From NCBI GenBank assembly GCA_020725865.1, contig DYEC01000010.1:124001-188000 (forward strand): a stretch of DNA of 64,000 nucleotides. Reading direction: 5' to 3'. The notes under the pieces are model-generated. The model ran no database searches. It saw nothing but the letters and a program-made list of their open reading frames with translations, and was not told the origin of the DNA. The number at the start of each line of letters is the position of its first letter. The stretch's first letter is position 1. This document shows, piece after piece, positions 1 through 64,000 of the stretch. Source of the stretch: Anaerolinea sp. (GTDB lineage Bacteria; Chloroflexota; Anaerolineae; Anaerolineales; Anaerolineaceae). Both the position numbers and the translations under genes were made by a program.

Positions 1-248
1 TGACCGCCAACCATCAGTTACTACAAGAACTAGGGGTTTCCTGTACGCAACTAGACAAACTGGTTGATGCTGCACTGTCCGCCGGAGCGCAAGGTGCCAA
101 ACTGACCGGCGCCGGGCGAGGCGGAAACATTCTCGCCTTGGTTAATGAAGAAAACATTGCGGCAGTCTCTACAGCACTACGTAATGCGGGCGCCACCAAT
201 TTGTACCTTACAAACCTTATGCCGGCCACGAGTGAGGTCGAAAAATAA
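1..248 (+). CDS. mvk: mevalonate kinase, C-terminal part (partial)
   Basis: The reading frame is open from the window edge to a TAA at 246-248, and about 81 residues are visible. They carry the GHMP-kinase C-terminal pattern of mevalonate kinases: NHQLLQELGVS, then a stretch of small residues leading into GAKLTGAGRGG, the glycine-rich motif 3. Mevalonate kinase phosphorylates mevalonate with ATP in cytosolic isoprenoid synthesis. The next gene, an isopentenyl phosphate kinase, starts one base after this stop, so the two are almost certainly co-transcribed and translationally coupled, which supports the pathway assignment. Another GHMP kinase, such as phosphomevalonate kinase, cannot be fully excluded without the N-terminus. 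Confidence 0.82.
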   Translation, partial: TANHQLLQELGVSCTQLDKLVDAALSAGAQGAKLTGAGRGGNILALVNEENIAAVSTALRNAGATNLYLTNLMPATSEVEK

Positions 249-249
249 C

Positions 250-1044
250 ATGCTCTGTTTCTTGAAACTTGGCGGTTCTCTAATCACTCAAAAAACTCGT
301 CCCCATACTGCCAGAAGACAGGTTCTTGCGCGTTTATCAAAAGAAATTGCCACCGCTATTACTCAAAGGCCCGATTTAAGGCTGATTATTGGACATGGCT
401 CCGGTTCTTTTGGGCACGTTGCAGGAAAACGTCACAACACCAGAAACGGTGTGCAAACCCTCGAGCAATGGCATGGATTTGTGGAAGTATGGCAGGAAGC
501 GCGCGCCCTAAACCAGATTGTCATCGAGACCCTCCGCTCAGCCAGTTTGCCGGTGATTGCTTTCCCGCCCTCCGCTTGTGTCATGGCTCAGGACGGCAAA
601 GTGCTCACCTGGGATCTAACACCTATGCGAAGTGCGCTTGCTGCGGGGTTGATTCCGGTAACTTTTGGAGATGTTGTATTTGACACTGTACGCGGCGGCA
701 CAATTCTTTCTACCGAAGAGCTTTTCGTGTATCTGGCAAAACGGCTCTTACCCGATCGCATTCTTCTGGCAGGTATCGAAAAAGGCGTCTGGGAAGATTT
801 CCCGGGCTGCACCCGTCTGATCAACAAAATTACCCCGAATATTTTTAATGATCTGGCTCGTCATATCCGCGGCTCAATTGCGATAGATGTAACCGGCGGC
901 ATGGCAGACAAGGTGCAACAAATGCTTGCGCTGGTTAAAGAGCATCCCACCATACAGACTTTAATTTTTTCCGGAAACCCAAACGATTTGGTTCGATTAG
1001 CGCTTCTAGGAGAAAACCCAGGCACCTTAATCTGCGCTGAATGA
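250..1044 (+). CDS. ipk: isopentenyl phosphate kinase
   Basis: A 264-residue amino-acid-kinase-fold protein that should convert isopentenyl phosphate plus ATP to isopentenyl diphosphate. The N-terminus LKLGGSLIT (residues 6-13) is the lysine/glycine motif of the family. HGSGSFGH at 49-56 contains the histidine that separates IPKs from other members of the fold, and DVTGGM lies in the C-terminal half. I chose ATG 250 because it directly follows the mevalonate kinase stop and gives the usual family length; an in-frame ATG at 145 would lie inside the upstream gene. IPK in a bacterium points to the alternative mevalonate route, in which phosphomevalonate is decarboxylated before the last phosphorylation, as known from other Chloroflexota. 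Confidence 0.9.
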   Translation: MLCFLKLGGSLITQKTRPHTARRQVLARLSKEIATAITQRPDLRLIIGHGSGSFGHVAGKRHNTRNGVQTLEQWHGFVEVWQEARALNQIVIETLRSASLPVIAFPPSACVMAQDGKVLTWDLTPMRSALAAGLIPVTFGDVVFDTVRGGTILSTEELFVYLAKRLLPDRILLAGIEKGVWEDFPGCTRLINKITPNIFNDLARHIRGSIAIDVTGGMADKVQQMLALVKEHPTIQTLIFSGNPNDLVRLALLGENPGTLICAE

Positions 1045-1077
1045 GTTTTTTTGTCCCGATAATTATGGAGGTCTGTG

Positions 1078-2229
1078 ATGTTTTTGACCCGAGCCGAACT
1101 TGAAGAAATCGAAGACCGCATTCTCGCGCCTTATGGGATTCACAGCAGGAACTCGCGCGGGCGTCTGCATCCAGAAGAAGAGCACCGCTATCGTACCTGT
1201 TTTCAGCGTGATCGAGACCGCGTATTACACACCAGCGCCTTCCGCCGCCTGGAATACAAAACTCAGGTGTTCATCAACTATGAGGGCGATCATTACCGCA
1301 CGCGTCTCACCCACACTCTGGAAGTTACCCAGATTGCCCGTACAGTTGCCCGCTCTTTAGGAGCAAATGAAGATTTAGCCGAAGCCATCTGTCTGGCTCA
1401 TGATCTTGGACATCCTCCCTTCGGCCATTCCGGAGAGGTGACGCTATCAAACCTGATGCGAGATCATGGGGGATTTGACCATAACCGTCAGTCATTCCGC
1501 GTTGTCACGCTTTTGGAACACCGCTACCCGGATTTTCCAGGACTTAATCTGACGTGGGAAACGCTCGAAGGAATCGTCAAACATGAAACAGAATATGACC
1601 GCGCGGATGCCCGCGACTTCAATCCTGACCTACGAGGCCACTTGGAAGCACAAATCGCCAATATCGCCGATGAACTGGCATATACAGCTCACGATTTGGA
1701 TGACGGCTTACGTTCTGGAATCATCACGCTTCCAATGCTGGAAGGAATTGATCTCTGGCACATCCTCACCCAAAGTATTGGCTGGCAGGGCGCTGTCCTA
1801 GACGACCTAACCCGCCATCGTTTGATCCGCCGCCTAATTGGTTTGATGGTCAACGACTTGCTGGAAACCACGGAACATAAGCTGCGCACTAATAACGTGC
1901 GCACAGTGGACGATTTACAGCGTCTGCCATATAATGTAGTGGGTTACAGTGACGAAACACATCGCCGCAGTCGCCAGCTCAAAGACCTTTTGTACAACAA
2001 CTTATACCGCCATTATCGCGTGATCCGTATGGCAGTCAAAGCTGAAAGGATTATCACAGATTTATTTGAAGCGTACTGTAAAGAACCCAGTATCTTGCCA
2101 TTTCATATACGTCAAGCCGTCGCCGAGCGAGGGCTGGAACGCACCATCTGTGACTATATCGCCGGAATGACCGATCGCTTTGCAATCGAAGAACATCAGA
2201 AACTATTCGACCCGCTGATGTTACCTTAA
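1078..2229 (+). CDS. dgt: deoxyguanosinetriphosphate triphosphohydrolase-like HD protein
   Basis: A 383-residue HD-domain protein of the dGTPase family, which hydrolyses dNTPs to deoxynucleoside and triphosphate. The sequence shows FRRLEYKTQVF, then RTRLTHTLEV with the first metal-binding His, AHDLGHPPFGHSGE with the HD doublet, and a later AHDLDDG supplying the downstream Asp. ATG 1078 is preferred over an in-frame GTG at 1075 because the GGAG at 1067-1070 is then seven bases away. It follows IPK after 33 bases and precedes greA by 44 bases on the same strand. The short form without a C-terminal extension suggests a broad dNTPase rather than the longer enterobacterial Dgt, but I cannot determine its substrate. 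Confidence 0.9.
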   Translation: MFLTRAELEEIEDRILAPYGIHSRNSRGRLHPEEEHRYRTCFQRDRDRVLHTSAFRRLEYKTQVFINYEGDHYRTRLTHTLEVTQIARTVARSLGANEDLAEAICLAHDLGHPPFGHSGEVTLSNLMRDHGGFDHNRQSFRVVTLLEHRYPDFPGLNLTWETLEGIVKHETEYDRADARDFNPDLRGHLEAQIANIADELAYTAHDLDDGLRSGIITLPMLEGIDLWHILTQSIGWQGAVLDDLTRHRLIRRLIGLMVNDLLETTEHKLRTNNVRTVDDLQRLPYNVVGYSDETHRRSRQLKDLLYNNLYRHYRVIRMAVKAERIITDLFEAYCKEPSILPFHIRQAVAERGLERTICDYIAGMTDRFAIEEHQKLFDPLMLP

Positions 2230-2273
2230 GCTAACCTGTTACATCAACAAACCAATACTGGAGGGTTGGCATT

Positions 2274-2744
2274 ATGTCCGAGGAACCACAATACCTGACA
2301 GCGGAAGGCGCAAAACGCTTACGTGAGGAACTGGAATATCTGAAAGGCCCAGCGCGTGAAGCGCTGGCAAAACGATTGCGCGCAGCCATTCAACAGGGTG
2401 ACCTTTCGGAAAATGCCGATTACATCGCCGCTAAAGAAGAACAGGGGTTTCTCGAAGGAAGAATTTTGAAATTGGAATCTTTATTGCGAAACGCTGTTGT
2501 TATTGACGATACGACAAAAAATCGTGACGAAGTTGGTATTGGTTCCCGTGTGACTATTCAGGAAGAAGATTTTGAACCCGAAACCTACCAACTTGTTGGG
2601 CCCACAGAAGCCGATCCAGCACAAGGGCGTATATCACACGAATCACCAATTGGGCGCGCCCTGATGGGAAGACGGCCCGGTGATACCGTGTCTGTTGAAA
2701 CTCCTGCCGGGACAGTTTACCTGAAGATCATCAACATCGAATGA
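2274..2744 (+). CDS. greA: transcription elongation factor GreA
   Basis: A 156-residue protein with the two-part architecture of GreA. An N-terminal antiparallel coiled coil (about residues 1-75) contains the conserved tip GDLSENADYIAAKEEQ, whose Asp and Glu residues coordinate the catalytic Mg in the RNA polymerase secondary channel. The C-terminal FKBP-like domain (about 80-156) ends in the usual SPIGRALMGRRPGD motif. GreA stimulates cleavage of backtracked RNA. The start has a good ribosome binding site (GGAGG at about 2261). Length and motifs are normal for the family. It closes the short + strand run and is convergent with the next gene. Confidence 0.97.
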   Translation: MSEEPQYLTAEGAKRLREELEYLKGPAREALAKRLRAAIQQGDLSENADYIAAKEEQGFLEGRILKLESLLRNAVVIDDTTKNRDEVGIGSRVTIQEEDFEPETYQLVGPTEADPAQGRISHESPIGRALMGRRPGDTVSVETPAGTVYLKIINIE

Positions 2745-2764
2745 TCACAAAACTGGCAAATGCT

Positions 2765-3877
2765 TTATTTTCTCCAGACTGCCAGTTCCAGTGTCAGACG
2801 ATCAAAGAAACTGTGGTCGGGCAAAGCTCCTTGACCATAACTTAAATCAACCACCCGCGCTACCAGTTGCAAGTGGGCTGTCTCTAATACCACACGTTCA
2901 TTAACCTGCGTTTCGACCGGCTCACCTTTAGATGCCAGACGTTGGCGAATCGTCTGATCATTAAACGCGTATTCGCTCATCAACACCTTGGTTACCGTCT
3001 GAATATCATCCTTGTCAAACACCCATACCTCAACAGCGGTTACCTTCTTGGGTTCGCCCACACCAATCGTTTCGGAAATACCTACTCCACATTCACCTAA
3101 AAATTCACCATTGGGAGCATCTATACTGAACGAATCATCATACAAATCATCACCCAGCATGTATGTGGTCATAAACTGCGCCACCGGGGGTTCTTGACCC
3201 TCTGCCTCATAATCCGTACGGACCGCCTGACGACTCGCTTCGGCTTCCCGGGATGCCAGAGAAGGTACACCTCCGATTTTGCGTTTACGTAATACAAGTA
3301 AATACACAAGTGCCGCTGCGATGATTAACATCAACAGACAAAATACCCCCAGTAAAATTAAGTAAAACGGCAAACCACCCGCCTTCTGTTCCTCTTCTGC
3401 TGGTTTTGTCGTAGGCAAAATCATTCCACTTACAGGCGTTCCTGCCTGAGTCGGCACTGGCGTTACACCAACAGCGCCAGTTGACGCTGGCTGCCCCTCC
3501 TTGGTTGGCTGCAAACCTGCCTGTTCTGTCAAAGCTACTTCTGGTTGTTGAACAACCACGCTAAATTTAATCACATCATTCGAAGGAAGGCTGGGATCCA
3601 TGCGAAGTTTTTCCAGAATAGCAGGTGCATCCTCTCCAAGTTCCTTCCATCGCATAACGGCTTTGACCGGATCGGGCTGCATGGCATACGACTGAATGGC
3701 CATGCGCAGATAATCTTCTTTCAAATCGTTGCGCAAATGTTGTGGGGCAGCATCAGTCCATTTTACCGGCCAGAGACCCCAACCCAGAATGGGTAACCCG
3801 ATAATCAACCCCAGCAGAAAACCCGCTGCGGCGGCAAGTATCGGATTGGTTAAGGATTGCTTCAGTTGTTGTATCAT
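2765..3877 (-). CDS. conserved membrane protein of unknown function
   Basis: I do not recognise this 370-residue protein. The start at 3877 (MIQQLKQSL) is chosen over an upstream ATG because GGAGG sits just before it. An N-terminal membrane segment (about residues 13-35) is followed by a roughly 110-residue extracytoplasmic region containing WKELGEDAPAILEKL, then a Pro/Thr-rich linker. A second very hydrophobic segment precedes RKRK, which suggests the C-terminal 170 residues are cytosolic. That C-terminal domain, with YMLGDDLYDDSFSID, looks globular and beta-rich. It is the last gene of the run that begins with ffh, about 150 bases behind topA. No enzymatic motif is visible. Confidence 0.75.
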   Translation of the reverse strand: MIQQLKQSLTNPILAAAAGFLLGLIIGLPILGWGLWPVKWTDAAPQHLRNDLKEDYLRMAIQSYAMQPDPVKAVMRWKELGEDAPAILEKLRMDPSLPSNDVIKFSVVVQQPEVALTEQAGLQPTKEGQPASTGAVGVTPVPTQAGTPVSGMILPTTKPAEEEQKAGGLPFYLILLGVFCLLMLIIAAALVYLLVLRKRKIGGVPSLASREAEASRQAVRTDYEAEGQEPPVAQFMTTYMLGDDLYDDSFSIDAPNGEFLGECGVGISETIGVGEPKKVTAVEVWVFDKDDIQTVTKVLMSEYAFNDQTIRQRLASKGEPVETQVNERVVLETAHLQLVARVVDLSYGQGALPDHSFFDRLTLELAVWRK

Positions 3878-4030
3878 ACCCTTCCTCCAGGTCTGCCGTT
3901 TGAAACCACCGAAAGGCACACTATGCATGATAAGTTGTCTTTATTGTAGAACACATTGCACTCTTATGCAACTACCAGAAATCTCTTTCTGGAAAGGCAA
4001 CATTTTCTTTCTGCTTTGATGATGCAAAGT

Positions 4031-6334
4031 TTATGCCAGTTCAACATCTTCAATCTGCTCGGCCAAAAAGGTCTCCTCGCATTGTGTGCATTGCAGTTCG
4101 CGCTTGTTAGCGATCACCAGCATCCCGCCGCATTTTGGACAAGGTGCAGGAACCGGCTTCTTCCAGGAAACAAAATCACAGCTCGGATAATTGCTACAAG
4201 CGTAGAAAATGCGCCCCTTGCGTGATTTGCGCTGTACCAGTTCACCACCATCCTGCGGGCAGGTCACTCCGATCTTTTCCAGCCAAGCTTCTGTATGACG
4301 GCATTCTGGAAAACCACTGCAACTGATAAACTTACCATACCTACCCCAGCGCACCACAAGGTCTTTGCCACATTCCGGGCAGGCACGTCCGACCTTTTCC
4401 AGCTCAGTCTTTGAAGTCGGCATCTCTGCCTGTGCCCTTTCAATCATCGGCGAAAAGGTGGTGTAAAACTCACGGATCACGTCCACCCACCTGCGGCTAC
4501 CATCTGCCACTTCGTCCAGGTCTTCTTCCATGTGGGCTGTAAATCCAGTATCTACAATTTCAGGGAAATGCGCCACCAGCAAATCATTAACCAGCATACC
4601 GGTCTCGGTCGGCAGTAAACGTTTTGCGTCCCGGATGACGTAACCGCGTTCTTGAATTGTGGAGAGAATCGGGGCATATGTAGAAGGTCGCCCAATCCCA
4701 TACTCTTCCAGCACTCTGACCAGACTGGCTTCTGTATATCGCGGGGGCGGCTGGGTGAAGTGCTGTTCGGGGATTAACCTCACCAGCTCTTGCCGCTGAT
4801 TTTCCTCAATGCCCGCAGGAATCCGCACATTTTCTTCCTCTTCAGGTTTCTGGTCTTCATCACGCGCTTCCTCATAGACAACCAGATAACCGGCAAACTT
4901 CAGGGTAGAACCCGAAGCGCGCAAAAGATATTCATGTCCATCGCTCTTTCCGGTCACCTCAACAGAAATCGTATCATAAACTGCGTTTTCCATTTGTGAA
5001 GCCACAAACCGCTGCCAGATCAACTGATAAAGCCGAAACTGGTCTCGACTCAAATATTCCTTCACCTTTTCAGGCGTCCGCATGACCGAGGTCGGGCGAA
5101 TCGCCTCATGAGCTTCCTGAGCACCTTTTGCCTTTGTCTTATACTGCGGTAGGGTTTCCGGTAAATAGTTGCTGCCATAGGTTTGTAAAACAAACTGACG
5201 GGCTTCAGTTTGTGCAATCTCAGCCACGTTGGTCGAGTCGGTACGCATGTAGGTAATTAAACCAGTGCTGCCACCCTCACCAACATCCAGTCCTTCATAC
5301 AGCTGTTGTGCCAGCGCCATCGTGCGTTTGGCAGTATAACCCAGTTTGCGAGAAGCTTCCTGTTGCAGAGTGCTTGTGATAAAGGGCGGCTCAGGTTTAC
5401 GGCGCCGTTCACTGCGCTTAATTCTCGAGATTACATAATCGGCGCGTTCCATGTCCAGCAATACATTTTTCACTACACTCTCACCGGGTAATTGCGGATC
5501 TTGCTGGTCAATCTTGCTCAGGTGTGCAATAAAACTGGCATTCAGTCCCTCGGGTTTAAGTTCTGCCCCAATTGTCCAGTATTCCTGAGGCACAAAAGCC
5601 TGAATTTCCCGTTCGCGCTCCACAATCAGCCTTAATGCCACTGATTGAACCCGCCCGGCAGAAAGACGGCTACGTACCTTTTCCCACAGTATCGGACTGA
5701 TGCTGTACCCTACCAGACGATCCAGGACACGGCGCGCTTGCTGTGCATCCACCAGATTCATGTCGATTTTTCTGGGGTGTGAAAAAGCCTCGTTAATAGC
5801 CGACTCAGTAATTTCATGAAAGACAACCCGCCGGGAGTATTTCTGATCAATCCCAGCCGCCTCCATCAAGTGCCAGGCAATTGCTTCGCCTTCGCGGTCA
5901 GGGTCAGTTGCCAGATAGATTTCCTCAGCTTTTTTCACCAGCTCTTTTAGTTCCTTCACTACCGGCCGTTTTTCATTTGGTACGCGGTATTTCGGTTTGA
6001 AATCATTATTGATATCCACCGAAAGCTCAGAACGCAATAAATCACGCACATGCCCAACAGATGCTCGCACCGTGTAGCCTTTGCCTAAAAATCGGCCCAC
6101 CGTGCGGGCTTTTGCCGGTGATTCAACAATCACCAGTTTTCCATTCCGCTTTTTAAGTTCAGCGGGATTTGGTGCAGCTAATCCCTCGTGGGCTGGCGTA
6201 CGTCCAATGCGCACCAGTTTTGTACCACATATGCCACAAACCCCTTTTGTGACTGGGGTGCCATTGGCATTGAAACTAGGCACTGCATCCAGCATCTCTC
6301 GTTTTTCACGGCACTTAACGCAATAGGCTTCCAA
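4031..6334 (-). CDS. topA: DNA topoisomerase I with N-terminal Cys module
   Basis: A 767-residue type IA topoisomerase that relaxes negative supercoils. The Toprim domain begins at KLVIVESPAKA (about 66-76) and carries the DPDREGEAIAWH metal site (about 144-155). The catalytic tyrosine is Y362 in GLITYMRTDS. Three C-terminal zinc-ribbon units follow: CPEC..CSGFPEC, CPQD..CSNYPSC and CPKC..CTQC. The second unit has lost one Cys of its first pair. Unusually, residues 1-45 form a separate module with CVKC and CGIC (DUF5679-like) ahead of the Toprim domain. The stop lies 150 bases before the downstream gene, and the start lies 11 bases after manC, so they are co-transcribed. Confidence 0.95.
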   Translation of the reverse strand: MEAYCVKCREKREMLDAVPSFNANGTPVTKGVCGICGTKLVRIGRTPAHEGLAAPNPAELKKRNGKLVIVESPAKARTVGRFLGKGYTVRASVGHVRDLLRSELSVDINNDFKPKYRVPNEKRPVVKELKELVKKAEEIYLATDPDREGEAIAWHLMEAAGIDQKYSRRVVFHEITESAINEAFSHPRKIDMNLVDAQQARRVLDRLVGYSISPILWEKVRSRLSAGRVQSVALRLIVEREREIQAFVPQEYWTIGAELKPEGLNASFIAHLSKIDQQDPQLPGESVVKNVLLDMERADYVISRIKRSERRRKPEPPFITSTLQQEASRKLGYTAKRTMALAQQLYEGLDVGEGGSTGLITYMRTDSTNVAEIAQTEARQFVLQTYGSNYLPETLPQYKTKAKGAQEAHEAIRPTSVMRTPEKVKEYLSRDQFRLYQLIWQRFVASQMENAVYDTISVEVTGKSDGHEYLLRASGSTLKFAGYLVVYEEARDEDQKPEEEENVRIPAGIEENQRQELVRLIPEQHFTQPPPRYTEASLVRVLEEYGIGRPSTYAPILSTIQERGYVIRDAKRLLPTETGMLVNDLLVAHFPEIVDTGFTAHMEEDLDEVADGSRRWVDVIREFYTTFSPMIERAQAEMPTSKTELEKVGRACPECGKDLVVRWGRYGKFISCSGFPECRHTEAWLEKIGVTCPQDGGELVQRKSRKGRIFYACSNYPSCDFVSWKKPVPAPCPKCGGMLVIANKRELQCTQCEETFLAEQIEDVELA

Positions 6335-6345
6335 GACTACCTCTC

Positions 6346-7437
6346 CTATAAGTAATTGTTTAATCCATAATCCTTCAAACGTGCCACCAGCTCACGCACC
6401 TTTTGTGCGTCTTTTCGCGGGCAGATAAACAGCACGTCTTCAGTATCTACGATAATCAAATCCTTTACTCCCAGTAAAGCAATAAGTTTACCGCTGGCTT
6501 CGGCATGGAGTAGAGAACCAGCAACATCCATTCCGATATATTCCTTTGCCAAAACAATGTTACCATCGTCATCAGGCGGCACAATCTCAAAAAACGATTC
6601 CCAGCTTCCAACATCGTTCCAAATCAACCCTTCTGCTGGAAGAACCGCCACCATCTTGCTATGTTCCATAATACCATAATCAATTGTCTGGGGAGTAATT
6701 TGTTGCCAGAGGGTTTTTATGGTTTCCCAACGCTCAGGTGTGTTCCAATCCGCCGCAATTTTATCCAGTTTCTGCGCTAAATCAGGCATCTGAAGATGGA
6801 ACTCCTCCAAAATCCGTTTTACCCGCCAGATAAACATTCCCGAGTTCCAATCGTGATCACCCTGTCGTAAAAAACGCTCTGCTGTTTCGAGGTCGGGTTT
6901 TTCTTTAAAACGAATAACCTCGTAGGCAGGATTATCACCAAAAATTCCCAACTGTTTTCCACGCTGCACGTACCCGTACCCGGTAGAAGGATACGTGGGC
7001 TTAATCCCCAGCGTGACCAGATAACCCTGGCGGGAAACCTGTTCTGCCGAGCACAACAAACGGTGAAAACGCTCAATGTTCGCAATGTAGTGATCGGCTG
7101 TTAACACCGCCATGATAGCATCCTCATCACGCGCCTGCAAAGCCACCGCTGCATAGCCAACTACCGATGCTGTTCCACGCGGCATTGGCTCAATCAGGAA
7201 GTTCTCATCAGGAATTTGGGGGCACTGTGCTTTCAATTGCTCGGCCTGCTCAGCAACAGTGACTACCAGGATACGCTGCGGTGGAAACAAGCCGTCCAGT
7301 CGGTCTACTGCCATCTGGTACATAGTACGCTGACTGGTCAGGTTCAGCATCTGCTTGGGTCTTTTCTGGCGGGAGAGCGGCCAAAGGCGAGTGCCACCCC
7401 CGCCTGCCATAATTACAGCATAGTAATGCTCAATCAT
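6346..7437 (-). CDS. manC: mannose-1-phosphate guanylyltransferase
   Basis: A 363-residue nucleotidyltransferase that makes GDP-mannose from mannose-1-phosphate and GTP for glycan synthesis. GGGGTRLWPLSR near residues 12-23 is the pyrophosphorylase signature, followed by KRPKQ. Further on are the family motifs LTADHYI, GYGYVQRG, FKEKPD and WNSGMFIWR. Like many non-proteobacterial enzymes it lacks the C-terminal isomerase domain, so it is monofunctional. ATG 7437 is used because it overlaps the dprA stop by eight bases and begins two residues before the Rossmann strand; an in-frame ATG at 7470 lies inside dprA. It sits between dprA and topA, unrelated functions that share an operon. Confidence 0.93.
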   Translation of the reverse strand: MIEHYYAVIMAGGGGTRLWPLSRQKRPKQMLNLTSQRTMYQMAVDRLDGLFPPQRILVVTVAEQAEQLKAQCPQIPDENFLIEPMPRGTASVVGYAAVALQARDEDAIMAVLTADHYIANIERFHRLLCSAEQVSRQGYLVTLGIKPTYPSTGYGYVQRGKQLGIFGDNPAYEVIRFKEKPDLETAERFLRQGDHDWNSGMFIWRVKRILEEFHLQMPDLAQKLDKIAADWNTPERWETIKTLWQQITPQTIDYGIMEHSKMVAVLPAEGLIWNDVGSWESFFEIVPPDDDGNIVLAKEYIGMDVAGSLLHAEASGKLIALLGVKDLIIVDTEDVLFICPRKDAQKVRELVARLKDYGLNNYL

Positions 7438-8557
7438 GTTCAGCCATCCTGTAACCTGGCGATGTTTCATGCACTGCTGTGTAGTTCATCCCACCCAAAT
7501 GGCGTACCAATCCTTTTAGTTCCATCATCGCAAGTGTAGCAGAAACTTTGTCAATAGACAAACCAGATTGTGCAAGGATTTCATCTACGTGCATTGTTTC
7601 CGAACCCAATGTCTGCAACAGCGCAGATTCTACCGCATCCATCGGAAACATCAAACGCGCTGAACGGTGCTCGTGAACCTGCTCAACATTGAGTGTCTCG
7701 AGTACTTCATCGACCGTCAGAAGCGGGCGAGCGCCTTGCTGGATCAGACGGTTTGTACCTTTGCACTGCGGCGCATAGATATTTCCCGGAACGGCAAATA
7801 CTTCGCGCCCCTGTTCCGCCGCGAAAGTCGCGGTGATCAGAGCACCGCTGGATTCTCCGGCTTCAACCACCACAGTAACAGTGCTCATCCCGGAGATAAT
7901 CCGATTGCGCGGCGGAAAATTGATACTATCCGGCGGAGAGCCGGGTGGATAATCGCTCAGCAGACCACCATGCTGGATAATCTGTTCCGCCAGTTTTCGA
8001 TGCTCTGGAGGATAAATGCAATCCACACCGCTGCCCAACACTGCCAGAGTTCGCCCCCCTGCGCGCAAGGCTGCCTGATGAGCAACCCCATCTACCCCAC
8101 GGGCTAAACCGCTGATGACAGTTACCCCATGCTGCGCCAATGCCTCAGCCAGCTCCTCAGCCACCTGTTTGCCATAAGCTGTCATTCGCCGTGTTCCAAC
8201 AATGGCAACCGCCCACTCATCTTCCAGTTTGAGCGTACCACGCAGGTAAAGCACTGGCGGCGGTTGATCAATTTCCTTTAGCCGGCGGGGATAGAGTTCA
8301 TCCTCCCAGGTAATCACATTAATCCCCTGCATCTGAATCTTTTGCCAGAGTTTTTCTAAATCTACATCGCGCCGGACTCTCAGGAAATTTTCCAGAGTTT
8401 TTGGCGGCATCCCACATGAACGCAATGCATCCATCGGCGCCTGCCATGCCACACTTAAGTCCCCAAAATAATTCAGCAAGGCACGCATCCGTACCGCGCC
8501 AATGCCTTTAACCAGGTTAAATCCAACCCAATAAGCCCTGGAATCCACCCCTGACAC
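7430..8557 (-). CDS. dprA: DNA-processing protein DprA
   Basis: A 375-residue DprA/Smf protein, which loads RecA on incoming single-stranded DNA in natural transformation. An N-terminal helix-hairpin-helix region (LVKGIGAVRMRALL, about 15-28) precedes the Rossmann-like DNA-binding domain with VGTRRMTAYGK, ISGLARGVDGVAH, GSGVDCIYP, FPPRNRIISG and SGALITA. A C-terminal winged-helix domain (about 310-365) completes the long form. The gene overlaps manC by eight bases and starts three bases after the rimM stop. Its presence suggests a capacity for DNA uptake, although dprA is also kept in many bacteria not known to be competent. Confidence 0.95.
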   Translation of the reverse strand: MSGVDSRAYWVGFNLVKGIGAVRMRALLNYFGDLSVAWQAPMDALRSCGMPPKTLENFLRVRRDVDLEKLWQKIQMQGINVITWEDELYPRRLKEIDQPPPVLYLRGTLKLEDEWAVAIVGTRRMTAYGKQVAEELAEALAQHGVTVISGLARGVDGVAHQAALRAGGRTLAVLGSGVDCIYPPEHRKLAEQIIQHGGLLSDYPPGSPPDSINFPPRNRIISGMSTVTVVVEAGESSGALITATFAAEQGREVFAVPGNIYAPQCKGTNRLIQQGARPLLTVDEVLETLNVEQVHEHRSARLMFPMDAVESALLQTLGSETMHVDEILAQSGLSIDKVSATLAMMELKGLVRHLGGMNYTAVHETSPGYRMAEHD

Positions 8558-8560
8558 TCC

Positions 8561-9139
8561 TCAGATCCATTCGAGTAGCCGAACGGTCATGATCCGACTT
8601 TTGAGATCAACCCCCAAGATAAAAGCTTCAACAGCCGGCACCAGCACCTCATCCCCCTCTGATGTCCGGATCAAATATACATCGTTCGCGCCGGTTTCCA
8701 AAATTTCCTCCAGCGTTCCAACTGGTTTCCCTTCTTCATCTACCACTGCCATGCCTATCAGCTGGTGAAAGTAATATTCACCTTCATCCAATTCCGGCAA
8801 TTCAGCGACTTTGACATAAACCAATTGATTACGCAACAACCCAACGCCTTCGCGCTCCAAAAACTCTTCAAATTTTACCAATAAAGCATTGTGATAAGGG
8901 CGAACACCTGAGATCTGCAACAAGCGATGTTCATCGCCAACATAAACGGTTTTTCCAGGTTTGATGCGTTCCGGAAAATCCGTCATTAATTCCATAATGA
9001 TTTCGCCACGCACTCCATGCGGTCGGCGCAGCCTACCAATAACCAGGAAAACAGGCTCGTCCGGCGTGAACGAGCCTGTCCCGGTATTTCGTGTTCTTCG
9101 AGGCGCCATGCGTTTCTTATCAGCGCGGCTCAACGACAT
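8561..9139 (-). CDS. rimM: 16S rRNA processing protein RimM
   Basis: A protein of up to 192 residues that helps mature the 30S head and binds S19. The N-terminal beta-barrel begins at FLVIGRLRRPHGVRGEI, the family signature, and the C-terminal PRC-barrel contains YYFHQLIGM and TGANDVYLI plus VPAVEAFI. The first 20-30 residues are a basic, poorly conserved extension. Two starts are possible. ATG 9139 overlaps khpA by 20 bases, while ATG 9109 removes ten residues and leaves a ten-base gap. Neither has a strong ribosome binding site. The order rpsP-khpA-rimM is the classic ribosomal operon arrangement and supports the call. Confidence 0.93.
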   Translation of the reverse strand: MSLSRADKKRMAPRRTRNTGTGSFTPDEPVFLVIGRLRRPHGVRGEIIMELMTDFPERIKPGKTVYVGDEHRLLQISGVRPYHNALLVKFEEFLEREGVGLLRNQLVYVKVAELPELDEGEYYFHQLIGMAVVDEEGKPVGTLEEILETGANDVYLIRTSEGDEVLVPAVEAFILGVDLKSRIMTVRLLEWI

Positions 9140-9359
9140 CGAGCGTTGCCTGTTTACGCTCGCGGGCAGCTGCTACGCGCAGTAAAACCCGCATGGCGTT
9201 TGCCACCCGCCCATTCTTACCGATCACGCGTCCCATATCTTCGCGCGCGACTCTCAGCTCAAGACGTGTCCGACCACCCATTTGATGTTGACTGACCACC
9301 ACCTGGCTGGGGTCATCCACCAAAGCAAGCGCAATATACTCAATGAGCTCTTTCACCAC
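9120..9359 (-). CDS. khpA: KH-domain RNA-binding protein KhpA
   Basis: A 79-residue single KH domain protein (YlqC/KhpA family). The GxxG loop is GKNG in RVIGKNGRVANAMR (about residues 44-57), preceded by the beta strand LELRVAREDMG. KhpA binds RNA, in other bacteria as a complex with KhpB, and affects cell division and small-RNA networks. The position between rpsP and rimM is conserved across many Firmicutes, Actinobacteria and Chloroflexota. The start has GAGAG upstream. Length is normal for the family (75-80 residues). Confidence 0.93.
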   Translation of the reverse strand: MVKELIEYIALALVDDPSQVVVSQHQMGGRTRLELRVAREDMGRVIGKNGRVANAMRVLLRVAAARERKQATLDVVEPR

Positions 9360-9435
9360 ACTCTCTCCTTTCGAGAGACAAAATCACAAAAGATACAGAG
9401 AACGTTTCTATCAGGCTCTCGTTGAAAGAATCTGC

Positions 9436-9774
9436 TCATCTTGTCTTGTTAGAAACTTGCCGCTTATCCATGGCTGTTTTGGCTTCTTCCAACAGGGTCT
9501 CCATCGGCTCGCCAGCTTTATAACGCCCAAAGCGCTCGAGCAAACCAATGCTGTTAAACAATTTTGTTACCGACTCGCTTGGCTGTGCACCATTCCCCAT
9601 CCAGTAGTACACCCGGTCCTCGTGTACTTGTATAGTAGGAGGATCGGTGCGTGGATTGTAAGAACCTAGAATTTCCAGGAATTTCCCATCGCGGGGGCTT
9701 TCCTCATTCGCAGCTACAATCCGGAAACTTGCCTGTTTCTTTAAACCAGTTCGGCGTAAACGAATACGAACCAT
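9436..9774 (-). CDS. rpsP: 30S ribosomal protein S16
   Basis: A 112-residue S16 protein that stabilises the 30S body near the 16S 5' domain. MVRIRLRRTGLKKQASFRIVA is the conserved N-terminus, followed by SPRDGKFLEILGSYNP and the DRVYYWMGNGAQPSESV motif. It has a short Lys/Arg-rich C-terminal tail after residue 85, slightly longer than E. coli S16. It lies 113 bases behind ffh and 76 bases ahead of khpA on the same strand. Confidence 0.97.
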   Translation of the reverse strand: MVRIRLRRTGLKKQASFRIVAANEESPRDGKFLEILGSYNPRTDPPTIQVHEDRVYYWMGNGAQPSESVTKLFNSIGLLERFGRYKAGEPMETLLEEAKTAMDKRQVSNKTR

Positions 9775-9887
9775 TGAATCTACACTCCTGTTACTTTCAT
9801 CATAAACTTGTTATTTAATCTGTCAGCCAATCATCTGGAAAGGTTGAGGGTCCGCCGAAGGAAGCGGGACTCCTTTCCACCCGATTG

Positions 9888-11210
9888 CTAGCCAAACAAA
9901 CGGGGCATTCCGCGCCCGCCTGTTTTTTTCAATGTTTTTAATAATCGTTGCATATCGCGGTATTGCTTAATTAAACGGTTGACATCCTGCACATCCGTTC
10001 CGGAGCCCGAAGCGATACGCCGGCGGCGGCTCGCATTGAGTATATCCGGATTGCGCCGTTCTTGTAAAGTCATTGAGTTAATAATTGCTTCTGTCTTTTT
10101 GAGCGAACGTTCAGCCTCCTGAGGCGAAATCATGCGTGCTGCCTGTCCCATGTTGCCGGGAAGCATCTCCAAAATCTGGGAAAATGAACCCATTTTCTTG
10201 ATCTGCTTCAGCTGATCAGCGAAGTCCTCCAGAGTGAACTCGCCCTTCATCATTTTTTCAGCTTGCTTACGCGCCTGTTCTTCGCTAAATGCCGTCTCGG
10301 CGCGTTCAATCAAACCGATCACATCACCCATGCCCAGAATGCGGGAAGCGAGCCGTCTTGGATCGTAAGCCTCAAGCGCATCCAGACCTTCGCCAGTGCC
10401 AATAAACTTGATCGGTACCCCGGTAACCGAGCGTATGGAAATGGCTGCGCCGCCGCGCGCATCGCCATCCATTTTTGCCAGAATTAAGCCGGTCAGGTCC
10501 ACCGCATCACGGAAGCCTTCTGCCACTTTTAACGCTTCCTGCCCGATCATCGCATCAACCACCAGCAGAGTTTCGCTTGGCTGAACCCTTTGGCAAATGG
10601 CGCGCAGTTCATCCATCAATGCCTGATCAAGCTGAGAGCGCCCCGCAGTATCCACCAAAACCAGCGTATACCCCCCTTTCTGCGCCTGCTCAAAGGCATG
10701 AGAAACAACAATCGGGGGGTTTTTTCCCTCTTCCGTAAAGACCGGAACGCCCACTTGTGCACCCAGAGTTTGCAGTTGCTTGATCGCCGCTGGACGATAG
10801 GGATCAGCAGCTACAAGTATTACCCGTTCACCCTGTGAGCGCATCAGGCGCGCCAGCTTTGCCACCGCTGTCGTTTTACCGGACCCCTGTAGCCCAACCA
10901 CCAGAACCAGCCTTGGCTTGGGACCGCTCAGGTTGAGACGCTCTGGCTCACCCAGCGTGGCAATCAACTCTTCATGAACGATTTTGATTACCTGCTGAGC
11001 AGGATTCAAGGCGCGCGAAACTTCCGCACCAACCGCTCTCTCTCTCACCCGCGCTAGAAAGCTCTTGACCACGCTGTAATGGACATCAGCCTCCAGTAAT
11101 GCCAGACGCACTTCCTTCAGCGCTGCATCCACATCCTCCGGAGAGAGTTTTCCACGCCGGCGGAGCTGTTGGAAGACCTGATTCAGCCGCTCAGACAAAC
11201 TTTCAAACAT
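9888..11210 (-). CDS. ffh: signal recognition particle protein Ffh
   Basis: A 440-residue SRP54-type GTPase that binds 4.5S RNA and signal sequences and delivers ribosomes to FtsY. The N domain covers about residues 1-90. The G domain has GLQGSGKTTAVAKLA (G1), DTAGRSQLD (G3) and AKMDGDARGGAA (G4). A methionine-rich M domain with GDVIGLIERAE and SGSGTDVQDVNRLIKQ follows from about 310 to the end. The tail after residue 425 is short and glycine-rich. It is the first gene of the run towards topA. A strong-looking promoter is visible about 70 bases upstream of the start codon. Confidence 0.97.
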   Translation of the reverse strand: MFESLSERLNQVFQQLRRRGKLSPEDVDAALKEVRLALLEADVHYSVVKSFLARVRERAVGAEVSRALNPAQQVIKIVHEELIATLGEPERLNLSGPKPRLVLVVGLQGSGKTTAVAKLARLMRSQGERVILVAADPYRPAAIKQLQTLGAQVGVPVFTEEGKNPPIVVSHAFEQAQKGGYTLVLVDTAGRSQLDQALMDELRAICQRVQPSETLLVVDAMIGQEALKVAEGFRDAVDLTGLILAKMDGDARGGAAISIRSVTGVPIKFIGTGEGLDALEAYDPRRLASRILGMGDVIGLIERAETAFSEEQARKQAEKMMKGEFTLEDFADQLKQIKKMGSFSQILEMLPGNMGQAARMISPQEAERSLKKTEAIINSMTLQERRNPDILNASRRRRIASGSGTDVQDVNRLIKQYRDMQRLLKTLKKTGGRGMPRLFG

Positions 11211-11277
11211 CGTTGTGTTTCACTCATCCATACCAAACAATAATCAAACACCCCTGCCGGGGTATCTGACGCTATGG

Positions 11278-11306
11278 ATTTTAGCTTGTATCCCCCCAAT
11301 GGTCAA
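11278..11306 (-). promoter_or_regulatory. predicted sigma70-type promoter of the ffh operon
   Basis: On the minus strand a TTGACC -35 (11306-11301) is separated by exactly 17 bases from a TAAAAT -10 (11283-11278). This places a start near 11271 and a leader of about 60 bases before the ffh ATG at 11210. The match is five of six in both hexamers. A small CCCC/GGGG stem lies in the leader. The assignment is from sequence pattern only. Confidence 0.7.
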
Positions 11307-11427
11307 GGGCAGCATTTATTTATAAAACAATAATCCATCAGCGCGACTCTTTGTCCAAAAATGTGTTATATAAAAGAAAGTCATATATTTCGTTCAAATA
11401 CACATATCAATTATGGAGGCAATAATT

Positions 11428-12285
11428 ATGGCAAAAGTCGCCATTGTGACAGACAGCACAGCTTATATCCCCCCCGAACTTATGAATAATTATCCCATCT
11501 CCGTTATCCCGCTTCAGGTGATATTCGGTGACCAGACATTTCTGGATGGGGTTGAAATTCAACCAAAGCAATTTTATGAAAAGTTACAGAACACAAAAGT
11601 GATGCCGACTACTTCTCAGCCTACGCCACAGGCATTCGAGGAAGAATACCGGCGGCTGCTGGCTCAGGGATACGATATTCTAACGATTACGATTTCATCT
11701 AAATTATCTGGCACGCTGGATTCAGCAATGCAGGCAAAAAAGGTATTTCCTGAAGCCCACATTGAACTGGTTGACTCTGAAGTTACCGCAATGGCTATGG
11801 GTTTCATCGTCCTAACGGTCGCCAGAGCCGCCCAACAGGGCGCCACGCTGGAAGAATGCAAGGCGCTTGCAGAGCGGGGCAGGCAGACTTCCGGTGCGCT
11901 GTTTATCCCCAGTACGCTGGAATTTTTACACCGCGGCGGGCGAATCGGCGGCGCAGCAGCTTTCCTCGGTACAGCACTCGACCTCAAACCTCTTCTGGGA
12001 TTACAGGGTGGCAAAGTAGTTGCCATTGAACGCGTACGAACCATGAGCAAAGCTGTTAACCGTTTGCTGGATTTGCTGGCAGAACGGCTAAATGGTCAGA
12101 AACCTATCCACATTGCGGCGCTGCACGCAAATGCCCCTGAAGATGCCGCTCTCTTACTGGAAAAAGCCCGCGAGCGGTTTCCGGTCAGTGATGTCAGTGA
12201 TGCCGTGCTGGCTGAGGTCAGCCCGGTTATCGGCACACATACTGGTCCGGGGACAGTGGGGATCGCCTGGCTGGCAGGCATGTAA
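11428..12285 (+). CDS. DegV family fatty-acid-binding protein
   Basis: A 285-residue DegV/FakB-type protein. These bind a fatty acid that the partner kinase FakA phosphorylates for phospholipid synthesis. VAIVTDSTAYIPPEL at the N-terminus, the loop TSQPTP (about 60-65), TISSKLSGTLDSA and EFLHRGGRIGG are the family signatures. The second ATG (11428) is preferred because GGAGG at 11415-11419 lies eight bases before it, whereas the first ATG (11413) would overlap that site. No FakA-like kinase is adjacent here. It is divergent from ffh and convergent with the UbiA gene. Confidence 0.9.
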   Translation: MAKVAIVTDSTAYIPPELMNNYPISVIPLQVIFGDQTFLDGVEIQPKQFYEKLQNTKVMPTTSQPTPQAFEEEYRRLLAQGYDILTITISSKLSGTLDSAMQAKKVFPEAHIELVDSEVTAMAMGFIVLTVARAAQQGATLEECKALAERGRQTSGALFIPSTLEFLHRGGRIGGAAAFLGTALDLKPLLGLQGGKVVAIERVRTMSKAVNRLLDLLAERLNGQKPIHIAALHANAPEDAALLLEKARERFPVSDVSDAVLAEVSPVIGTHTGPGTVGIAWLAGM

Positions 12286-12290
12286 CAACC

Positions 12291-12305
12291 TTTGCGGCTC
12301 GCAAA
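12291..12305. terminator. short convergent hairpin between degV-family gene and UbiA gene
   Basis: TTTGCG-GCT-CGCAAA forms a six-base-pair hairpin that exactly fills the 20-base gap between the two convergent stop codons. There is no clear T-run on either side, so it would be a weak terminator at best. Confidence 0.35.
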
Positions 12306-13163
12306 TTAACGCACAAATCCAATAATTATAAAAGTAACCAACCCGATGGTGGCGCTCAAGTAAAGGCGGCGCATCCATCGGTGACCTTCCTCTCTGCTTT
12401 TACTTCTCATAAGCCGGGATGTGAAGCAGATAATCAGAATATCCATAACGGCAATCGGTATCAGATATTCCATCCATACCAGTCGCAGCAATACCGGCAA
12501 CGCCGTCAGCAGAATCACCAACCCGAATAATCCCGCCGAAATCGTCAGTGCAAGTCGTCTGCCGTAGACAATTGCCAGCGATTTGGAGTCCCTTTTCATG
12601 TCACCAGCCATATCCATCGCATCACCGGCGATCTCTTCAGCCAGATCGAAGAAGAATGCTATGACACCGAAAATCCAGACCATCGGGCTGGCTATCACCC
12701 CGATGCTGAGTCCGCCAATAAAAATGGTCATTGCCACATTCGTGCTGACAATTAAGTTCCCCCAAATGCCGCTTGATTTGAGTTTCCAATTGTATAAAAA
12801 GCCTAACAGCCAGAGAACAAGGCATAGAATCAATAGCAAAGAACTGGCAAGAAACGCTATTCCCAAAGCGAGTACGCCGGTAATCACACCAAAAAGCAGC
12901 GCCTCGAAAGGGCTGAGTTTGCCAGAGGGCAGCGGACGTTGTGGCGCGTTAATTCTGTCCACTTCCAGATCAAAATAGTCATTGAAGATCATTGCCGAAC
13001 TGGAAAGAAAAAACCCAAGCGAAAAACCCAAAACGGCAACTGGAAGAGGCGGAAGGTATCCCATCGCAATGATCTGACCAATGAGGACACAGATTCCGGC
13101 GGAAATTGGAAGTTCGGGACGAATGATCTGAATAAGTGCTTTCATTTTTTGAGCAAGCGCCAT
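12306..13163 (-). CDS. UbiA family prenyltransferase
   Basis: A 285-residue integral membrane protein with eight to nine hydrophobic segments. The first Asp-rich motif is NDYFDLEVDR at 61-70, followed by INAPQRPLPSG. The second lies around residues 173-190 (DLAEEIAGDAMDM..DMKRDSKS), matching the two Mg-diphosphate sites of the family. UbiA enzymes transfer polyprenyl groups to aromatic or glycerol-phosphate acceptors. The NDYFD..N.P.RP.PSG pattern is the one seen in (di)geranylgeranylglyceryl-phosphate-synthase-like and related branches, but the acceptor cannot be read from sequence. Start ATG 13163 has GGAGAG just upstream. No quinone or heme genes are adjacent. Confidence 0.85.
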   Translation of the reverse strand: MALAQKMKALIQIIRPELPISAGICVLIGQIIAMGYLPPLPVAVLGFSLGFFLSSSAMIFNDYFDLEVDRINAPQRPLPSGKLSPFEALLFGVITGVLALGIAFLASSLLLILCLVLWLLGFLYNWKLKSSGIWGNLIVSTNVAMTIFIGGLSIGVIASPMVWIFGVIAFFFDLAEEIAGDAMDMAGDMKRDSKSLAIVYGRRLALTISAGLFGLVILLTALPVLLRLVWMEYLIPIAVMDILIICFTSRLMRSKSREEGHRWMRRLYLSATIGLVTFIIIGFVR

Positions 13164-13317
13164 ATCTCTCCAGTTCCCTGAACATCCCGCCCGGCTGTGG
13201 CGTGGTTCACTATAATGTATGGGACCATTTTACACGATTCGCAGTGCAATCTAAGCCCCACTTCCTGCGCTCGGTCTGGTAAAATATGACAAATTCATCC
13301 TGCAAAGGTGTACCGCT

Positions 13318-14634
13318 ATGAAAAATTACCCTCACATTGGTATTCAAATTCCTGATGTTCTTCTCCCCAAACCGGGCATTGACTTACAGAAATGGGCGGT
13401 CATCGCCTGCGATCAGTTCACCTCCGAACCAGAATACTGGCAACAGGTTACCGAACTGGTCGGCGATTCCCCTTCCACGCTGCACATGATTCTGCCGGAA
13501 GTGTATCTGGGAACCGATGAAGAAACCCGCCGCATCCAGTCTACCCAGCAGACCATGCGACGGTATTTATCCGAAAATCTCTTCGAGACGAAGGAAGGTT
13601 TTATCCTGGTGGAACGCACAGCAGGCGGAAAAATCCGTCATGGATTAATGCTCGCCCTCGATCTGGAACAGTACGACTTCAACAAAGGTTCACAGAGCCT
13701 CATTCGTGCTACCGAAGGCACGATCCTGGAACGCCTGCCTCCCCGCATCCGCATCCGCCAGGGTGCACCGCTGGAGCTGCCTCACATCATTGTCCTGATT
13801 GATGACCCGCAAGGCACCGTCCTTGAGCCTCTGGTAGAAAAGAAGAACCAGCTCAAAAAATTGTATGATTTTGAACTCATGCTGGGTAGCGGCCATCTGA
13901 GCGGCTTTCTCGTTAATGATCCCCAGCTTGAAAGACAGGTCGTTTCAGGCTTTGAGCAATTGGCAAACCCGCAACACTTCGCCAGCAAATATCATATTCC
14001 GACCACACAAAGTGTGCTGTTATTTGCCGTTGGGGATGGCAATCACTCGCTGGCAACTGCCAAATCCATCTGGGAGCAGATCAAAGCACAGGTAGGCATG
14101 GATCACCCGGCTCGTTATGCGCTGGTGGAAATTGAGAATGTTCATGACCACGGGCTTGAATTTGAACCTATCCACCGGGTTGTGTTTCAAGTGAAATCGG
14201 ACCTGCAAGCTGCGCTCAAAGCACACTTTGGCGACCGCTACAGCTTTGTCCCCTGTAACAGCGTTGCCGAGATGACCCAAAAGGTGGAAAATGCAGCGGG
14301 TAGCGAACACGTTTTCGGTATCGTCACCCCACAGGACGTTGGCGCGGCTTATGTCAGCCACCCTGCTACAAACCTGCCAGTCGGAACGCTGCAATCCTTC
14401 CTGGACGAATGGCTCAAGCAGGGCGGCGCGGAAAAAATAGATTACGTTCACGGCGAAGAAACTACCGTGCGGCTGGGTTCGCAACCCGGAAACGCCGGTT
14501 TTTACCTGCCGGCAATGCCGAAGAGTGATCTGTTCAAGACAGTGATTCTGGACGGCGCTCTGCCGCGAAAAACATTCTCGATGGGTGAAGCCAGAGAGAA
14601 AAGATTTTACATGGAATGCCGCAAAATCGCCTGA
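13318..14634 (+). CDS. DUF1015 family protein
   Basis: A 438-residue protein matching the widespread but uncharacterised DUF1015 family. Recognisable blocks are the N-terminal VLLPKPGIDLQKWAVIACDQF, RATEGTILERLPPRI, HIIVLIDDP, the AVGDGNHSLATAKSIWE segment and HDHGLEFEPIHRVVF in the C-terminal half. It has no signal peptide or membrane segment, so it is cytosolic. The ATG at 13318 lies after a weak AAGGTG site. No biochemical function is established for the family to my knowledge, and I infer none. The following small gene on the same strand is 51 bases away and may be co-transcribed. Confidence 0.85.
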   Translation: MKNYPHIGIQIPDVLLPKPGIDLQKWAVIACDQFTSEPEYWQQVTELVGDSPSTLHMILPEVYLGTDEETRRIQSTQQTMRRYLSENLFETKEGFILVERTAGGKIRHGLMLALDLEQYDFNKGSQSLIRATEGTILERLPPRIRIRQGAPLELPHIIVLIDDPQGTVLEPLVEKKNQLKKLYDFELMLGSGHLSGFLVNDPQLERQVVSGFEQLANPQHFASKYHIPTTQSVLLFAVGDGNHSLATAKSIWEQIKAQVGMDHPARYALVEIENVHDHGLEFEPIHRVVFQVKSDLQAALKAHFGDRYSFVPCNSVAEMTQKVENAAGSEHVFGIVTPQDVGAAYVSHPATNLPVGTLQSFLDEWLKQGGAEKIDYVHGEETTVRLGSQPGNAGFYLPAMPKSDLFKTVILDGALPRKTFSMGEAREKRFYMECRKIA

Positions 14635-14685
14635 TTTTCTTTGACTTCGAGGAAAAAACTGTAACGAATTACCGGTAGTGACAGA

Positions 14686-15051
14686 ATGCCCCATTTTTTT
14701 CGACCCCCGCCGGATGCGCTACCGCCTGCCGAAGTGCGCTGTACAAACCTGCGCGCAGAACCACTCGGCGATGGCAGGCGCATCCGGGTTTATCTTGACT
14801 TGACGCCGTTTCTTCAGCCGCCGGATGTATTCGTCACCCTGAGCGATGCCGCTGGTGAGGAAATAACGCACAGCCACCTGATTGGCGTGGTTAACCAGCG
14901 GCTGACCATCATTCTGCACCTGCGCACCCCCGTTGAGAGGCGCTACATCCTGACTGCTACGGTCAATTATCCAGCTCTGAATATATCGAACGAGCACTCG
15001 GTTGTCTTTGAACCGCCGGTTTCAACAGACACAGAAAATCATCTTCCGTAA
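14686..15051 (+). CDS. hypothetical protein, possible beta-sandwich
   Basis: A 121-residue protein that I do not recognise. It begins with a Pro-rich stretch (RPPPDALPPAEV) followed by alternating beta-type segments such as RRIRVYLDLTP, DVFVTLSD, RLTIILHLRTP and YILTATVNYP, suggesting an Ig-like beta-sandwich. There is no signal peptide. It lies between the DUF1015 gene and an M23 peptidase, all on the same strand. The codon usage (GC-rich third positions) matches its neighbours, and the reading frame is longer and more coherent than the antisense frame. Confidence 0.65.
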   Translation: MPHFFRPPPDALPPAEVRCTNLRAEPLGDGRRIRVYLDLTPFLQPPDVFVTLSDAAGEEITHSHLIGVVNQRLTIILHLRTPVERRYILTATVNYPALNISNEHSVVFEPPVSTDTENHLP

Positions 15052-15072
15052 AGCCATTTCCTGTCTAGTGGC

Positions 15073-15936
15073 ATGTCAGACAAATTTTCTGCACAGATCA
15101 TTGTTCTAACCCTTTTCATCATCCTGGGGATGGTGCTGGCAGGATGCGCCGATGCGGCGGTTTCACCAACTTCCCTGCCGCAGACTGTGACCTTCACTTT
15201 ACCGCTGACCCCAACGCCAACACCGCAGCCAACCCATACACCAACCCCGACCGCCACGGTTACCCCCCTGCCGAAGACACAGCTCTGCTCACCACTGGAA
15301 GGCGTAGCGCTGGCAGAACTGCCCCAGATACTTTCCAACCCTTTCCAGCCGCCGCGCCCCGGCTACGATGATGGGCATCACGGCGCCGATTTTGCCTACT
15401 ACCGCTTCAAAGACCGGACAGGCATAGCGGGATTACCCATTCATTCGGTGATGGACGGCCGGGTTGCCGCCGTCAGCGACCTGCGCCTGCCCTACGGCTA
15501 CCTGATCATCATCGAAACCCCGCTGGAAGCCCTGCCGCCGCAATGGCTGACGCAAATTCAGTTACCGCAGGCTGAGCCCACCGTGCCCCCTGCACCGGCG
15601 ATGACCTGCCCGGAGCCTCCTGCAATCCAGTATGATTCTTCCCGCCGTTCTCTGTATCTCCTCTATGCGCACATGCAGGAATCGCCCGGCTTGCAGGTTG
15701 GACAGACTGTCAAGTGTGGTCAGCCGATTGGACTGGTCGGGACAACCGGTGAATCGGTTCAGGAGCACCTGCATCTGGAAACCCGCATTGGGCCTTCCGG
15801 CATACAGTTTAATGAAAGCATGGGCTTTTACGGCTCACAGCGAAATGACAGCGAAGCCGGTCTTTACTGCCTCTGGCGGGTTTCGGGTTTGTTCCAGATG
15901 ATGAATCCGCTGGACCTGCTTACCATTCAACCCTGA
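15073..15936 (+). CDS. M23 family metallopeptidase lipoprotein
   Basis: A 287-residue secreted lipoprotein. The signal peptide ends in the lipobox LAGC with C25. A Thr/Pro-rich linker (about 45-65) acts as a spacer, and an M23 LytM-type domain follows. The zinc ligands are visible as HHGAD (H...D) and the later HLHLE (H.H), and LYAHM supplies the conserved upstream His. Such enzymes cut peptidoglycan cross-links or act as scaffolds. An insert with AEPTVPPAPAM splits the domain. It is followed by a beta-propeller protein and another M23 lipoprotein on the same strand. Confidence 0.85.
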   Translation: MSDKFSAQIIVLTLFIILGMVLAGCADAAVSPTSLPQTVTFTLPLTPTPTPQPTHTPTPTATVTPLPKTQLCSPLEGVALAELPQILSNPFQPPRPGYDDGHHGADFAYYRFKDRTGIAGLPIHSVMDGRVAAVSDLRLPYGYLIIIETPLEALPPQWLTQIQLPQAEPTVPPAPAMTCPEPPAIQYDSSRRSLYLLYAHMQESPGLQVGQTVKCGQPIGLVGTTGESVQEHLHLETRIGPSGIQFNESMGFYGSQRNDSEAGLYCLWRVSGLFQMMNPLDLLTIQP

Positions 15937-16001
15937 GAGACAACATTCAGGACAGGTAAAAAATCTGACAGGTGCATTCACCTTAATGTGCTAAAATCAG
16001 C

Positions 16002-17915
16002 ATGATGGATACAAAATCCCAAACCCGGCGCCGGACGCTCTTTCCGCTTATTCTGATCATTTCCCTGCTGATCAACCTGTCACTGGCAGTATGGCTTGCC
16101 TGGCCTATGTTTAACAACGGGCAACCGCTTTTTCCCCTGCCCGGCAATCTACAAACCAGTCAGCCAACCACTCCCCCCACCTCAAGCGCGACGCCGGTTC
16201 CACTTGCTACCAAGGCCATCCTTATGCCCAGTCCACAGCGCATCCTCCCCACGATGGAAGGATTACAGCAGCAGGGCGTGATTGTGCTTTCCATGAAAGA
16301 CGGTAATTTCAGCCATTTGTTTGTTTTTCACCCCCAGTATCTTTCACTGACCCGCCTGACAAACTCCCCATGGGATGACATCACCCCGGCGCTGAGCCCG
16401 GATGGCAGCAAAGTGGCTTTCAGCTCACGGAGCAATGGCTACTGGGATATTTTTATCCTGGATTTAGCCTCCAATGCGCTGACCCGCCTCACCGACACAC
16501 CGGAATACGACGCCAGCCCAAGCTGGTCGCCGGACGGGCAGTGGCTGGTGTTTGAGAGCTATGTGGATGACAACCTGGAAATCCTGATCAAATCCACGGT
16601 GGATTTATCTCAGCCGGCCATCCGCCTGACCGAGAACCCGGGTGCCGATTATTCCCCCGTTTGGTCACCGCAGGGACGTGAGATTGCTTTCGTCTCTACC
16701 CGCAATGGAGATGAAGAAATCTGGCTGGCAAGGCTCGATCAGGTGAATGAGCGTTTTATCAACCTCAGCCACAGCCCGCAGTCACAGGAAAACTGCCCGC
16801 GCTGGTCGCTGGATGGTAACCTGCTCGGCTGGGTTTCCAATCTGCCCGGCAGCCGCACCATCATGACGTACGACAGGCGGCTGGCTGACCAACCGCCGCA
16901 TACCGTCAGCACCGGCGATCAACTGGCATGGAGCCCGGACGGCAGTTCGGTTTTAGCCGTTCTGGAATATCCCAACCAGACTGCGCTGACGGCTTATCAG
17001 CTTTCCAGCGGCGCGCAGCTTTTCCCGCAGGTTGTTTTGCCCGCCCCTGTGCTGGGTATAGACTGGAAAGCCGACCGTCTGCCCGAATCCCTTACTCGTT
17101 TTGCTTTTCCGGCAGGTGCAACCGATCCCATTCCTCAGCTCTGGAATGCCGCTCTGAGCGCCAACCCGCTGCCGCCCGGCGGACGTTTCGGCATTGTGCC
17201 GCTTCCCGACATCAATGCCCCCTATGCTTATCTGCACGACGAAGTGGATGAATCCTTCAATGCCTTGCGGGCGCAGGTGGCGCTGGAAGCAGGCTGGGAT
17301 GCGCTCGGCAGTCTGGAAAACGCATACCTGCCGCTGACCACTGCCCCCTCACCGGAGATGGTCGAGAACTGGCTTTACACCGGCCGCGCCTTTGCCATCA
17401 ATCCGCTCCCCCTGCAGGCAAAATGGATGGTACTGGTGAAGGAAGAATTCAGCGGTTTGACCTATTGGCGGGTCTATCTGCGTGCCCGTTATCAGGATGG
17501 TTCGCAGGGCGCGCCGCTGAACCGCCAGCCATGGAATCTCAACGCCCGTTACTCCGGCGACCCGGTCAGCTATGATTTGGGCGGGCGCTACGATCCGATC
17601 CCCGCCGGCTACTGGGTGGACCTGACCGAAATCGCCCGCCGTTACGGCTGGGAGCGTCTGCCGGCGCTGGTGAACTGGCGTACCTATTACGCAGGCGCCC
17701 GCTTCAACCAATTTGTGATGCCGGCAGGGCTGGACTGGTACCGCGCCATGGCGGAGGTCTATCCGCCGGAAGCGCTCATCACGCCCACCCTGCGCCCCAC
17801 TTACACCCCCACCGTTACCGAAACCCCCGAGTTTTTCGGTTTGTTCACTGCCACCCCTACTCCGCCGCCCACCGAGACACCCACCCGCCGCCCAACCTGG
17901 ACGCCTTTACCGTAG
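16002..17915 (+). CDS. membrane-anchored PD40/TolB-like beta-propeller protein
   Basis: A 637-residue protein with an uncleaved N-terminal membrane anchor (about 12-32), then a Thr/Pro-rich linker. A WD40-like propeller follows, with at least five PD40 repeats: SPDGSKVAFSSRS, SPDGQWLVFES, SPQGREIAFVSTR, SLDGNLLGWVS and SPDGSSVLAVLE. The C-terminal half (about 370-600) contains PYAYLHDEVDESFNALRAQVALEAGWDAL and looks globular but is not recognised. The protein ends in another Thr/Pro-rich tail, TPTPPPTETPTRRP. Two adjacent ATGs (16002, 16005) are possible starts. It sits between two M23 peptidase genes, suggesting a shared role at the cell envelope. Confidence 0.8.
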   Translation: MMDTKSQTRRRTLFPLILIISLLINLSLAVWLAWPMFNNGQPLFPLPGNLQTSQPTTPPTSSATPVPLATKAILMPSPQRILPTMEGLQQQGVIVLSMKDGNFSHLFVFHPQYLSLTRLTNSPWDDITPALSPDGSKVAFSSRSNGYWDIFILDLASNALTRLTDTPEYDASPSWSPDGQWLVFESYVDDNLEILIKSTVDLSQPAIRLTENPGADYSPVWSPQGREIAFVSTRNGDEEIWLARLDQVNERFINLSHSPQSQENCPRWSLDGNLLGWVSNLPGSRTIMTYDRRLADQPPHTVSTGDQLAWSPDGSSVLAVLEYPNQTALTAYQLSSGAQLFPQVVLPAPVLGIDWKADRLPESLTRFAFPAGATDPIPQLWNAALSANPLPPGGRFGIVPLPDINAPYAYLHDEVDESFNALRAQVALEAGWDALGSLENAYLPLTTAPSPEMVENWLYTGRAFAINPLPLQAKWMVLVKEEFSGLTYWRVYLRARYQDGSQGAPLNRQPWNLNARYSGDPVSYDLGGRYDPIPAGYWVDLTEIARRYGWERLPALVNWRTYYAGARFNQFVMPAGLDWYRAMAEVYPPEALITPTLRPTYTPTVTETPEFFGLFTATPTPPPTETPTRRPTWTPLP

Positions 17916-17931
17916 TAAAATCGGGATCAGC

Positions 17932-19044
17932 ATGAAGCGCGTTTCGTTCTTTTCTCTTGTCTTGATCTGGATCATCATTTTCTTGAGCGGCTGTGTGCAC
18001 CCTGCCCGCTCGCCCCTGCCCGCGCTTACGCCTATCCTCCCCCCTGAAGCCGGTCCGCAGGATGAACCTGCCTTAGAGCCAGACACAGGCGGCGGTTTGC
18101 CGCTCGAAGCGTTGTCTTCCACACCCTTGCCTGCCGCCGCGACCCCTGCAATCCCGGATGATTCACTGCGGATATCGTTCCCCACACCTGCCCAGGCGCC
18201 CGTCTCGCATTGGCGGCCGGCCTTGTATCCGGTGCCGTGGGCGCTGGGACCATTTGACCATTTCTACTTCAGCCGCCCCATTTATGCCGATAAGCCCAAC
18301 TGGCCTGTGCCGGATTACCGCTACGGCGGGGTGTTTTTCCGTAGCGACATCATCCACACCGGCGTTGACATTCCCTCGCCCAAAGGCACCCCGGTTCATG
18401 CCGCCGGACCGGGCAAGGTCATGTGGGCAAATTTCGGTTTATTCCGAGGCAAGGTAGACGAGCGTGATCCTTACGGGCTGGCGGTGCTGATCAAACACGA
18501 TTTTGGCTATCAGGGGCATGACCTGTACACCGTGTACGCCCATCTGGACACTGTCAGCGTCATTCCCGGTCAGCGCGTGGAAACCGGCGACCTCATCGGT
18601 ACAGTCGGCAAAACAGGTCTGACCACCGGGCCGCACCTGCATTTTGAAGTGCGCATCAATTACAGCAGTTTCTATGCTACCCGCAACCCGGAGTTGTGGC
18701 TGGTGCCGCCGGAGGGCTGGGGCATTCTGGTGGGAAGATTGATGAACACCAACGGCTCTTTGCTTACCGGACAGGCGCTGAATGTGCGCTCGCTGGATAC
18801 CAACCAGCGCTGGACGGTCTTTGCCTATGGCGGGCAAACCATTCACCCCGATGATTACTATCAAGAAAACGTCGTACTTTCGGATTTGCCGGCAGGAACA
18901 TACGAACTTACGGTGGATTATCAGGAAAAGCCGATGGTCGCCGAGGTTACAATTTCACCCGGCGCAGTTACTTACTTCACCTTCCGCGGCAAATACGGGT
19001 TCAAAGTGGAAATGCCCCCGGTGAAACCGCCTGCGGTTCAATGA
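17932..19044 (+). CDS. M23 family metallopeptidase lipoprotein with C-terminal beta domain
   Basis: A 370-residue lipoprotein; the lipobox is LSGC with C21. After a Pro-rich linker the M23 domain (about 120-265) shows HTGVDIPSPKGTPVHAAGPGKV with the first His and Asp, YTVYAHL, and HLHFEVR with the last two histidines, so all zinc ligands are present. The C-terminal 100 residues, with LTGQALNVRSLDTN and LPAGTYELTVDY, look like a carboxypeptidase-regulatory or Ig-like fold. The gene starts 16 bases after the beta-propeller gene, so they are probably co-transcribed. Predicted to act on peptidoglycan outside the membrane. Confidence 0.87.
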   Translation: MKRVSFFSLVLIWIIIFLSGCVHPARSPLPALTPILPPEAGPQDEPALEPDTGGGLPLEALSSTPLPAAATPAIPDDSLRISFPTPAQAPVSHWRPALYPVPWALGPFDHFYFSRPIYADKPNWPVPDYRYGGVFFRSDIIHTGVDIPSPKGTPVHAAGPGKVMWANFGLFRGKVDERDPYGLAVLIKHDFGYQGHDLYTVYAHLDTVSVIPGQRVETGDLIGTVGKTGLTTGPHLHFEVRINYSSFYATRNPELWLVPPEGWGILVGRLMNTNGSLLTGQALNVRSLDTNQRWTVFAYGGQTIHPDDYYQENVVLSDLPAGTYELTVDYQEKPMVAEVTISPGAVTYFTFRGKYGFKVEMPPVKPPAVQ

Positions 19045-19175
19045 TTCCTTTAGCCTGTTCCATTTTTGACAAAGATGGCATACCGATCCTAAAAACAGTG
19101 TTTCGTAAATTCTGGTACAATAGCCACAATCTCTCAAGAGTGGTACAAAACTTTTTTGCTTTGGAGGTTAACAAC

Positions 19176-20048
19176 ATGTACTCGAAAAAAACTGCAGCGT
19201 GGTTTGCCGCGTTGCTCATTCTCACTTTTCTGGCAGGGTGTACAGGCGGAGAAGCGCAGCCCACGCCGGATGTCAATCTCATCTTCACGCAGGCGGCTCA
19301 AACCGTGGCGGCTCAGCTCTCACAGACCGCCGCCGCACAGCCGACCAACACACCGCCGCCGACTTCAACGAACACACCTGAGCCATCCCCGACCCAGCCC
19401 ATTCTGACCGGTCTGCCCCTGCCGGGTGCAGCGGGTACAGGGACGGCAGTCATCCCTACCCTCAGTCTGCCCACACTAGCCCTCGCTACCGCCACCAGAG
19501 CAGTGGTCTCAACAGGCGATAAGTGCGTCTGGCAGCGCAACGACCCTGCAGACGGTTCAGTCATTGACCCTAAAAAACAATTTGACATTGTCTGGTACCT
19601 GCAGAATTCCGGCACTACCACATGGACGAAGAATTACAAAGTGCGCTACTATGTCGGCGACCTGTTTGTGGACCGCCGGGAGGTCAACCTGCCTGAAGCG
19701 GTACAGCCCAATCAAGTCGGACGCGCCATCATGGATGCCACCGCTCCTTCGACCGCCGGCACCTACAAAGCGACTTTTGTTCTGACTAACGAGCAGGGGG
19801 TCAATTTCTGCGTGATTGACTTTACTTTCGTTGTCGGCAGTTCTGCACTGGCGACCAACCCGCCTACCTCGACCCCCATTACACTGGACTACATCTGCAA
19901 CAACAAGGACTTGAGCAAGCAGTACTCCGGCGAGTGCGCCAACTACTGTCCGCAGGTCTGTGCAAACTGGTATTCGCTGGTTCCGCCAAAAGCCTGTTAT
20001 GTAAACGGTAATCTTTATGAAGACATCCCAACCTGCGATTACCCATAA
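19176..20048 (+). CDS. lipoprotein with NBR1-type Ig-like domain
   Basis: A 290-residue lipoprotein. ATG 19176 is chosen because GGAGG at 19163-19167 precedes it and a signal peptide with lipobox LAGC (C22) follows directly. Then come a helical segment LIFTQAAQTVAAQL and a Thr/Pro-rich linker. An NBR1-type Ig domain (about 125-225) follows, with the typical FDIVWYLQNSGTTTWTKNYKVRYY, V.P.QVG, and APSTAGTYKATFVLTNEQGVNFC pattern. A Cys-rich C-terminus (about 245-290, eight Cys) is likely disulphide-bonded outside the cell. In eukaryotes this domain is in the autophagy receptor NBR1; the bacterial role is unknown. The next gene is a shorter paralogue. Confidence 0.8.
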   Translation: MYSKKTAAWFAALLILTFLAGCTGGEAQPTPDVNLIFTQAAQTVAAQLSQTAAAQPTNTPPPTSTNTPEPSPTQPILTGLPLPGAAGTGTAVIPTLSLPTLALATATRAVVSTGDKCVWQRNDPADGSVIDPKKQFDIVWYLQNSGTTTWTKNYKVRYYVGDLFVDRREVNLPEAVQPNQVGRAIMDATAPSTAGTYKATFVLTNEQGVNFCVIDFTFVVGSSALATNPPTSTPITLDYICNNKDLSKQYSGECANYCPQVCANWYSLVPPKACYVNGNLYEDIPTCDYP

Positions 20049-20073
20049 AAAATATAAACAGGGAGAAACGATC

Positions 20074-20763
20074 ATGGTCAAGCTACTCAAAGGCTTTAAA
20101 CCAATCGGCACGGTGCTGATAATGCTGACGCTTACCGCATGCACAGCGCTATCCCCGGCAACCCCGCAGCCCACCGCACAGCCGACGACAGATATCAACC
20201 AGATGAGCACACAGATTGCCGCTACCGTCATCGCCCAGCTCACCGCCGAAGCGGCGTTGAATCCTTCGCCTGTGCCGCCGACAGCAACACCGTTCATCCC
20301 GACGGAGACGCCGCTACAGCCTTCGCCGACCAATACCGAGATGCCCCTGCCCACGCTGACGCTACCGCCCCTGCCGACCGCCACGCGGGTTCCCAGCAGC
20401 GGCGGTACGGTGATCAAACCTACCCGCACCCCCTACACCGACGCCGCCGAGCTGGTCAGCCAGACCCCAAAAGACGGGTTCTACGTCCCCAAAGGGCAGG
20501 ACTTTGACATCAACTGGACGGTTAAAAACGTCGGTCGGCGCGCCTGGAACACCCAGTTCTACTTGCGCTACCTGAGCGGCGTGGAGGGCAGTGATGCCAG
20601 CAAAATCATGGTCGCCAATACCGTTCCGGTCAATGAAACCTATACTTTCCGCGTGGATATGGTTGCACCGGTGATCCCGGGGCGCTATGTCACCACATGG
20701 CAGCTCATCAACGATGACGGCACTGCTATCCTGACGCTCAATCTGGTCTTTAACTCGCAATGA
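20074..20763 (+). CDS. lipoprotein with NBR1-type Ig-like domain, second copy
   Basis: A 229-residue paralogue of the preceding protein. The start at 20074 has GGGAG nine bases upstream. The signal peptide ends in LTAC (C23), followed by the shared helical segment (ISTQ-like STQIAATVIAQL), a Thr/Pro-rich linker and the NBR1-Ig domain (about 125-229): FDINWTVKNVGRRAWNTQFY, NTVPVNETYTF and APVIPGRYVTTWQLINDDG. It lacks the C-terminal Cys-rich extension of the first copy. The stop overlaps the queG start (ATGA), which suggests transcriptional read-through into an unrelated tRNA-modification gene. Confidence 0.8.
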   Translation: MVKLLKGFKPIGTVLIMLTLTACTALSPATPQPTAQPTTDINQMSTQIAATVIAQLTAEAALNPSPVPPTATPFIPTETPLQPSPTNTEMPLPTLTLPPLPTATRVPSSGGTVIKPTRTPYTDAAELVSQTPKDGFYVPKGQDFDINWTVKNVGRRAWNTQFYLRYLSGVEGSDASKIMVANTVPVNETYTFRVDMVAPVIPGRYVTTWQLINDDGTAILTLNLVFNSQ

Positions 20764-21905
20764 GTTTCCCCGCTTCTTTCGCAGGAGACTTGCAAGCCGA
20801 GGCAGAACGCCTCGGCTTCGTCTTATGCGGCATCGCCCCCGCCCAGCCGGCGCCGCACCATGCCGCCTTCACCCGCTGGCTGGCGCAGGGACTGCACGGC
20901 GGCATGGCGTATCTCGCCAGAGAACGCGACATCAGCGCCCGCGCCGACCCGCGCCGGCTGATGGAGAACTGCCGCTCGGTCATCTCGCTGGCGGTACGCT
21001 ACCCTGCACCGGCGCAGTTGGAAATCCAGAGCGGCTACCCCTTTGGCAGGATCGCCGCCTACGCCTGCAGTACCGATTATCATCTCACCCTGCCGCGGCG
21101 GATGGGGACATTCGGGGACGTCCTGCGGCGTATGACGGGAATCGGCGAACTGGCTATACGCAGTTATACCGATTCTGCCCCCATCCTTGAACGAAACTTC
21201 GCCCAGCTCGCCGGCATGGGCTGGATCGGCAAAAACACCTGTCTGATCTCCCCCCGCTTCGGCTCGTACCTCCTCCTGGCGGAACTGCTGGTCACCATCG
21301 AACTGCCCCCTGCCGAGCCTTTCCCCTTCGACCGCTGCGGCACCTGCCGCCGCTGTATCGAAGCCTGCCCGACCGCCTGTATCCGCCCCGACCGCACGCT
21401 GGACGCCGGGCGCTGTATCTCTTACCTGACGATTGAGCACAAGGGCATCATCCCCCGCGAACTGCGCCCGAAGCTGGACAGCTGGATTTTCGGCTGCGAC
21501 GTTTGCCAGCAGGTCTGTCCGTGGAACCGCCTCAGCGCACAGCAGTCCTTCGACCCGGCGTTTGCGCCGCGCTTTCCGCCCTCGCCCGACCTGCACGGCG
21601 AACTGCGGCTTTCGGTGCAGGAATTCCGCCGCCGTTACGCCGATACGCCGCTCAGCCGCCCAAAGCGGCGCGGCTACCTGCGTAACGCCGCCGTTGCACT
21701 GGGCAACGTCCGCAATCCGCAGGACGTCCCCCTGCTGGCAGAGGTGTTACAGAGCGAGCCTGAGCCGCTGGTGCGCGCCCACGCGGCGTGGGCGCTGGGG
21801 CAGGTCGGCACATCCGCCGCCCGAACTGCGCTCTCCGCCGCCCGCCGGCATGAACCCGCCCCGCAGGTGCGGGAAGAAATTGCGCTGGCACTGCAGGCAG
21901 GCTGA
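20760..21905 (+). CDS. queG: epoxyqueuosine reductase QueG
   Basis: A 381-residue cobalamin-dependent iron-sulfur enzyme that reduces epoxyqueuosine to queuosine in tRNA. GWIGKNTCLISPRFGSYLLLAELL is the conserved core. CGTCRRCIEACPTACI and the later CDVCQQVCPWN supply the two 4Fe-4S clusters. The C-terminal region (about 310-381) has HEAT-like repeats, as in other QueG proteins. The ATG overlaps the upstream lipoprotein stop. The gene is very GC-rich, which produces long antisense frames that I do not accept as genes. It is convergent with the KAP NTPase gene. Confidence 0.95.
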   Translation: MSFPASFAGDLQAEAERLGFVLCGIAPAQPAPHHAAFTRWLAQGLHGGMAYLARERDISARADPRRLMENCRSVISLAVRYPAPAQLEIQSGYPFGRIAAYACSTDYHLTLPRRMGTFGDVLRRMTGIGELAIRSYTDSAPILERNFAQLAGMGWIGKNTCLISPRFGSYLLLAELLVTIELPPAEPFPFDRCGTCRRCIEACPTACIRPDRTLDAGRCISYLTIEHKGIIPRELRPKLDSWIFGCDVCQQVCPWNRLSAQQSFDPAFAPRFPPSPDLHGELRLSVQEFRRRYADTPLSRPKRRGYLRNAAVALGNVRNPQDVPLLAEVLQSEPEPLVRAHAAWALGQVGTSAARTALSAARRHEPAPQVREEIALALQAG

Positions 21906-21938
21906 TTCCCCCGCCGCGCCGGCAGAACGCAGAAAACA

Positions 21939-21969
21939 CAAGCCCCCTCCGCTGCGCTGCGGGGGCTTG
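21939..21969. terminator. convergent hairpin between queG and the KAP NTPase gene
   Basis: CAAGCCCCC and GGGGGCTTG form a nine-base-pair stem around a 13-base loop, between two convergent genes. The sequence after it on the minus strand is moderately T-rich (TGTTTTCTG), while on the plus strand it is not, so it probably serves mainly the KAP gene. Confidence 0.6.
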
Positions 21970-21985
21970 CACAGAAAACAAAAGC

Positions 21986-24532
21986 TTAAACCGGGCGGGC
22001 AACGGGGCGGAAGCCGATGAAGCTCCAGATGCTGCTCGGGCGATTGCCGTTGCGGTCCGCCACGCGCGCGTTGATCCAATTGCCGTCCCACGAACCGCCG
22101 CGCAAGCCCAACATTTCATGAGCTTTATCATAAAAGTTCGCCTGCCACTCCCACACGTTCCCGCTCAGGTCCATCACCCGGCGCGGGCTGGCACCCTGCG
22201 GGTACATCCACACCGGCGTCGTCCGCCCGATCCGGCTTTCATCGGTGTTGGCATAGCGGACGATTTCCGTCACCAGGTCTTTCAACACGCCCCAGGCAAA
22301 GCGATCATTCGCTTCACCCCCCGCCGCCTCCGCCCACTCCGCTTCGGCCGGCAGGCGGATCTCCAGACTTCCCCCGCCGCGGTTCAGCCGCCCCAGCGAG
22401 CCCCATTCGGGCAGTCCGCGCTCCTGCACCAGCCACCTGCAGTAGGCATTCGCCTCGTACCACGTGATGCCCACCACCGGCGCCGTCTTGCGGGCGATGC
22501 CGAAGCTCGGATCGTCCCAGTAGCGCGGGTACAGTACACCGTCCCGCACCGGGTTGTCTCCAACCTTGATCGCCGTCTGCAGCCACTCCCAGCCCTGACT
22601 GCCCCAGCTTTTGCCCGTCATCCGCCGGCTATTCTCATCGAACATCGGGAAATCCACCCACCACTGCCGTTCGGCGAACCGCCCGGATTTGAGGAAACGC
22701 TCGTACTGCAGGTTGGTCACCGGGTATTTGGCAATGAAGAACGCCGGCGCTGTATCACTCGGGATGGCGATGAAATCGTAGAGGTCATCGGGTACGTAAC
22801 CGAGCCGATCGAGCGCATCGGCATAAGCCGCCCGTGCCTGCGGCGGGTGGCGGTCGCTCTGCGCCTGCTCCAGCAGGATACGGCGGGCGGTGCGATGTAA
22901 CGGTCCATCCGGGTCGGCTTCACGCTCAAACAGCCCGTCCAGCGCTTCGTTGATGCGGGCGATATCCCCGCTGAGCAGTTCGCTCTGCCAGCCGGCGGGC
23001 ATGCCTTCTGCCGCCGCGCCTGCCTCGCCGGCGCTTTCCACCGAGCCGACCAGCCCAAGGTAGATTCCCATCTGTCTGCCGCTCAGCCCGCTGAAACGGG
23101 CGCGCATTTGGGTTGGTTCACCGGCAGGGGGATAACGCAGCATCGCTTCCAGCAGGGCATATCTGCGCCGCTCACGCAGGTATTCATCCAGCAGTCCGCC
23201 TTTCTTTTGATCCGCTCGTTCCTTTTCCGCTCCGCCCGCTTCCGCTTCGGCAGACCGCCCGCGCACCGCTTCCTCCTCGGACATCGGGCGCAGGCGTTCG
23301 TATTCTTCTTCCAGCGTGCGCAACAGCGTCGGGTACTGCCGCCAGAGTTTATACAGCTCGCTCCACTGGCTCTGGATCAGCACTGCCTTCGCCAGCAGCG
23401 GATCGGAGACCGCATCATCCGCCAGCAGTTTTTGCGCGACCTGCGCCCGCATCACCTGTCGCAGCAGGTTGAAGACGTTAAGCGCGCGCTTTGCCTGCCG
23501 CGGATTGGGGAACAGACCAAGCGCCAGCACCTCGCGGGTGACTTCGTCCAGACGGAACTGCTCCGGCAGTTCTTTCTCATGAGACCGAATGAATTCCCTG
23601 CGCCCGTCCAGATCGAGCGGCGGCAGGTTGAAGGGAATCTGGATGATCTTCTGCAAATAGACATCTCCGCTGACCGGCATCTCATCCCGGTCGTCGGCGG
23701 ACTGTCCGATGATCTCTTTGTAGTGAGTTTCTACGCCGCGCCGCACGATTTCGCGGTCCATCCCCAGCACGAAGACCGTCCCCGGCACGTCCAGAAACAG
23801 CTTGATCGCCTCCAGCACCTCGATTGCCTTTTCCGGCAGACAGCGGTCGAGGTCGTCCACGAAGACGATCAGCCGCCCTTCTTCGCCAAGAATCAGGCGG
23901 ATGGCGCTCTCGAAGTGTTCGGCAAACTGCTCCATAGACTGCAACTGCTGGATGTGGTGCGCCCGCACCTCGCGCTCGAGCAGTTTTGCCAGATCAGGGC
24001 TCAAGCCCAGTTCCTTCGCCGCTTCGCCCAGCCCTGCCAGATGGAACGCCAGCCAGAAAGGCAGGCGCAGTCCTTCTGTGACCAGCGCGCCGCTGTCCAG
24101 CCGCCAGCCGCCCTTTTCCTGCCATTCGACCTTCTCATACAGGGCGCGCTCCAGCCGTTCCAGATACGCCGCGCCCTTGCGCTGTTCTTCATCCGGGATT
24201 TTCTCCAGCGGAATGCGCTCGCCGTCCGCGTAGCGCGGATAGAGACCGTCCACCACGCGCAGCAGAAACGCCCGCCAGAGTGCCTCCTGCCGCTCGTACT
24301 TCCATGCAGTGAACCAAATTGTGCGCCGGTATGCCAGCTTTTCGCCATCAATCGCTTGCTTTAACATACGCAGCAGGCTGGTCTTGCCGCTGCCCCACGT
24401 TCCAAACAGTCCAAGCGTCAGCGGCGTTTCCGCATAACGCAGAATATCCAGCAGTGCCGGCTGGAACACGCTGAACTTCAGCCGGTCCTCTCTGGCGTAA
24501 AAATCGCTCATATAACCGGATTTTTGAGCCAT
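21986..24532 (-). CDS. KAP-family P-loop NTPase fused to FGE-sulfatase-like domain
   Basis: An 848-residue two-part protein. Residues about 10-400 are a KAP NTPase with Walker A GTWGSGKTS (44-52), Walker B LIVFVDDLDRC (221-231) and the downstream RQAKRALNVFN motif. A helical middle region (about 400-590) contains HRTARRILLEQ. The C-terminus (about 595-845) is a formylglycine-generating-enzyme-like C-lectin fold with FFIAKYPVTNLQYERF, GITWYEANAYCRWL, LPAEAEWAEAA, DLSGNVWEW, LRGGSW and a terminal GFRPV. Start ATG 24532 has GAGGGG upstream; an in-frame GTG at 24538 lies inside that site. KAP proteins are often membrane-associated or defence-related; this one has no obvious membrane insertion. 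Function unknown. Confidence 0.85.
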   Translation of the reverse strand: MAQKSGYMSDFYAREDRLKFSVFQPALLDILRYAETPLTLGLFGTWGSGKTSLLRMLKQAIDGEKLAYRRTIWFTAWKYERQEALWRAFLLRVVDGLYPRYADGERIPLEKIPDEEQRKGAAYLERLERALYEKVEWQEKGGWRLDSGALVTEGLRLPFWLAFHLAGLGEAAKELGLSPDLAKLLEREVRAHHIQQLQSMEQFAEHFESAIRLILGEEGRLIVFVDDLDRCLPEKAIEVLEAIKLFLDVPGTVFVLGMDREIVRRGVETHYKEIIGQSADDRDEMPVSGDVYLQKIIQIPFNLPPLDLDGRREFIRSHEKELPEQFRLDEVTREVLALGLFPNPRQAKRALNVFNLLRQVMRAQVAQKLLADDAVSDPLLAKAVLIQSQWSELYKLWRQYPTLLRTLEEEYERLRPMSEEEAVRGRSAEAEAGGAEKERADQKKGGLLDEYLRERRRYALLEAMLRYPPAGEPTQMRARFSGLSGRQMGIYLGLVGSVESAGEAGAAAEGMPAGWQSELLSGDIARINEALDGLFEREADPDGPLHRTARRILLEQAQSDRHPPQARAAYADALDRLGYVPDDLYDFIAIPSDTAPAFFIAKYPVTNLQYERFLKSGRFAERQWWVDFPMFDENSRRMTGKSWGSQGWEWLQTAIKVGDNPVRDGVLYPRYWDDPSFGIARKTAPVVGITWYEANAYCRWLVQERGLPEWGSLGRLNRGGGSLEIRLPAEAEWAEAAGGEANDRFAWGVLKDLVTEIVRYANTDESRIGRTTPVWMYPQGASPRRVMDLSGNVWEWQANFYDKAHEMLGLRGGSWDGNWINARVADRNGNRPSSIWSFIGFRPVARPV

Positions 24533-24538
24533 CCGCAC

Positions 24539-24903
24539 CCCTCGTCACCCGCAGAGAATTTCCCCGTCCCGTCCAGCCGGCTTGACCGGACAGAACGGGC
24601 ATATCTACGAATAGTTATACAACAGATTGGCTTTGAGGGGCAAGTTTTTGGCTTGGAAAAATCACAAAGTTTTATGAAAAAAGCTCCGTTTTCCCTATCA
24701 TTTGAGAATAAAGAATTGGGTTTACCCTGATAGCGTATCAACAACCCTTTTAACCAGAGTTTTCTTTATATAACCTTCGACAGAAATTTTATTGTTTCAT
24801 CTAAGATATTTATAATCTTAATTGTATATAATCAATTTAACCCAATCCCGCCTGCATTGCTGAAAACAGACAGGAAAACTTTTGACCCGTTTTGAGAAAA
24901 AAC
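24539..24903. other. AT-rich intergenic region between divergent KAP and msrP genes
   Basis: About 360 bases without a convincing gene. The right half (about 24650-24840) is much more AT-rich than the GC-rich genes on both sides. Two TATAAT hexamers occur near 24810-24830, so a promoter for msrPQ is plausible, but neither has a good -35 partner at 17 bases. No RNA gene or repeat was recognised. Confidence 0.5.
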
Positions 24904-25887
24904 ATGAAACCCGACCCGATTCCATCCTCTGAAATCACCCCCAAAGACCTCTATCTTTCACGGCGCGAATTCCTCAAAACCCTCGGCCTGCTGGCCGGCG
25001 GTGCTGTGCTGGCAGCTTGCGCCCCGAAGCTCGCCGAAACCCAATCCGCCGCTACCGCCGCGCCGCGCCCGGCGACAGCCTCCCCGCGCCCTGCCGTAAC
25101 TCCCTTCAGCCGGGCAACCGCCGATGAACTCGGCGATCCGTTGAACTCTTACAAGGACATCACCAATTACAATAACTACTACGAATTCACCACCGACAAA
25201 CAGGGGGTGGCGGTACTGGCAAGGGATTTTCCCACTTCGCCATGGGATGTGCAGGTGCACGGGCTGGTGCACAGGCCGCGCACCTTCAGCGTGGATGAGC
25301 TGATCCGCAAATTCCAACCCGAAGAGCGCGTCTACCGCTTGCGCTGTGTAGAAGCCTGGAGTATGGTCATCCCGTGGCTTGGTTTCCCGCTCCGGAAACT
25401 GCTCAAGGAAGTTGAGCCCGCCGGCAGTGCCCGCTATGTACGCTTTGAAGCCGTTTATCAGCCCGAAAAAATGCCCGGGCAGAAAGTCCCTTTTTATCCC
25501 TGGCCCTATCAGGAAGGCTTGCGGCTGGACGAAGCCATGCACGACCTGACCATCCTCGCCACCGGTTTGTACGGCGGTGAACTGCCCCCGCAAAACGGCG
25601 GCGGCATCCGGCTGGTTGTTCCGTGGAAATACGGTTTCAAGTCCATCAAAGCCATCATCAAAATTGAACTGACCGCCGAACAGCCGGCAACGCTTTGGAG
25701 CACTGTTGCACCGGATGAATATGGATTCTACGCCAACGTCAACCCGCGCGTTGACCACCCGCGCTGGAGCCAGCGCACCGAACGGCGCATCGGTGAATTC
25801 GGACGCCGCGATACCTTGATGTTTAACGGCTACGCCGAACAGGTAGCGCAACTGTACAACGGCATGGACTTGAGATTGTACTACTGA
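24904..25887 (+). CDS. msrP: protein-methionine-sulfoxide reductase catalytic subunit MsrP
   Basis: A 327-residue molybdopterin oxidoreductase that repairs oxidised methionine in envelope proteins. A twin-arginine signal ([23 protein letters not shown] at 20-21) ends in a lipobox, so the mature protein is probably a Tat-exported lipoprotein anchored at C39, unlike soluble E. coli MsrP. The molybdenum-ligating cysteine is in YRLRCVEAW (C148). Further motifs are [17 protein letters not shown] and [11 protein letters not shown]. An upstream in-frame TTG at 24892 is possible but less likely. msrQ starts one base after the stop, forming the usual two-gene unit. Confidence 0.93.
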
Positions 25888-25888
25888 C

Positions 25889-26569
25889 ATGAACCTGCCC
25901 TCCCGCGCTGACAACTCGATCATCCAGCCGCGGCGCCTAACAAACCGGAGGAAATTACTGAGCATTGGTATTCACGCCATCGGTCTTCTGCCGTTGCTGC
26001 AATTGACGGTTCTGTGGGTGCGGGACAGCCTGACCGCCAACCCAATTCAGTTCATCGAGCAATTTTTCGGGCGCGCCGCGCTCAACCTGTTGATGGCGGT
26101 GCTGGCGGTGTCCCCGCTGGTGACATTGAGCGGGTGGAATGCGCTGATACCCCACCGCCGCACGCTGGGGCTGTACAGCTTCTTTTATTTCGTCCTGCAC
26201 TTTCTCACCTTTGCCGTGCTGGATTATGGGCTGAATTGGGGTGAAATCCTGCGTCTGAGTGCCGAAAAACCGTTCATTATTTTCGGCTCGCTGGCGGGGT
26301 TAATCCTGCTGGTACTGGCGCTGACCTCTTTTGAATACTGGATGAAGCGCTTAAAACAGAACTGGCGGCGGTTGCACAAAGCTGTGTATCTGGCAGGTGC
26401 GCTGGCGGTCCTGCACTATGCGCTGGCGTTGAAAGGCTCGCTGGCAACCCTAAGCGGCGATATTTCGCGCCCGCTTGCCATGGGTGCATTGCTGACGCTT
26501 TTGCTGATTCTGCGGCTTCCAGCAGTGCGCCGCCGCATCATTTTTCTGCGGCACCAGATTAAAAAATAA
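25889..26569 (+). CDS. msrQ: heme-binding membrane subunit MsrQ
   Basis: A 226-residue protein with about six membrane segments that passes electrons from the quinone pool or a flavin to MsrP. Heme-ligand histidines are visible in YFVLHFLTFAVLD, RRLHKAVYLAG and ALAVLHYALAL. It follows msrP after one base. An N-terminal stretch of 25 basic and polar residues precedes the first membrane segment. Family length is typical (200-230). Confidence 0.93.
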   Translation: MNLPSRADNSIIQPRRLTNRRKLLSIGIHAIGLLPLLQLTVLWVRDSLTANPIQFIEQFFGRAALNLLMAVLAVSPLVTLSGWNALIPHRRTLGLYSFFYFVLHFLTFAVLDYGLNWGEILRLSAEKPFIIFGSLAGLILLVLALTSFEYWMKRLKQNWRRLHKAVYLAGALAVLHYALALKGSLATLSGDISRPLAMGALLTLLLILRLPAVRRRIIFLRHQIKK

Positions 26570-26570
26570 T

Positions 26571-26600
26571 GGGCTTGCTCCTGAAAGCAAGCCCATTGCT
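26571..26600. terminator. bidirectional terminator between msrQ and LysM gene
   Basis: GGGCTTGCT and AGCAAGCCC make a perfect nine-base-pair stem with a six-base loop (26571-26594). On the minus strand it is followed by ATTATTTTTTA, a good intrinsic terminator for the msrQ-proximal side of transcription coming from the LysM gene. On the plus strand ATTGCTTTTA follows, also acceptable for msrPQ. Confidence 0.8.
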
Positions 26601-26621
26601 TTTAGGACAATCCTCTGAAGG

Positions 26622-27392
26622 TTAAGGTGCCTTGGTCGGCGGCAAGGTTGCGACAGCCTGCGTGGATGTTGGTGCCAGCGTTGCCGTCGGCGGCGTGGCG
26701 GGCGGTGTGCCCGGCGTGCTGGTCGGCGCCACAGTCGGCGTGCGCGTTCCCGCCAAACCGTAAGTGATTGTCAACACCTGACCGGCTAACAAGTTATTGG
26801 GGTCTTGTATTTTGTTATCCCGGATGATCGATTCTTTGGTTGTGTTGAAATAAGCGGCGATGGCGTCCAGTGTATCGCCCAGCTTAACCGTATACTGAAT
26901 CTTGGTACCGCGCACCAGATCGGTCGGCAACGGCGTTTCGGTCGGAAGCTGTTGATTCGGCGCCGGGATCAGGATTTTATCGCCCGGTTTGATTGGGCAG
27001 GCACCGCCGAAATTGTTGATTGCCAGCAGGACACCGAAATCTACCTTGAATTTCTGGGCTATCTCCCAGCAGTTATCATTCTCCTGAACGGTATACTCCT
27101 GTGGTCCAGAGGGTGTTGGCGTCTCAGTGATCGTGGGGGTTAAAGTCTCAGTCGGCGTTACGCTTGGCGTGGCGGTCGGCACAGTCGGTGTCGGTGTGCG
27201 GGTTTCCGTGGGCGTGGGTGTGGCACTGGCGAACAGACTGAACTGCCCGCCTCCACCGGTGAACCATACCACCAGAATAATCACTCCCACGGCTACCAGA
27301 ATAACCGCCAGCCCGCCAATTAAAAAAGGCATCATTTGCTGGCGCTTGCGAAATGAGTCGATCACATTCTGCGGAGATTCTTTTCCGTCCAT
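26622..27392 (-). CDS. membrane-anchored protein with two LysM domains
   Basis: A 256-residue protein with a cytosolic N-terminus, one membrane segment (about 22-44), a Thr/Pro-rich linker (about 55-95) and two LysM glycan-binding modules. The first is EYTVQENDNCWEIAQKF..IKPGDKILIP and the second YTVKLGDTLDAIAAYF..LLAGQVLTITYG. The C-terminus is another Thr/Pro-rich tail. LysM domains bind peptidoglycan or chitin-type glycans, so it is expected to attach to the wall outside the membrane. The PT-rich linkers resemble those of the 15-20 kb lipoproteins. It lies 115 bases behind uvrA on the same strand. Confidence 0.87.
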   Translation of the reverse strand: MDGKESPQNVIDSFRKRQQMMPFLIGGLAVILVAVGVIILVVWFTGGGGQFSLFASATPTPTETRTPTPTVPTATPSVTPTETLTPTITETPTPSGPQEYTVQENDNCWEIAQKFKVDFGVLLAINNFGGACPIKPGDKILIPAPNQQLPTETPLPTDLVRGTKIQYTVKLGDTLDAIAAYFNTTKESIIRDNKIQDPNNLLAGQVLTITYGLAGTRTPTVAPTSTPGTPPATPPTATLAPTSTQAVATLPPTKAP

Positions 27393-27507
27393 TTTTTCCT
27401 CTTCAGAAAATCAAAGACACTGCCGAATACAACAATTTGCGATTGCCCAGCAGTGCATCAGGGTACGGGTGATTGTACCATAAAACCCAAAACGTCAACC
27501 CGGCGCA

Positions 27508-30426
27508 TCATACCCCCTGATAGTGCAGGCGCTCAAGCTGTTGATGATATTCCAGCATATAACGCCGCAAAAACTGTCCGGTGTAGGAAGTCTCCACTTG
27601 ACAAAGCTCCTCCGGCGTGCCTGCTGCCACGAGTTCGCCGCCGCGGTCGCCGCCCTCGGGTCCCAAGTCAATCAAATAATCCGCCGTCTTGATAATATCC
27701 AGATTGTGTTCGATAATCAATACGGTGTTACCTGCATCCACCAGCCGCTGTAAAACCTCAATCAGCCGGTGTACATCCGCCGCATGCAAGCCGACCGATG
27801 GCTCGTCCAGGACATACAACGTCCGCCCGGTGGCACGCCGTGAAAGCTCGCGTGCCAGCTTGACACGCTGCGCCTCACCGCCGGAAAGTGTCGGCGCAGG
27901 CTGACCAATCTTGATATACCCCAACCCCACTTCGTCAAGAGTTTTCAGACGGGAGTAAATTGCCGGAAAAGCCGAGAACAACTCCATGGCGCTTTCTACA
28001 GTAAGATCTAACACATCCGCAATCGAAAGCCCCTTGAAATGCACCTGAAGCGTCTCACGGTTGAAGCGAGCCCCGTGACAGACATCACAGGGAACATACA
28101 CATCCGGCAGAAACTGCATCTCGATCCGCAGCTGTCCCTGACCCTGACAGGCTTCACAGCGTCCTCCATGTACATTAAATGAAAACCTCCCCGCTTTATA
28201 GCCGCGCATCTTACTCTCCGGCAGTTCGGCGAATAATTTGCGAATGTCATCGAATAAACCCGTATATGTGCCCGGGTTCGAGCGCGGCGTCCGGCCAATC
28301 GGCGACTGGTCAATATTGATTACCTTGTCAATATGTTCGATGCCTTCAATGCGCTCATATTCGCCGGGCTGGGTGTGCGCGCCATGCAACTGGCGCGCCA
28401 GCGCGCTATACAGCACATCCACCATCAACGTGGACTTGCCCGAACCGGAAACGCCCGTGATGCAAACCAGCCTGCCCAGTGGAATATCCACCGTCAGGTG
28501 CTTGAGGTTATTGGCGCTCGCACCAACCACGCGTAAAACTTTCCCGTTGCCCCTGCGTCGTTTTTCGGGCATCGGCACTTTAAGCCGCCGCGAAAGGTAA
28601 GCCCCGGTGAGCGAATCGGGACAGGCAAGGATGCTTTCCACCGGACCTTCACAAACGACATACCCGCCATGAACACCTGCCCCCGGACCCAAGTCCACCA
28701 CCCAGTCTGCCGAACGGATGGTTTCTTCATCGTGTTCGACAACCAGCACCGTATTGCCCAAATCGCGCAGTTGCTTTAATGTTGCCAGCAGACGGTCATT
28801 ATCGCGCGGGTGCAGTCCGATGGAAGGCTCATCCAGTACATACAACACACCCATCAGCCGCGAGCCGATTTGTGTTGCCAGCCGGATGCGCTGTGCCTCG
28901 CCACCTGACAGACTGCCGGCAGACCGGCGCAGGGTCAGGTAATCCAGCCCTACATCCACCAGAAAGCTTAATCGCGCCACAATCTCTTTCAGGATGCGGT
29001 CGGCAATTGCCCGCTGACGCGCCGTCAGCACATCCCCATCCATCAAACGCCGCGTCCATTCCAGCGTCCGCAGAACGGGCCAATCGGTAACTTCGATGAT
29101 GTTATACCCATCCACTGTCACCGCCAGCGCTTCCGGACGCAGCCGTTTTCCCTGACAGGTCGGGCAGGGACGGTCGCTCATAAATTCAGCAATTCTGTTG
29201 CGGATATAATCCGACTGCGTTTCCCGGTAACGTCTTTCCAGATTGGGGATAACACCCTCAAACGTAGTTGTGAATGTAGAATGACGGTCATTGCGTCCGT
29301 TCAGGGTCACGGTCACCTCTTGAGACTTCGTGCCGTAGAGGATCTTATCCAGCTTTTCCTTAGGAATAGTCGAAACCGGAGCGGTCAAATCAATATGATA
29401 GAACTTCGCCACCGCTTCAATCATCTGCCAGTAATAACCGCCCTGTTCGCGCGGTCCGTTCCACTCCAGAGCCGCAATGGCTCCCTCGCAAAGCGAACGT
29501 TCTGGGTCGGGGATCAGCAAATCCGGGTCTATCTCGAGCCGGCTGCCCAGTCCCTGACAATCCGGGCAAGCGCCATGAGGTGTATTGAACGAAAACGTGC
29601 GCGGTTCAATTTCCGGCAAGCTGACGCCATGCTCCGGACAAGCTAAGTGTTCAGAGAAAAAGAAATCCTGCGGCGGGTCAAGGCTGAGGTTCTGCACGGT
29701 TAAGTATCCTTCGCCCACTTTCAGCGCAGTTTCAACTGAGTCAGCTAAACGGGAGCGGGCTGTCCGCGCTTCTTCTTCATCGGCGTGTTCCCCCAGAATA
29801 ATGCGGTCAACTACTGCCTCAATGGTATGAATTTTATAGCGGTCAAGTGTAATCTCATCATCCAGACTCATCACCACGCCGTCCACGCGCACCCGCACAA
29901 ACCCTGCCTTGCGGATTTCGTCAAAGACCGCCTGATACGTCCCTTTGCGCCCGCGCACAACCGGCGCCAAAATCAACAGCCTTGCTCCTGCGCCCATTTT
30001 TTCGATGGCGTCTACAATCTCCTGTGCAGATTGTTTCACCACCTCACGCCCGCAGACCGGGCAATGCGGGATACCCACCCGGGCAAACAACAAACGCAGA
30101 TAGTCATAGATTTCAGTAACCGTTCCAACCGTTGAGCGCGGATTATGCGAAGTGGCTTTCTGATCAATCGAAACCGCCGGGGACAGCCCTTCGATGTAAT
30201 CCACATCCGGCTTATCCATTTGACCGAGAAACTGGCGCGCATAAGCTGATAACGATTCAACATAGCGGCGCTGCCCCTCGGCAAAAATTGTGTCAAATGC
30301 CAGCGAGGATTTTCCCGAGCCGGAAAGCCCGGTAATGACTACAAAACGATCGCGCGGAATCTCGACCGTTATGTTTTTCAAGTTGTGCTCTCTGGCACCC
30401 ACCACACGAATCATATTCTGTGTCAT
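27508..30426 (-). CDS. uvrA: excinuclease ABC subunit A
   Basis: A 972-residue UvrA, the damage-recognition ATPase of nucleotide excision repair. It has two ABC modules: Walker [15 protein letters not shown] near the N-terminus and [14 protein letters not shown] in the second half, each with its LSGGEAQR signature. Zinc modules are CPVC..(insertion) and [14 protein letters not shown], plus [15 protein letters not shown] in the C-terminal half. The start at 30426 has AAGGTG upstream. An extended -10 element lies about 55 bases upstream. Length and order are normal. Confidence 0.98.
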
Positions 30427-30479
30427 ACTACACCTTGTATCATCAGCAAATACGACTACCGTTCAATAAGCAACAAACT

Positions 30480-30488
30480 ATTATATCA
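30480..30488 (-). promoter_or_regulatory. predicted extended -10 promoter of uvrA
   Basis: On the minus strand TGATATAAT (30488-30480) fits the extended -10 consensus TGnTATAAT. No good -35 is found 17 bases upstream, as is usual for this promoter class. A transcript starting near 30473 would have a leader of about 47 bases. No LexA-type operator was recognised nearby. Confidence 0.5.
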
Positions 30489-30584
30489 AAGCATAGACCA
30501 AATTTTCGATTTCTTAAATTGCAAACCTTTTACAAAAACCCTCCTGTATAATAAAAGCATCCAAATTACAAGGAGCAATTGCAC

Positions 30585-31895
30585 ATGACAACCCAAGACG
30601 AAAAACAACACAAGCGTGCCATCACTGCCTGGACAATGTACGACTGGGCAAATTCGGCTTTTGCTACCACTATCATGGCGGCCGTCTTGCCCGTGTATTA
30701 CACTACCGTTGCCGCAAGCAATCTGGCACCGAATCTGGCAACCGCCCGCTGGGGTTTTACTTCCTCCATCTCCGCCCTGATTGCCGCAGTGATCAGCCCG
30801 ATACTGGGCGCAGTGGCAGACTTCAGCGGCGCAAAAAAGCGTTTCCTTACCATCTTCATGATGCTTGGCGTCACCGCAACCGCGTTATTGTATTTTGTGC
30901 AAAGCGGCGACTGGCTGCTTGCATCCATCATTTTCATTTTCGGCAATGTCGGCTTTGCCGGCAGTTTGGTGTATTACGATGCGTTGCTTCCCCATGTAGC
31001 CCGCCCGGATGAAATTGATCAGGTCAGCTCGCGCGGCTACGCGATGGGATACATCGGCGGCGGTATTCTGTTGGCAATCAATCTGGCGATGATTATGTTC
31101 CTGCCCAAACTATTGGGCGTCGATGCCGGCTTGATGACCCGCCTTTGCTTTGTCACGGTTGCCGTCTGGTGGTTTATCTTTTCCATGCCCATTCTGCGCG
31201 TTGTCAAAGAGCCTGAACGGCGCATAAAACCCGGCGAAGAAAATTTCAAACCCATTCAGGCAAGCCTGAAACGGCTGGTCGAAACGTTCCGCGAGATTCG
31301 CCATTACCGTGATCTGGCGCTGGCAATGCTGGCATTCTGGATTTATGCCAATGGCATCGGAACAATCATCGTGATGGCAACCGCCTACGGCAGTGAACTG
31401 GGCTTTGGGCAAACCACTCTGATCGGCACCCTTCTGATGGTTCAATTCCTGGCGGCGCCGTTTGCTTTTTTATTCGGCTGGCTTGCAAAACGCATTGGCA
31501 CCAAACGTTCGATTTATCTGAGTCTGTGTGTTTACACAGTGATTTCCATTCTGGGCTATTTCATGTACCATGAATGGCAGTTCTGGGCGCTCGGGGCACT
31601 GGTTGCCACCGTACAGGGCGGTTCACAGGCTCTCAGCCGTTCACTTATCGGCCGCCTGATGCCTAAGAGCAAGTCTGCAGAATTCTATGGTTTCTTCAGT
31701 GTTTTTGAAAAATTTGCCAATATTCTTGGACCGTTTATCTTTGGCGTGGTGTCTACGGTAATGGGTGGCAGCCGATTGAGCATTGTCTCATTGATTGTGT
31801 TCTTCATCATCGGGATTGCGGTTCTGACCCGCGTCAATGTAGAACGAGGAGTTCAGGTTGCTCTGGCAGAAGAACAGGAAATGATCACCGCCTAA
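30585..31895 (+). CDS. MFS transporter, Atg22/UMF1-like
   Basis: A 436-residue membrane protein with about 12 hydrophobic segments. MYDWANSAFATTIMAAVLPVYY at the N-terminus and DALLPHVARPDEIDQVSSRGYAMGYIGGG are the marks of the Atg22-like UMF1 branch of the MFS superfamily. Other members export amino acids from vacuoles in fungi, but the bacterial substrates are not known. ATG 30585 is chosen because AGGAG lies nine bases before it; an in-frame TTG at 30579 would be too close. A TATAAT at 30547-30552 is a likely -10. The stop overlaps the convergent ruvA stop by four bases. Confidence 0.87.
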   Translation: MTTQDEKQHKRAITAWTMYDWANSAFATTIMAAVLPVYYTTVAASNLAPNLATARWGFTSSISALIAAVISPILGAVADFSGAKKRFLTIFMMLGVTATALLYFVQSGDWLLASIIFIFGNVGFAGSLVYYDALLPHVARPDEIDQVSSRGYAMGYIGGGILLAINLAMIMFLPKLLGVDAGLMTRLCFVTVAVWWFIFSMPILRVVKEPERRIKPGEENFKPIQASLKRLVETFREIRHYRDLALAMLAFWIYANGIGTIIVMATAYGSELGFGQTTLIGTLLMVQFLAAPFAFLFGWLAKRIGTKRSIYLSLCVYTVISILGYFMYHEWQFWALGALVATVQGGSQALSRSLIGRLMPKSKSAEFYGFFSVFEKFANILGPFIFGVVSTVMGGSRLSIVSLIVFFIIGIAVLTRVNVERGVQVALAEEQEMITA

Positions 31896-32467
31896 CCGGA
31901 AAAATAGCGCAGTGCCAGCCGCAGGCGTTCTTCAACGTCACGCGGGGCATCGCGCGGCAGGGACTGCAAGGCTGCCTGCGCTTCTACAACACTATAGCCA
32001 AGCGATGTGAGTGCTTCCATCACCTCTGTATCCACATCCAGCGCGGGCACTTCTCCCAGGGGCACCTCTCTGCCGATTTTGTCCTGAAGATGCAACAAAA
32101 TCTTTTGCCCGGTACGTTTTCCCACACCCGCCACGCGCGCAAATACATCCGGCTGTTCCGACCAAACCGCCCTGCGGATGACATCTGGAGTCAGCGCGGA
32201 AAGGACGGACAATGCCGTACGCGGTCCTACACCGGTTACCCCCAAAAGCAGGAGAAAGAAACGCCGCTCTTCCTCCTGTTCAAATCCATACAATGCCAGC
32301 AAATCCTCGCGTACGATCAGATGGGTGAATAAAGAGCAGATTTCTCCCAGCTGCGTGGTTTCGTGCAAGGCTCTAGGGACAAACACCTCAAACCCAACAC
32401 CGCCGACCTCAATAATGAGGCTATTCTCGTTCTTGCCAATCACCTTGCCTTTTATGGATGCAATCAT
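31892..32467 (-). CDS. ruvA: Holliday junction branch migration protein RuvA
   Basis: A 191-residue RuvA that binds four-way junctions and recruits RuvB. The N-terminal OB domain begins MIASIKGKVIG. Two helix-hairpin-helix motifs are seen: LLGVTGVGPRTALSVLSAL and FARVAGVGKRTGQKILLHL. The C-terminal domain III (about 140-190) has the usual EALTSLGYSVVEAQAAL. The start overlaps the stop of the upstream methyltransferase (ATGA at 32467-32464). It is the last gene of the yebC-ruvC-methyltransferase-ruvA unit; ruvB is not in the window. Confidence 0.96.
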   Translation of the reverse strand: MIASIKGKVIGKNENSLIIEVGGVGFEVFVPRALHETTQLGEICSLFTHLIVREDLLALYGFEQEEERRFFLLLLGVTGVGPRTALSVLSALTPDVIRRAVWSEQPDVFARVAGVGKRTGQKILLHLQDKIGREVPLGEVPALDVDTEVMEALTSLGYSVVEAQAALQSLPRDAPRDVEERLRLALRYFSG

Positions 32468-33279
32468 ATCGGTTGCCTTTCGGTGTTCACCCCATATCGC
32501 TGATGAAAAATCTCATATAAGACAATCCCAGTGGCAACTGCCAGATTGAGCGAATCACTGCGTCCAATCATCGGAATACGCACAACGACATCACACAACC
32601 GCCACTGTTCTTCAGTCAATCCATGCCGCTCACTGCCCATCAGCAAAATCAGCCTCTCTGGATATTTTACCTGACGATACGCTTTTTCTGCTTTATCAGA
32701 GGTACCCACTAGGGAAAAACCATTTTTTGCTTTCCAAACAGCAAACTCTTGAAAACTACAGCGGACGAGCATTTGGCTGAACACAGCTCCCATACTGGCG
32801 CGTATTGCAGTGGGATCATACGGGTCGGTTGTATCATCCAGCAGGATGATCCCTTTCGCACCCACCGCATCGGCAGTTCTTAGAATGGTGCCCAGATTCC
32901 CCGGGTCGGCTACCTCACTGAGCGCAACCCACAAAGCCTGTTCTTCACCAGAAATCGACTCCAAAAAGTGCCAGCGTTGCCGCACCACCGCAGCCAGACC
33001 TTGAGGGCCTTCCTTCAGTGCAATGCTTTTGAACACGCTTTCACTAACTTCAATGACCGGCAGTCCCCGTTTGTGTGCTTCCTGCACCAGCCCAAGCCCA
33101 AACTCGCTGACCAGCAACTCCGGTGCAACAAGCAGCATTTCCAGCTCCGCGCCCAGCTGGATAACTTCGGCGACAATTCGCAACCCTTCCGCATAGCACA
33201 GTCCGGCCGCACGACGCACCTTGCACTGGCGCAAGCTACGCACCTGTTTAATCAACGGGTTACCCGTGCTAGTAATCAT
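32464..33279 (-). CDS. TrmH/SpoU-family RNA 2'-O-methyltransferase
   Basis: A 271-residue SPOUT methyltransferase. The N-terminal RNA-binding part starts MITSTGNPLIKQVRSLRQCKVR. The knotted domain has motif 1 VADPGNLGTILRTADA, motif 2 LLMGSERHGLT and motif 3 IPMIGRSDSLNLAVATGIVLYE. The substrate is probably rRNA, since related proteins modify 23S rRNA, but the site cannot be assigned. ATG 33279 is used because it lies four bases after the ruvC stop; an in-frame ATG at 33360 would lie in ruvC. It separates ruvC and ruvA, whose order is otherwise standard. Confidence 0.88.
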   Translation of the reverse strand: MITSTGNPLIKQVRSLRQCKVRRAAGLCYAEGLRIVAEVIQLGAELEMLLVAPELLVSEFGLGLVQEAHKRGLPVIEVSESVFKSIALKEGPQGLAAVVRQRWHFLESISGEEQALWVALSEVADPGNLGTILRTADAVGAKGIILLDDTTDPYDPTAIRASMGAVFSQMLVRCSFQEFAVWKAKNGFSLVGTSDKAEKAYRQVKYPERLILLMGSERHGLTEEQWRLCDVVVRIPMIGRSDSLNLAVATGIVLYEIFHQRYGVNTERQPI

Positions 33280-33283
33280 CTGT

Positions 33284-33778
33284 CTAGACCTGGCTAAATT
33301 GCTTAATACGATTGCTATGAATGTGGCAAATTGCGATAGCGAGCGCATCTGCGGCATCATCCGGGTGAGGAATCTCTGACAGGTTCAGCAGAGCGCGCAC
33401 CATTTGCTGAACCTGATATTTGTCTGCCCCACCATAACCTACTACTGCCTGCTTTACCTCTAAGGGCGAATATTCGGCAACCTCCAAGCCATGCCGTGCC
33501 AGAGCCAGCAAAGCTACCCCACGCGCCTGTCCCACCGCAATCGCAGTACTAACATTGCGTTGAAAAAAAAGCTTTTCCACCGCCGCGCTTGCCGGCCGGT
33601 GGAAAAGCAGTTTATCATTTAGAGCTTCAAAAAGAAGGCTTAATCGTTTTTCTTGCGAAAGTCCAGCAGGGGTCTGGATGACACCGTATTCCACCGCCTC
33701 CAATCCGCCTTCAGCCGTCTCCCGCACAAAGCCAAAGCCAGTTGTTGCCGTTCCCGGGTCAATGCCGACCACAAGCAT
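33284..33778 (-). CDS. ruvC: crossover junction endodeoxyribonuclease RuvC
   Basis: A 164-residue RNase-H-fold resolvase that cuts Holliday junctions. MLVVGIDPGTATTGFGFV carries the first catalytic Asp, AAVEKLFFQRNVSTAIAVGQARGV the catalytic Glu, and HPDDAADALAIAICH the last two acidic residues. The start at 33778 gives the canonical N-terminus; a longer frame from 33859 would overlap yebC. The ribosome binding site is weak, so it may rely on coupling with yebC, ten bases upstream. Confidence 0.95.
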   Translation of the reverse strand: MLVVGIDPGTATTGFGFVRETAEGGLEAVEYGVIQTPAGLSQEKRLSLLFEALNDKLLFHRPASAAVEKLFFQRNVSTAIAVGQARGVALLALARHGLEVAEYSPLEVKQAVVGYGGADKYQVQQMVRALLNLSEIPHPDDAADALAIAICHIHSNRIKQFSQV

Positions 33779-33788
33779 AATAAAGCAT

Positions 33789-34544
33789 CTAGGCAGCTTC
33801 CAATGCAGCCGCTGCCTCCTCAGTAATGCGCAGGGTTGAATAAACGCTTTGGACGTCATCTAACTCTTCAACCGTCTCGATTGCGCGCATCACCTGCATC
33901 GTTTTTTCCAGATCCAATTCAATTTCCTGATTAGGAATCATACGCAGCTGGGCTTCTTCTGGCTGAATGCCCTCTTTCCGCAATAAATCACTAATGATCT
34001 TGAACGACTCAACTGGAGCAATAATTTCAACGTTGCCGTCGCTCTCGGTGCAATCATCCGCGCCGCCATCCACAGCAATCTCAAAAATGCGGTCAAAACT
34101 ATGTTTGCCAAGCGGAAAAGAAAAATAAGCCTTGCGCGAGAACTGCCAGCTCACCGAACCAGCCTCACCCATTGTGCCGCCCACACGATTGAGAATATGC
34201 CGAACCTCTGCAACGGTGCGGTTGCGGTTTTCGGTTACACATTCAATCATTAAGGCAACACCATGGGGCGCATATCCCTCGTAGTAAATTTGCTCAAAAG
34301 CTGCCCCTTCTTTATTCTCACCAGTACCGCGCTTAATGGCACGTTCAATACTGTCTTTTGGCATGTTCTGGCTGCGTGCCTTATCCACGGCTAGACGCAA
34401 ACGGAAGTTAGTCTCCGGATCTCCACCGCCCTCGCGTGCTGCCAGTGCAATCTCACGTGCCAGCTTGGTATAAAGTTGTCCACGTTTGGCATCACTGGCA
34501 CTTTTCTTCCGCTTAATGGTCGCCCAATGCGAATGACCTGACAT
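33789..34544 (-). CDS. yebC: YebC/TACO1 family protein
   Basis: A 251-residue protein beginning MSGHSHWATIKRKKSASDAKRGQLYTKLAREI, the hallmark of the family. Further motifs are DKARSQNMPKDSIERAIKRG and YEGYAPHGVA. YebC proteins were first described as transcription regulators, and some have since been linked to relief of ribosome stalling on proline stretches. Adjacency to ruvC is widely conserved. GGAGA lies upstream of the start. The many Pro-rich proteins in this window would make a translation role relevant, but that is inference. Confidence 0.94.
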   Translation of the reverse strand: MSGHSHWATIKRKKSASDAKRGQLYTKLAREIALAAREGGGDPETNFRLRLAVDKARSQNMPKDSIERAIKRGTGENKEGAAFEQIYYEGYAPHGVALMIECVTENRNRTVAEVRHILNRVGGTMGEAGSVSWQFSRKAYFSFPLGKHSFDRIFEIAVDGGADDCTESDGNVEIIAPVESFKIISDLLRKEGIQPEEAQLRMIPNQEIELDLEKTMQVMRAIETVEELDDVQSVYSTLRITEEAAAALEAA

Positions 34545-34608
34545 ACTTCTTTCTCCTGATATTCAACCCAAAGGAATAAAAACTCTTGAATGGTGAAATT
34601 ATACCACG

Positions 34609-35394
34609 TTATCCCGGTCCTTCCAGCGGCGTGCTCGCCGCCGCGACCGGGTTGCGAAGAATTCCAATGCCTTCAATTTCCACTTCAACAACGTTTCCTG
34701 GTAACAGAGGTCCCACACCCGCCGGCGTTCCGGTCAGAATGAGGTCTCCTGGGTAAAGAGTCATGATCGAAGACACAAATGCTACAAGTTCAGCGACACT
34801 AAATACCATTTCACGCGTCGAAGCCATCTGGCGCAATTCGCCATCCACACGGCACGAGATCATTACGTCTGCAGAATCAAGGTCAGTCTCTATCCATGGG
34901 CCAAGAGGGCAAAACGTATCAAAACTTTTGCTGCGCGTCCATTGACCGTCTAGCCGCTGCAGATCACGCGCCGTCACATCATTTGCAGCAGTGTACCCCA
35001 AAATGTAATCAGCAGCATTGCCGGGGTGTATCCAGCGCCCACTGCGCCCAATCACAACAGCCAACTCAGCTTCATGCTCCACTTGATGCGATTGAGGCGG
35101 CAGTAGAATCGTATCTTCTGGTCCAATCACACTGCTGGGTGGTTTTAGGAAAATCAAAGGCAACTCGGGAACCTCAGCCCCATGCTCGCGAGCATGGTCC
35201 GCATAATTCCGTCCGACTGCAATGATCTTTCCGGGTGTAACCGGAGCCAGCAGCCGCACGCGCGCTAGCTCCAGATTTGCTTCCAAGCGGCGGTAATCAC
35301 CAAACGGCGAACCTTCGATCATCCCCACCCTGTCTTCAAACAGCCAACCGTAAACAGGCGGTTCATTCCCACGTTGATAACGCACAAATCGCAT
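34609..35394 (-). CDS. fumarylacetoacetate hydrolase family protein
   Basis: A 261-residue FAH-family enzyme. A short N-terminal domain (about 1-60) precedes the catalytic fold with KIIAVGRNYADHAREHG, LIFLKPPSSVIGP, the metal-ligand region HEAELAVVIG, YTAANDVTARDLQ, and TGTPAGVGPL at the C-terminal side. Family members hydrolyse or decarboxylate acylpyruvates or similar dicarbonyl acids; the substrate is not readable from sequence. It lies 64 bases behind yebC in the same direction and may have its own promoter. It is divergent from the tRNA gene. Confidence 0.9.
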   Translation of the reverse strand: MRFVRYQRGNEPPVYGWLFEDRVGMIEGSPFGDYRRLEANLELARVRLLAPVTPGKIIAVGRNYADHAREHGAEVPELPLIFLKPPSSVIGPEDTILLPPQSHQVEHEAELAVVIGRSGRWIHPGNAADYILGYTAANDVTARDLQRLDGQWTRSKSFDTFCPLGPWIETDLDSADVMISCRVDGELRQMASTREMVFSVAELVAFVSSIMTLYPGDLILTGTPAGVGPLLPGNVVEVEIEGIGILRNPVAAASTPLEGPG

Positions 35395-35434
35395 CTTGAT
35401 CCCTCCGCATAGACAGACTTTAATTATTAAGAGT

Positions 35435-35464
35435 TTAGCATAGCTACCTTATTTCGAGTATAAT
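35435..35464 (+). promoter_or_regulatory. predicted promoter of tRNA-Val
   Basis: TTAGCA (35435-35440) and TATAAT (35459-35464) are separated by 18 bases. The -10 ends 11 bases before the first base of the tRNA, so transcription would begin very close to the mature 5' end. Confidence 0.6.
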
Positions 35465-35475
35465 TAAAAAAACTT

Positions 35476-35549
35476 GGGCGGGTAGCTCAGTCGGTTAGAG
35501 CGCCTCCCTTACAAGGAGGAGGTCATGGGTTCGAGTCCCGTTCCGCCCA
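35476..35549 (+). tRNA. tRNA-Val (anticodon TAC)
   Basis: A 74-base cloverleaf with all arms readable. The acceptor GGGCGGG pairs with TCCGCCC (one G-T pair). The D arm is GCTC/GAGC, and the anticodon stem CCTCC/GGAGG holds loop CTTACAA (anticodon TAC, reading GUN valine codons). The T arm is ATGGG-TTCGAGT-CCCGT with the discriminator A. The 3' CCA is not encoded, so it must be added enzymatically. TTTTTGTTT directly follows. Confidence 0.98.
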
Positions 35550-35557
35550 CTTTTTGT

Positions 35558-36709
35558 TTAAAAACGCCCCTGCAGGGATTGTGCGTAACCAGTTAGTTCG
35601 GCATATCCCTGCCCGCTGATTATCTCACCAGCCCTCTCGCCGTTTATCTCGACAGAACCCTCCCAGTATGTAAAAGAGAGACGTAATTCCTGATCAGCCA
35701 TGCGCGGCATGACCTGCAAAGTCAGGTCTTCCCCTGGAGCTTCGATAATCCAACCCGCAGGATATACTACCAGAGTATGCGGACTTTTCCACGTATCCGT
35801 TACCTTTATTACAAAATCCTCATATCTGAGCAAAATAGTAGAACCGTCAGGACGAACGATGATCCCCCGGGAAAAAGGATCAACATCGCCCTCCACACCC
35901 CGGATGGTATAGACCATCAATTCACTTCCATCGCTTAACTGTAAGGCAAACCAATCCCAGCCGACCTGGCCTTCAGAAAGCGTACTGGTGCCAAACTCGT
36001 GATCCATCCATCCTTCACCATTTACATCCAAACCCTCACCTTCAACAATTAGTCTTCCCTGTAATGCCAGACGGCTCTGGCTGTAATAATACGATGCATT
36101 TCCAGGGTCCGGTCCTTTCTGGCTGTAACCGTCAATTCCTTGTAAAATCGGGCCCTTCGTGTCTTCCAAAGCCAGATCCAAAGTGATCCCATTTTCAGCC
36201 GCAAACAGATGGTATTCATCAGTAGCGGTTTGTGTAACCTGCCAATTTTCCAGCCAGACCTGATACAGCGGATCAACCCGCGTTCCCGCCAGACCAGCCG
36301 CCCCGCGGCTGAAGCGCTCAAATGCGTCAAAACGCCGGTCACTGATCCGGCTTAAAGCAAAGTGCGCCATGTAAATTTGGTCGGTAGCCCATTTCGACTC
36401 CCGAGTTACTCGTTCCGTTAGCGGAACAAGCCCACGGCGGAAAAATGTCAACTGAAAGCCAAAGAGCCGTCCATCTTCGGCAATCAGGTTGCCTGTGTAA
36501 TACCACCACTCTGTCTGATAATCGGGATGTGCTCCATGATCAGACGGAAAAGAAAAAAGCCGCGCACCCTCTGCACGCCGAAATTCACCCTCCAAAGCCG
36601 GTAGGACTTCAAGCTGGGCCTGAACAGGCTGCGATTTTGGACGGGACAGGCTTATCCCCACTCCAAGCGCTACCGTAATCAACCCGACGATCCACAACCA
36701 CTTTTTCAT
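35558..36709 (-). CDS. AttH/CrtC-type lipocalin-like exported protein
   Basis: A 383-residue protein with an N-terminal signal/anchor (about 4-22). FPSDHGAHPDYQTEWWYYTGNL and FGFQLTFFRRGL are the signatures of the AttH/carotenoid 1,2-hydratase-like family, with two lipocalin-like barrels. WMDHEFGTSTL marks the start of the second barrel. In other bacteria the gene usually follows an FtsX-type permease and an ATPase, as it does here, and the set is known as AttEFGH-like. The barrel probably binds a hydrophobic ligand outside the membrane. No carotenoid genes are in the window, so a hydratase role is not supported. Confidence 0.85.
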   Translation of the reverse strand: MKKWLWIVGLITVALGVGISLSRPKSQPVQAQLEVLPALEGEFRRAEGARLFSFPSDHGAHPDYQTEWWYYTGNLIAEDGRLFGFQLTFFRRGLVPLTERVTRESKWATDQIYMAHFALSRISDRRFDAFERFSRGAAGLAGTRVDPLYQVWLENWQVTQTATDEYHLFAAENGITLDLALEDTKGPILQGIDGYSQKGPDPGNASYYYSQSRLALQGRLIVEGEGLDVNGEGWMDHEFGTSTLSEGQVGWDWFALQLSDGSELMVYTIRGVEGDVDPFSRGIIVRPDGSTILLRYEDFVIKVTDTWKSPHTLVVYPAGWIIEAPGEDLTLQVMPRMADQELRLSFTYWEGSVEINGERAGEIISGQGYAELTGYAQSLQGRF

Positions 36710-36722
36710 TTTCTACCCTGCA

Positions 36723-39296
36723 TCACTCATTGCGTATCAACTGGCTGGCTTGCAGGCGGCTCATCCGCCAGGCAGGAAACAGCCCTGCCAGCAACGCTGC
36801 CGTCAGAGAAATGATCAACGCCTGATAAAAAGTCTCCGGCTGAGGTAAAAGCTGCAATGTCCATCCAAATGACCGCTGATTAATCACATAAATCAAAACT
36901 AACGCCAGCACATAGCCGGTTGGCGCAGCAAGCAATCCAGCAGATAAGCCCATTAAACCCGTCTCCAGCATGGCAAGTTGCCAGAGTTGTTTGCCTGTCA
37001 AACCAAGTGCGCGCAAAACCCCCACTTCCCAGCGGCGTTCCATTTGCTGAAGCAATAGTGCATTTAACACACCGATAAAAGCCACCACAGTCGCCAGAAA
37101 ACGCAAAGCGGCTGTGATTGCAAATGTGCGGTCGAATACTTCCATAACAGCCGCCCGCAAAATACGGTTCGGACGTATCAGTAATTCCTGAACATTGCCC
37201 AGCTTTTTCTGCAAATCCTGAGCCGTCTGGTTGGCATCCACACCCTGACGCAGACGCAGGTCAATTGCCGTCACCGCATCATCCTGCCAAAGTTTTTGAT
37301 AAACATCCATTGACATCAGGATTGCCCCTTCGCTAGAAGCGTAATCAAAATAAATACCCGCGACATGAAATGTCTGCCAACCCTGGGGGGTAAATAGCCG
37401 TAAAACACTATCATTAGTCATCAGATCAGCGCGCCGTGCCAGCGGTTCAGAAACCAAGATTTGCCCTTCCTGCAACGCCTGCCAAGTCTCCTCAATCGGC
37501 ACAAAACGCTTGAGGTACAACCGCTCCCAGCCAATCCGCTCATTCGAGATTGCCGAAAGCCGCACGGCACCCCGTGAGGAATCAACAGTGATCGAACGTG
37601 AATAATTAACCCGGCTGGCAGCCGGCAAATCCTCAACTACATCAACGACTTCCCTGGCAACAGGTTGAGAAGGAACTGTGGCAGTAAGCGTGGGTGCGCT
37701 GATGTAAATATCCCCCTGCAAAGTTGCCTCCAACCATAATGTAACCGTATAACGAAAACTGTCTATCATCAAGTTAACCGCAATCGTAACCGCCACCGCC
37801 ACCATTAAAGCCGCCACAGCTACCGCGGTACGCGATAGCGAATTGATCAGGCTACGCGGTGCCATCCGGCCCACAAAACTAAAGAGTCTTCCCAGCGGAT
37901 AAACAGATATTTTTAAGAAAATCACCATCAGTAAAGCAGAAAGCAGTGCAAATCCCAAAACCACCAGAAAAGTTCCGGCAAAGCCGGCAGGAAGACCACC
38001 GGCCGGAAGAGAAAACAGTCCATAACCTGAGCTGATTGCTACCAGCCCAAAAACCGTGACCAGGCCGATTGCCCGCCGGCTACGAGCTTCCAAACCAGAG
38101 CGGAGAAGAGCTGCTCGCGGTGGCACCGATGCCGCTTCCCAAGCTGGTAAAACCGCAGCCAGCATGGTAGTGATCACCCCTACCACCATACCCTTGACTA
38201 AACTTTCTGCAGGCAACGAGACAGATTGAACCGTTGTAGTAAAGTAAAGATCATTGATGGTTTGTGCCACCATTTGAACAGTCTGACGTCCCAAAATAAC
38301 CCCTGAAACAATACCGAAAAAACTGCCTAGAATTCCTACCAGAAAAGCCTCTCCCACCACGATTACAAATATCTCACGCCGTGTCACGCCAAGGCAGCGT
38401 AGCGTGCCAAACAGTTCACGCCGCTGAACCACAGCAAATGTCATCGTGTTATAAATAAGAAATACGCCCACGATCAGAGCCAGCATACTCAGGGCCGTCA
38501 GGTTAAGGCGGAAAGCAGCAGTCATCTGGTCCAGCGAAGCACTGCGGGTGGCTGCGCCTTCCAGGCGTACGCCGGGTGGTAACTGCATTTCAAACGATCG
38601 TATGAAGCGGGGATCAGGAGGCAAGATTAGGTCAATGCGGTCCAGCTTTCCCAAGCGTCCGGTCAGCTCCTGTGCGGTGGCAATATCTGCCAGCAAAAGC
38701 CCATCCAGAGCACGTCGGCTTAAAGTGTCTTTCGGTTTGAGTATCCCGGCTATCCAGAGCTCTCGCCGCTTTCCACCAACCTCAACTTCAAGGGTTTGAC
38801 CAATATCCAGTGCATATTGCTCTGCCATTTCCCGAGCAATAAAAACCGCCCCGGGTCTCGTCAGGAATGAAACCAGTTGTTCAAGCGGCACCTGCCCATT
38901 CAAATTCAAATAGCTGCGGAAAGGTGCATCAGCAACTGGATCAATACCCATTAATTGCAATGCCCGCCCTTCCATTCGTGGGGCCGTTACAAAATCCAGC
39001 AGCACCGGCGCAACAGGCACACCAATCCCTTGCACACGTAGATTGACATATACACTTTCATCTATGCCACGCGGGTCAGCGCTTACAAGCTGGTGGGTCG
39101 CCCTACCGGTCACCGTTTCAACCGAAAGCTCAAATGAACGCCGGGCACTGACATTTGCCAGATCAATGGCAACCAGCAACGCCACGCCTAAAGCCACTCC
39201 CACTACCATTAAGAGACTCTGCAAGCGATGCCGCCAGAGATAGCGCACGCTGACATTAAGGATACCCGCAGAAAGAAAAGAAGCACTCCAGCTCAT
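36723..39296 (-). CDS. FtsX-like ABC transporter permease
   Basis: An 857-residue permease with two FtsX/MacB-type modules. The first membrane segment (about 20-40, LLMVVGVALGVALLVAID) is followed by a MacB-type periplasmic domain. Three segments follow (about 265-385, with LRCLGVTRREIF), then three central segments, a second extracytoplasmic domain and a final three-segment FtsX unit (LRALGLTGKQLWQLAMLETGLMGL). ATG 39296 overlaps the ATPase stop in TGATG, the usual coupled arrangement; an in-frame ATG at 39320 lies inside the ATPase gene. Such exporters move lipids, lipoproteins or peptides rather than importing nutrients. Confidence 0.92.
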   Translation of the reverse strand: MSWSASFLSAGILNVSVRYLWRHRLQSLLMVVGVALGVALLVAIDLANVSARRSFELSVETVTGRATHQLVSADPRGIDESVYVNLRVQGIGVPVAPVLLDFVTAPRMEGRALQLMGIDPVADAPFRSYLNLNGQVPLEQLVSFLTRPGAVFIAREMAEQYALDIGQTLEVEVGGKRRELWIAGILKPKDTLSRRALDGLLLADIATAQELTGRLGKLDRIDLILPPDPRFIRSFEMQLPPGVRLEGAATRSASLDQMTAAFRLNLTALSMLALIVGVFLIYNTMTFAVVQRRELFGTLRCLGVTRREIFVIVVGEAFLVGILGSFFGIVSGVILGRQTVQMVAQTINDLYFTTTVQSVSLPAESLVKGMVVGVITTMLAAVLPAWEAASVPPRAALLRSGLEARSRRAIGLVTVFGLVAISSGYGLFSLPAGGLPAGFAGTFLVVLGFALLSALLMVIFLKISVYPLGRLFSFVGRMAPRSLINSLSRTAVAVAALMVAVAVTIAVNLMIDSFRYTVTLWLEATLQGDIYISAPTLTATVPSQPVAREVVDVVEDLPAASRVNYSRSITVDSSRGAVRLSAISNERIGWERLYLKRFVPIEETWQALQEGQILVSEPLARRADLMTNDSVLRLFTPQGWQTFHVAGIYFDYASSEGAILMSMDVYQKLWQDDAVTAIDLRLRQGVDANQTAQDLQKKLGNVQELLIRPNRILRAAVMEVFDRTFAITAALRFLATVVAFIGVLNALLLQQMERRWEVGVLRALGLTGKQLWQLAMLETGLMGLSAGLLAAPTGYVLALVLIYVINQRSFGWTLQLLPQPETFYQALIISLTAALLAGLFPAWRMSRLQASQLIRNE

Positions 39297-40003
39297 CAGC
39301 ACTCTTGAGCTTTCGGGCATTCCCGCAAGGTACCGGAAACCAGCACGAAATTGCGGTCTGCCAGCGATGCCACCTCACGAGAGTGGGTCACCAGAACCAG
39401 ATTCTTACCCGCCTGCCGCGTCAGGCGATCTATCAGGTTCATAATCTGTTGTCCGGTAACCTCATCCAGATTGCCCGTTGGTTCATCTGCCAGCACAAGC
39501 AATGGATCGTGCACCAGTGCCCGCGCAATCGCCACACGCTGCTGTTCGCCTCCTGACAAACGATCGGGGAATGCCCGCAGGCGGTCTCCCAAACCCACCA
39601 GCTCAGCCAGTTCCTGCGCCCTCTTCAGCCATTTCCCGTCCATTTTTTTATTCAGCTCCAGCGGCAGCCGGATATTCTCCCAAACAGTCAGGGTTGGAAT
39701 TAGATTAAATGACTGAAAAATAAACCCTATCTTCTCGCGGCGAAATAGGGTGCGCCGCGTGTCATCCATACCAGTCAAGTGTTCGCCATCCAGAAAAATT
39801 TCCCCCGCGTCGGGGCTGTCCACACCGCCGATGAGATTAAGCAGGGTAGATTTACCGCTCCCGCTTTTGCCCAAAATTGCAACAAACTCACCTTTTAAAA
39901 ACTCCGTGGTGATTCCATATAGAACCGGATGCTGGCGCCCTACTTCAATATAGGACTTGGATACATTGTCTAACTTTAAAAAAACCTGTGATTGTTGTGT
40001 CAT
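39296..40003 (-). CDS. ABC transporter ATP-binding protein, LolD/MacB-like
   Basis: A 235-residue ABC ATPase with Walker [14 protein letters not shown]-loop FIFQSFNLIPTLTV, signature LSGGEQQRVAIARALVHDP, Walker B LLVLADEPTGNLD and the H-loop LVTHSREVA. The sequence places it in the LolD/MacB/FtsE branch that works with FtsX-type permeases, and the permease gene overlaps its stop. It is the first gene of the three-gene exporter unit. There is no duplicated ATPase, so it acts as a homodimer. Confidence 0.93.
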   Translation of the reverse strand: MTQQSQVFLKLDNVSKSYIEVGRQHPVLYGITTEFLKGEFVAILGKSGSGKSTLLNLIGGVDSPDAGEIFLDGEHLTGMDDTRRTLFRREKIGFIFQSFNLIPTLTVWENIRLPLELNKKMDGKWLKRAQELAELVGLGDRLRAFPDRLSGGEQQRVAIARALVHDPLLVLADEPTGNLDEVTGQQIMNLIDRLTRQAGKNLVLVTHSREVASLADRNFVLVSGTLRECPKAQEC

Positions 40004-40232
40004 CTAGCGCCCATTTATCTCCAAAGAGATTGTCTCAGCTTCTATTCACGCTCGCAAAACAATGAAATTTTACTAAAACATGAATTCCTATGACGATATT
40101 TGTATAGCTTTTATCTCCCAATCAATACCATAACCCTTATTGAATTTAGGTAACAATTGCAACGCGCTATCTATAGTTAGATTGCTCAAACCATCAAATT
40201 TGAGGTTTTTTGATTCCCCAGAACCTTTTTAA
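40004..40232. other. AT-rich intergenic region, no gene found
   Basis: A 229-base region upstream of the ABC exporter and downstream of the UbiE-like gene, both on the minus strand. It is AT-rich. A ten-base palindrome (TCAAATTTGA, near 40196) followed by GGTTTTTT could be a weak plus-strand terminator, but no plus-strand gene leads to it. I see no convincing promoter or RNA gene. Confidence 0.4.
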
Positions 40233-40928
40233 TCAGGTTTTCTTTCCCCAATGGATAGCCATTGTTCCCAGCATCCGCCGGACAAATGCCACTCCTTGAA
40301 AACCTACTTCCTGCATCTTATCTGCCAGCCTTTCTGCAGTCAAAAATTGTTCGGTTGAGTCGGGCAAATACCTGTAGGCAGCCGCATCCCCAGCCAAAAG
40401 CCTGCCAAGTAACGGGATAACAACGCGCAGGTGAAAACGGATGAAGGGGTAGAATAATGTATTTCGCCGCGGTGGTGTCGTGTCCAGTGATACCACTCGT
40501 CCACCTTGAGCCAGAACGCGGTATTGCTCGTGCAGACTCTGGGCAACATCCGGCACATTGCGCAATAAATACCCTGAAATCACTCCCCTGAAAACCTCTG
40601 ATGAAAACGGCAGGTATGAGGCATCTGCAACAACCCAGAACACCATCCCTCCAAGGGTACGTCTGTTTCCCCGATAAATCATCTGTGGAGTCAAGTCCGC
40701 TGCCACCACCCGCACCTTCGGGTGTCTCTTTTGAATCAACAACGAAATATCACCCGTCCCAGCCCCAAGGTCTAATACCATACCTTCGGTATCCGGTTGA
40801 AGATGGGAGATCGCTTCTCGTCGCCATCGCATATCCTGACCAAAAGTCATCAGGCGATTTAGCAAGTCATAACGATATGCAATACGACTGAACATCTGGC
40901 GCACCTGTCGGGTCTTTTCTCTATCCAT
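40233..40928 (-). CDS. UbiE/MenG-like SAM-dependent methyltransferase
   Basis: A 231-residue class I methyltransferase. MFSRIAYRYDLLNRLMTFGQDMRWRREAI matches the N-terminal signature of UbiE/MenG. VLDLGAGTGDISLL is the SAM-binding motif I, and GYLLRNVPDVAQSLHEQYRVLAQGGRVVSLDTTPP is the signature 2 region. Start 40928 has GAGG eight bases upstream. Menaquinone C-methylation is the most likely role, but the second signature is less conserved than in authentic UbiE, and no other quinone genes are nearby. It is unlinked to the exporter downstream by a 230-base gap. Confidence 0.85.
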   Translation of the reverse strand: MDREKTRQVRQMFSRIAYRYDLLNRLMTFGQDMRWRREAISHLQPDTEGMVLDLGAGTGDISLLIQKRHPKVRVVAADLTPQMIYRGNRRTLGGMVFWVVADASYLPFSSEVFRGVISGYLLRNVPDVAQSLHEQYRVLAQGGRVVSLDTTPPRRNTLFYPFIRFHLRVVIPLLGRLLAGDAAAYRYLPDSTEQFLTAERLADKMQEVGFQGVAFVRRMLGTMAIHWGKKT

Positions 40929-41084
40929 GAAAACATCCTCAAGTGATCGCCAATTTATGCCCGCCAGAAACACCAACACCTAAGACAAATTCAGTCCCCA
41001 AAAACCCACGACAACAGACATACCGCAAGCATTTTTGGGTTTCAATGGAATGTTTGCCGCCATATTGATGAGCATTGGGTTTTA

Positions 41085-42017
41085 TTAAAACCATTGTCGC
41101 TTCGCAAAAACAAAAACGATAAGGCTCATCAAACCCAAAAAAATACCAATGATAATCATGTAAGCCAGCGGGTGTTCGGCGAAAGGCAAAGTCACGTTCA
41201 TGCCAAAAAAGCTGGTTACGATCGTTGGAATACTCAGGACAATGGTGACGGATGTAAGAAACTTCATCACCACATTCAGGTTATTTGAAATGATTGAAGC
41301 AAAAGCATCCATCATAGAACTGAGAATGTTATTTGAGATATTGACCATTTCAATAGCTTGCTGGTTTTCAATGATAGTATCTTCCAACAAGTCTTCATCA
41401 TCCGGATACATACGCAGTGTCTGACTGCGCTGTAGACGCTCCAGCATCAGCTCATTCGACTTTAACGCCGTGGTGAAATACACCAGACTTTTCTGATATT
41501 TGAGTAATTCCATAACTTCTTTGTTTTGCATGGAGAGCTGTAACTGGTCTTCTAGTGCGTCAACTGTGTGATTAATCTCACGCAAATAGCTCAAATAACG
41601 AACCGCCGTATGATGCAAAATTTGAATGACAAACCGATACCGCTTACCTGTTGAAAACCCGCGCACCCGTCCGTTCATAAACTCTTGAAGAATGTCTGTC
41701 GGGCGGCGGCAAACCGTCACAATATAGCTGTCTTTCAGAATGATCCCAAGTGGGATCGTAGTATAAGGCACATCCGTTTTTGCGCCCTGAAAGTATGGAA
41801 TGCGCAACAGGATTAACATTGTGCCGTCGTCTTCTCGTTCTGAGCGGGCGCGCTCGTCTATGTCCAGCGGGGAGGTCACAAAATCCTGTGGAATATCCAG
41901 CAGCGTCAGACGCTCGATCTCATCAGTCGTTGGATCAACTACATTAATCCAGCAACCACTGATCACATCATCTACTTTCACCACCCCGGATTCCATGCTT
42001 TTATAGATTGTGATCAT
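41085..42017 (-). CDS. corA: CorA-family magnesium transporter
   Basis: A 310-residue CorA protein. The long cytosolic N-terminal domain (about 1-245) is helical towards the end. Two C-terminal membrane segments flank the pore signature GMN in TSFFGMNVTLP. They are followed by an ion-selecting loop and the short basic tail AKRQWF. ATG 42017 is used because GGAGG lies seven bases upstream; an ATG at 42053 has no such site. Members move Mg2+ and sometimes Co2+ or Ni2+. It is divergent from tmRNA. Confidence 0.95.
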   Translation of the reverse strand: MITIYKSMESGVVKVDDVISGCWINVVDPTTDEIERLTLLDIPQDFVTSPLDIDERARSEREDDGTMLILLRIPYFQGAKTDVPYTTIPLGIILKDSYIVTVCRRPTDILQEFMNGRVRGFSTGKRYRFVIQILHHTAVRYLSYLREINHTVDALEDQLQLSMQNKEVMELLKYQKSLVYFTTALKSNELMLERLQRSQTLRMYPDDEDLLEDTIIENQQAIEMVNISNNILSSMMDAFASIISNNLNVVMKFLTSVTIVLSIPTIVTSFFGMNVTLPFAEHPLAYMIIIGIFLGLMSLIVFVFAKRQWF

Positions 42018-42120
42018 GGCAAACCTCCGTAAAAATAAACTCCAACCACACACTGGTTGAGCGGGTCAATTGTACCCACATAAAGAAGAAAAAGGAATAG
42101 CAAACAAATAAATTTTTGTG

Positions 42121-42126
42121 TATAAT
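42121..42126 (+). promoter_or_regulatory. -10 element of the tmRNA promoter
   Basis: A perfect TATAAT ends 12 bases before the tmRNA 5' end. The -35 at 17 bases (TAGCAA) is poor. The spacing to the RNA start supports its use. Confidence 0.55.
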
Positions 42127-42137
42127 ATAAATGCGAC

Positions 42138-42525
<388 letters not shown>

Positions 42526-42527
42526 TT

Positions 42528-42565
42528 TGCCCCTTGAGAATAAACCCTCAAGGGGCATTTTCTTT
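42528..42565 (+). terminator. tmRNA intrinsic terminator
   Basis: TGCCCCTTGAG and CTCAAGGGGCA form a perfect 11-base-pair stem with an eight-base loop (42528-42557), directly followed by TTTTCTTT. It sits immediately behind the tmRNA 3' end and ahead of the convergent methyltransferase stop. Confidence 0.9.
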
Positions 42566-42566
42566 G

Positions 42567-43763
42567 CTAGAGCTTCCGGCACACTAACCCCTTTAAATAT
42601 GCTGCTTCCGGAAAATTCAAAGCCACGGGATGATCAGGAGCCTGCCAAAGATGTTCGACAATCTGCGCGCTCGCCCCTGCATCCAGTGCCGCATCGGCAA
42701 CAATTTTCTGGAAAAGCTCAAGCGACACGCCACCAGAACAGGAAAAAGTAACCAACAACCCACCCGGATTCAGCAGCTTAAAGCCTAGAAGGTTAATGTC
42801 CTTATACCCGCGCGCCGCCTTTTCAACCTGGCTGGTGGTTGGCGCAAATTTCGGCGGATCGAGAATAATCATGTCAAAAGTCTCATTGCGGTCTCGCAAT
42901 TGGCGCAGCACCTGAAAAACATCTCCTTCCTGCCAGCTCACCTGGCTGTTCAAACCGCCGTTGAGCGCCAGGTTTTGTCTTGCTATTTCCAACGCTTCCG
43001 CTGAACTATCCACCGAATGCACCAAGACTGCCCCGCCTTTTACCGCGCAAACCGTAAAAGCTCCCGTATAACAAAAACAATTCAACACCCGCCGCCCGGA
43101 CGCCAGTGCGCGCACCCGCTGGCGATTGAGGCGCTGATCCAGATAAAATCCTGTCTTTTGACCATGTCGGACATCCACCAGAAAGTGAAGCCCGTTTTCC
43201 TCGATTCCGACAAACTCCGGAGACACCTGTCCAGTCAATGGACCGGAACGTTCTTTCAAACCCTCCAGTTTTCGGGTGTCCACATCGGAGCGTTCATAAA
43301 TATTCCGGATACCCGTCAGCTCAACCAGTGTATCAATCACCACATCCCGCCAATGCTCAACCCCCGCGGTTAAGAATTGGACCACCAGCCAGTCAGCATA
43401 CCGATCCACTATCAAGCCCGGTATTCCATCTGACTCGGCATATACTAGTCGCAAAGCTAAACAGTCACCTTCTGGGTATAACCCTCTCCGGCTTCCAATC
43501 GCCCGGCTCAAACGCCGTTTGAAGAAGGTTGTATCAATGGTCTCCGTCTCATCCCATGTCCAAAGCCGTGCCCGAATGTTGGAGAAAGGGTTAAACGCTG
43601 CCCTTCCCAGCCAACTGCCATTCGTCGTCAGTACATCCACTGTCTCGCCAGCTTTCGGATTACCGTACACATTTGCCACCGCCCCCGAAAATATCCACGG
43701 ATGGTGTTGCTTAACCGACTTTTCCCGTCCCGCCTTTAAAACAATGGCTGCCATTCTGTTCAT
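42567..43763 (-). CDS. class I SAM-dependent rRNA methyltransferase, RlmI-like
   Basis: A protein of about 398 residues. An N-terminal PUA domain (HHPWIFSGAVANV) precedes a middle EEHEA-type region and a Rossmann methyltransferase domain with VLNCFCYTGAFTV (motif I), the SVDSSAEAL segment and the ILDPPKFA catalytic-type motif IV. This is the layout of RlmI, which makes m5C1962 in 23S rRNA. Three starts are possible: GTG 43793 and ATGs 43763 and 43754. The first overlaps ligA by 26 bases, and none has a strong ribosome binding site. I use 43763, which overlaps nothing but starts only five bases after the ligA stop. Confidence 0.88.
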   Translation of the reverse strand: MNRMAAIVLKAGREKSVKQHHPWIFSGAVANVYGNPKAGETVDVLTTNGSWLGRAAFNPFSNIRARLWTWDETETIDTTFFKRRLSRAIGSRRGLYPEGDCLALRLVYAESDGIPGLIVDRYADWLVVQFLTAGVEHWRDVVIDTLVELTGIRNIYERSDVDTRKLEGLKERSGPLTGQVSPEFVGIEENGLHFLVDVRHGQKTGFYLDQRLNRQRVRALASGRRVLNCFCYTGAFTVCAVKGGAVLVHSVDSSAEALEIARQNLALNGGLNSQVSWQEGDVFQVLRQLRDRNETFDMIILDPPKFAPTTSQVEKAARGYKDINLLGFKLLNPGGLLVTFSCSGGVSLELFQKIVADAALDAGASAQIVEHLWQAPDHPVALNFPEAAYLKGLVCRKL

Positions 43764-43767
43764 TGTG

Positions 43768-45876
<2,109 letters not shown>

Positions 45877-45904
45877 TTAAACTAATCACATATGGAGGTA
45901 AGTC

Positions 45905-46270
45905 ATGAGTGCTGGAAAAATAATCGCTTATATCCTGGCGGCAATATTGATCTTCTTCGGTGTGTTGTTCATTTGGGCCACCTTCAGTCCCTCGGGTAAA
46001 GTCGGCTGGCTGATTGTCGGTGTCCTCAGCGTTCTGATCGGTTTTGGGTTGATCGCGCTGGCTTCGCGGCGCGCTGCACAACCTGCTGCTGGCAACACTA
46101 CCACCCTGAAAATTGATCTACCCGGAAACGTTTCGCTGGACTCGCTTAAGTGCAAATCCTGTGGAGGCGTTTTAACGGCCGACAATATTCAAATGATCGC
46201 AGGTGCACCGGTTGTGACCTGCCCCTATTGCAAAACATCTTACCAGCTTACCGAAGAACCCAAGTGGTAA
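45905..46270 (+). CDS. small membrane protein with zinc ribbon
   Basis: A 121-residue protein with two membrane segments (about 5-25 and 34-53) and a C-terminal zinc ribbon, CKSCGG (about 85-90) and CPYC (about 107-110). GGAGG is upstream of the start. It is not recognised as a named family. It is the first gene of a five-gene head-to-tail run, with only 26 bases to the DUF2207-like protein. The ribbon is on the cytosolic side if the first segment is a signal anchor. Its membership of the radical SAM locus is inferred from spacing and strand only. Confidence 0.78.
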   Translation: MSAGKIIAYILAAILIFFGVLFIWATFSPSGKVGWLIVGVLSVLIGFGLIALASRRAAQPAAGNTTTLKIDLPGNVSLDSLKCKSCGGVLTADNIQMIAGAPVVTCPYCKTSYQLTEEPKW

Positions 46271-46296
46271 AACTGGATATCTTCAGGAGGCAGTCC

Positions 46297-47964
46297 ATGA
46301 AAAAGTGGTTCAGCCTGTTCGTTCTATTCTGGCTATTTTTGCTGAACACAAACCCGGCTTTCGCTCAAACCTACCGTTTCCAGCTCAAAAGAGAAGTCGT
46401 CAATGTCTACATTACTTCAAACGGAACGCTCGACCTGGAGTATATCCTGGACTTTGTCAACGACGCCAATGCTGACCCGATTGATTTTGTAGATATCGGC
46501 CTTCCCAATGAGAATTATGACATAAGCAAAATACGCGCCGAAATCAACGGACAGCCGATTAAAAGCATCGAGCGCTCTCCCTATGTCACTTATGGCGTGG
46601 CACTTGGTCTGGGCAATAATGCCATACCACCCGGAAAAACTGGACGTGTTCATGTTGTAATTGAGGGTATCACAGGTGTGCTTTATGAAGGAACCGAAAA
46701 GGAAGCTGAAAAGTACGCCAGTTTTCAGTTCATGCCAAACTACTTTGGCAGTGAATATGTGTATGGCAATACTGAGCTCACCTTGACCATTTTCCTGCCG
46801 CCCGGCTTACAGCCCGAAGAGCCGCGTTATTACCCACCTCAAAACTGGCCCGGACCTGCAGAGCCGGAAAGCGGTTTTGACGACCAGGGACGCGTGTTTT
46901 ACCGCTGGCAATCGAGCCAGGCAAACGGCTCAACAAAGTACACTTTTGGAGCTGCTTTCCCTGCCCGTCTGGTACCTGAAAATGCCATCATTACTAAGCC
47001 GCCCTTCCGTCTCAATATCAGTGCAGACGATATTTGTGGCGCTGCTTTTTGCCTGGGCTTTTTAGGGTTTATCGGGCTGATTATTTACGGCTCCATTTGG
47101 GGAGAGAAAAAACGCAAATTGCAATACCTCCCCCCAAAGGTTTCTGTTGCCGGTCATGGAATTAAGCGCGGTTTGACAGCTGTTGAAGCTGCTATCGTCA
47201 TGGAACAACCAATGGACAAAATACTGTCCATGATCTTGTTCTCTACAATCAAGAAGGGCGCTGCAACTGTAAAAACCCGCGAACCGCTCGAAATTGATGT
47301 GGTGGATCCATTACCAGAAAATTTGCAGCCATACGAGAAAGAATTTCTCGAAGCCATGCAAGAAGATAAGGCGGCTGCAAGACGCCGGCTTTTACAGGAC
47401 ATGATGATCAATCTGGTCAAAAGTGTTTCTGAAAAAATGCGCGGCTTCAGTCGTAAAGAAACGGTGGATTACTACAAAAACATCGTTGAACGCGCCTGGC
47501 AATACGTGGAACAAGCAGATACTCCTGAAGTCAAAATGCAAAAATATGACGAGGTGATGGACTGGACCATGCTAGACCGCAAGCACCAGGAACGGACAGA
47601 AGAAGTCTTTCGGGGAGGACCAATATTTGTACCAGTCTGGTGGGGACGTTATGACCCCACATTTGGGCGTACTTACGGCGGCACACCGACTCAGGCACCC
47701 ATCTCCCTCCCCGGCGGTGGTGGCGGGGGGATTTCCCTGCCGACCCTGCCCGGCAGTGAGTTTGCCGCGTCTATTGCCCGGGGTATCGAAAACTTCTCAT
47801 CCAATGTTGTTGGTGATCTGACCAGTTTCACCGATCGCATTACCCAAACCACTAACCCAGTCCCCAAGACGACCTACACTCGCTCCGGGGGCGGCGGCAG
47901 ATCATGCGCTTGTGCGTGTGCCTGCGCCGGTTGTGCGTGTGCCTGCGCCGGCGGCGGTCGCTAG
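46297..47964 (+). CDS. DUF2207-like membrane protein with alternating Cys-Ala C-terminus
   Basis: A 555-residue membrane protein. ATG 46297 has AGGAGG upstream and starts a signal peptide ending in PAFAQ. An extracytoplasmic domain of about 230 residues (YRFQLKREVVNVYITSNGTLDLEYILDF) resembles the DUF2207 group. A membrane segment (about 248-270, FCLGFLGFIGLIIYGSIW) and a basic stop precede a cytosolic region of about 170 residues. A Gly-rich linker (LPGGGGGGISLP) leads to a tail region and the last 19 residues, CACACACAGCACACAGGGR: seven cysteines, mostly alternating with alanine. The next genes encode a radical SAM enzyme with a PqqD-like domain. I infer that the tail is its substrate, but metal binding or lipidation are alternatives. 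Confidence 0.8.
   Translation: MKKWFSLFVLFWLFLLNTNPAFAQTYRFQLKREVVNVYITSNGTLDLEYILDFVNDANADPIDFVDIGLPNENYDISKIRAEINGQPIKSIERSPYVTYGVALGLGNNAIPPGKTGRVHVVIEGITGVLYEGTEKEAEKYASFQFMPNYFGSEYVYGNTELTLTIFLPPGLQPEEPRYYPPQNWPGPAEPESGFDDQGRVFYRWQSSQANGSTKYTFGAAFPARLVPENAIITKPPFRLNISADDICGAAFCLGFLGFIGLIIYGSIWGEKKRKLQYLPPKVSVAGHGIKRGLTAVEAAIVMEQPMDKILSMILFSTIKKGAATVKTREPLEIDVVDPLPENLQPYEKEFLEAMQEDKAAARRRLLQDMMINLVKSVSEKMRGFSRKETVDYYKNIVERAWQYVEQADTPEVKMQKYDEVMDWTMLDRKHQERTEEVFRGGPIFVPVWWGRYDPTFGRTYGGTPTQAPISLPGGGGGGISLPTLPGSEFAASIARGIENFSSNVVGDLTSFTDRITQTTNPVPKTTYTRSGGGGRSCACACACAGCACACAGGGR
47910..47951 (+). repeat. perfect tandem repeat of 21 bases encoding CACACAG
   Basis: Two identical 21-base units lie at 47910-47930 and 47931-47951, beginning TTGTGCGTGTG. 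Each encodes one CACACAG block, in frame with the Cys-Ala tail of the upstream membrane protein. Unit length is a multiple of three, so slippage could add or remove blocks without shifting the frame. Confidence 0.95.
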
Positions 47965-47980
47965 CAGTCTGGGTGTCATT

Positions 47981-49405
47981 ATGAAATTGTTCAATTTGCA
48001 GGATATTGCAAAGCGTTTGAGAGGTGAACAGCAAGTGGCGCCTGCACCGTCCGCTGGGATTCATCACTACCTGCGCGAAGACGACACCGGCAAAGTAAGG
48101 CTTCATTTGCGGTTGGAAAAGGACGGCAGCGGCGTATTGCTAGTCAACGCCAGCCGCATGTACTACCTCAACGCAACCGCTGCGTACATGGCTTACCTGC
48201 GTCTGGAACAAATACCTATCCAATCTGCAATTAGGATGCTTACAAAGCGCTTTCATGTCTCGGAACGACAAGCTCTTGAGGACTATAGAAAGTTTCAGGA
48301 AGAATTGTCGCACTTGATTCAGCCGGGTGATGACTGTCCCGTTTGCGAGCTTGGGCTGGAAACGACAGCTCCCTTTTCTGACCGCCCTTCAGCGCCCTAT
48401 CGAATGGATCTGGCAATCACATATCGGTGTAACAATGATTGTTCACATTGCTATAATGCCAGACCGCGCCGCTACCCGGAACTGAACACATCCCATTGGA
48501 AGATGATCCTAGAACGCTTATGGCAATTGGGTATCCCTCACGTCGTATTCACGGGAGGCGAGCCCACACTCCGCTCTGACCTTGCCGAACTGATCGCCTG
48601 TGCCCAGCAGCTTGGACAGGTTGCTGGACTGAACACAAATGGACGCAGACTCAGCGACCCGGCTTTTGTTGAAACTCTAGTCAGTGCAGGACTGGATCAC
48701 GTACAGATCACCATCGAGTCTCACAACCCCGAAATTCACGATGTAATGGTACGTCACAAAGGCGCTTGGCAGGAAACCGTTCAGGGAATCCGTAATGCGC
48801 TGAAAAGCCGCCTCTTTGTCATGACCAATTCTACATTGCTGCAAACCAACAGTAGTCCCGAAAACCTGCACCGCCTGCTTGATTTTCTTGCCGATCTTGG
48901 GGTTCCAACTGTCGGTTTGAATGCGCTCATTTACTCCGGGCACGGGCTAGAGGTCAAGACCGGCCTTCCAGAAGCCAACCTGCCGCCGCTGCTCGACCTG
49001 GCACGCGAAGTGACAGAACGATCCGGCCAGCGCCTGATCTGGTATACACCCACACAATACTGCCATTTCGACCCGCTTCAACTGGATTTGGGCGTCAAGG
49101 GTTGCACCGCGGCATTGTACAACATGTGCATCGAGCCGGATGGCAGCGTCATCCCCTGTCAATCCTATTATCAGACGCTGGGTAATATTCTGGATGCTCC
49201 TTGGGAAACAATCTGGAATCATGAATTAGCAATAAAACTACGCGAACGCAAAGATCTGCCCTTCGCCTGCCAAACCTGTCTGCTACTTCAGCAATGCGGC
49301 GGTGGCTGCCCGCTGGCACGTCAAACAGCGCATACTCCCCAACCTTTCCCTATTCTTCCATTCCAGTTTGACAAAACGGAGATGCCCCATGAATCCATTC
49401 CGTAA
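47981..49405 (+). CDS. PqqD-like/radical SAM/SPASM domain protein
   Basis: A 474-residue enzyme. Residues about 25-115 are a PqqD-like RiPP-recognition domain (LRLEKDGSGVLLVNASRMYYLNATAAYMA). The radical SAM core has CNNDCSHC, with the 4Fe-4S cysteines C150, C154 and C157 (CxxxCxxC), and GGEPTLR (about 192-198) for SAM binding. An extra CPVC pair lies at 119-122. The C-terminal SPASM domain shows GCTAALYNMCIEPDG, IPCQ and the final C..C..C..C cluster (CQTCLLLQQCGGGC). The start is 17 bases after the stop of the Cys-tail protein, and the end overlaps the next gene by 17 bases. Predicted to install a radical-derived modification in a peptide. Confidence 0.93.
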   Translation: MKLFNLQDIAKRLRGEQQVAPAPSAGIHHYLREDDTGKVRLHLRLEKDGSGVLLVNASRMYYLNATAAYMAYLRLEQIPIQSAIRMLTKRFHVSERQALEDYRKFQEELSHLIQPGDDCPVCELGLETTAPFSDRPSAPYRMDLAITYRCNNDCSHCYNARPRRYPELNTSHWKMILERLWQLGIPHVVFTGGEPTLRSDLAELIACAQQLGQVAGLNTNGRRLSDPAFVETLVSAGLDHVQITIESHNPEIHDVMVRHKGAWQETVQGIRNALKSRLFVMTNSTLLQTNSSPENLHRLLDFLADLGVPTVGLNALIYSGHGLEVKTGLPEANLPPLLDLAREVTERSGQRLIWYTPTQYCHFDPLQLDLGVKGCTAALYNMCIEPDGSVIPCQSYYQTLGNILDAPWETIWNHELAIKLRERKDLPFACQTCLLLQQCGGGCPLARQTAHTPQPFPILPFQFDKTEMPHESIP

Positions 49406-50543
49406 ATTTCTGGAACGCATATTCCCGGCACCTTATCAACCCCTTCCCGCCGGCATTTACCACTATCAATCTGCGCCGGACACCGAATTTCCCTACCGTC
49501 TGCACCTGCGCCTGGAAAGCAATGGTGAAGGCGTACTGATTGTCAATGCCAGCACAGTTTTACACCTCAATCAGACTGCCGCAGAGATGGCTTATCACCT
49601 GGTGAAACAAACCCCATCTGAAGAAGCCGTTAAACAAATCGCCGGGCGGTATCGTGTTTCGCGCCAGCAGGCAGCTGAGGACTTTGAAAATTTTAAACAG
49701 CGTCTCGAAACGCTGATTTCCACGCCTGACCTCGATCCAGTCACCTATCTGGGATTCGAACGTCATGAGCCGTACAGCCAGCTTGCAGCCCCCTATCGGC
49801 TGGATTGCGCCCTGACCTATCGAACGACATCTGCGCCCGGTATTCATGAAACCCTCCAAAAACGTGTCAAACGTGAACTGGTAACAGAAGAATGGCAGGT
49901 TATCTTAAGTAAAGCCTGGCAGGCAGGCATCCCGCACATCATCTTCACCGGTGGTGAGCCGACTTTACGACCTGATTTGATTGATTTGGTCACATACGCG
50001 GAAAGTCTGGGACAGGTTACCGGTCTGATAACCGATGGCTCAAGGCTAACTGAGAAGGGCTATCTGCACCGTCTGTTACAGAGTGGGCTTGATCACATGA
50101 TGATTGTACTCGACCCAAGTGAGGAACAAGGCTGGGAAGCCATACGTGACACGCTGGCAGAAGACATTTTCCTCGCCGTCCATCTGACCCTGACCCCAAG
50201 AGAAAAAGGCAAAACCGTCGATTATCTTGAAAAGCTGGCAAAAATGGGCGTACAGTCCCTTTCGATCAGCGCCAGCGACCCCAACTTAAAATCGGAGCTT
50301 GGTCTGGCGCGTCAAATTACTGCCGACCATGGGATGTCTCTGGTTTGGGATTTGCCGGTGCCTTATTCAGGTATTAATCCAATTGCTCTGGAACTAGAAG
50401 AAAGCGGCGAAATCCCGCAGGGTGCAGGGCAGGCATGGCTGTATGTGGAACCCGATGGGGATGTCCTTCCCGGTCAGGGCATTCAAAAGGTGCTGGGTAA
50501 TTTGCTTACCGAGGATTGGGAGAAAATCTGGAGCAACCGATAA
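49389..50543 (+). CDS. degenerate radical SAM paralogue without cluster cysteines
   Basis: A 384-residue paralogue of the preceding protein. It keeps the PqqD-like domain (LRLESNGEGVLIVNASTVLHLNQTAAEMA) and the radical SAM fold, including IPHIIFTGGEPTLRPD (about 181-196). The CxxxCxxC is replaced by TTSAPGIH (T146, P150, H153), so the catalytic cluster cannot form. The SPASM cysteines are also gone (YVEPDGDVLPGQG), and the protein ends before the final Cys cluster. Only C140 remains in the whole protein. The open frame is intact and the upstream overlap is preserved, so it is not a pseudogene by frame criteria. A structural partner or regulator of the active enzyme is the likely role, by inference. 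Confidence 0.9.
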   Translation: MNPFRKFLERIFPAPYQPLPAGIYHYQSAPDTEFPYRLHLRLESNGEGVLIVNASTVLHLNQTAAEMAYHLVKQTPSEEAVKQIAGRYRVSRQQAAEDFENFKQRLETLISTPDLDPVTYLGFERHEPYSQLAAPYRLDCALTYRTTSAPGIHETLQKRVKRELVTEEWQVILSKAWQAGIPHIIFTGGEPTLRPDLIDLVTYAESLGQVTGLITDGSRLTEKGYLHRLLQSGLDHMMIVLDPSEEQGWEAIRDTLAEDIFLAVHLTLTPREKGKTVDYLEKLAKMGVQSLSISASDPNLKSELGLARQITADHGMSLVWDLPVPYSGINPIALELEESGEIPQGAGQAWLYVEPDGDVLPGQGIQKVLGNLLTEDWEKIWSNR

Positions 50544-50548
50544 AACTC

Positions 50549-51310
50549 ATGCTCACTCCAACCGAGTGGCACCAGCGCTTCAAGTTTCAGGTTCGTTGGA
50601 CACAACAGCTTCGCCGTTTCTTGCTGACGGAAGCCATCCCCCAAATGCCCAATCGCGCGTTGGAGGTCGGTTGCGGTACTGGAGCGGTTATTAACGACTT
50701 CCACCAATCCGGGACTCTGCCAACTCATGTACATCTTGTCGGGCTAGACATTCGTTTTGATTTTTTGCAACTGGCACAAAAACAGAAAGTAACCCTTGCC
50801 TGTGCAAACGCCTATTCCCTACCGTTCCCAGATGCCACTTTTGACTTGGTATATTGTCACTACCTTCTCCTCTGGCTGAAATACCCGCTCCCAGCATTGA
50901 TGGAAATGCACCGCGTTACCCGGAGCGGCGGCTGGGTCATTGCTATGGCAGAACCAGACTACGCGCACCGCATAGATTATCCACCTGTACTATCTGAATT
51001 GGGAAAATTGCAACGTCAGTCGCTTATTCAACAAGGTGCCAATCCAGATATTGGCGCCATGCTGGCGGGCTTATTCATTCAGGCGGGTTTCCAGAATATC
51101 AAAACAGGTTTGTTGGGCGGAGAATGGGATATACCTCAGGATGAAGAAACCTGGAGAGCCGAATGGCGCGTGTTGGAAGCCGATCTTCAGGAACTGGTTT
51201 CCAAGGAAAAACTACAGGAATATCGCAAACAGGATGCATCCGCCTGGAAAAGCGGCGAACGCATCCTGTTTGTGCCAACATTTTATGCAATAGGTCAGAT
51301 TCCCTGCTAA
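50549..51310 (+). CDS. SAM-dependent methyltransferase
   Basis: A 253-residue class I methyltransferase. RALEVGCGTGAVINDF is motif I (about 48-63), followed by HLVGLDIRFDFLQLA (motif II), AYSLPFPDATFDLVYCHYLLLWL (motif IV) and RSGGWVIAMAEPD (motif V/VI). The C-terminal part (about 150-253) has no recognised domain and should hold the substrate site. ATG 50549 lies five bases after the upstream stop, on the same strand. It is the last gene of the five-gene locus and is convergent with the ECF transporter ten bases away. A role in finishing the peptide modification is inferred from position only. Confidence 0.85.
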   Translation: MLTPTEWHQRFKFQVRWTQQLRRFLLTEAIPQMPNRALEVGCGTGAVINDFHQSGTLPTHVHLVGLDIRFDFLQLAQKQKVTLACANAYSLPFPDATFDLVYCHYLLLWLKYPLPALMEMHRVTRSGGWVIAMAEPDYAHRIDYPPVLSELGKLQRQSLIQQGANPDIGAMLAGLFIQAGFQNIKTGLLGGEWDIPQDEETWRAEWRVLEADLQELVSKEKLQEYRKQDASAWKSGERILFVPTFYAIGQIPC

Positions 51311-51320
51311 GCGGTTTCTA

Positions 51321-52157
51321 TCAGGAATTCATCTTTTCAAACTGCTCAAACATTTCTTCAACCGTCAGAGTAGATGGAGAAAAGCCCAAAGTGGCACAAC
51401 GCTGTGCCAGTTGTGTAATCTGCGGCGGCTCAAGAAAGGTCTGCGCCAGCACATCTGACATGCGAAAAACATCACGCGTATCACCGTCTGCCAGAATGCG
51501 ACCATTCCCCATCACAACCACCCGCCGAGCATATTTTGCCACAATCGGCATGTCGTGTGTGATGATAATGATTGTATGCCCAAGCTCTTCATTCAGCCGC
51601 TTCAAGAAATCCATGATTTCCAGCGACTGCCGCGCATCCTGACCAGTGGTTGGCTCATCCACAATGATCACTTTTGGGCGCAGTGCAAGAATGGAAGCAA
51701 TAGCTACCCGCTGCCGCAGCCCTTTGGAAAGAAAGAATGGATGCTCGCTAAAATATGCCTCATCCAACCCAACCACTCTGGCAGCTTCTTCGACCCTTTC
51801 CTTTACCTCATCCTCCGGCAGCTCTATATTGCGAGGACCATAGGCAATTTCATCCCAGCAATTATTGTTGAATAACTGGTGATCCGGGTTTTGAAACACA
51901 TACCCAACACGCCGCACCATTTGCACAATGGGCGTATTCTTTGAGTTCAGCCCATCTACAATAACATCGCCCCGCGTGGGTTTAAATAACCCGTTGAGGC
52001 ATTTTGAAAGGGTGGTTTTTCCGGAACCATTCTGACCGATGAAGGCAATGAATTCGCCATCATAAATTTCCATGTTAATATCGGACAGCGCCAGCGTGCC
52101 ATCCGTATAGCTGTACCACAGATTTTTAACCTCAATATAGGGTTTCTGATCACTCAT
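51321..52157 (-). CDS. ECF transporter ATPase, EcfA type (second)
   Basis: A 278-residue ABC ATPase of an energy-coupling-factor transporter. Walker A is GQNGSGKTTLSK, the Q-loop is VGYVFQNPDHQLFNNNCWDEIAYGPRN, the signature is LSKGLRQRVAIASILALRP (with K instead of the second G) and Walker B is VIIVDEPTTGQDARQSLE, with the H-loop IITHDMP. The N-terminal Y.DGT.AL.D motif is usual for EcfA. It overlaps the upstream ATPase gene by ATGA. It pairs with that protein to drive transport. Confidence 0.93.
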   Translation of the reverse strand: MSDQKPYIEVKNLWYSYTDGTLALSDINMEIYDGEFIAFIGQNGSGKTTLSKCLNGLFKPTRGDVIVDGLNSKNTPIVQMVRRVGYVFQNPDHQLFNNNCWDEIAYGPRNIELPEDEVKERVEEAARVVGLDEAYFSEHPFFLSKGLRQRVAIASILALRPKVIIVDEPTTGQDARQSLEIMDFLKRLNEELGHTIIIITHDMPIVAKYARRVVVMGNGRILADGDTRDVFRMSDVLAQTFLEPPQITQLAQRCATLGFSPSTLTVEEMFEQFEKMNS

Positions 52158-53032
52158 CGTTGCTCTCCCTGAAGAGTTCTATTTTTGATCAGATCTTTAA
52201 GTTTTTTCTCTGCCTCGTCGAGTGTGAGCGGCAATTGATGATTAGAATATCCTGCAGTCATTAGTTTGTAAAAAAAGAGTAAAGCACCCGGCGGATAAAC
52301 GCTTTTTTCTAATAAAAGCGGCATGTTTTGGAAGAACCGATGTGTCTCATCTTCAAGAACCAATTCCCCGTTTGAGAGCAAAATCATCCGATCCGCCAGC
52401 GGTATCAGATTCTCCAGACTGTGTTCAACAACAATAATCGTATTGCGATGCTCTTTCTTAAGCTCTTCCAGAACCTCAAAAACCCGCTTTCGGCTAACTG
52501 GGTCGAGCATTGAGGTCGGCTCATCCAGTATCATGACCTTTGGCGTCATTGCAAGAACAGCCGCCAAAGCAACCCGCTGTTTCTGACCGCCCGAAATCTC
52601 ATATGGCGGCTTCATCAGAAGCGGCTTCAGATTCACGAGATCCGTCACCCATTCCAGTCGCTCGCGAATTTCCGGGATACTCATGCCCAGATTTTCCATC
52701 CCAAAGACCAGCTCATCTTCCACAGTCATCGCGGTAAACTGCGCTTCGGGATCAGAAAAAACTACGCCCACAGAACGCTGCAAATCCCCCTTTTCATATT
52801 GCTCAACTTCCTTGCCAAAGACAAAGACCTCACCCTGTTTGATCCCATTGTACTGACCTGGGATCAAACCATCCAGCGAGTAAGCCAGCGTCGTTTTCCC
52901 GGAGCCATTTGGGCCAATTACGCCGATAAAATTTCCCTCTTCAATCGTCAGGTTGATATTACGCAAGGCAGGTTCAGTTGTGTTAATATACTGCCAGGAA
53001 TAATTTTTAACCTCAATAATCACTTTCGACAT
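52154..53032 (-). CDS. ECF transporter ATPase, EcfA type (first)
   Basis: A 292-residue ABC ATPase with Walker A GPNGSGKTTLAY, Q-loop VGVVFSDPEAQFTAMTVEDELVFGMEN, signature ISGGQKQRVALAAVLAMTP and Walker B VMILDEPTSMLDPVSR, plus the H-loop VVEHSLE. The Q-loop uses SDPEAQ instead of QNPDHQ, a common difference between the two EcfA paralogues. The last 60 residues extend beyond a minimal ATPase. It starts 15 bases after the ecfT stop, completing an EcfT-EcfA-EcfA order. Confidence 0.93.
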   Translation of the reverse strand: MSKVIIEVKNYSWQYINTTEPALRNINLTIEEGNFIGVIGPNGSGKTTLAYSLDGLIPGQYNGIKQGEVFVFGKEVEQYEKGDLQRSVGVVFSDPEAQFTAMTVEDELVFGMENLGMSIPEIRERLEWVTDLVNLKPLLMKPPYEISGGQKQRVALAAVLAMTPKVMILDEPTSMLDPVSRKRVFEVLEELKKEHRNTIIVVEHSLENLIPLADRMILLSNGELVLEDETHRFFQNMPLLLEKSVYPPGALLFFYKLMTAGYSNHQLPLTLDEAEKKLKDLIKNRTLQGEQR

Positions 53033-53047
53033 TGCTCTTCTCCTTGC

Positions 53048-53908
53048 CTAACCAAGCACCCCAGATGCCCAAATCGTCAACAGTGACGTATCCAATCCAA
53101 AGTAGCCAAACCCATATTTCAACACCAGAAGAGCCACAAACAAAACCCCAATCATAACGGTTAACACAATATCATGCGGCTTAAACGAGTAATGGGTCAG
53201 AATGTAATCCGCACGCTTTACTTTGCTTGCCTCGCCTGTAAATGCATAACCGCGCGCTACCAGTGCATTGGTAAACTCCTCCGACCGGCGCAGAGACAAC
53301 GCAAACAGCGGGATCATATACATAACATATTTACGAATTTTATAGGTTAGCGGCTTGCCAGTGGTGTCAAAGCCGCGCGCCTGTTCAGCCTGCCTAACAA
53401 TTTGAAAATCCTCCAAAACCATACCCGCCGAGCGCAGTGCCATTGCAAATACGTAGGTAACTACAAACGGTGCCTTAATACTGCGCATGGCAACAATCAC
53501 ATCCCGCTCGCGCGAGGTGCTGAGAAAGAACACCATTGTAACAATCATTGGCAGGATGCGGAAATAAACCACAATTGCATCGCGAATTCTTTCCCAATAA
53601 ATCTTGATTACCCCAAGCTGAACCAGCAGATGATACTCCGGATGATTGCCACTGAAAATGACATACGAGATCAGGATAATGGATCCCATCGAAATGGCAA
53701 CCGGAACATAAATGCGCAATATCTTAATGTCCACTTTGCTGAGCCACATCAAGACCAGGATGATCACCATAAGCAGGGCGTTCCATTCTGGTGCAGCAAT
53801 AAACATGGGAAACAAACTAACAATTAAAAGAAAAAATAATTTTACAAATGGATGAACCGCATAAATTGGAGACTCATTGGGCACATACCCCAACATGGTC
53901 TTATTCAT
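53048..53908 (-). CDS. ecfT: ECF transporter transmembrane component EcfT
   Basis: A 286-residue membrane protein with about five to six hydrophobic segments. The two coupling motifs of EcfT, AxARG-type, are visible as EQARGFDTTG and LVARGYAFTG, in the cytosolic loop that contacts both ATPases. The start at 53908 has GGAGG nine bases upstream. It follows the S-component gene after 84 bases that contain a strong hairpin. The order S, T, A, A is complete in one operon. Confidence 0.93.
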   Translation of the reverse strand: MNKTMLGYVPNESPIYAVHPFVKLFFLLIVSLFPMFIAAPEWNALLMVIILVLMWLSKVDIKILRIYVPVAISMGSIILISYVIFSGNHPEYHLLVQLGVIKIYWERIRDAIVVYFRILPMIVTMVFFLSTSRERDVIVAMRSIKAPFVVTYVFAMALRSAGMVLEDFQIVRQAEQARGFDTTGKPLTYKIRKYVMYMIPLFALSLRRSEEFTNALVARGYAFTGEASKVKRADYILTHYSFKPHDIVLTVMIGVLFVALLVLKYGFGYFGLDTSLLTIWASGVLG

Positions 53909-53936
53909 TCAAAATTCCTCCGTCAACACACAGAAT

Positions 53937-53965
53937 TGGGAGGAGGTCCTTGCGACCCCCTCCCA
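53937..53965. other. intercistronic hairpin between S-component and ecfT
   Basis: TGGGAGG pairs with CCTCCCA, and the stem continues inwards after one A-C mismatch with GGTC/GACC around a five-base loop, giving 11 base pairs. No T-run follows on the minus strand, so it is unlikely to be an intrinsic terminator. It could protect the 3' end of the S-component message. Confidence 0.6.
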
Positions 53966-53992
53966 GAGTCACAGGTCAAAGCGTAATAAACT

Positions 53993-54622
53993 TTATGCCC
54001 ACCACCGCTTCACAAAGGCTGGAGTGCGAATAACAACACCTGAGAGCGCTTTGAGCAAAATAAAGTTGAACACGATACCAGCTACGACATTCCCGCCGAA
54101 CCATCCCCAGATAAATAATGGTACCGACTCGGTTGTCAGCAAACCAAAGCCTTTGAGTACTACCAATGGCGAATAAAGAGCGCCAAATGCACTGGAGACA
54201 ATCATGGACAGGAAGAGTATCAAGTAATCGCGCCCCTTCTTCAAGCGTGGATCGGCTTTGAAGTAGCGAAATGCCCACGCCGGCAGTAAACCCTGCACTA
54301 GATTAGCAGGAATATACGCCAGTGAGACATAGAACGGGGTACCGGCAATGCCATTGGAGAAGAATGGGAAAATGAAACCGGCAATGACACCCCATAGGCC
54401 GAACCAGATCGAGCCCACTTGTTGAACAGCAATGCCTGTCCAGAAAAAGTTCACACCAAAACCTAGCGGGAAGCTGATACTGCCAAATGCTCCCACAACA
54501 AAACCAATCCCGATCAGCAGGGCAAGAATAACAATATGAATAACGCCCACTGATCGCTTTTCACCTGGTTGAACAGTCCAGATTTGTTCAGCTGTTAAAT
54601 CTGCAGGTTTACTTGTAGCCAT
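53993..54622 (-). CDS. ECF transporter S component (substrate unknown)
   Basis: A 209-residue membrane protein with about six segments after a 25-residue soluble N-terminus. The position at the head of an ecfT-ecfA-ecfA operon, the size and the glycine-rich hydrophobic segments (FGSISFPLGFGVNFFWTG) fit an S component. The last membrane segment is GWFGGNVVAGIVFNFILL. ATG 54622 has AAAGGGA eight bases upstream, and an in-frame ATG at 54673 lacks one. I cannot name the vitamin or metal. The substrate clue would be a riboswitch, and none is recognised in the leader. Confidence 0.85.
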   Translation of the reverse strand: MATSKPADLTAEQIWTVQPGEKRSVGVIHIVILALLIGIGFVVGAFGSISFPLGFGVNFFWTGIAVQQVGSIWFGLWGVIAGFIFPFFSNGIAGTPFYVSLAYIPANLVQGLLPAWAFRYFKADPRLKKGRDYLILFLSMIVSSAFGALYSPLVVLKGFGLLTTESVPLFIWGWFGGNVVAGIVFNFILLKALSGVVIRTPAFVKRWWA

Positions 54623-54748
54623 GGCAAATTCCCTTTCTACTGGTTTGGAGTATGATATTAAAAAATTTGGCAAGACACAAGGACTCTGCTAACTGGCCAG
54701 CAACCTCCTTTCCGCAAATACTGCTTTTTGCACAGACGCTTTGACCAG

Positions 54749-54780
54749 TTGAATTATATAACAATTTCTGTATAATTCAA
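54749..54780. promoter_or_regulatory. palindromic divergent promoter pair of ECF operon and endonuclease V
   Basis: TTGAATTATA (54749-54758) and TATAATTCAA (54771-54780) form a perfect ten-base inverted repeat around a 12-base centre. Each strand therefore reads TTGAAT-N16-TATAAT, so two face-to-face promoters share the same 32 bases. The minus promoter would start near 54746 and serve the ECF operon. The plus promoter would start near 54783 and serve endonuclease V. The same symmetry would make a good operator for a dimeric regulator. Confidence 0.65.
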
Positions 54781-54851
54781 CCCACAAAATTTCGGCAACT
54801 ATAAACAAAAAAGTATAACAATTTGATATTGAACCTTATCCTATAAATCTT

Positions 54852-55544
54852 ATGTCTCTGACACCCAAGTTCTTGCATGATTGGAGCCTTCTGCCAGACG
54901 AGGCAATCCGCCTACAGGTCGAGCTCAGCAAAAAGGTCGTCACCATGCCCCTGTCTGAAACAATCAGCACTATTGGCGGCGTGGATGTCGGTTATCAAGA
55001 AGGCAAAGCACGCGCCGCAATTGCCTTATTGACCTATCCAGCCATGTACCTGATAAATTACGCCGTTTCGGAGACACCTTGCAGCTTTCCATACATTCCG
55101 GGTTTACTCTCCTTTCGCGAGGCACCAGCCGTGCTGACAGCACTTGAGAAACTGACCGAGCTACCGGATGTACTTTTGGTGGATGGACAGGGCATCGCCC
55201 ATCCGCGGCGCTTGGGGATCGCTTCTCATTTGGGAGTTCTACTCGACATACCGACCATTGGCTGCGCAAAATCCCCATTGATTGGTCACTATGAAGCTTT
55301 AGGCAACAACGCGGGCGATACAGCTCCTCTAATCTATAATGATGAAATTCTTGGAATGGCTGTCCGCTCAAAAACCGGCTGCAAACCCGTCATTGTTTCC
55401 ATCGGCCACCGCTGTGATCTGACAAGTGCAGTTCAGCTTGTCCTTAATTGTTGTCGCGGCTATCGGCTTCCAGAACCGACCCGTCTGGCACATACGATCG
55501 CCTCTGCAAAGTTCCCGAAAAAGTCGCTTTTTGGCATTGGATAA
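54852..55544 (+). CDS. nfi: endonuclease V
   Basis: A 230-residue endonuclease V, which nicks DNA one base 3' of deoxyinosine and other deaminated bases. GGVDVGYQ has the first catalytic Asp, YIPGLLSFREAP the conserved Tyr-Pro wedge and catalytic Glu, and DGQGIAHPRRLGIASHLG the second Asp with the His. GMAVRSKTGCKPVIVSIGHR completes the active site. Length is typical (220-230). The start follows a leader of about 70 bases from the palindromic promoter. Confidence 0.95.
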   Translation: MSLTPKFLHDWSLLPDEAIRLQVELSKKVVTMPLSETISTIGGVDVGYQEGKARAAIALLTYPAMYLINYAVSETPCSFPYIPGLLSFREAPAVLTALEKLTELPDVLLVDGQGIAHPRRLGIASHLGVLLDIPTIGCAKSPLIGHYEALGNNAGDTAPLIYNDEILGMAVRSKTGCKPVIVSIGHRCDLTSAVQLVLNCCRGYRLPEPTRLAHTIASAKFPKKSLFGIG

Positions 55545-55604
55545 GGTTTTTCGGTTTGGTAACGCGCCCTTTCTTAAAGTCCCATTCAGCCCCAAACCAC
55601 CCCA

Positions 55605-55613
55605 TGCTATAAT
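55605..55613 (+). promoter_or_regulatory. predicted extended -10 promoter of the ThDP enzyme gene
   Basis: TGCTATAAT matches the extended -10 TGnTATAAT. The predicted start is around 55620, so the leader would be only about ten bases and begin right at the GGAGGG of the following gene. Confidence 0.5.
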
Positions 55614-55629
55614 ACCAACGGAGGGCACA

Positions 55630-57315
55630 ATGAGCCATCATACTTGCAGCCATGCCATGATTGAACAGTTGCTTGCAGACGGCATAACGTTAATGTTCGG
55701 AAATCCCGGCACTGCCGAACAGGGTCTTCTGGTTGCCTTGCAACATTATCCAGAGTTTCACTACATCCTGTGTCTTCAGGAAGCCATTGCCGTTGCTGCT
55801 GCAGACGCTTATGCACGCGCCACCCATCGCCCGGCTATTGTCCAGTTGCATGCCGGCGTCGGACTGGGCAACGGTATTGGCATGATCTTACAGGCTGCTA
55901 CTTGTAACTCCCCCCTCGTGGTGATAGCCGGGGAAGCTGGACTACGTTATGATGCTCTTCAGGCACAGATGTATGCCGATCTGGTCTCAATGGCAAAACC
56001 AGTGACCAAATGGGCTACCCGGGTGGTGGATAACGGCTCCGTACTGCGCGTGATCCGCCGTGCAATCAAAATTGCCATGACGCCTCCGGTTGGACCTGTA
56101 TTTGTTTCTCTTCCTGCTGATATTATGGAATCAGAGTGCCAGGAAGAAGTTACCCCCACGGCGATTCCTGTCACCTGCACGATTCCTGAATACACTGTTC
56201 TGGAGCAGGCTGCCCTTCTGCTGCAAGATGCTACTCATCCCATGCTGATCGTTGGCGATGGTGTTGCCTGGTCAGGCGCTCAAGAAGCATTACAGCGCGT
56301 AGCTGAACTGCTTGGCGCAGAAGTATGGGGGGCAAACAGTCATGAGGTCAATCTCAGCTTCCGTCATCCTTTGTGGCAGGGTGAGCTTGGGCATGTCTTT
56401 GGCAGCAGGAGCAGCGCCATCACCCGTCAAGCGGATGTCATTTTGATTGTCGGCACATACGTGTTTCCGGAAGTTTATCCAAATTTAAGCAATGTCTTCG
56501 CACCAGGTTCAGTAATTATCCACATTGACCTCGATGCATATGCAATCGGTAAAAACTTTCCAGTTACTTTGGGCATCGTTGGTGATCCAAAACCGACTCT
56601 GAATGCCCTTGCGGACATACTGCAAAACGAAATGACATCCGAACAAAAAAGCGCTGCCTGGCAACGCACAGAAAAAATCAACCGGATCAAGAATCAAAAA
56701 TTAGCCAAACAATATGAACAGGATCATGCACAGCGCAACCACATCCCCATCGCCTTCTCGCGTTTTATGGAAGAACTGGTCAATGTTCTGCCCCAGGATG
56801 CCGTGATCTTTGATGAAGCGTTGACAGCTTCAGGTATATTGACGCGTTACCTTAAACCACATTTAACTGGTCATTTTTTTCAGACCCGAGGCGGGTCGCT
56901 CGGAGTTGGACTACCCGGTGCAATCGGATTGCAGCTTGCCTATCCGAATAAAACTGTGATCGGCTTCACCGGAGACGGCGGCGGGATGGCAACTATCCAG
57001 GCGCTTTGGACTGCCGCCCGCTATAAGCTCCCAGCAAAGTTTGTTATTATCAATAATGCATCCTATGCTTTACTAAAAACTAACGTCCTCCAGTATTGGC
57101 GAGAACAGAGGATCGCTCCCCAACCCCTGCCAGAGTTTTACAGTTTGGATACACCCTGCATAGACTTCATTGCTATGGCACAGGCAATGGGCGTTCCCGG
57201 CACTCGTATTAAGACTCCTGATCAAATTATGCCCGGTATTGAGCAAATGTTAGAGTCAAGAACACCCTTCCTGCTGGAAGTAGTAACTACTGAAGACCTT
57301 CCCGATACTAATTAG
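55630..57315 (+). CDS. thiamine-diphosphate-dependent decarboxylase-like enzyme
   Basis: A 561-residue ThDP enzyme of the pyruvate decarboxylase/benzoylformate decarboxylase/acetolactate synthase superfamily. The catalytic Glu is in YILCLQEAIAVAAADAYARAT. The ThDP motif GDG..NN is visible as GDGGGMATIQALWTAARYKLPAKFVIINN. The middle FAD-type domain (about 190-330) has VIHIDLDAYAIG. GNPGTAEQG at the N-terminus resembles benzoylformate-decarboxylase-like proteins. No acetolactate synthase small subunit is nearby. ATG 55630 has GGAGGG upstream; a much longer in-frame extension from 55426 would overlap endonuclease V. The substrate is unknown. Confidence 0.88.
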   Translation: MSHHTCSHAMIEQLLADGITLMFGNPGTAEQGLLVALQHYPEFHYILCLQEAIAVAAADAYARATHRPAIVQLHAGVGLGNGIGMILQAATCNSPLVVIAGEAGLRYDALQAQMYADLVSMAKPVTKWATRVVDNGSVLRVIRRAIKIAMTPPVGPVFVSLPADIMESECQEEVTPTAIPVTCTIPEYTVLEQAALLLQDATHPMLIVGDGVAWSGAQEALQRVAELLGAEVWGANSHEVNLSFRHPLWQGELGHVFGSRSSAITRQADVILIVGTYVFPEVYPNLSNVFAPGSVIIHIDLDAYAIGKNFPVTLGIVGDPKPTLNALADILQNEMTSEQKSAAWQRTEKINRIKNQKLAKQYEQDHAQRNHIPIAFSRFMEELVNVLPQDAVIFDEALTASGILTRYLKPHLTGHFFQTRGGSLGVGLPGAIGLQLAYPNKTVIGFTGDGGGMATIQALWTAARYKLPAKFVIINNASYALLKTNVLQYWREQRIAPQPLPEFYSLDTPCIDFIAMAQAMGVPGTRIKTPDQIMPGIEQMLESRTPFLLEVVTTEDLPDTN

Positions 57316-57328
57316 AAAGAGGCTCACA

Positions 57329-57964
57329 ATGGTAAAGCGCATGGTGCTTGTCGCCGGTAACATCGGCTCTGGAAAAACTTCACTTACAGAGCGAATTGGA
57401 CAGCGGTTAGGATGGCATACCGCTTACGAATCGGTCGCGGACAATCCTTACCTGCCAAATTTTTACGCAGATATGAAGACCTGGTCCTTTCATTTGCAGA
57501 TTTATTTTCTTGGTCACCGCGCCCAACAACATTTAGATATGTGGAATGATCCACGTTCCACCATCATTGACCGCAGTATATACGAAGATGCCTATATCTT
57601 TGCGCGCGCATTGCATCACATGGGTAATCTTAGCGAATTAGATTACCAATCCTATCGCCGGGTTTTTGATTTAATCGTCAAAAACCTGCCGGCACCCTCG
57701 CTACTGATTTACCTGAAGGCTCCTGTTAAGGTGTTGATGGAACGCATCCGCAAACGAGCCCGTAATATTGAAACCGGAATTACCGAAGAATATCTTTCAT
57801 TACTGGAAAGCTACTACGACGAATGGATGGCAACTTTTGACCTCTGTCCTGTGCTGACTCTGCGTACCGATGACCTCGATTTTGTTCATCAACCCAGGCA
57901 TCTGGATACGGTTGTCAAACGCATTCAAGACAAGCTGGCAGGCAAAGAGGAAATCGTTTTTTAA
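57329..57964 (+). CDS. deoxynucleoside kinase
   Basis: A 211-residue dNK/dGK-type kinase that phosphorylates deoxynucleosides in salvage. Walker A is VLVAGNIGSGKTSLTERIG at the N-terminus. FYADMKTWSFHLQIYFLGHR and the ERS-type motif DRSIYEDAYIFA are family marks, and RIRKRARNIE is the lid with its arginines. It starts 13 bases after the ThDP enzyme and is probably co-transcribed. The window also has a dGTPase-like gene, so both arms of dNTP balance are present. Substrate range is not readable. Confidence 0.93.
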   Translation: MVKRMVLVAGNIGSGKTSLTERIGQRLGWHTAYESVADNPYLPNFYADMKTWSFHLQIYFLGHRAQQHLDMWNDPRSTIIDRSIYEDAYIFARALHHMGNLSELDYQSYRRVFDLIVKNLPAPSLLIYLKAPVKVLMERIRKRARNIETGITEEYLSLLESYYDEWMATFDLCPVLTLRTDDLDFVHQPRHLDTVVKRIQDKLAGKEEIVF

Positions 57965-58030
57965 AGCAAATCCACCAGTATTCTTCCACACTATCCAGTC
58001 AATTTGTGAACACCCTGCCCGGAACACGAT

Positions 58031-58057
58031 GCAACCAAATCGGCTTTCCTGCGTATA
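58031..58057 (+). promoter_or_regulatory. possible ECF-type promoter upstream of the sigma factor gene
   Basis: GCAACC (58031-58036) and CGTATA (58052-58057), 15 bases apart, resemble the AAC and CGT cores of promoters used by ECF sigma factors. It would give a short leader before the GTG at 58086 and fit autoregulation. The -35 core is incomplete. Confidence 0.35.
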
Positions 58058-58085
58058 AGAATTAGAGCAATAAAAGGGAGCTACC

Positions 58086-58679
58086 GTGAGTAACCTCGAA
58101 GCCGAATGGCTGCAACAAGCCCGTCAGGGCAGTGATGAAGCATTTGAATTTCTGGTGGAACGTTATCAAACCCCTGTGTACAATCTCTGTTATCGCATGT
58201 TGGGCAACCCGCAAGAGGCAGAGGATGCCGCCCAGGAAAGCTTTTGGCGGGCATATCAGGCATTGCAACGCTATGACCCTCAACGCTCTTTTGCAACCTG
58301 GTTACTATCCATTGCTGCTCATTACTGCATTGATCAGCAACGCCGAAGACGAACCACCAGCATCCCGATCGATGATACCATCGAGGAAATGCTCTCCGAT
58401 CATTCTCCCGACCCGGAGACCGTCACTATGGCATCCGAGCAAGATAGACGACTGCATCAGCTTTTGTCAGCATTGAATCCACAAGATCGTGCTGTTCTTG
58501 TTTTACGCTACTGGTACGATCTTTCGGACGCCGAGATCGGTCAAACGCTTTCCATGTCTATCAGCGCGGTTAAAAGCCGTCTGCATCGTGCTCGCCTTCA
58601 ACTCGCCAGAAACTGGCAGACATCTGCATCAGAAACAACCCGCGCAGAAAGGAAATGCCATGAATCACCAGCCTTTTGA
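58086..58679 (+). CDS. ECF-type RNA polymerase sigma factor
   Basis: A 197-residue sigma70 of the extracytoplasmic function group. Region 2 (about 17-85) has FLVERYQTPVYNLCYRMLGNPQEAEDAAQESFWRAYQAL and RSFATWLLSIAAHYCIDQQRRRR. Region 4 (about 120-175) has LLSALNPQDRAVLVLRYWYDLSDAEIGQTLSMSISAVKSRLHRAR with a helix-turn-helix. The start is GTG 58086, six bases after GGGAG. The last 20 residues overlap the anti-sigma gene. It belongs to the general RpoE-like set. Its targets presumably include its own operon. Confidence 0.95.
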   Translation: MSNLEAEWLQQARQGSDEAFEFLVERYQTPVYNLCYRMLGNPQEAEDAAQESFWRAYQALQRYDPQRSFATWLLSIAAHYCIDQQRRRRTTSIPIDDTIEEMLSDHSPDPETVTMASEQDRRLHQLLSALNPQDRAVLVLRYWYDLSDAEIGQTLSMSISAVKSRLHRARLQLARNWQTSASETTRAERKCHESPAF

Positions 58680-59202
58680 GACCTGGATTTTTGATGACAG
58701 CGAACCAAGTTACGAAGAACAGCAAAGTCTGCAAAACCACCTCGCCAGCTGTCCGGACTGCTGTCAATTGTTTGAAAATTGGCAGCATATTCACGTCGCT
58801 TTGAGGCAGACTACCCTCGCAGCGCCCCGTCAGGGTTTTACAAAACGGTGGAAAGAAAATCTTGCCGCCCGGCGCGCCTTTCAGCAACAACAGACCCGCC
58901 GGCTTTTACTGTTCTTGATCACCGGCTCGCTGCTCGTCTTACTGGCGTTTATCATCTACCTTGCCACCAATATCTCATTGGTCAACATGATCGGTTCGCT
59001 TTTAGAGGGTCTGGCATACTTAATTGTTATCGTAAATCGAATTCAACGCATCTCTGTCATTCTTCCCACACTACCTCGCGTGATCCCGCTGGGATTATGG
59101 ATATTAATCTCCACCTCCGCCAGTATGCTCAGTCTGCTGTGGGTCTTCAGTATCTGGAAAATCTCAACAAAGGGAGTGACCCAAAATGAAAATTCTTTCT
59201 AA
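58660..59202 (+). CDS. zinc-finger anti-sigma factor, membrane-bound
   Basis: A 180-residue protein. The N-terminal half has HLASCPDC (about 27-34), the HxxxCxxC part of the zf-HC2 anti-sigma domain that holds the sigma factor. Two membrane segments (about 78-100 and 142-162) follow, so it spans the membrane twice or has a periplasmic loop of about 40 residues. ATG 58660 has AAAGGA upstream and overlaps the sigma gene by 20 bases, the typical coupled pair. It also overlaps the next gene by 17 bases. A signal on the extracytoplasmic side would release the sigma factor. Confidence 0.9.
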   Translation: MNHQPFETWIFDDSEPSYEEQQSLQNHLASCPDCCQLFENWQHIHVALRQTTLAAPRQGFTKRWKENLAARRAFQQQQTRRLLLFLITGSLLVLLAFIIYLATNISLVNMIGSLLEGLAYLIVIVNRIQRISVILPTLPRVIPLGLWILISTSASMLSLLWVFSIWKISTKGVTQNENSF

Positions 59203-60394
59203 ATTTTTGGTTATTGGATTAATCATATCTGTCATTATTCTGGCTTTCCCCGCGCCGGTCTTCGCGCAGGGACCAGATGGCGGTGATGGGCAGGTCGTCT
59301 TTGGCGGCACCTATAAACTTGTCAGCGGAAAGACACTGGATGGCGATCTGGTCGTTTTTGGCGGTGTTGCTACAGTTGAAAATGGAGCCACAGTTCAGGG
59401 GGACGTCGTCTCTATTGGCGGAACCATGGAGGTAGACGGTAAAATTGAAGGCGATGTTGTTGCCATTGGTGGCGTGATAAACTTGAAAAAACAAGCCGTG
59501 GTAGAAGGCAGCCTGATTAATATCAACGCAGTCTTGCAACGTGAAGAAGGGTCGGTCGTTCGTGGTCAAATTACCACTGAATTTCCGGACAATTTCAAAT
59601 TCAACTTCAATATGCCGCCCTTTACTACCCCGGCTAACCCACAATCACCGCTTGCCCCGGGATCGTTTCTTCGTCTGGCGCTCGATCCCATTGGTAATAT
59701 TCTTGGCATGTTGCTGCGCGTCCTGGCAATGGCAGCTCTGGCAGTGTTGGTCAGCCTCTTCGCACAAAGGCCGACTGAACGGGTGGCGCAGGCTATTGTG
59801 GACCAACCGGTTATTGTCGGTGGTCTGGGTTTGCTGACCTTGGTGGTTGCGCCTGCTCTGGTGCTGGTTCTAGCAATTACCATCCTGCTGGCACCGCTCG
59901 CGTTGCTGGGAGTGATTTTGCTAGCGATCGCGGTTGTTTTTGGTTGGATCGCCATGGGATATGAAGTAGGACGGCGCATAGCTGTGTCCTTCAAGTCCGA
60001 CTGGACAATGCCGGTCAGTGCAGGTCTCGGAACATTGATCCTGACGCTGGTCGTCAGTCTGATTGGTTATCTCCCATGTATCGGGTGGATTGCGCCGTTT
60101 CTGGTAATTATTCTATCGCTTGGCGGTGTTCTCATCAGCCGCTTTGGCATCTCCGGTTTCAAAACAGCCAGAACTCCTCCCACCTCCCCTGAACCACCTT
60201 TTGGCACCCGTGAGAACCCAATCGAGACATTGCATTCCTCCATACCGCCGGAAGTCAACCTTGTGGAAACACCATCCCAATCGCCACTTGAAGACACAGG
60301 AGTGGGTAACAGCAACATTGCTGGTAAGAGCGAAACGTCTTTTGAAACTCCGCCCAAATCCGAACGCCCGTCGCACAAAAAGGGTTCTGACTGA
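59186..60394 (+). CDS. membrane protein with bactofilin-like N-terminal repeats
   Basis: A 402-residue exported protein. A signal peptide ending in VFAQ is followed by a beta-helix-like region (about 35-125). Its repeats, such as LVVFGGVATVENGATVQGDVVSIGG and VDGKIEGDVVAIGGVINL, are the pattern seen in polymer-forming bactofilin-like proteins. Then come about six membrane segments (about 165-330) and a polar C-terminal tail of about 70 residues. It is the third gene of the sigma/anti-sigma operon and probably a main target or sensor partner. The beta-helix would face outside and the tail inside. A terminator follows. Confidence 0.85.
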   Translation: MKILSKFLVIGLIISVIILAFPAPVFAQGPDGGDGQVVFGGTYKLVSGKTLDGDLVVFGGVATVENGATVQGDVVSIGGTMEVDGKIEGDVVAIGGVINLKKQAVVEGSLININAVLQREEGSVVRGQITTEFPDNFKFNFNMPPFTTPANPQSPLAPGSFLRLALDPIGNILGMLLRVLAMAALAVLVSLFAQRPTERVAQAIVDQPVIVGGLGLLTLVVAPALVLVLAITILLAPLALLGVILLAIAVVFGWIAMGYEVGRRIAVSFKSDWTMPVSAGLGTLILTLVVSLIGYLPCIGWIAPFLVIILSLGGVLISRFGISGFKTARTPPTSPEPPFGTRENPIETLHSSIPPEVNLVETPSQSPLEDTGVGNSNIAGKSETSFETPPKSERPSHKKGSD

Positions 60395-60399
60395 TTTTC

Positions 60400-60442
60400 A
60401 AGAGGATAGGCACCACAACAAGCCTGTCCTCTTATTATTTTT
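60400..60442 (+). terminator. intrinsic terminator of the sigma factor operon
   Basis: AAGAGGATAGGC and GCCTGTCCTCTT form a 12-base-pair stem with one T-G pair and a ten-base loop (60400-60433), followed by ATTATTTTT. It overlaps the end of the convergent nadD gene. Confidence 0.85.
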
Positions 60443-61037
60443 GATGGTAAAACCCCTCTTGTTCTATCACCTCAGCCACTTGTTCTGGCAAAAAGAAGCG
60501 ATAAGGTTTTCCTTCGCGGATGCGTCGGCGAATCTCAGTGGAAGAAATCTCCAACAGTGGGGCATCCACAAAGCGTATCTTTTCACTTAATTCTGGTAAT
60601 GCCTCAAGAAGACGACTCAAATCCAGATCATCCGCAGGTCGGCGCATTACCCCAATCTCATCCACAATTGCCACCAGTTCCTGTGGGCGGTACCAGCGCG
60701 GTAGTTCAGCAATTGCATCACCTCCGATCAGGTAGATAAGCGCATCCGGTAAATATTGCTCTTTAATCAGGCGCAGTGTATCAACTGTATATTGGGGCGC
60801 TGGGCGGTCAATCTCCACCCGTGAAACTTCAAAGGCCGGATCAAGCGCCACTGCCCTTTCCAACAACATCAGACGCTGTTCAACCGGGCTAATTTCCTGG
60901 TCAGTCTTGAAGGGAGAAACCGGTGTCAACACCCATAAGACACGGTCGAGCTGCAATTGCCAGCGTGCCTCTTCTGCCAGAAGCAGATGACCAAGATGAG
61001 GCGGGTCAAATGTCCCACTAAAAACCCCAAGACGCAT
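60435..61037 (-). CDS. nadD: nicotinate-nucleotide adenylyltransferase NadD
   Basis: A 200-residue adenylyltransferase that makes deamido-NAD from nicotinate mononucleotide and ATP. MRLGVFSGTFDPPHLGHL carries the HxGH-type motif (HLGH). SPFKTD and the later ISSTEIRRRI (ISSTxIR) complete the active site. YLIGGDAIAELPRW is the conserved middle block. ATG 61037 is chosen, with GGTGG seven bases upstream and two bases after the obg stop; the GTG at 61052 would overlap obg. The pair obg-nadD is common. Confidence 0.95.
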   Translation of the reverse strand: MRLGVFSGTFDPPHLGHLLLAEEARWQLQLDRVLWVLTPVSPFKTDQEISPVEQRLMLLERAVALDPAFEVSRVEIDRPAPQYTVDTLRLIKEQYLPDALIYLIGGDAIAELPRWYRPQELVAIVDEIGVMRRPADDLDLSRLLEALPELSEKIRFVDAPLLEISSTEIRRRIREGKPYRFFLPEQVAEVIEQEGFYHQK

Positions 61038-61039
61038 GA

Positions 61040-62305
61040 CTAATCCACCCACTCCAATTCATAATCATCACCGATCATGACCGTATCGCCATCCTGAACA
61101 CCTGCCTTGCGCAATGCTTCGTCCACTCCCAGTGTTTCCATCAAACGCTGAAAACGGCGCACAGAGCCTTCGTATTCCCAATAGGTCATCGCCGCTGCAC
61201 GCTCGATCGCAGCACCGCGCACCCGCCAGCCCTCGGCGGCTCGTTCAATGGTAAAGGCGCGTGGGTCTTCCACCGGGCGATACACTGGTAAAACTTCCTG
61301 TGACGTTTGCTTAGGCGCGGTTTTGAGCAGCTCTGCCACACGCCACAATACCGTTTCTAAATTAATACGCGCTAACGCGGAAATTGCCATCGCTTGCTTC
61401 ACCCCATGCTTGCGCAGGCTTTTTTCCACCTGCTCCCAGCGCTCTTTGACCTGCGGAAGGTCTATTTTATTAAATACAACGATTTGTGGCTTCTCCACCA
61501 AAGCCGGATCAAACAACGCCATCTCGCTGTTAATCTGTGAATAATCCGCCACCGGATCATCTGAAAGTCCATCCAGCATGTGAATCAAAACTCGCGTGCG
61601 CTGGATATGACGTAAAAATGAATCTCCCAACCCGGCACCGCGATGTGCCCCCTCAATCAGTCCCGGAATATCTGCCAGCACCAGAGAGGTATTAACGTCC
61701 AGGTCGGCAACACCGAGATTGGGTTCCAATGTGGTGAAGGGATAATCGGCGATTTTCGGTCGGGCATTCGTCACCGCTGCCAGAAAGCTGGATTTACCGG
61801 CATTTGGTACACCTACAATCCCTACATCGGCAATGAGCTTTAGCTCCAGCCGCAGGTAGCGTTCCTGCCCCGGCTCACCCCTTTCTGCTGTGCGTGGCGC
61901 CTGGTTGCGCGGAGTGGCAAAATGGGTATTGCCTCTGCCACCCCGCCCTCCTTTGCATACCACCAGTTGCTGACCGGGCGTTACGAGATCGCCCAATAAC
62001 ACCCCGCTGGCTTCATCATAGACCAGTGTCCCCGGTGGAACCGGAATCACCAGCGGCTCGGCTGATTTTCCGGTCATATTGTTCACCCCACCTTTTTTCC
62101 CGTCTTCAGCTATAAAACGTGTTCGCTGGCGAAAAGTCGAGAGGGTGTTCAGTGTTGGGACAACCTCTAAAATTACATCGCCGCCATGTCCGCCATCCCC
62201 ACCATCGGGACCGCCGCGCGCCACATACTTCTCGCGGTGGAAATGAACAAATCCATCTCCACCCTTTCCTGAACGAACATAGATGTTGGCTTCATCAATA
62301 AACAT
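61040..62305 (-). CDS. obg: GTPase Obg/CgtA
   Basis: A 421-residue Obg GTPase. The glycine-rich N-terminal Obg fold has ANIYVRSGKGGDGFVHFHREKYVARGGPDGGDGG. The G domain (about 158-335) has GVPNAGKSSFLAAV (G1), TTLEPNLGV (G2), DIPGLIEGA (G3) and NKIDLP (G4). A C-terminal OCT domain (about 350-421) ends VMIGDDYELEWVD. Obg acts in 50S assembly and stress responses. It ends two bases before nadD. Confidence 0.96.
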   Translation of the reverse strand: MFIDEANIYVRSGKGGDGFVHFHREKYVARGGPDGGDGGHGGDVILEVVPTLNTLSTFRQRTRFIAEDGKKGGVNNMTGKSAEPLVIPVPPGTLVYDEASGVLLGDLVTPGQQLVVCKGGRGGRGNTHFATPRNQAPRTAERGEPGQERYLRLELKLIADVGIVGVPNAGKSSFLAAVTNARPKIADYPFTTLEPNLGVADLDVNTSLVLADIPGLIEGAHRGAGLGDSFLRHIQRTRVLIHMLDGLSDDPVADYSQINSEMALFDPALVEKPQIVVFNKIDLPQVKERWEQVEKSLRKHGVKQAMAISALARINLETVLWRVAELLKTAPKQTSQEVLPVYRPVEDPRAFTIERAAEGWRVRGAAIERAAAMTYWEYEGSVRRFQRLMETLGVDEALRKAGVQDGDTVMIGDDYELEWVD

Positions 62306-62355
62306 GGCGGCAATTTTTCAAAGTGCCTCAGGCAGATACATTGGCGCTGTTAAGC

Positions 62356-63675
62356 TTAAGCTTTAAACCTAGCCCGCAAAATATCTTTCAGTGTTGGCTG
62401 ACCGATTTCTTGTAGCTCATAGCGCACACGCTGCAACGGTTTTTCGATCTTTATGACCCGGGTCAGATCAATGGGCGTCGCTGAGATCACCAGATCGGCA
62501 TCAGAACGATTAATCGTCGCTTCCAAATCGCGAGTCATCGCCTCGCCATAACCCATCGCCGGTAAGATCATTCCGGTATTCGGGTACTTCTGGTATGTCT
62601 CCAAAATCGAACCAACCGCAAATGGGCGCGGGTCAATAATCTCTGCTGCGCCAAAGCGGCGTGCCGCTACCCAACCGGCGCCATACGCCATCTCGCCATG
62701 CGTCAAGGTGGGACCGTCCTCAATTACGAGCACACGTTTGCCCTTAATTGCCTGAGGGTCATCCACAAATAATGGCGATGCGCCTTCTATAATCGCTGCT
62801 CGCGGATTGAGTGAACGTATGCGCTCGCGTACCGTGATAACATCATCCGGATCAGCTGTATCCACTTTGTTAATCACAAAAACATCTGCAAGCTGCACAT
62901 TTGTCTCACCAGGATGATAACGCACCTCATGACCGGGACGATGTGGATCAACTACAACGATATGCAAATCCGGTTTGTAAAAGGGAAAGTCATTGTTGCC
63001 ACCATCCCATAAGACTACATCCACTTCTTCTTCTGCCTGGCGCAAAATTGCCTCATAGTCCACACCCGCATAAACGATCATGCCGTTATCCAGATGTGGT
63101 TCGTATTCTTCACGCTCTTCAATCGTACAATCATGCAGGTCTAAATCAGCATAAGTGGCAAAACGCTGGACCTTTTGTTTAACCAGGTCGCCATACGGCA
63201 TTGGATGGCGAACGATTGCTACCTTGTAACCGAAATCACGCAAAATAAGCGAAACACGGCGGGTGGTCTGGCTCTTACCGCTGCCCGTTCGAACTGCGCA
63301 CACCGAAACAACCGGCTTTTTGGACTTCACCTGTGTACTGCCGATTCCCATCAAGCGGAAATCTGCGCCGCTTGCCAGCACCAGCGAAGCCTTATGCATG
63401 ACATACTCGTGGGATACATCACTATACGCAAAAACCACCTGATCCACCTGATGTTCCTTGATCAGGCGGGGCAGTTCGCTTTCCGGATAGATAGGAATAC
63501 CATTCGGATATAAAGAGCCAGAAAGTTCACCGGGATAACGGCGTCCTTCAATATTGGGTATCTGTGTTGCAGTAAAGGCAACCACTTCATAATCCCTATT
63601 ACCGCGGAAAAACACATTGAAATTGTGAAAATCGCGCCCAGCTGCGCCCATGATAATCGTTCGAATTCTGGTCAT
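62356..63675 (-). CDS. cyclic 2,3-diphosphoglycerate synthetase-like GTPase
   Basis: A 439-residue P-loop protein. The N-terminal Rossmann-like region (IRTIIMGAAGRDFHNFNVFFR) is followed by SVCAVRTGSGKSQTTRRVS, a Walker A motif at about 128-140. Then come VDVVLWDGGNNDFPFYKPD with a Walker B-like Asp, and VINKVDTADPDD, a G4-like motif. This matches the COG2403-type family named for archaeal cyclic 2,3-diphosphoglycerate synthetase. Many bacteria carry it without known cyclic DPG, so the product is unproven. The start at 63675 follows AAGGAGCGAG. It lies 50 bases before obg on the same strand. Confidence 0.85.
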   Translation of the reverse strand: MTRIRTIIMGAAGRDFHNFNVFFRGNRDYEVVAFTATQIPNIEGRRYPGELSGSLYPNGIPIYPESELPRLIKEHQVDQVVFAYSDVSHEYVMHKASLVLASGADFRLMGIGSTQVKSKKPVVSVCAVRTGSGKSQTTRRVSLILRDFGYKVAIVRHPMPYGDLVKQKVQRFATYADLDLHDCTIEEREEYEPHLDNGMIVYAGVDYEAILRQAEEEVDVVLWDGGNNDFPFYKPDLHIVVVDPHRPGHEVRYHPGETNVQLADVFVINKVDTADPDDVITVRERIRSLNPRAAIIEGASPLFVDDPQAIKGKRVLVIEDGPTLTHGEMAYGAGWVAARRFGAAEIIDPRPFAVGSILETYQKYPNTGMILPAMGYGEAMTRDLEATINRSDADLVISATPIDLTRVIKIEKPLQRVRYELQEIGQPTLKDILRARFKA

Positions 63676-63733
63676 TCTTGCTCGCTCCTTAAAAGTCAGT
63701 GTGGTTCGTACACAATTGTAAGAAAGCTATACG

Positions 63734-64000
63734 CTACATCACATTCGGTGCTGTAATTCCCATTAAGCGCAGGCAGTTTCCAATTGTCTGGCGTGCTGCT
63801 GCCACCAGCCGAAGCCGTACCGCACGCACAGTTTCTTCCGCCTGTAAAACAGGACATTGATTGTAAAAATCATTGAAAACCCGTGCCAGATCATAAGCCA
63901 GATTGGCAAGATATAAAGGACGATATTCTTTTGCAGCACGCTGAACCTCTTTTGGAAAGCGCGAGATCAATTCGACCAACTCAATTTCAACCGGTGACAA
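63734..64000 (-). CDS. argS: arginyl-tRNA synthetase, C-terminal part (partial)
   Basis: The frame is open to the window edge, and 88 or more residues of the C-terminus are visible. They contain the DALR anticodon-binding domain typical of ArgS: YLANLAYDLARVFNDFYNQCPVL, RAVRLRLVAAARQTIGNCLRLMGITAPNVM. The terminal M is the usual last residue of ArgS. The stop lies 58 bases before the next gene on the same strand. The rest of the gene is outside the window. Confidence 0.88.
   Translation of the reverse strand: MSPVEIELVELISRFPKEVQRAAKEYRPLYLANLAYDLARVFNDFYNQCPVLQAEETVRAVRLRLVAAARQTIGNCLRLMGITAPNVM

Follow-up and report, generated by a model that had tools for sequence, protein, structure and literature searches.

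The nearest published parallel to the locus described here, itself putative, is the pairing of TIGR04222 membrane proteins with MNIO (DUF692) enzymes. There, the membrane proteins carry C-proximal Cys-rich segments, adjoin the enzymes, and are putative substrates; the authors predict the tails to be periplasmic, and Table 3 shows a loose association, with 490 of 1372 genomes lacking MNIO genes (PMC12452194). Our locus shares with this system a large membrane protein, a low-complexity Cys-bearing C-terminus, and an adjacent RiPP-type enzyme for which the protein is the proposed substrate. It differs in having a radical SAM/SPASM enzyme rather than an MNIO, a fixed tail motif rather than Cys scattered in Ser/Gly, a tail predicted to be cytosolic rather than periplasmic, and an enzyme association that is nearly complete rather than loose. 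The scaffolds may be distantly related: L183, a protein of the second tail type treated below, matches TIGR04222 with an E value of 5.9e-5, below that family's cut-off. The membrane protein of our locus, P0001, has no NCBIfam match at E values up to 0.1, and hence none to TIGR04222, and its adjacent enzyme is a radical SAM protein. The literature searched held no description of a radical-SAM version of this pairing.

Two further groups of known proteins bear on the comparison. DUF2207 proteins include SMU.243 of Streptococcus mutans, for which stress and biofilm phenotypes are reported (PMC10457818). They are membrane proteins that belong, by profile, to the same superfamily as P0001. The Cys tail is seen in enzyme-paired members, whereas L220, L246, and L247, weakly related proteins near type 2 loci, have Gly-rich ends with no Cys in the last 75 residues. 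On the enzyme side, SkfB, SuiB, and CteB, which we take to be sactipeptide or ranthipeptide maturases with an N-terminal RRE, share the PqqD-like, radical SAM, and SPASM architecture of P0002 and are top structural matches. Such maturases act on short free peptides, whereas the presumed substrate here is a 555-aa anchored protein accompanied by a pseudo-enzyme and a methyltransferase. PqqD and PqqE of PQQ biosynthesis also combine a PqqD-like domain with radical SAM/SPASM, but P0002 scores far under the PqqE equivalog cut-off. TIGR04347, by its family name radical-SAM-like without activity, resembles P0003, which differs in carrying a PqqD-like domain. We propose that P0002 acts on the Cys-Ala tail of P0001 as its substrate and that the tail remains part of the protein, a reading to which we give a probability of roughly 0.8.

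Gene cluster

The window (the whole stretch of DNA analysed, 64,000 nucleotides) contains the following genes.

45905..46270, + strand: P0005, small protein, first gene of the cluster
46297..47964, + strand: P0001, tail-bearing membrane protein, 555 aa, related to the DUF2207 superfamily
47981..49405, + strand: P0002, PqqD-like (RRE), radical SAM, and SPASM enzyme, presumed tail maturase
49389..50543, + strand: P0003, pseudo-radical-SAM paralogue with a PqqD-like domain, without CxxxCxxC and without SPASM-spaced cysteines
50549..51310, + strand: P0004, class I SAM methyltransferase (Methyltransf_11 in Pfam)

The four genes from 46297 to 51310 all lie where an earlier note on this DNA placed them, and the enzyme set it named (a PqqD-like/radical SAM/SPASM protein, a paralogue without cluster cysteines, and a methyltransferase) was borne out by Pfam and alignments. 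The tight packing and overlap that it described also stand, with one correction: P0002 starts at ATG 47981, 16 rather than 17 bases past the P0001 stop. P0003 starts at ATG 49389, giving a 17-base overlap with the end of P0002, and P0004 starts either at TTG 50516, which overlaps, or, likelier, at ATG 50549. This gene order recurs in 48 of 63 loci, 43 of which have no gap above 300 bases. P0005 belongs to the cluster as its conserved first gene; in 56 of the 63 loci, one of its homologues precedes the gene for the tail protein. Its N-terminal part is hydrophobic (two segments by eye), its C-terminal domain is zinc-ribbon-like with a CxxC/CxxC pattern, and its database matches are weak zinc-ribbon ones only.

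Membrane protein and tail

P0001 is predicted to consist of a signal-like N-terminus, an extracytoplasmic beta domain, one transmembrane helix, a cytosolic helical domain, a linker, and the Cys-Ala tail.

47023..47118, + strand: transmembrane helix, residues 243-274 (AlphaFold helix 243-274; hydropathy segment 241-259; charge), containing or followed by KKRK
47818..47865, + strand: conserved segment, residues 508-523, directly before the variable linker
47905..47961, + strand: Cys-Ala tail CACACACAGCACACAGGGR, C-terminus of P0001 and presumed modification site

The tail is an almost unchanging cysteine-alanine string of about 19 amino acids, and its (CA)4 pattern is found at a single place in the window genome of 3.12 Mb. 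Its last 10 residues are identical in 122 of 122 distinct relatives. Because these residues are fixed while synonymous codons vary freely, the tail is under selection. The loci analysed encode 133 distinct family proteins that run to a stop codon, and 123 of these are tailed; the other 10, none of them full-length, are broken frames, single-domain pieces, or short paralogues. The search for tailless homologues thus produced no full-length one in this set. Short tailless paralogues are L127, L132, and L186; the first two adjoin the enzyme, in genomes that also encode a full-length tailed protein. Genomes with the protein have one full-length copy each, any further match being a piece or a short paralogue.

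The earlier note speaks of "DUF2207-like" proteins; a Pfam scan of P0001 gave no match. Compared as profiles, its family and a diverged sister family align with a probability of 99.9%, and L183, a sister-family member, lies above the DUF2207 (PF09972) cut-off; the DUF2207 N-terminal domain matches 2 of 40 P0001-family members weakly (best E value 0.052). The earlier note proposed a signal peptide followed by one membrane segment. Hydropathy gives exactly two hydrophobic segments in 26 of 40 members, three in 11, four in 1, and one in 2, where two-segment members have one N-terminal segment and another near residue 245-275, and the extra segments include the tail itself. Beyond the inner segment, the sequence carries a net positive charge in 38 of 40 members; in the other two, L037 and L082, it is neutral. 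In P0001 only the inner segment exceeds the threshold, and the N-terminal one was judged by eye. From hydropathy and charge, the tail is predicted to be cytosolic. Residues 521-555 are disordered in the P0001 model (mean pLDDT about 31-47). Within the conserved segment before the linker, F511, T516, T519, N520, and P521 are invariant in 40 of 40 aligned members, and we infer that residues 508-523 are a candidate recognition sequence for the PqqD-like domain; TNP was not seen in the listed C-termini of the (CA)4-ended and HSAC tail types.

Radical SAM enzyme and its partners

Radical SAM and SPASM matches to P0002 exceed the Pfam cut-offs (SPASM 38.7 versus 21.5 bits), and PqqD falls just below its own (21.5 versus 23.4 bits).

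48050..48316, + strand: PqqD-like/RRE region of P0002, residues 24-112 (sub-threshold Pfam PqqD; beta strands then three helices in the model)
48428..48451, + strand: CxxxCxxC motif of P0002 (C150, C154, C157), in 24 of 24 aligned members

The SPASM auxiliary-cluster cysteines (C375, C383, C393, C430, C433, C439, and C443) are invariant in the 24 aligned members. The PqqD-like domain exceeds the Pfam cut-off in P0003 and in both type 2 enzymes scanned. The profile match and the model together point to a PqqD-like domain in P0002, for which peptide binding is a presumed role. By structure, the closest match to the P0002 model is SkfB (Z 27.3), then SuiB (Z 24.5), with anSME (Z 23.1), EpeE (Z 16.2), and PqqE as further matches. 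The SkfB and SuiB alignments begin at residues 29-39 and, alone among the best 40 matches, reach the PqqD-like domain, in a match list that barely tests residues before 123. PqqE is also among the best sequence matches (TIGR02109, PQQ_syn_pqqE, 117.4 bits versus an equivalog cut-off of 381.35). The fold does not fix the reaction catalysed.

P0003 exceeds the Pfam cut-offs for PqqD and radical SAM, and CxxxCxxC occurs in none of 28 aligned members. It scores 41.3 bits against the pseudo-SAM/SPASM family TIGR04347 (cut-off 525), and is presumed to be a substrate-binding or scaffolding partner.

Co-inheritance and a second tail type

At strong-match thresholds, tail protein and enzyme occur together or are jointly missing in 60 of 61 genomes (that of the window and those of relatives), as they do in 400 of 400 genomes of the phylum, the two sets sharing at least 10 genomes. 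Because the genomes are related, Fisher P values for this co-occurrence overstate independence. Tailed proteins without the enzyme numbered 0 of 28 in the phylum set and 1 of 49 in the 61 genomes, the single case being a fragment at a contig edge in G024 whose tail end was not seen. The tail is kept where the two genes are separated, by about 126 kb on one contig in G057 and on different contigs in G534, G600, G061, G673, and G674. A type 1 enzyme with no tail protein detected was found in two genomes of one genus, G456 (85% complete) and G585 (68%), and at a contig edge in G457; G156 has a pseudo-enzyme-like match only, and in G672 a short piece of the N-domain occurs with no strong match to the enzyme. 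Strong enzyme matches occur in 33 of 37 genomes of the window's own family (f1). Loci titled Bellilinea caldifistulae, Thermanaerothrix daxensis, Ornatilinea apprima, Leptolinea tardivitalis, Longilinea arvoryzae, and Pelolinea submarina carry the system.

A diverged second system has a different, near-fixed tail ending in VSRF and its own PqqD-like/radical SAM/SPASM enzyme. The enzyme was found in 31 of 31 genomes having this tail protein, and the protein or a piece of it in 31 of 32 having the enzyme; G638 (82% complete) has the enzyme alone, at a contig edge. The tail languages read (CA)nG(CA)n-GGGR and a DACHSAC repeat. In an enzyme tree of 49 rows, a single branch with full support separates CA from HSAC tails; within the CA type, with strict tail labels, the number of CA units needs 4 changes on the tree against a minimum of 2. 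Within the stretches fetched, the type 2 system is just tail protein and enzyme. Because the pseudo-enzyme and methyltransferase were not found there, they are not essential to the pairing. The link that the earlier note drew between Cys tail and adjacent enzyme came through the genomic searches made against it, which also turned up this second pair.

Proposed mechanism and alternatives

Co-inheritance and the matching of tail and enzyme types strongly suggest that P0002 modifies the tail. That the tail is its substrate is very probable, and that it remains on the protein, at the cytosolic face, is probable. Once P0001 is inserted in the membrane, its N-domain would lie outside, and the helical domain, the flexible linker, and the tail would be on the cytosolic side. 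P0002, helped by P0003 where present, would use its PqqD-like domain to hold P0001 near the conserved pre-linker segment, while the radical SAM/SPASM centre worked along the disordered tail, modifying cysteines. P0004 might conceivably add methyl groups. Left uncut, the tail would form a fixed, enzyme-built, Cys-based module, which might, speculatively, bind metal or resist proteolysis.

For the chemistry, our tentative first choice, at a little under even odds, is thioether cross-linking that joins the sulfur of Cys to carbons of the nearby backbone or of Ala. That the enzyme instead oxidises Cys (formylglycine or thioaldehyde type) or epimerises residues is somewhat unlikely: anSME, which oxidises Cys in protein substrates, and EpeE are also structural matches, but SkfB and SuiB score higher and alone extend into the PqqD-like domain. 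Taken singly, oxidation of the sulfatase-maturase kind is unlikely and epimerisation less likely still.

It is quite unlikely that the tail binds a metal or cluster as a Cys string left unmodified and that the enzyme makes a separate small molecule or cofactor used by the membrane protein, so that co-inheritance would reflect a shared pathway rather than substrate and enzyme. Cys strings often bind metal, the best NCBIfam scores of P0002 (all far under cut-off) include the haem-pathway proteins NirJ2, AhbC, and AhbD, and genes resembling those for Fe-S assembly (IscU-like, SufS-like, and Rieske-like, named by eye) each lie near 7 of 63 loci. The PqqD-like domain, the SkfB/SuiB match, and the pairing of each of two different Cys tail languages with a separate enzyme clade, however, better fit a peptide substrate, and the type 2 system, two genes only within the stretches fetched, also argues against this alternative.

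Very unlikely is a strict RiPP precursor, whose modified tail would be cleaved to give a small peptide for release or export. The conserved segment is leader-like and, together with the variable linker and the fixed core, gives the protein the look of a precursor. ABC ATPases, the only transporter-like family among the 14 commonest, are encoded near 13 of 63 loci, in both orientations and with no tie to the cluster. Those 14 include no protease family (flanks of at most 8 kb, so that protease or export genes may sit elsewhere), and a single-copy 555-aa membrane protein with a nearly invariant tail is unlike diversifying bioactive peptides. The term "RiPP-like" used in the earlier note calls for a restriction: because no protease is among the commonest neighbours and the ABC ATPases are not tied to the cluster, the system has the look of protein modification and not of a route to a free peptide.

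A DNA microsatellite or assembly slip, suggested by the simple CA repeat at protein level, is rejected as next to impossible by the codon pattern, with TGC and TGT mixed at each position, and by the fixed GGGR end and register in 122 distinct sequences.

Significance

It is in our judgement an even bet that DUF2207-superfamily proteins serve generally as scaffolds on which radical SAM/SPASM enzymes build Cys tails in place, with at least two separate tail languages and parallel to the MNIO-paired TIGR04222 proteins. The tail would then be a prosthetic module bound to its protein at the cytosolic face, and would represent a new class of cofactor, derived from a peptide yet never set free. If the proposed reading is true, RiPP-type radical chemistry would serve as a standing modification on an anchored scaffold and not only for released peptides, and part of a large superfamily without known function would gain a concrete substrate/enzyme pair. 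As a test peptide, the tail would give clean access to new thioether or Cys chemistry, and the part played by the conserved pseudo-radical-SAM partner could be dissected. The presence of the system in named strains makes the natural tail directly accessible, and the modification would be common in the window's own family.

A cysteine-tailed membrane protein and its gene cluster

The tail-bearing membrane protein (P0001) lies among five genes on one strand:

45905-46270, + strand: P0005, a small transmembrane/zinc-ribbon gene upstream of P0001-P0004
46297-47964, + strand: P0001, a membrane protein that starts with a signal-like N-terminus and an extracytoplasmic beta domain, crosses the membrane in one helix, continues as a helical domain in the cytosol and ends in a Gly-rich linker followed by the tail CACACACAGCACACAGGGR
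47981-49405, + strand: P0002, the presumed tail maturase, with a PqqD-like region, a radical SAM core and a SPASM domain
49389-50543, + strand: P0003, a pseudo-radical-SAM paralogue of P0002 without CxxxCxxC and without SPASM-spaced cysteines
ending at 51310, + strand: P0004, a methyltransferase

The tail is predicted to be cytosolic and disordered. A search by sequence for relatives of P0001 with solved structures gave a single chance-level match (E 0.046). Its model matched M1 aminopeptidases and oligosaccharyltransferase subunits with TM scores of ~0.25 or less on the query, which we read as a probable shared beta fold, not a shared function. Convergent genes downstream of the cluster (window 51321-54673, minus strand) resemble by eye an ECF transporter set of two ATPases with T and S components.

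Sixty-three loci from another genome collection, which overlaps with the genome sets used for co-occurrence, were compared with the window. The order P0005-P0001-P0002-P0003-P0004 was found in 48, and 43 of these had no gap over 300 bases. A contig end cuts a cluster gene in 10 of the other 15; the remaining five (L047, L069, L077, L087 and L092) differ in other ways.

The tail is fixed in protein sequence

A Cys-Ala text pattern gave 126 matches, of which three unrelated reading frames and L060, where the tail enters ambiguous bases, were removed. The last ten tail residues are identical in all 122 remaining distinct proteins. Every Cys position is encoded by TGC in some of these proteins and by TGT in others, and the Ala, Gly and Arg positions each use four or more codons. 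Because residues are fixed while synonymous codons vary, the tail is judged to be under selection at the protein level; the codon pattern rules out an origin by chance or as a microsatellite, and the tail is almost certainly functional. The form (CA)4G(CA)3 occurs in 92 of the 122 tails, the others differ in how many CA units flank the middle Gly, and one has Ser at that position. The stretch from the last TNP to the tail has a median length of 18.5 residues (range 11 to 316, 114 measured), the longest value perhaps arising from an unrelated TNP.

The text pattern itself had selected these proteins, so the denominator was checked separately with a family profile. Among loci in hand, 123 of 133 distinct family proteins ending in a stop codon carry the tail; sequences left open at contig ends (four of type 1, the Cys-Ala family, and two of type 2, described below) were left unscored. 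The 10 tailless proteins comprise broken frames (L143, L148 and two pieces of L060), single-domain pieces (L077, L187 and L259) and short paralogues (L127, L132 and L186), and none is a full-length family protein. The short paralogues (L127:3823-4695, L132:3602-4612 and L186:5794-6504) consist of the transmembrane segment and cytosolic domain only; those of L127 and L132 adjoin a type 1 enzyme. In L187:4442-7078 the family N-domain is fused to a Ser/Thr-kinase-like part and a formylglycine-generating-enzyme-like C-terminus, both of these assigned by eye, and the genome concerned (G257) also carries a normal cluster. An open frame of 1139 aa at L229:990-4409, versus the usual 550-600 aa, has a Cys-Ala tail and weak BLAST similarity to P0001.

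Co-inheritance of tail protein and enzyme

The window's genome and 60 relatives were searched for both proteins. Both were present in 48 and neither in 12, and in one (G024) the sole match was a piece of the membrane protein at a contig edge. In 400 genomes of the phylum, at least 10 of them shared with the first set, strong-match thresholds gave both in 28 and neither in 372. The enzyme was counted as present at E below 1e-100 for type 1 and about 1e-90 for type 2; for the type 1 protein any match counted in the set of 61, whereas the set of 400 required E below 1e-100, and the limit for the type 2 protein was E below 1e-60. These thresholds were picked after gaps in the match lists had been seen, and at weaker E some enzyme match occurs in 59 of the 61 genomes. 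Weaker matches in the 400 genomes were confined to G435, G195, G156 and G251; the first two belong to the second tail type, and G156 has a pseudo-enzyme-like match only.

The link survives separation of the genes. Enzyme and tailed protein share a contig in G057 but sit far apart on it, at 155 kb and 282 kb respectively, and in five genomes (G534, G600, G061, G673 and G674) the two are on different contigs; the Cys-Ala tail is kept in all of them. Three genomes run counter to the link, with a type 1 enzyme for which no tail protein was found: G456 (85% complete), G585 (68% complete) and G457 (enzyme at a contig end). Outside Chloroflexota the only probes were L087 and L090, two records titled Deltaproteobacteria/delta proteobacterium, and full-length tail proteins occur in three of seven and one of three genomes in their respective small groups. 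The pairing of tail protein and enzyme is real. The earlier note had proposed a RiPP-like modification of the P0001 tail by the adjoining enzymes, and this proposal held up well under genomic tests capable of breaking it.

A second tail type has its own enzyme clade

Following up weak matches revealed a sister family, DUF2207-like membrane proteins that end in an almost invariant DACHSAC-type repeat tail (type 2):

L183, L184, L209-L224 and L245-L247 (e.g., L184:4804-8117): second-family members with their own enzyme

Most lie directly upstream of their PqqD-like/radical SAM/SPASM enzyme, which is about 33% identical to P0002. The repeat tail is present in all 31 stop-terminated proteins in hand. 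Among 249 genomes of the class concerned, 31 have both (protein or piece, plus enzyme), one has the enzyme alone and 217 have neither at the set thresholds; in the enzyme-only genome (G638, 82% complete) the enzyme is at a contig start. A profile comparison joins the two protein families at 99.9% probability; the alignment spans 393 columns and ends before the tail. L183 scores above the DUF2207 cut-off and has a weak TIGR04222 match. The stretches surrounding second-type genes yielded no match to either the pseudo-enzyme or the methyltransferase. Both tail systems occur together in one genome, G072. Some weakly related proteins (L220:10576-11001, L246:8030-9940 and L247:3-827) lie no more than a few kb from HSAC-type loci; their ends are rich in Gly, and their final 75 residues contain no Cys.

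The two tail types go with two enzyme clades. In a tree of 49 enzymes, all 12 of the HSAC type group together, separated from the rest by a branch with 100/100 support. Within the CA type, G(CA)4-ended proteins pair with enzymes of a single clade, which also includes three enzymes (L127, L132 and L243) paired with G(CA)3-ended tail proteins. Three labels assigned by tail alone required four changes on the tree (least possible 2, shuffled mean 16.4). Assigning the middle label by gene neighborhood required three, with L243 a misfit by tail; the HSAC/CA split is the same under both labelings. The G(CA)4 clade also has pseudo-enzymes:

L239:5174-6487 and seven alike, in one enzyme clade: pseudo-radical-SAM proteins with C-terminal SPASM-spaced cysteines and the radical SAM cysteines lost

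These lack CxxxCxxC, yet cysteines at SPASM-like spacing are present in all eight examined, versus none of 28 P0003-type proteins.

P0002 resembles RiPP maturases

The P0002 model (mean pLDDT 79.8) aligned best with the RiPP maturases SkfB (Z 27.3, 346 residues, rmsd 3.8) and SuiB (Z 24.5, 373 residues, rmsd 3.9), the alignment extending in both cases into the PqqD-like domain. Next in the ranking came sulfatase maturases, PqqE and others, aligned over the core only. Sequence profiles placed SkfB and PqqE as top matches. Identity with PqqE, NirJ, Ahb or another named equivalog was rejected, since the best 25 NCBIfam matches all fall far below cut-off. Such a fold match does not by itself identify the reaction. 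Mobile and phage origins were also rejected: no plasmid record matched P0002 at E 1e-40, and no P0001 relative was encoded on viral contigs, though 285 stretches matched a short pattern.

The commonest neighbors outside the cluster, named by eye, are ligA-like (25/63 loci) and RlmI-like (21/63) genes and ABC ATPases (13/63); the first family in this count merges P0002, P0003 and P0004. A released peptide is unlikely, because no protease is among the 14 commonest neighboring gene families of the 63 loci and the ABC ATPases occur in only 13 loci and in both orientations; this judgment covers the neighborhood, and genes for release may lie elsewhere in the genome. IscU-like, SufS-like and Rieske-like genes (by eye; e.g., L063:11742-13409) each occur near 7 of 63 loci and could be relevant to an enzyme that depends on Fe-S or to a tail that binds metal.

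Relation to known systems and proposed mechanism

The closest printed idea found concerns membrane proteins of the TIGR04222 family in which Cys-rich segments lie near the C-terminus; often encoded beside MNIO enzymes, they are proposed as substrates (PMC12452194). Those tails are predicted to be periplasmic, and 490 of 1372 genomes lack MNIO genes, a loose association (PMC12452194). The present system differs from that account in its enzyme class (radical SAM), its fixed tail motifs and its far tighter association. In S. mutans, stress tolerance and biofilm are both influenced by a DUF2207 protein (PMC10457818). Another paper notes a DUF2207 gene close to ovothiol genes and draws no link between them (PMC12631010). 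Neither the tail string nor HSACHSAC was found in the literature searched, which held few subscription papers and no bioRxiv-only preprints, and the combination of radical SAM with DUF2207 was likewise not found in that literature. No description of a radical SAM version of the tail system was found in the same coverage, judged partly on titles and abstracts.

A fixed Cys tail is inherited almost completely together with a PqqD-like/radical SAM/SPASM enzyme. Modification of the tail by P0002 is the best reading of these sequence patterns, with a putative chemistry. The PqqD-like domain would bind P0001 at the conserved segment before the linker, and the tail cysteines would undergo radical modification, with thioether cross-links favored. 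P0003 may act as a helper, and P0004 would methylate.
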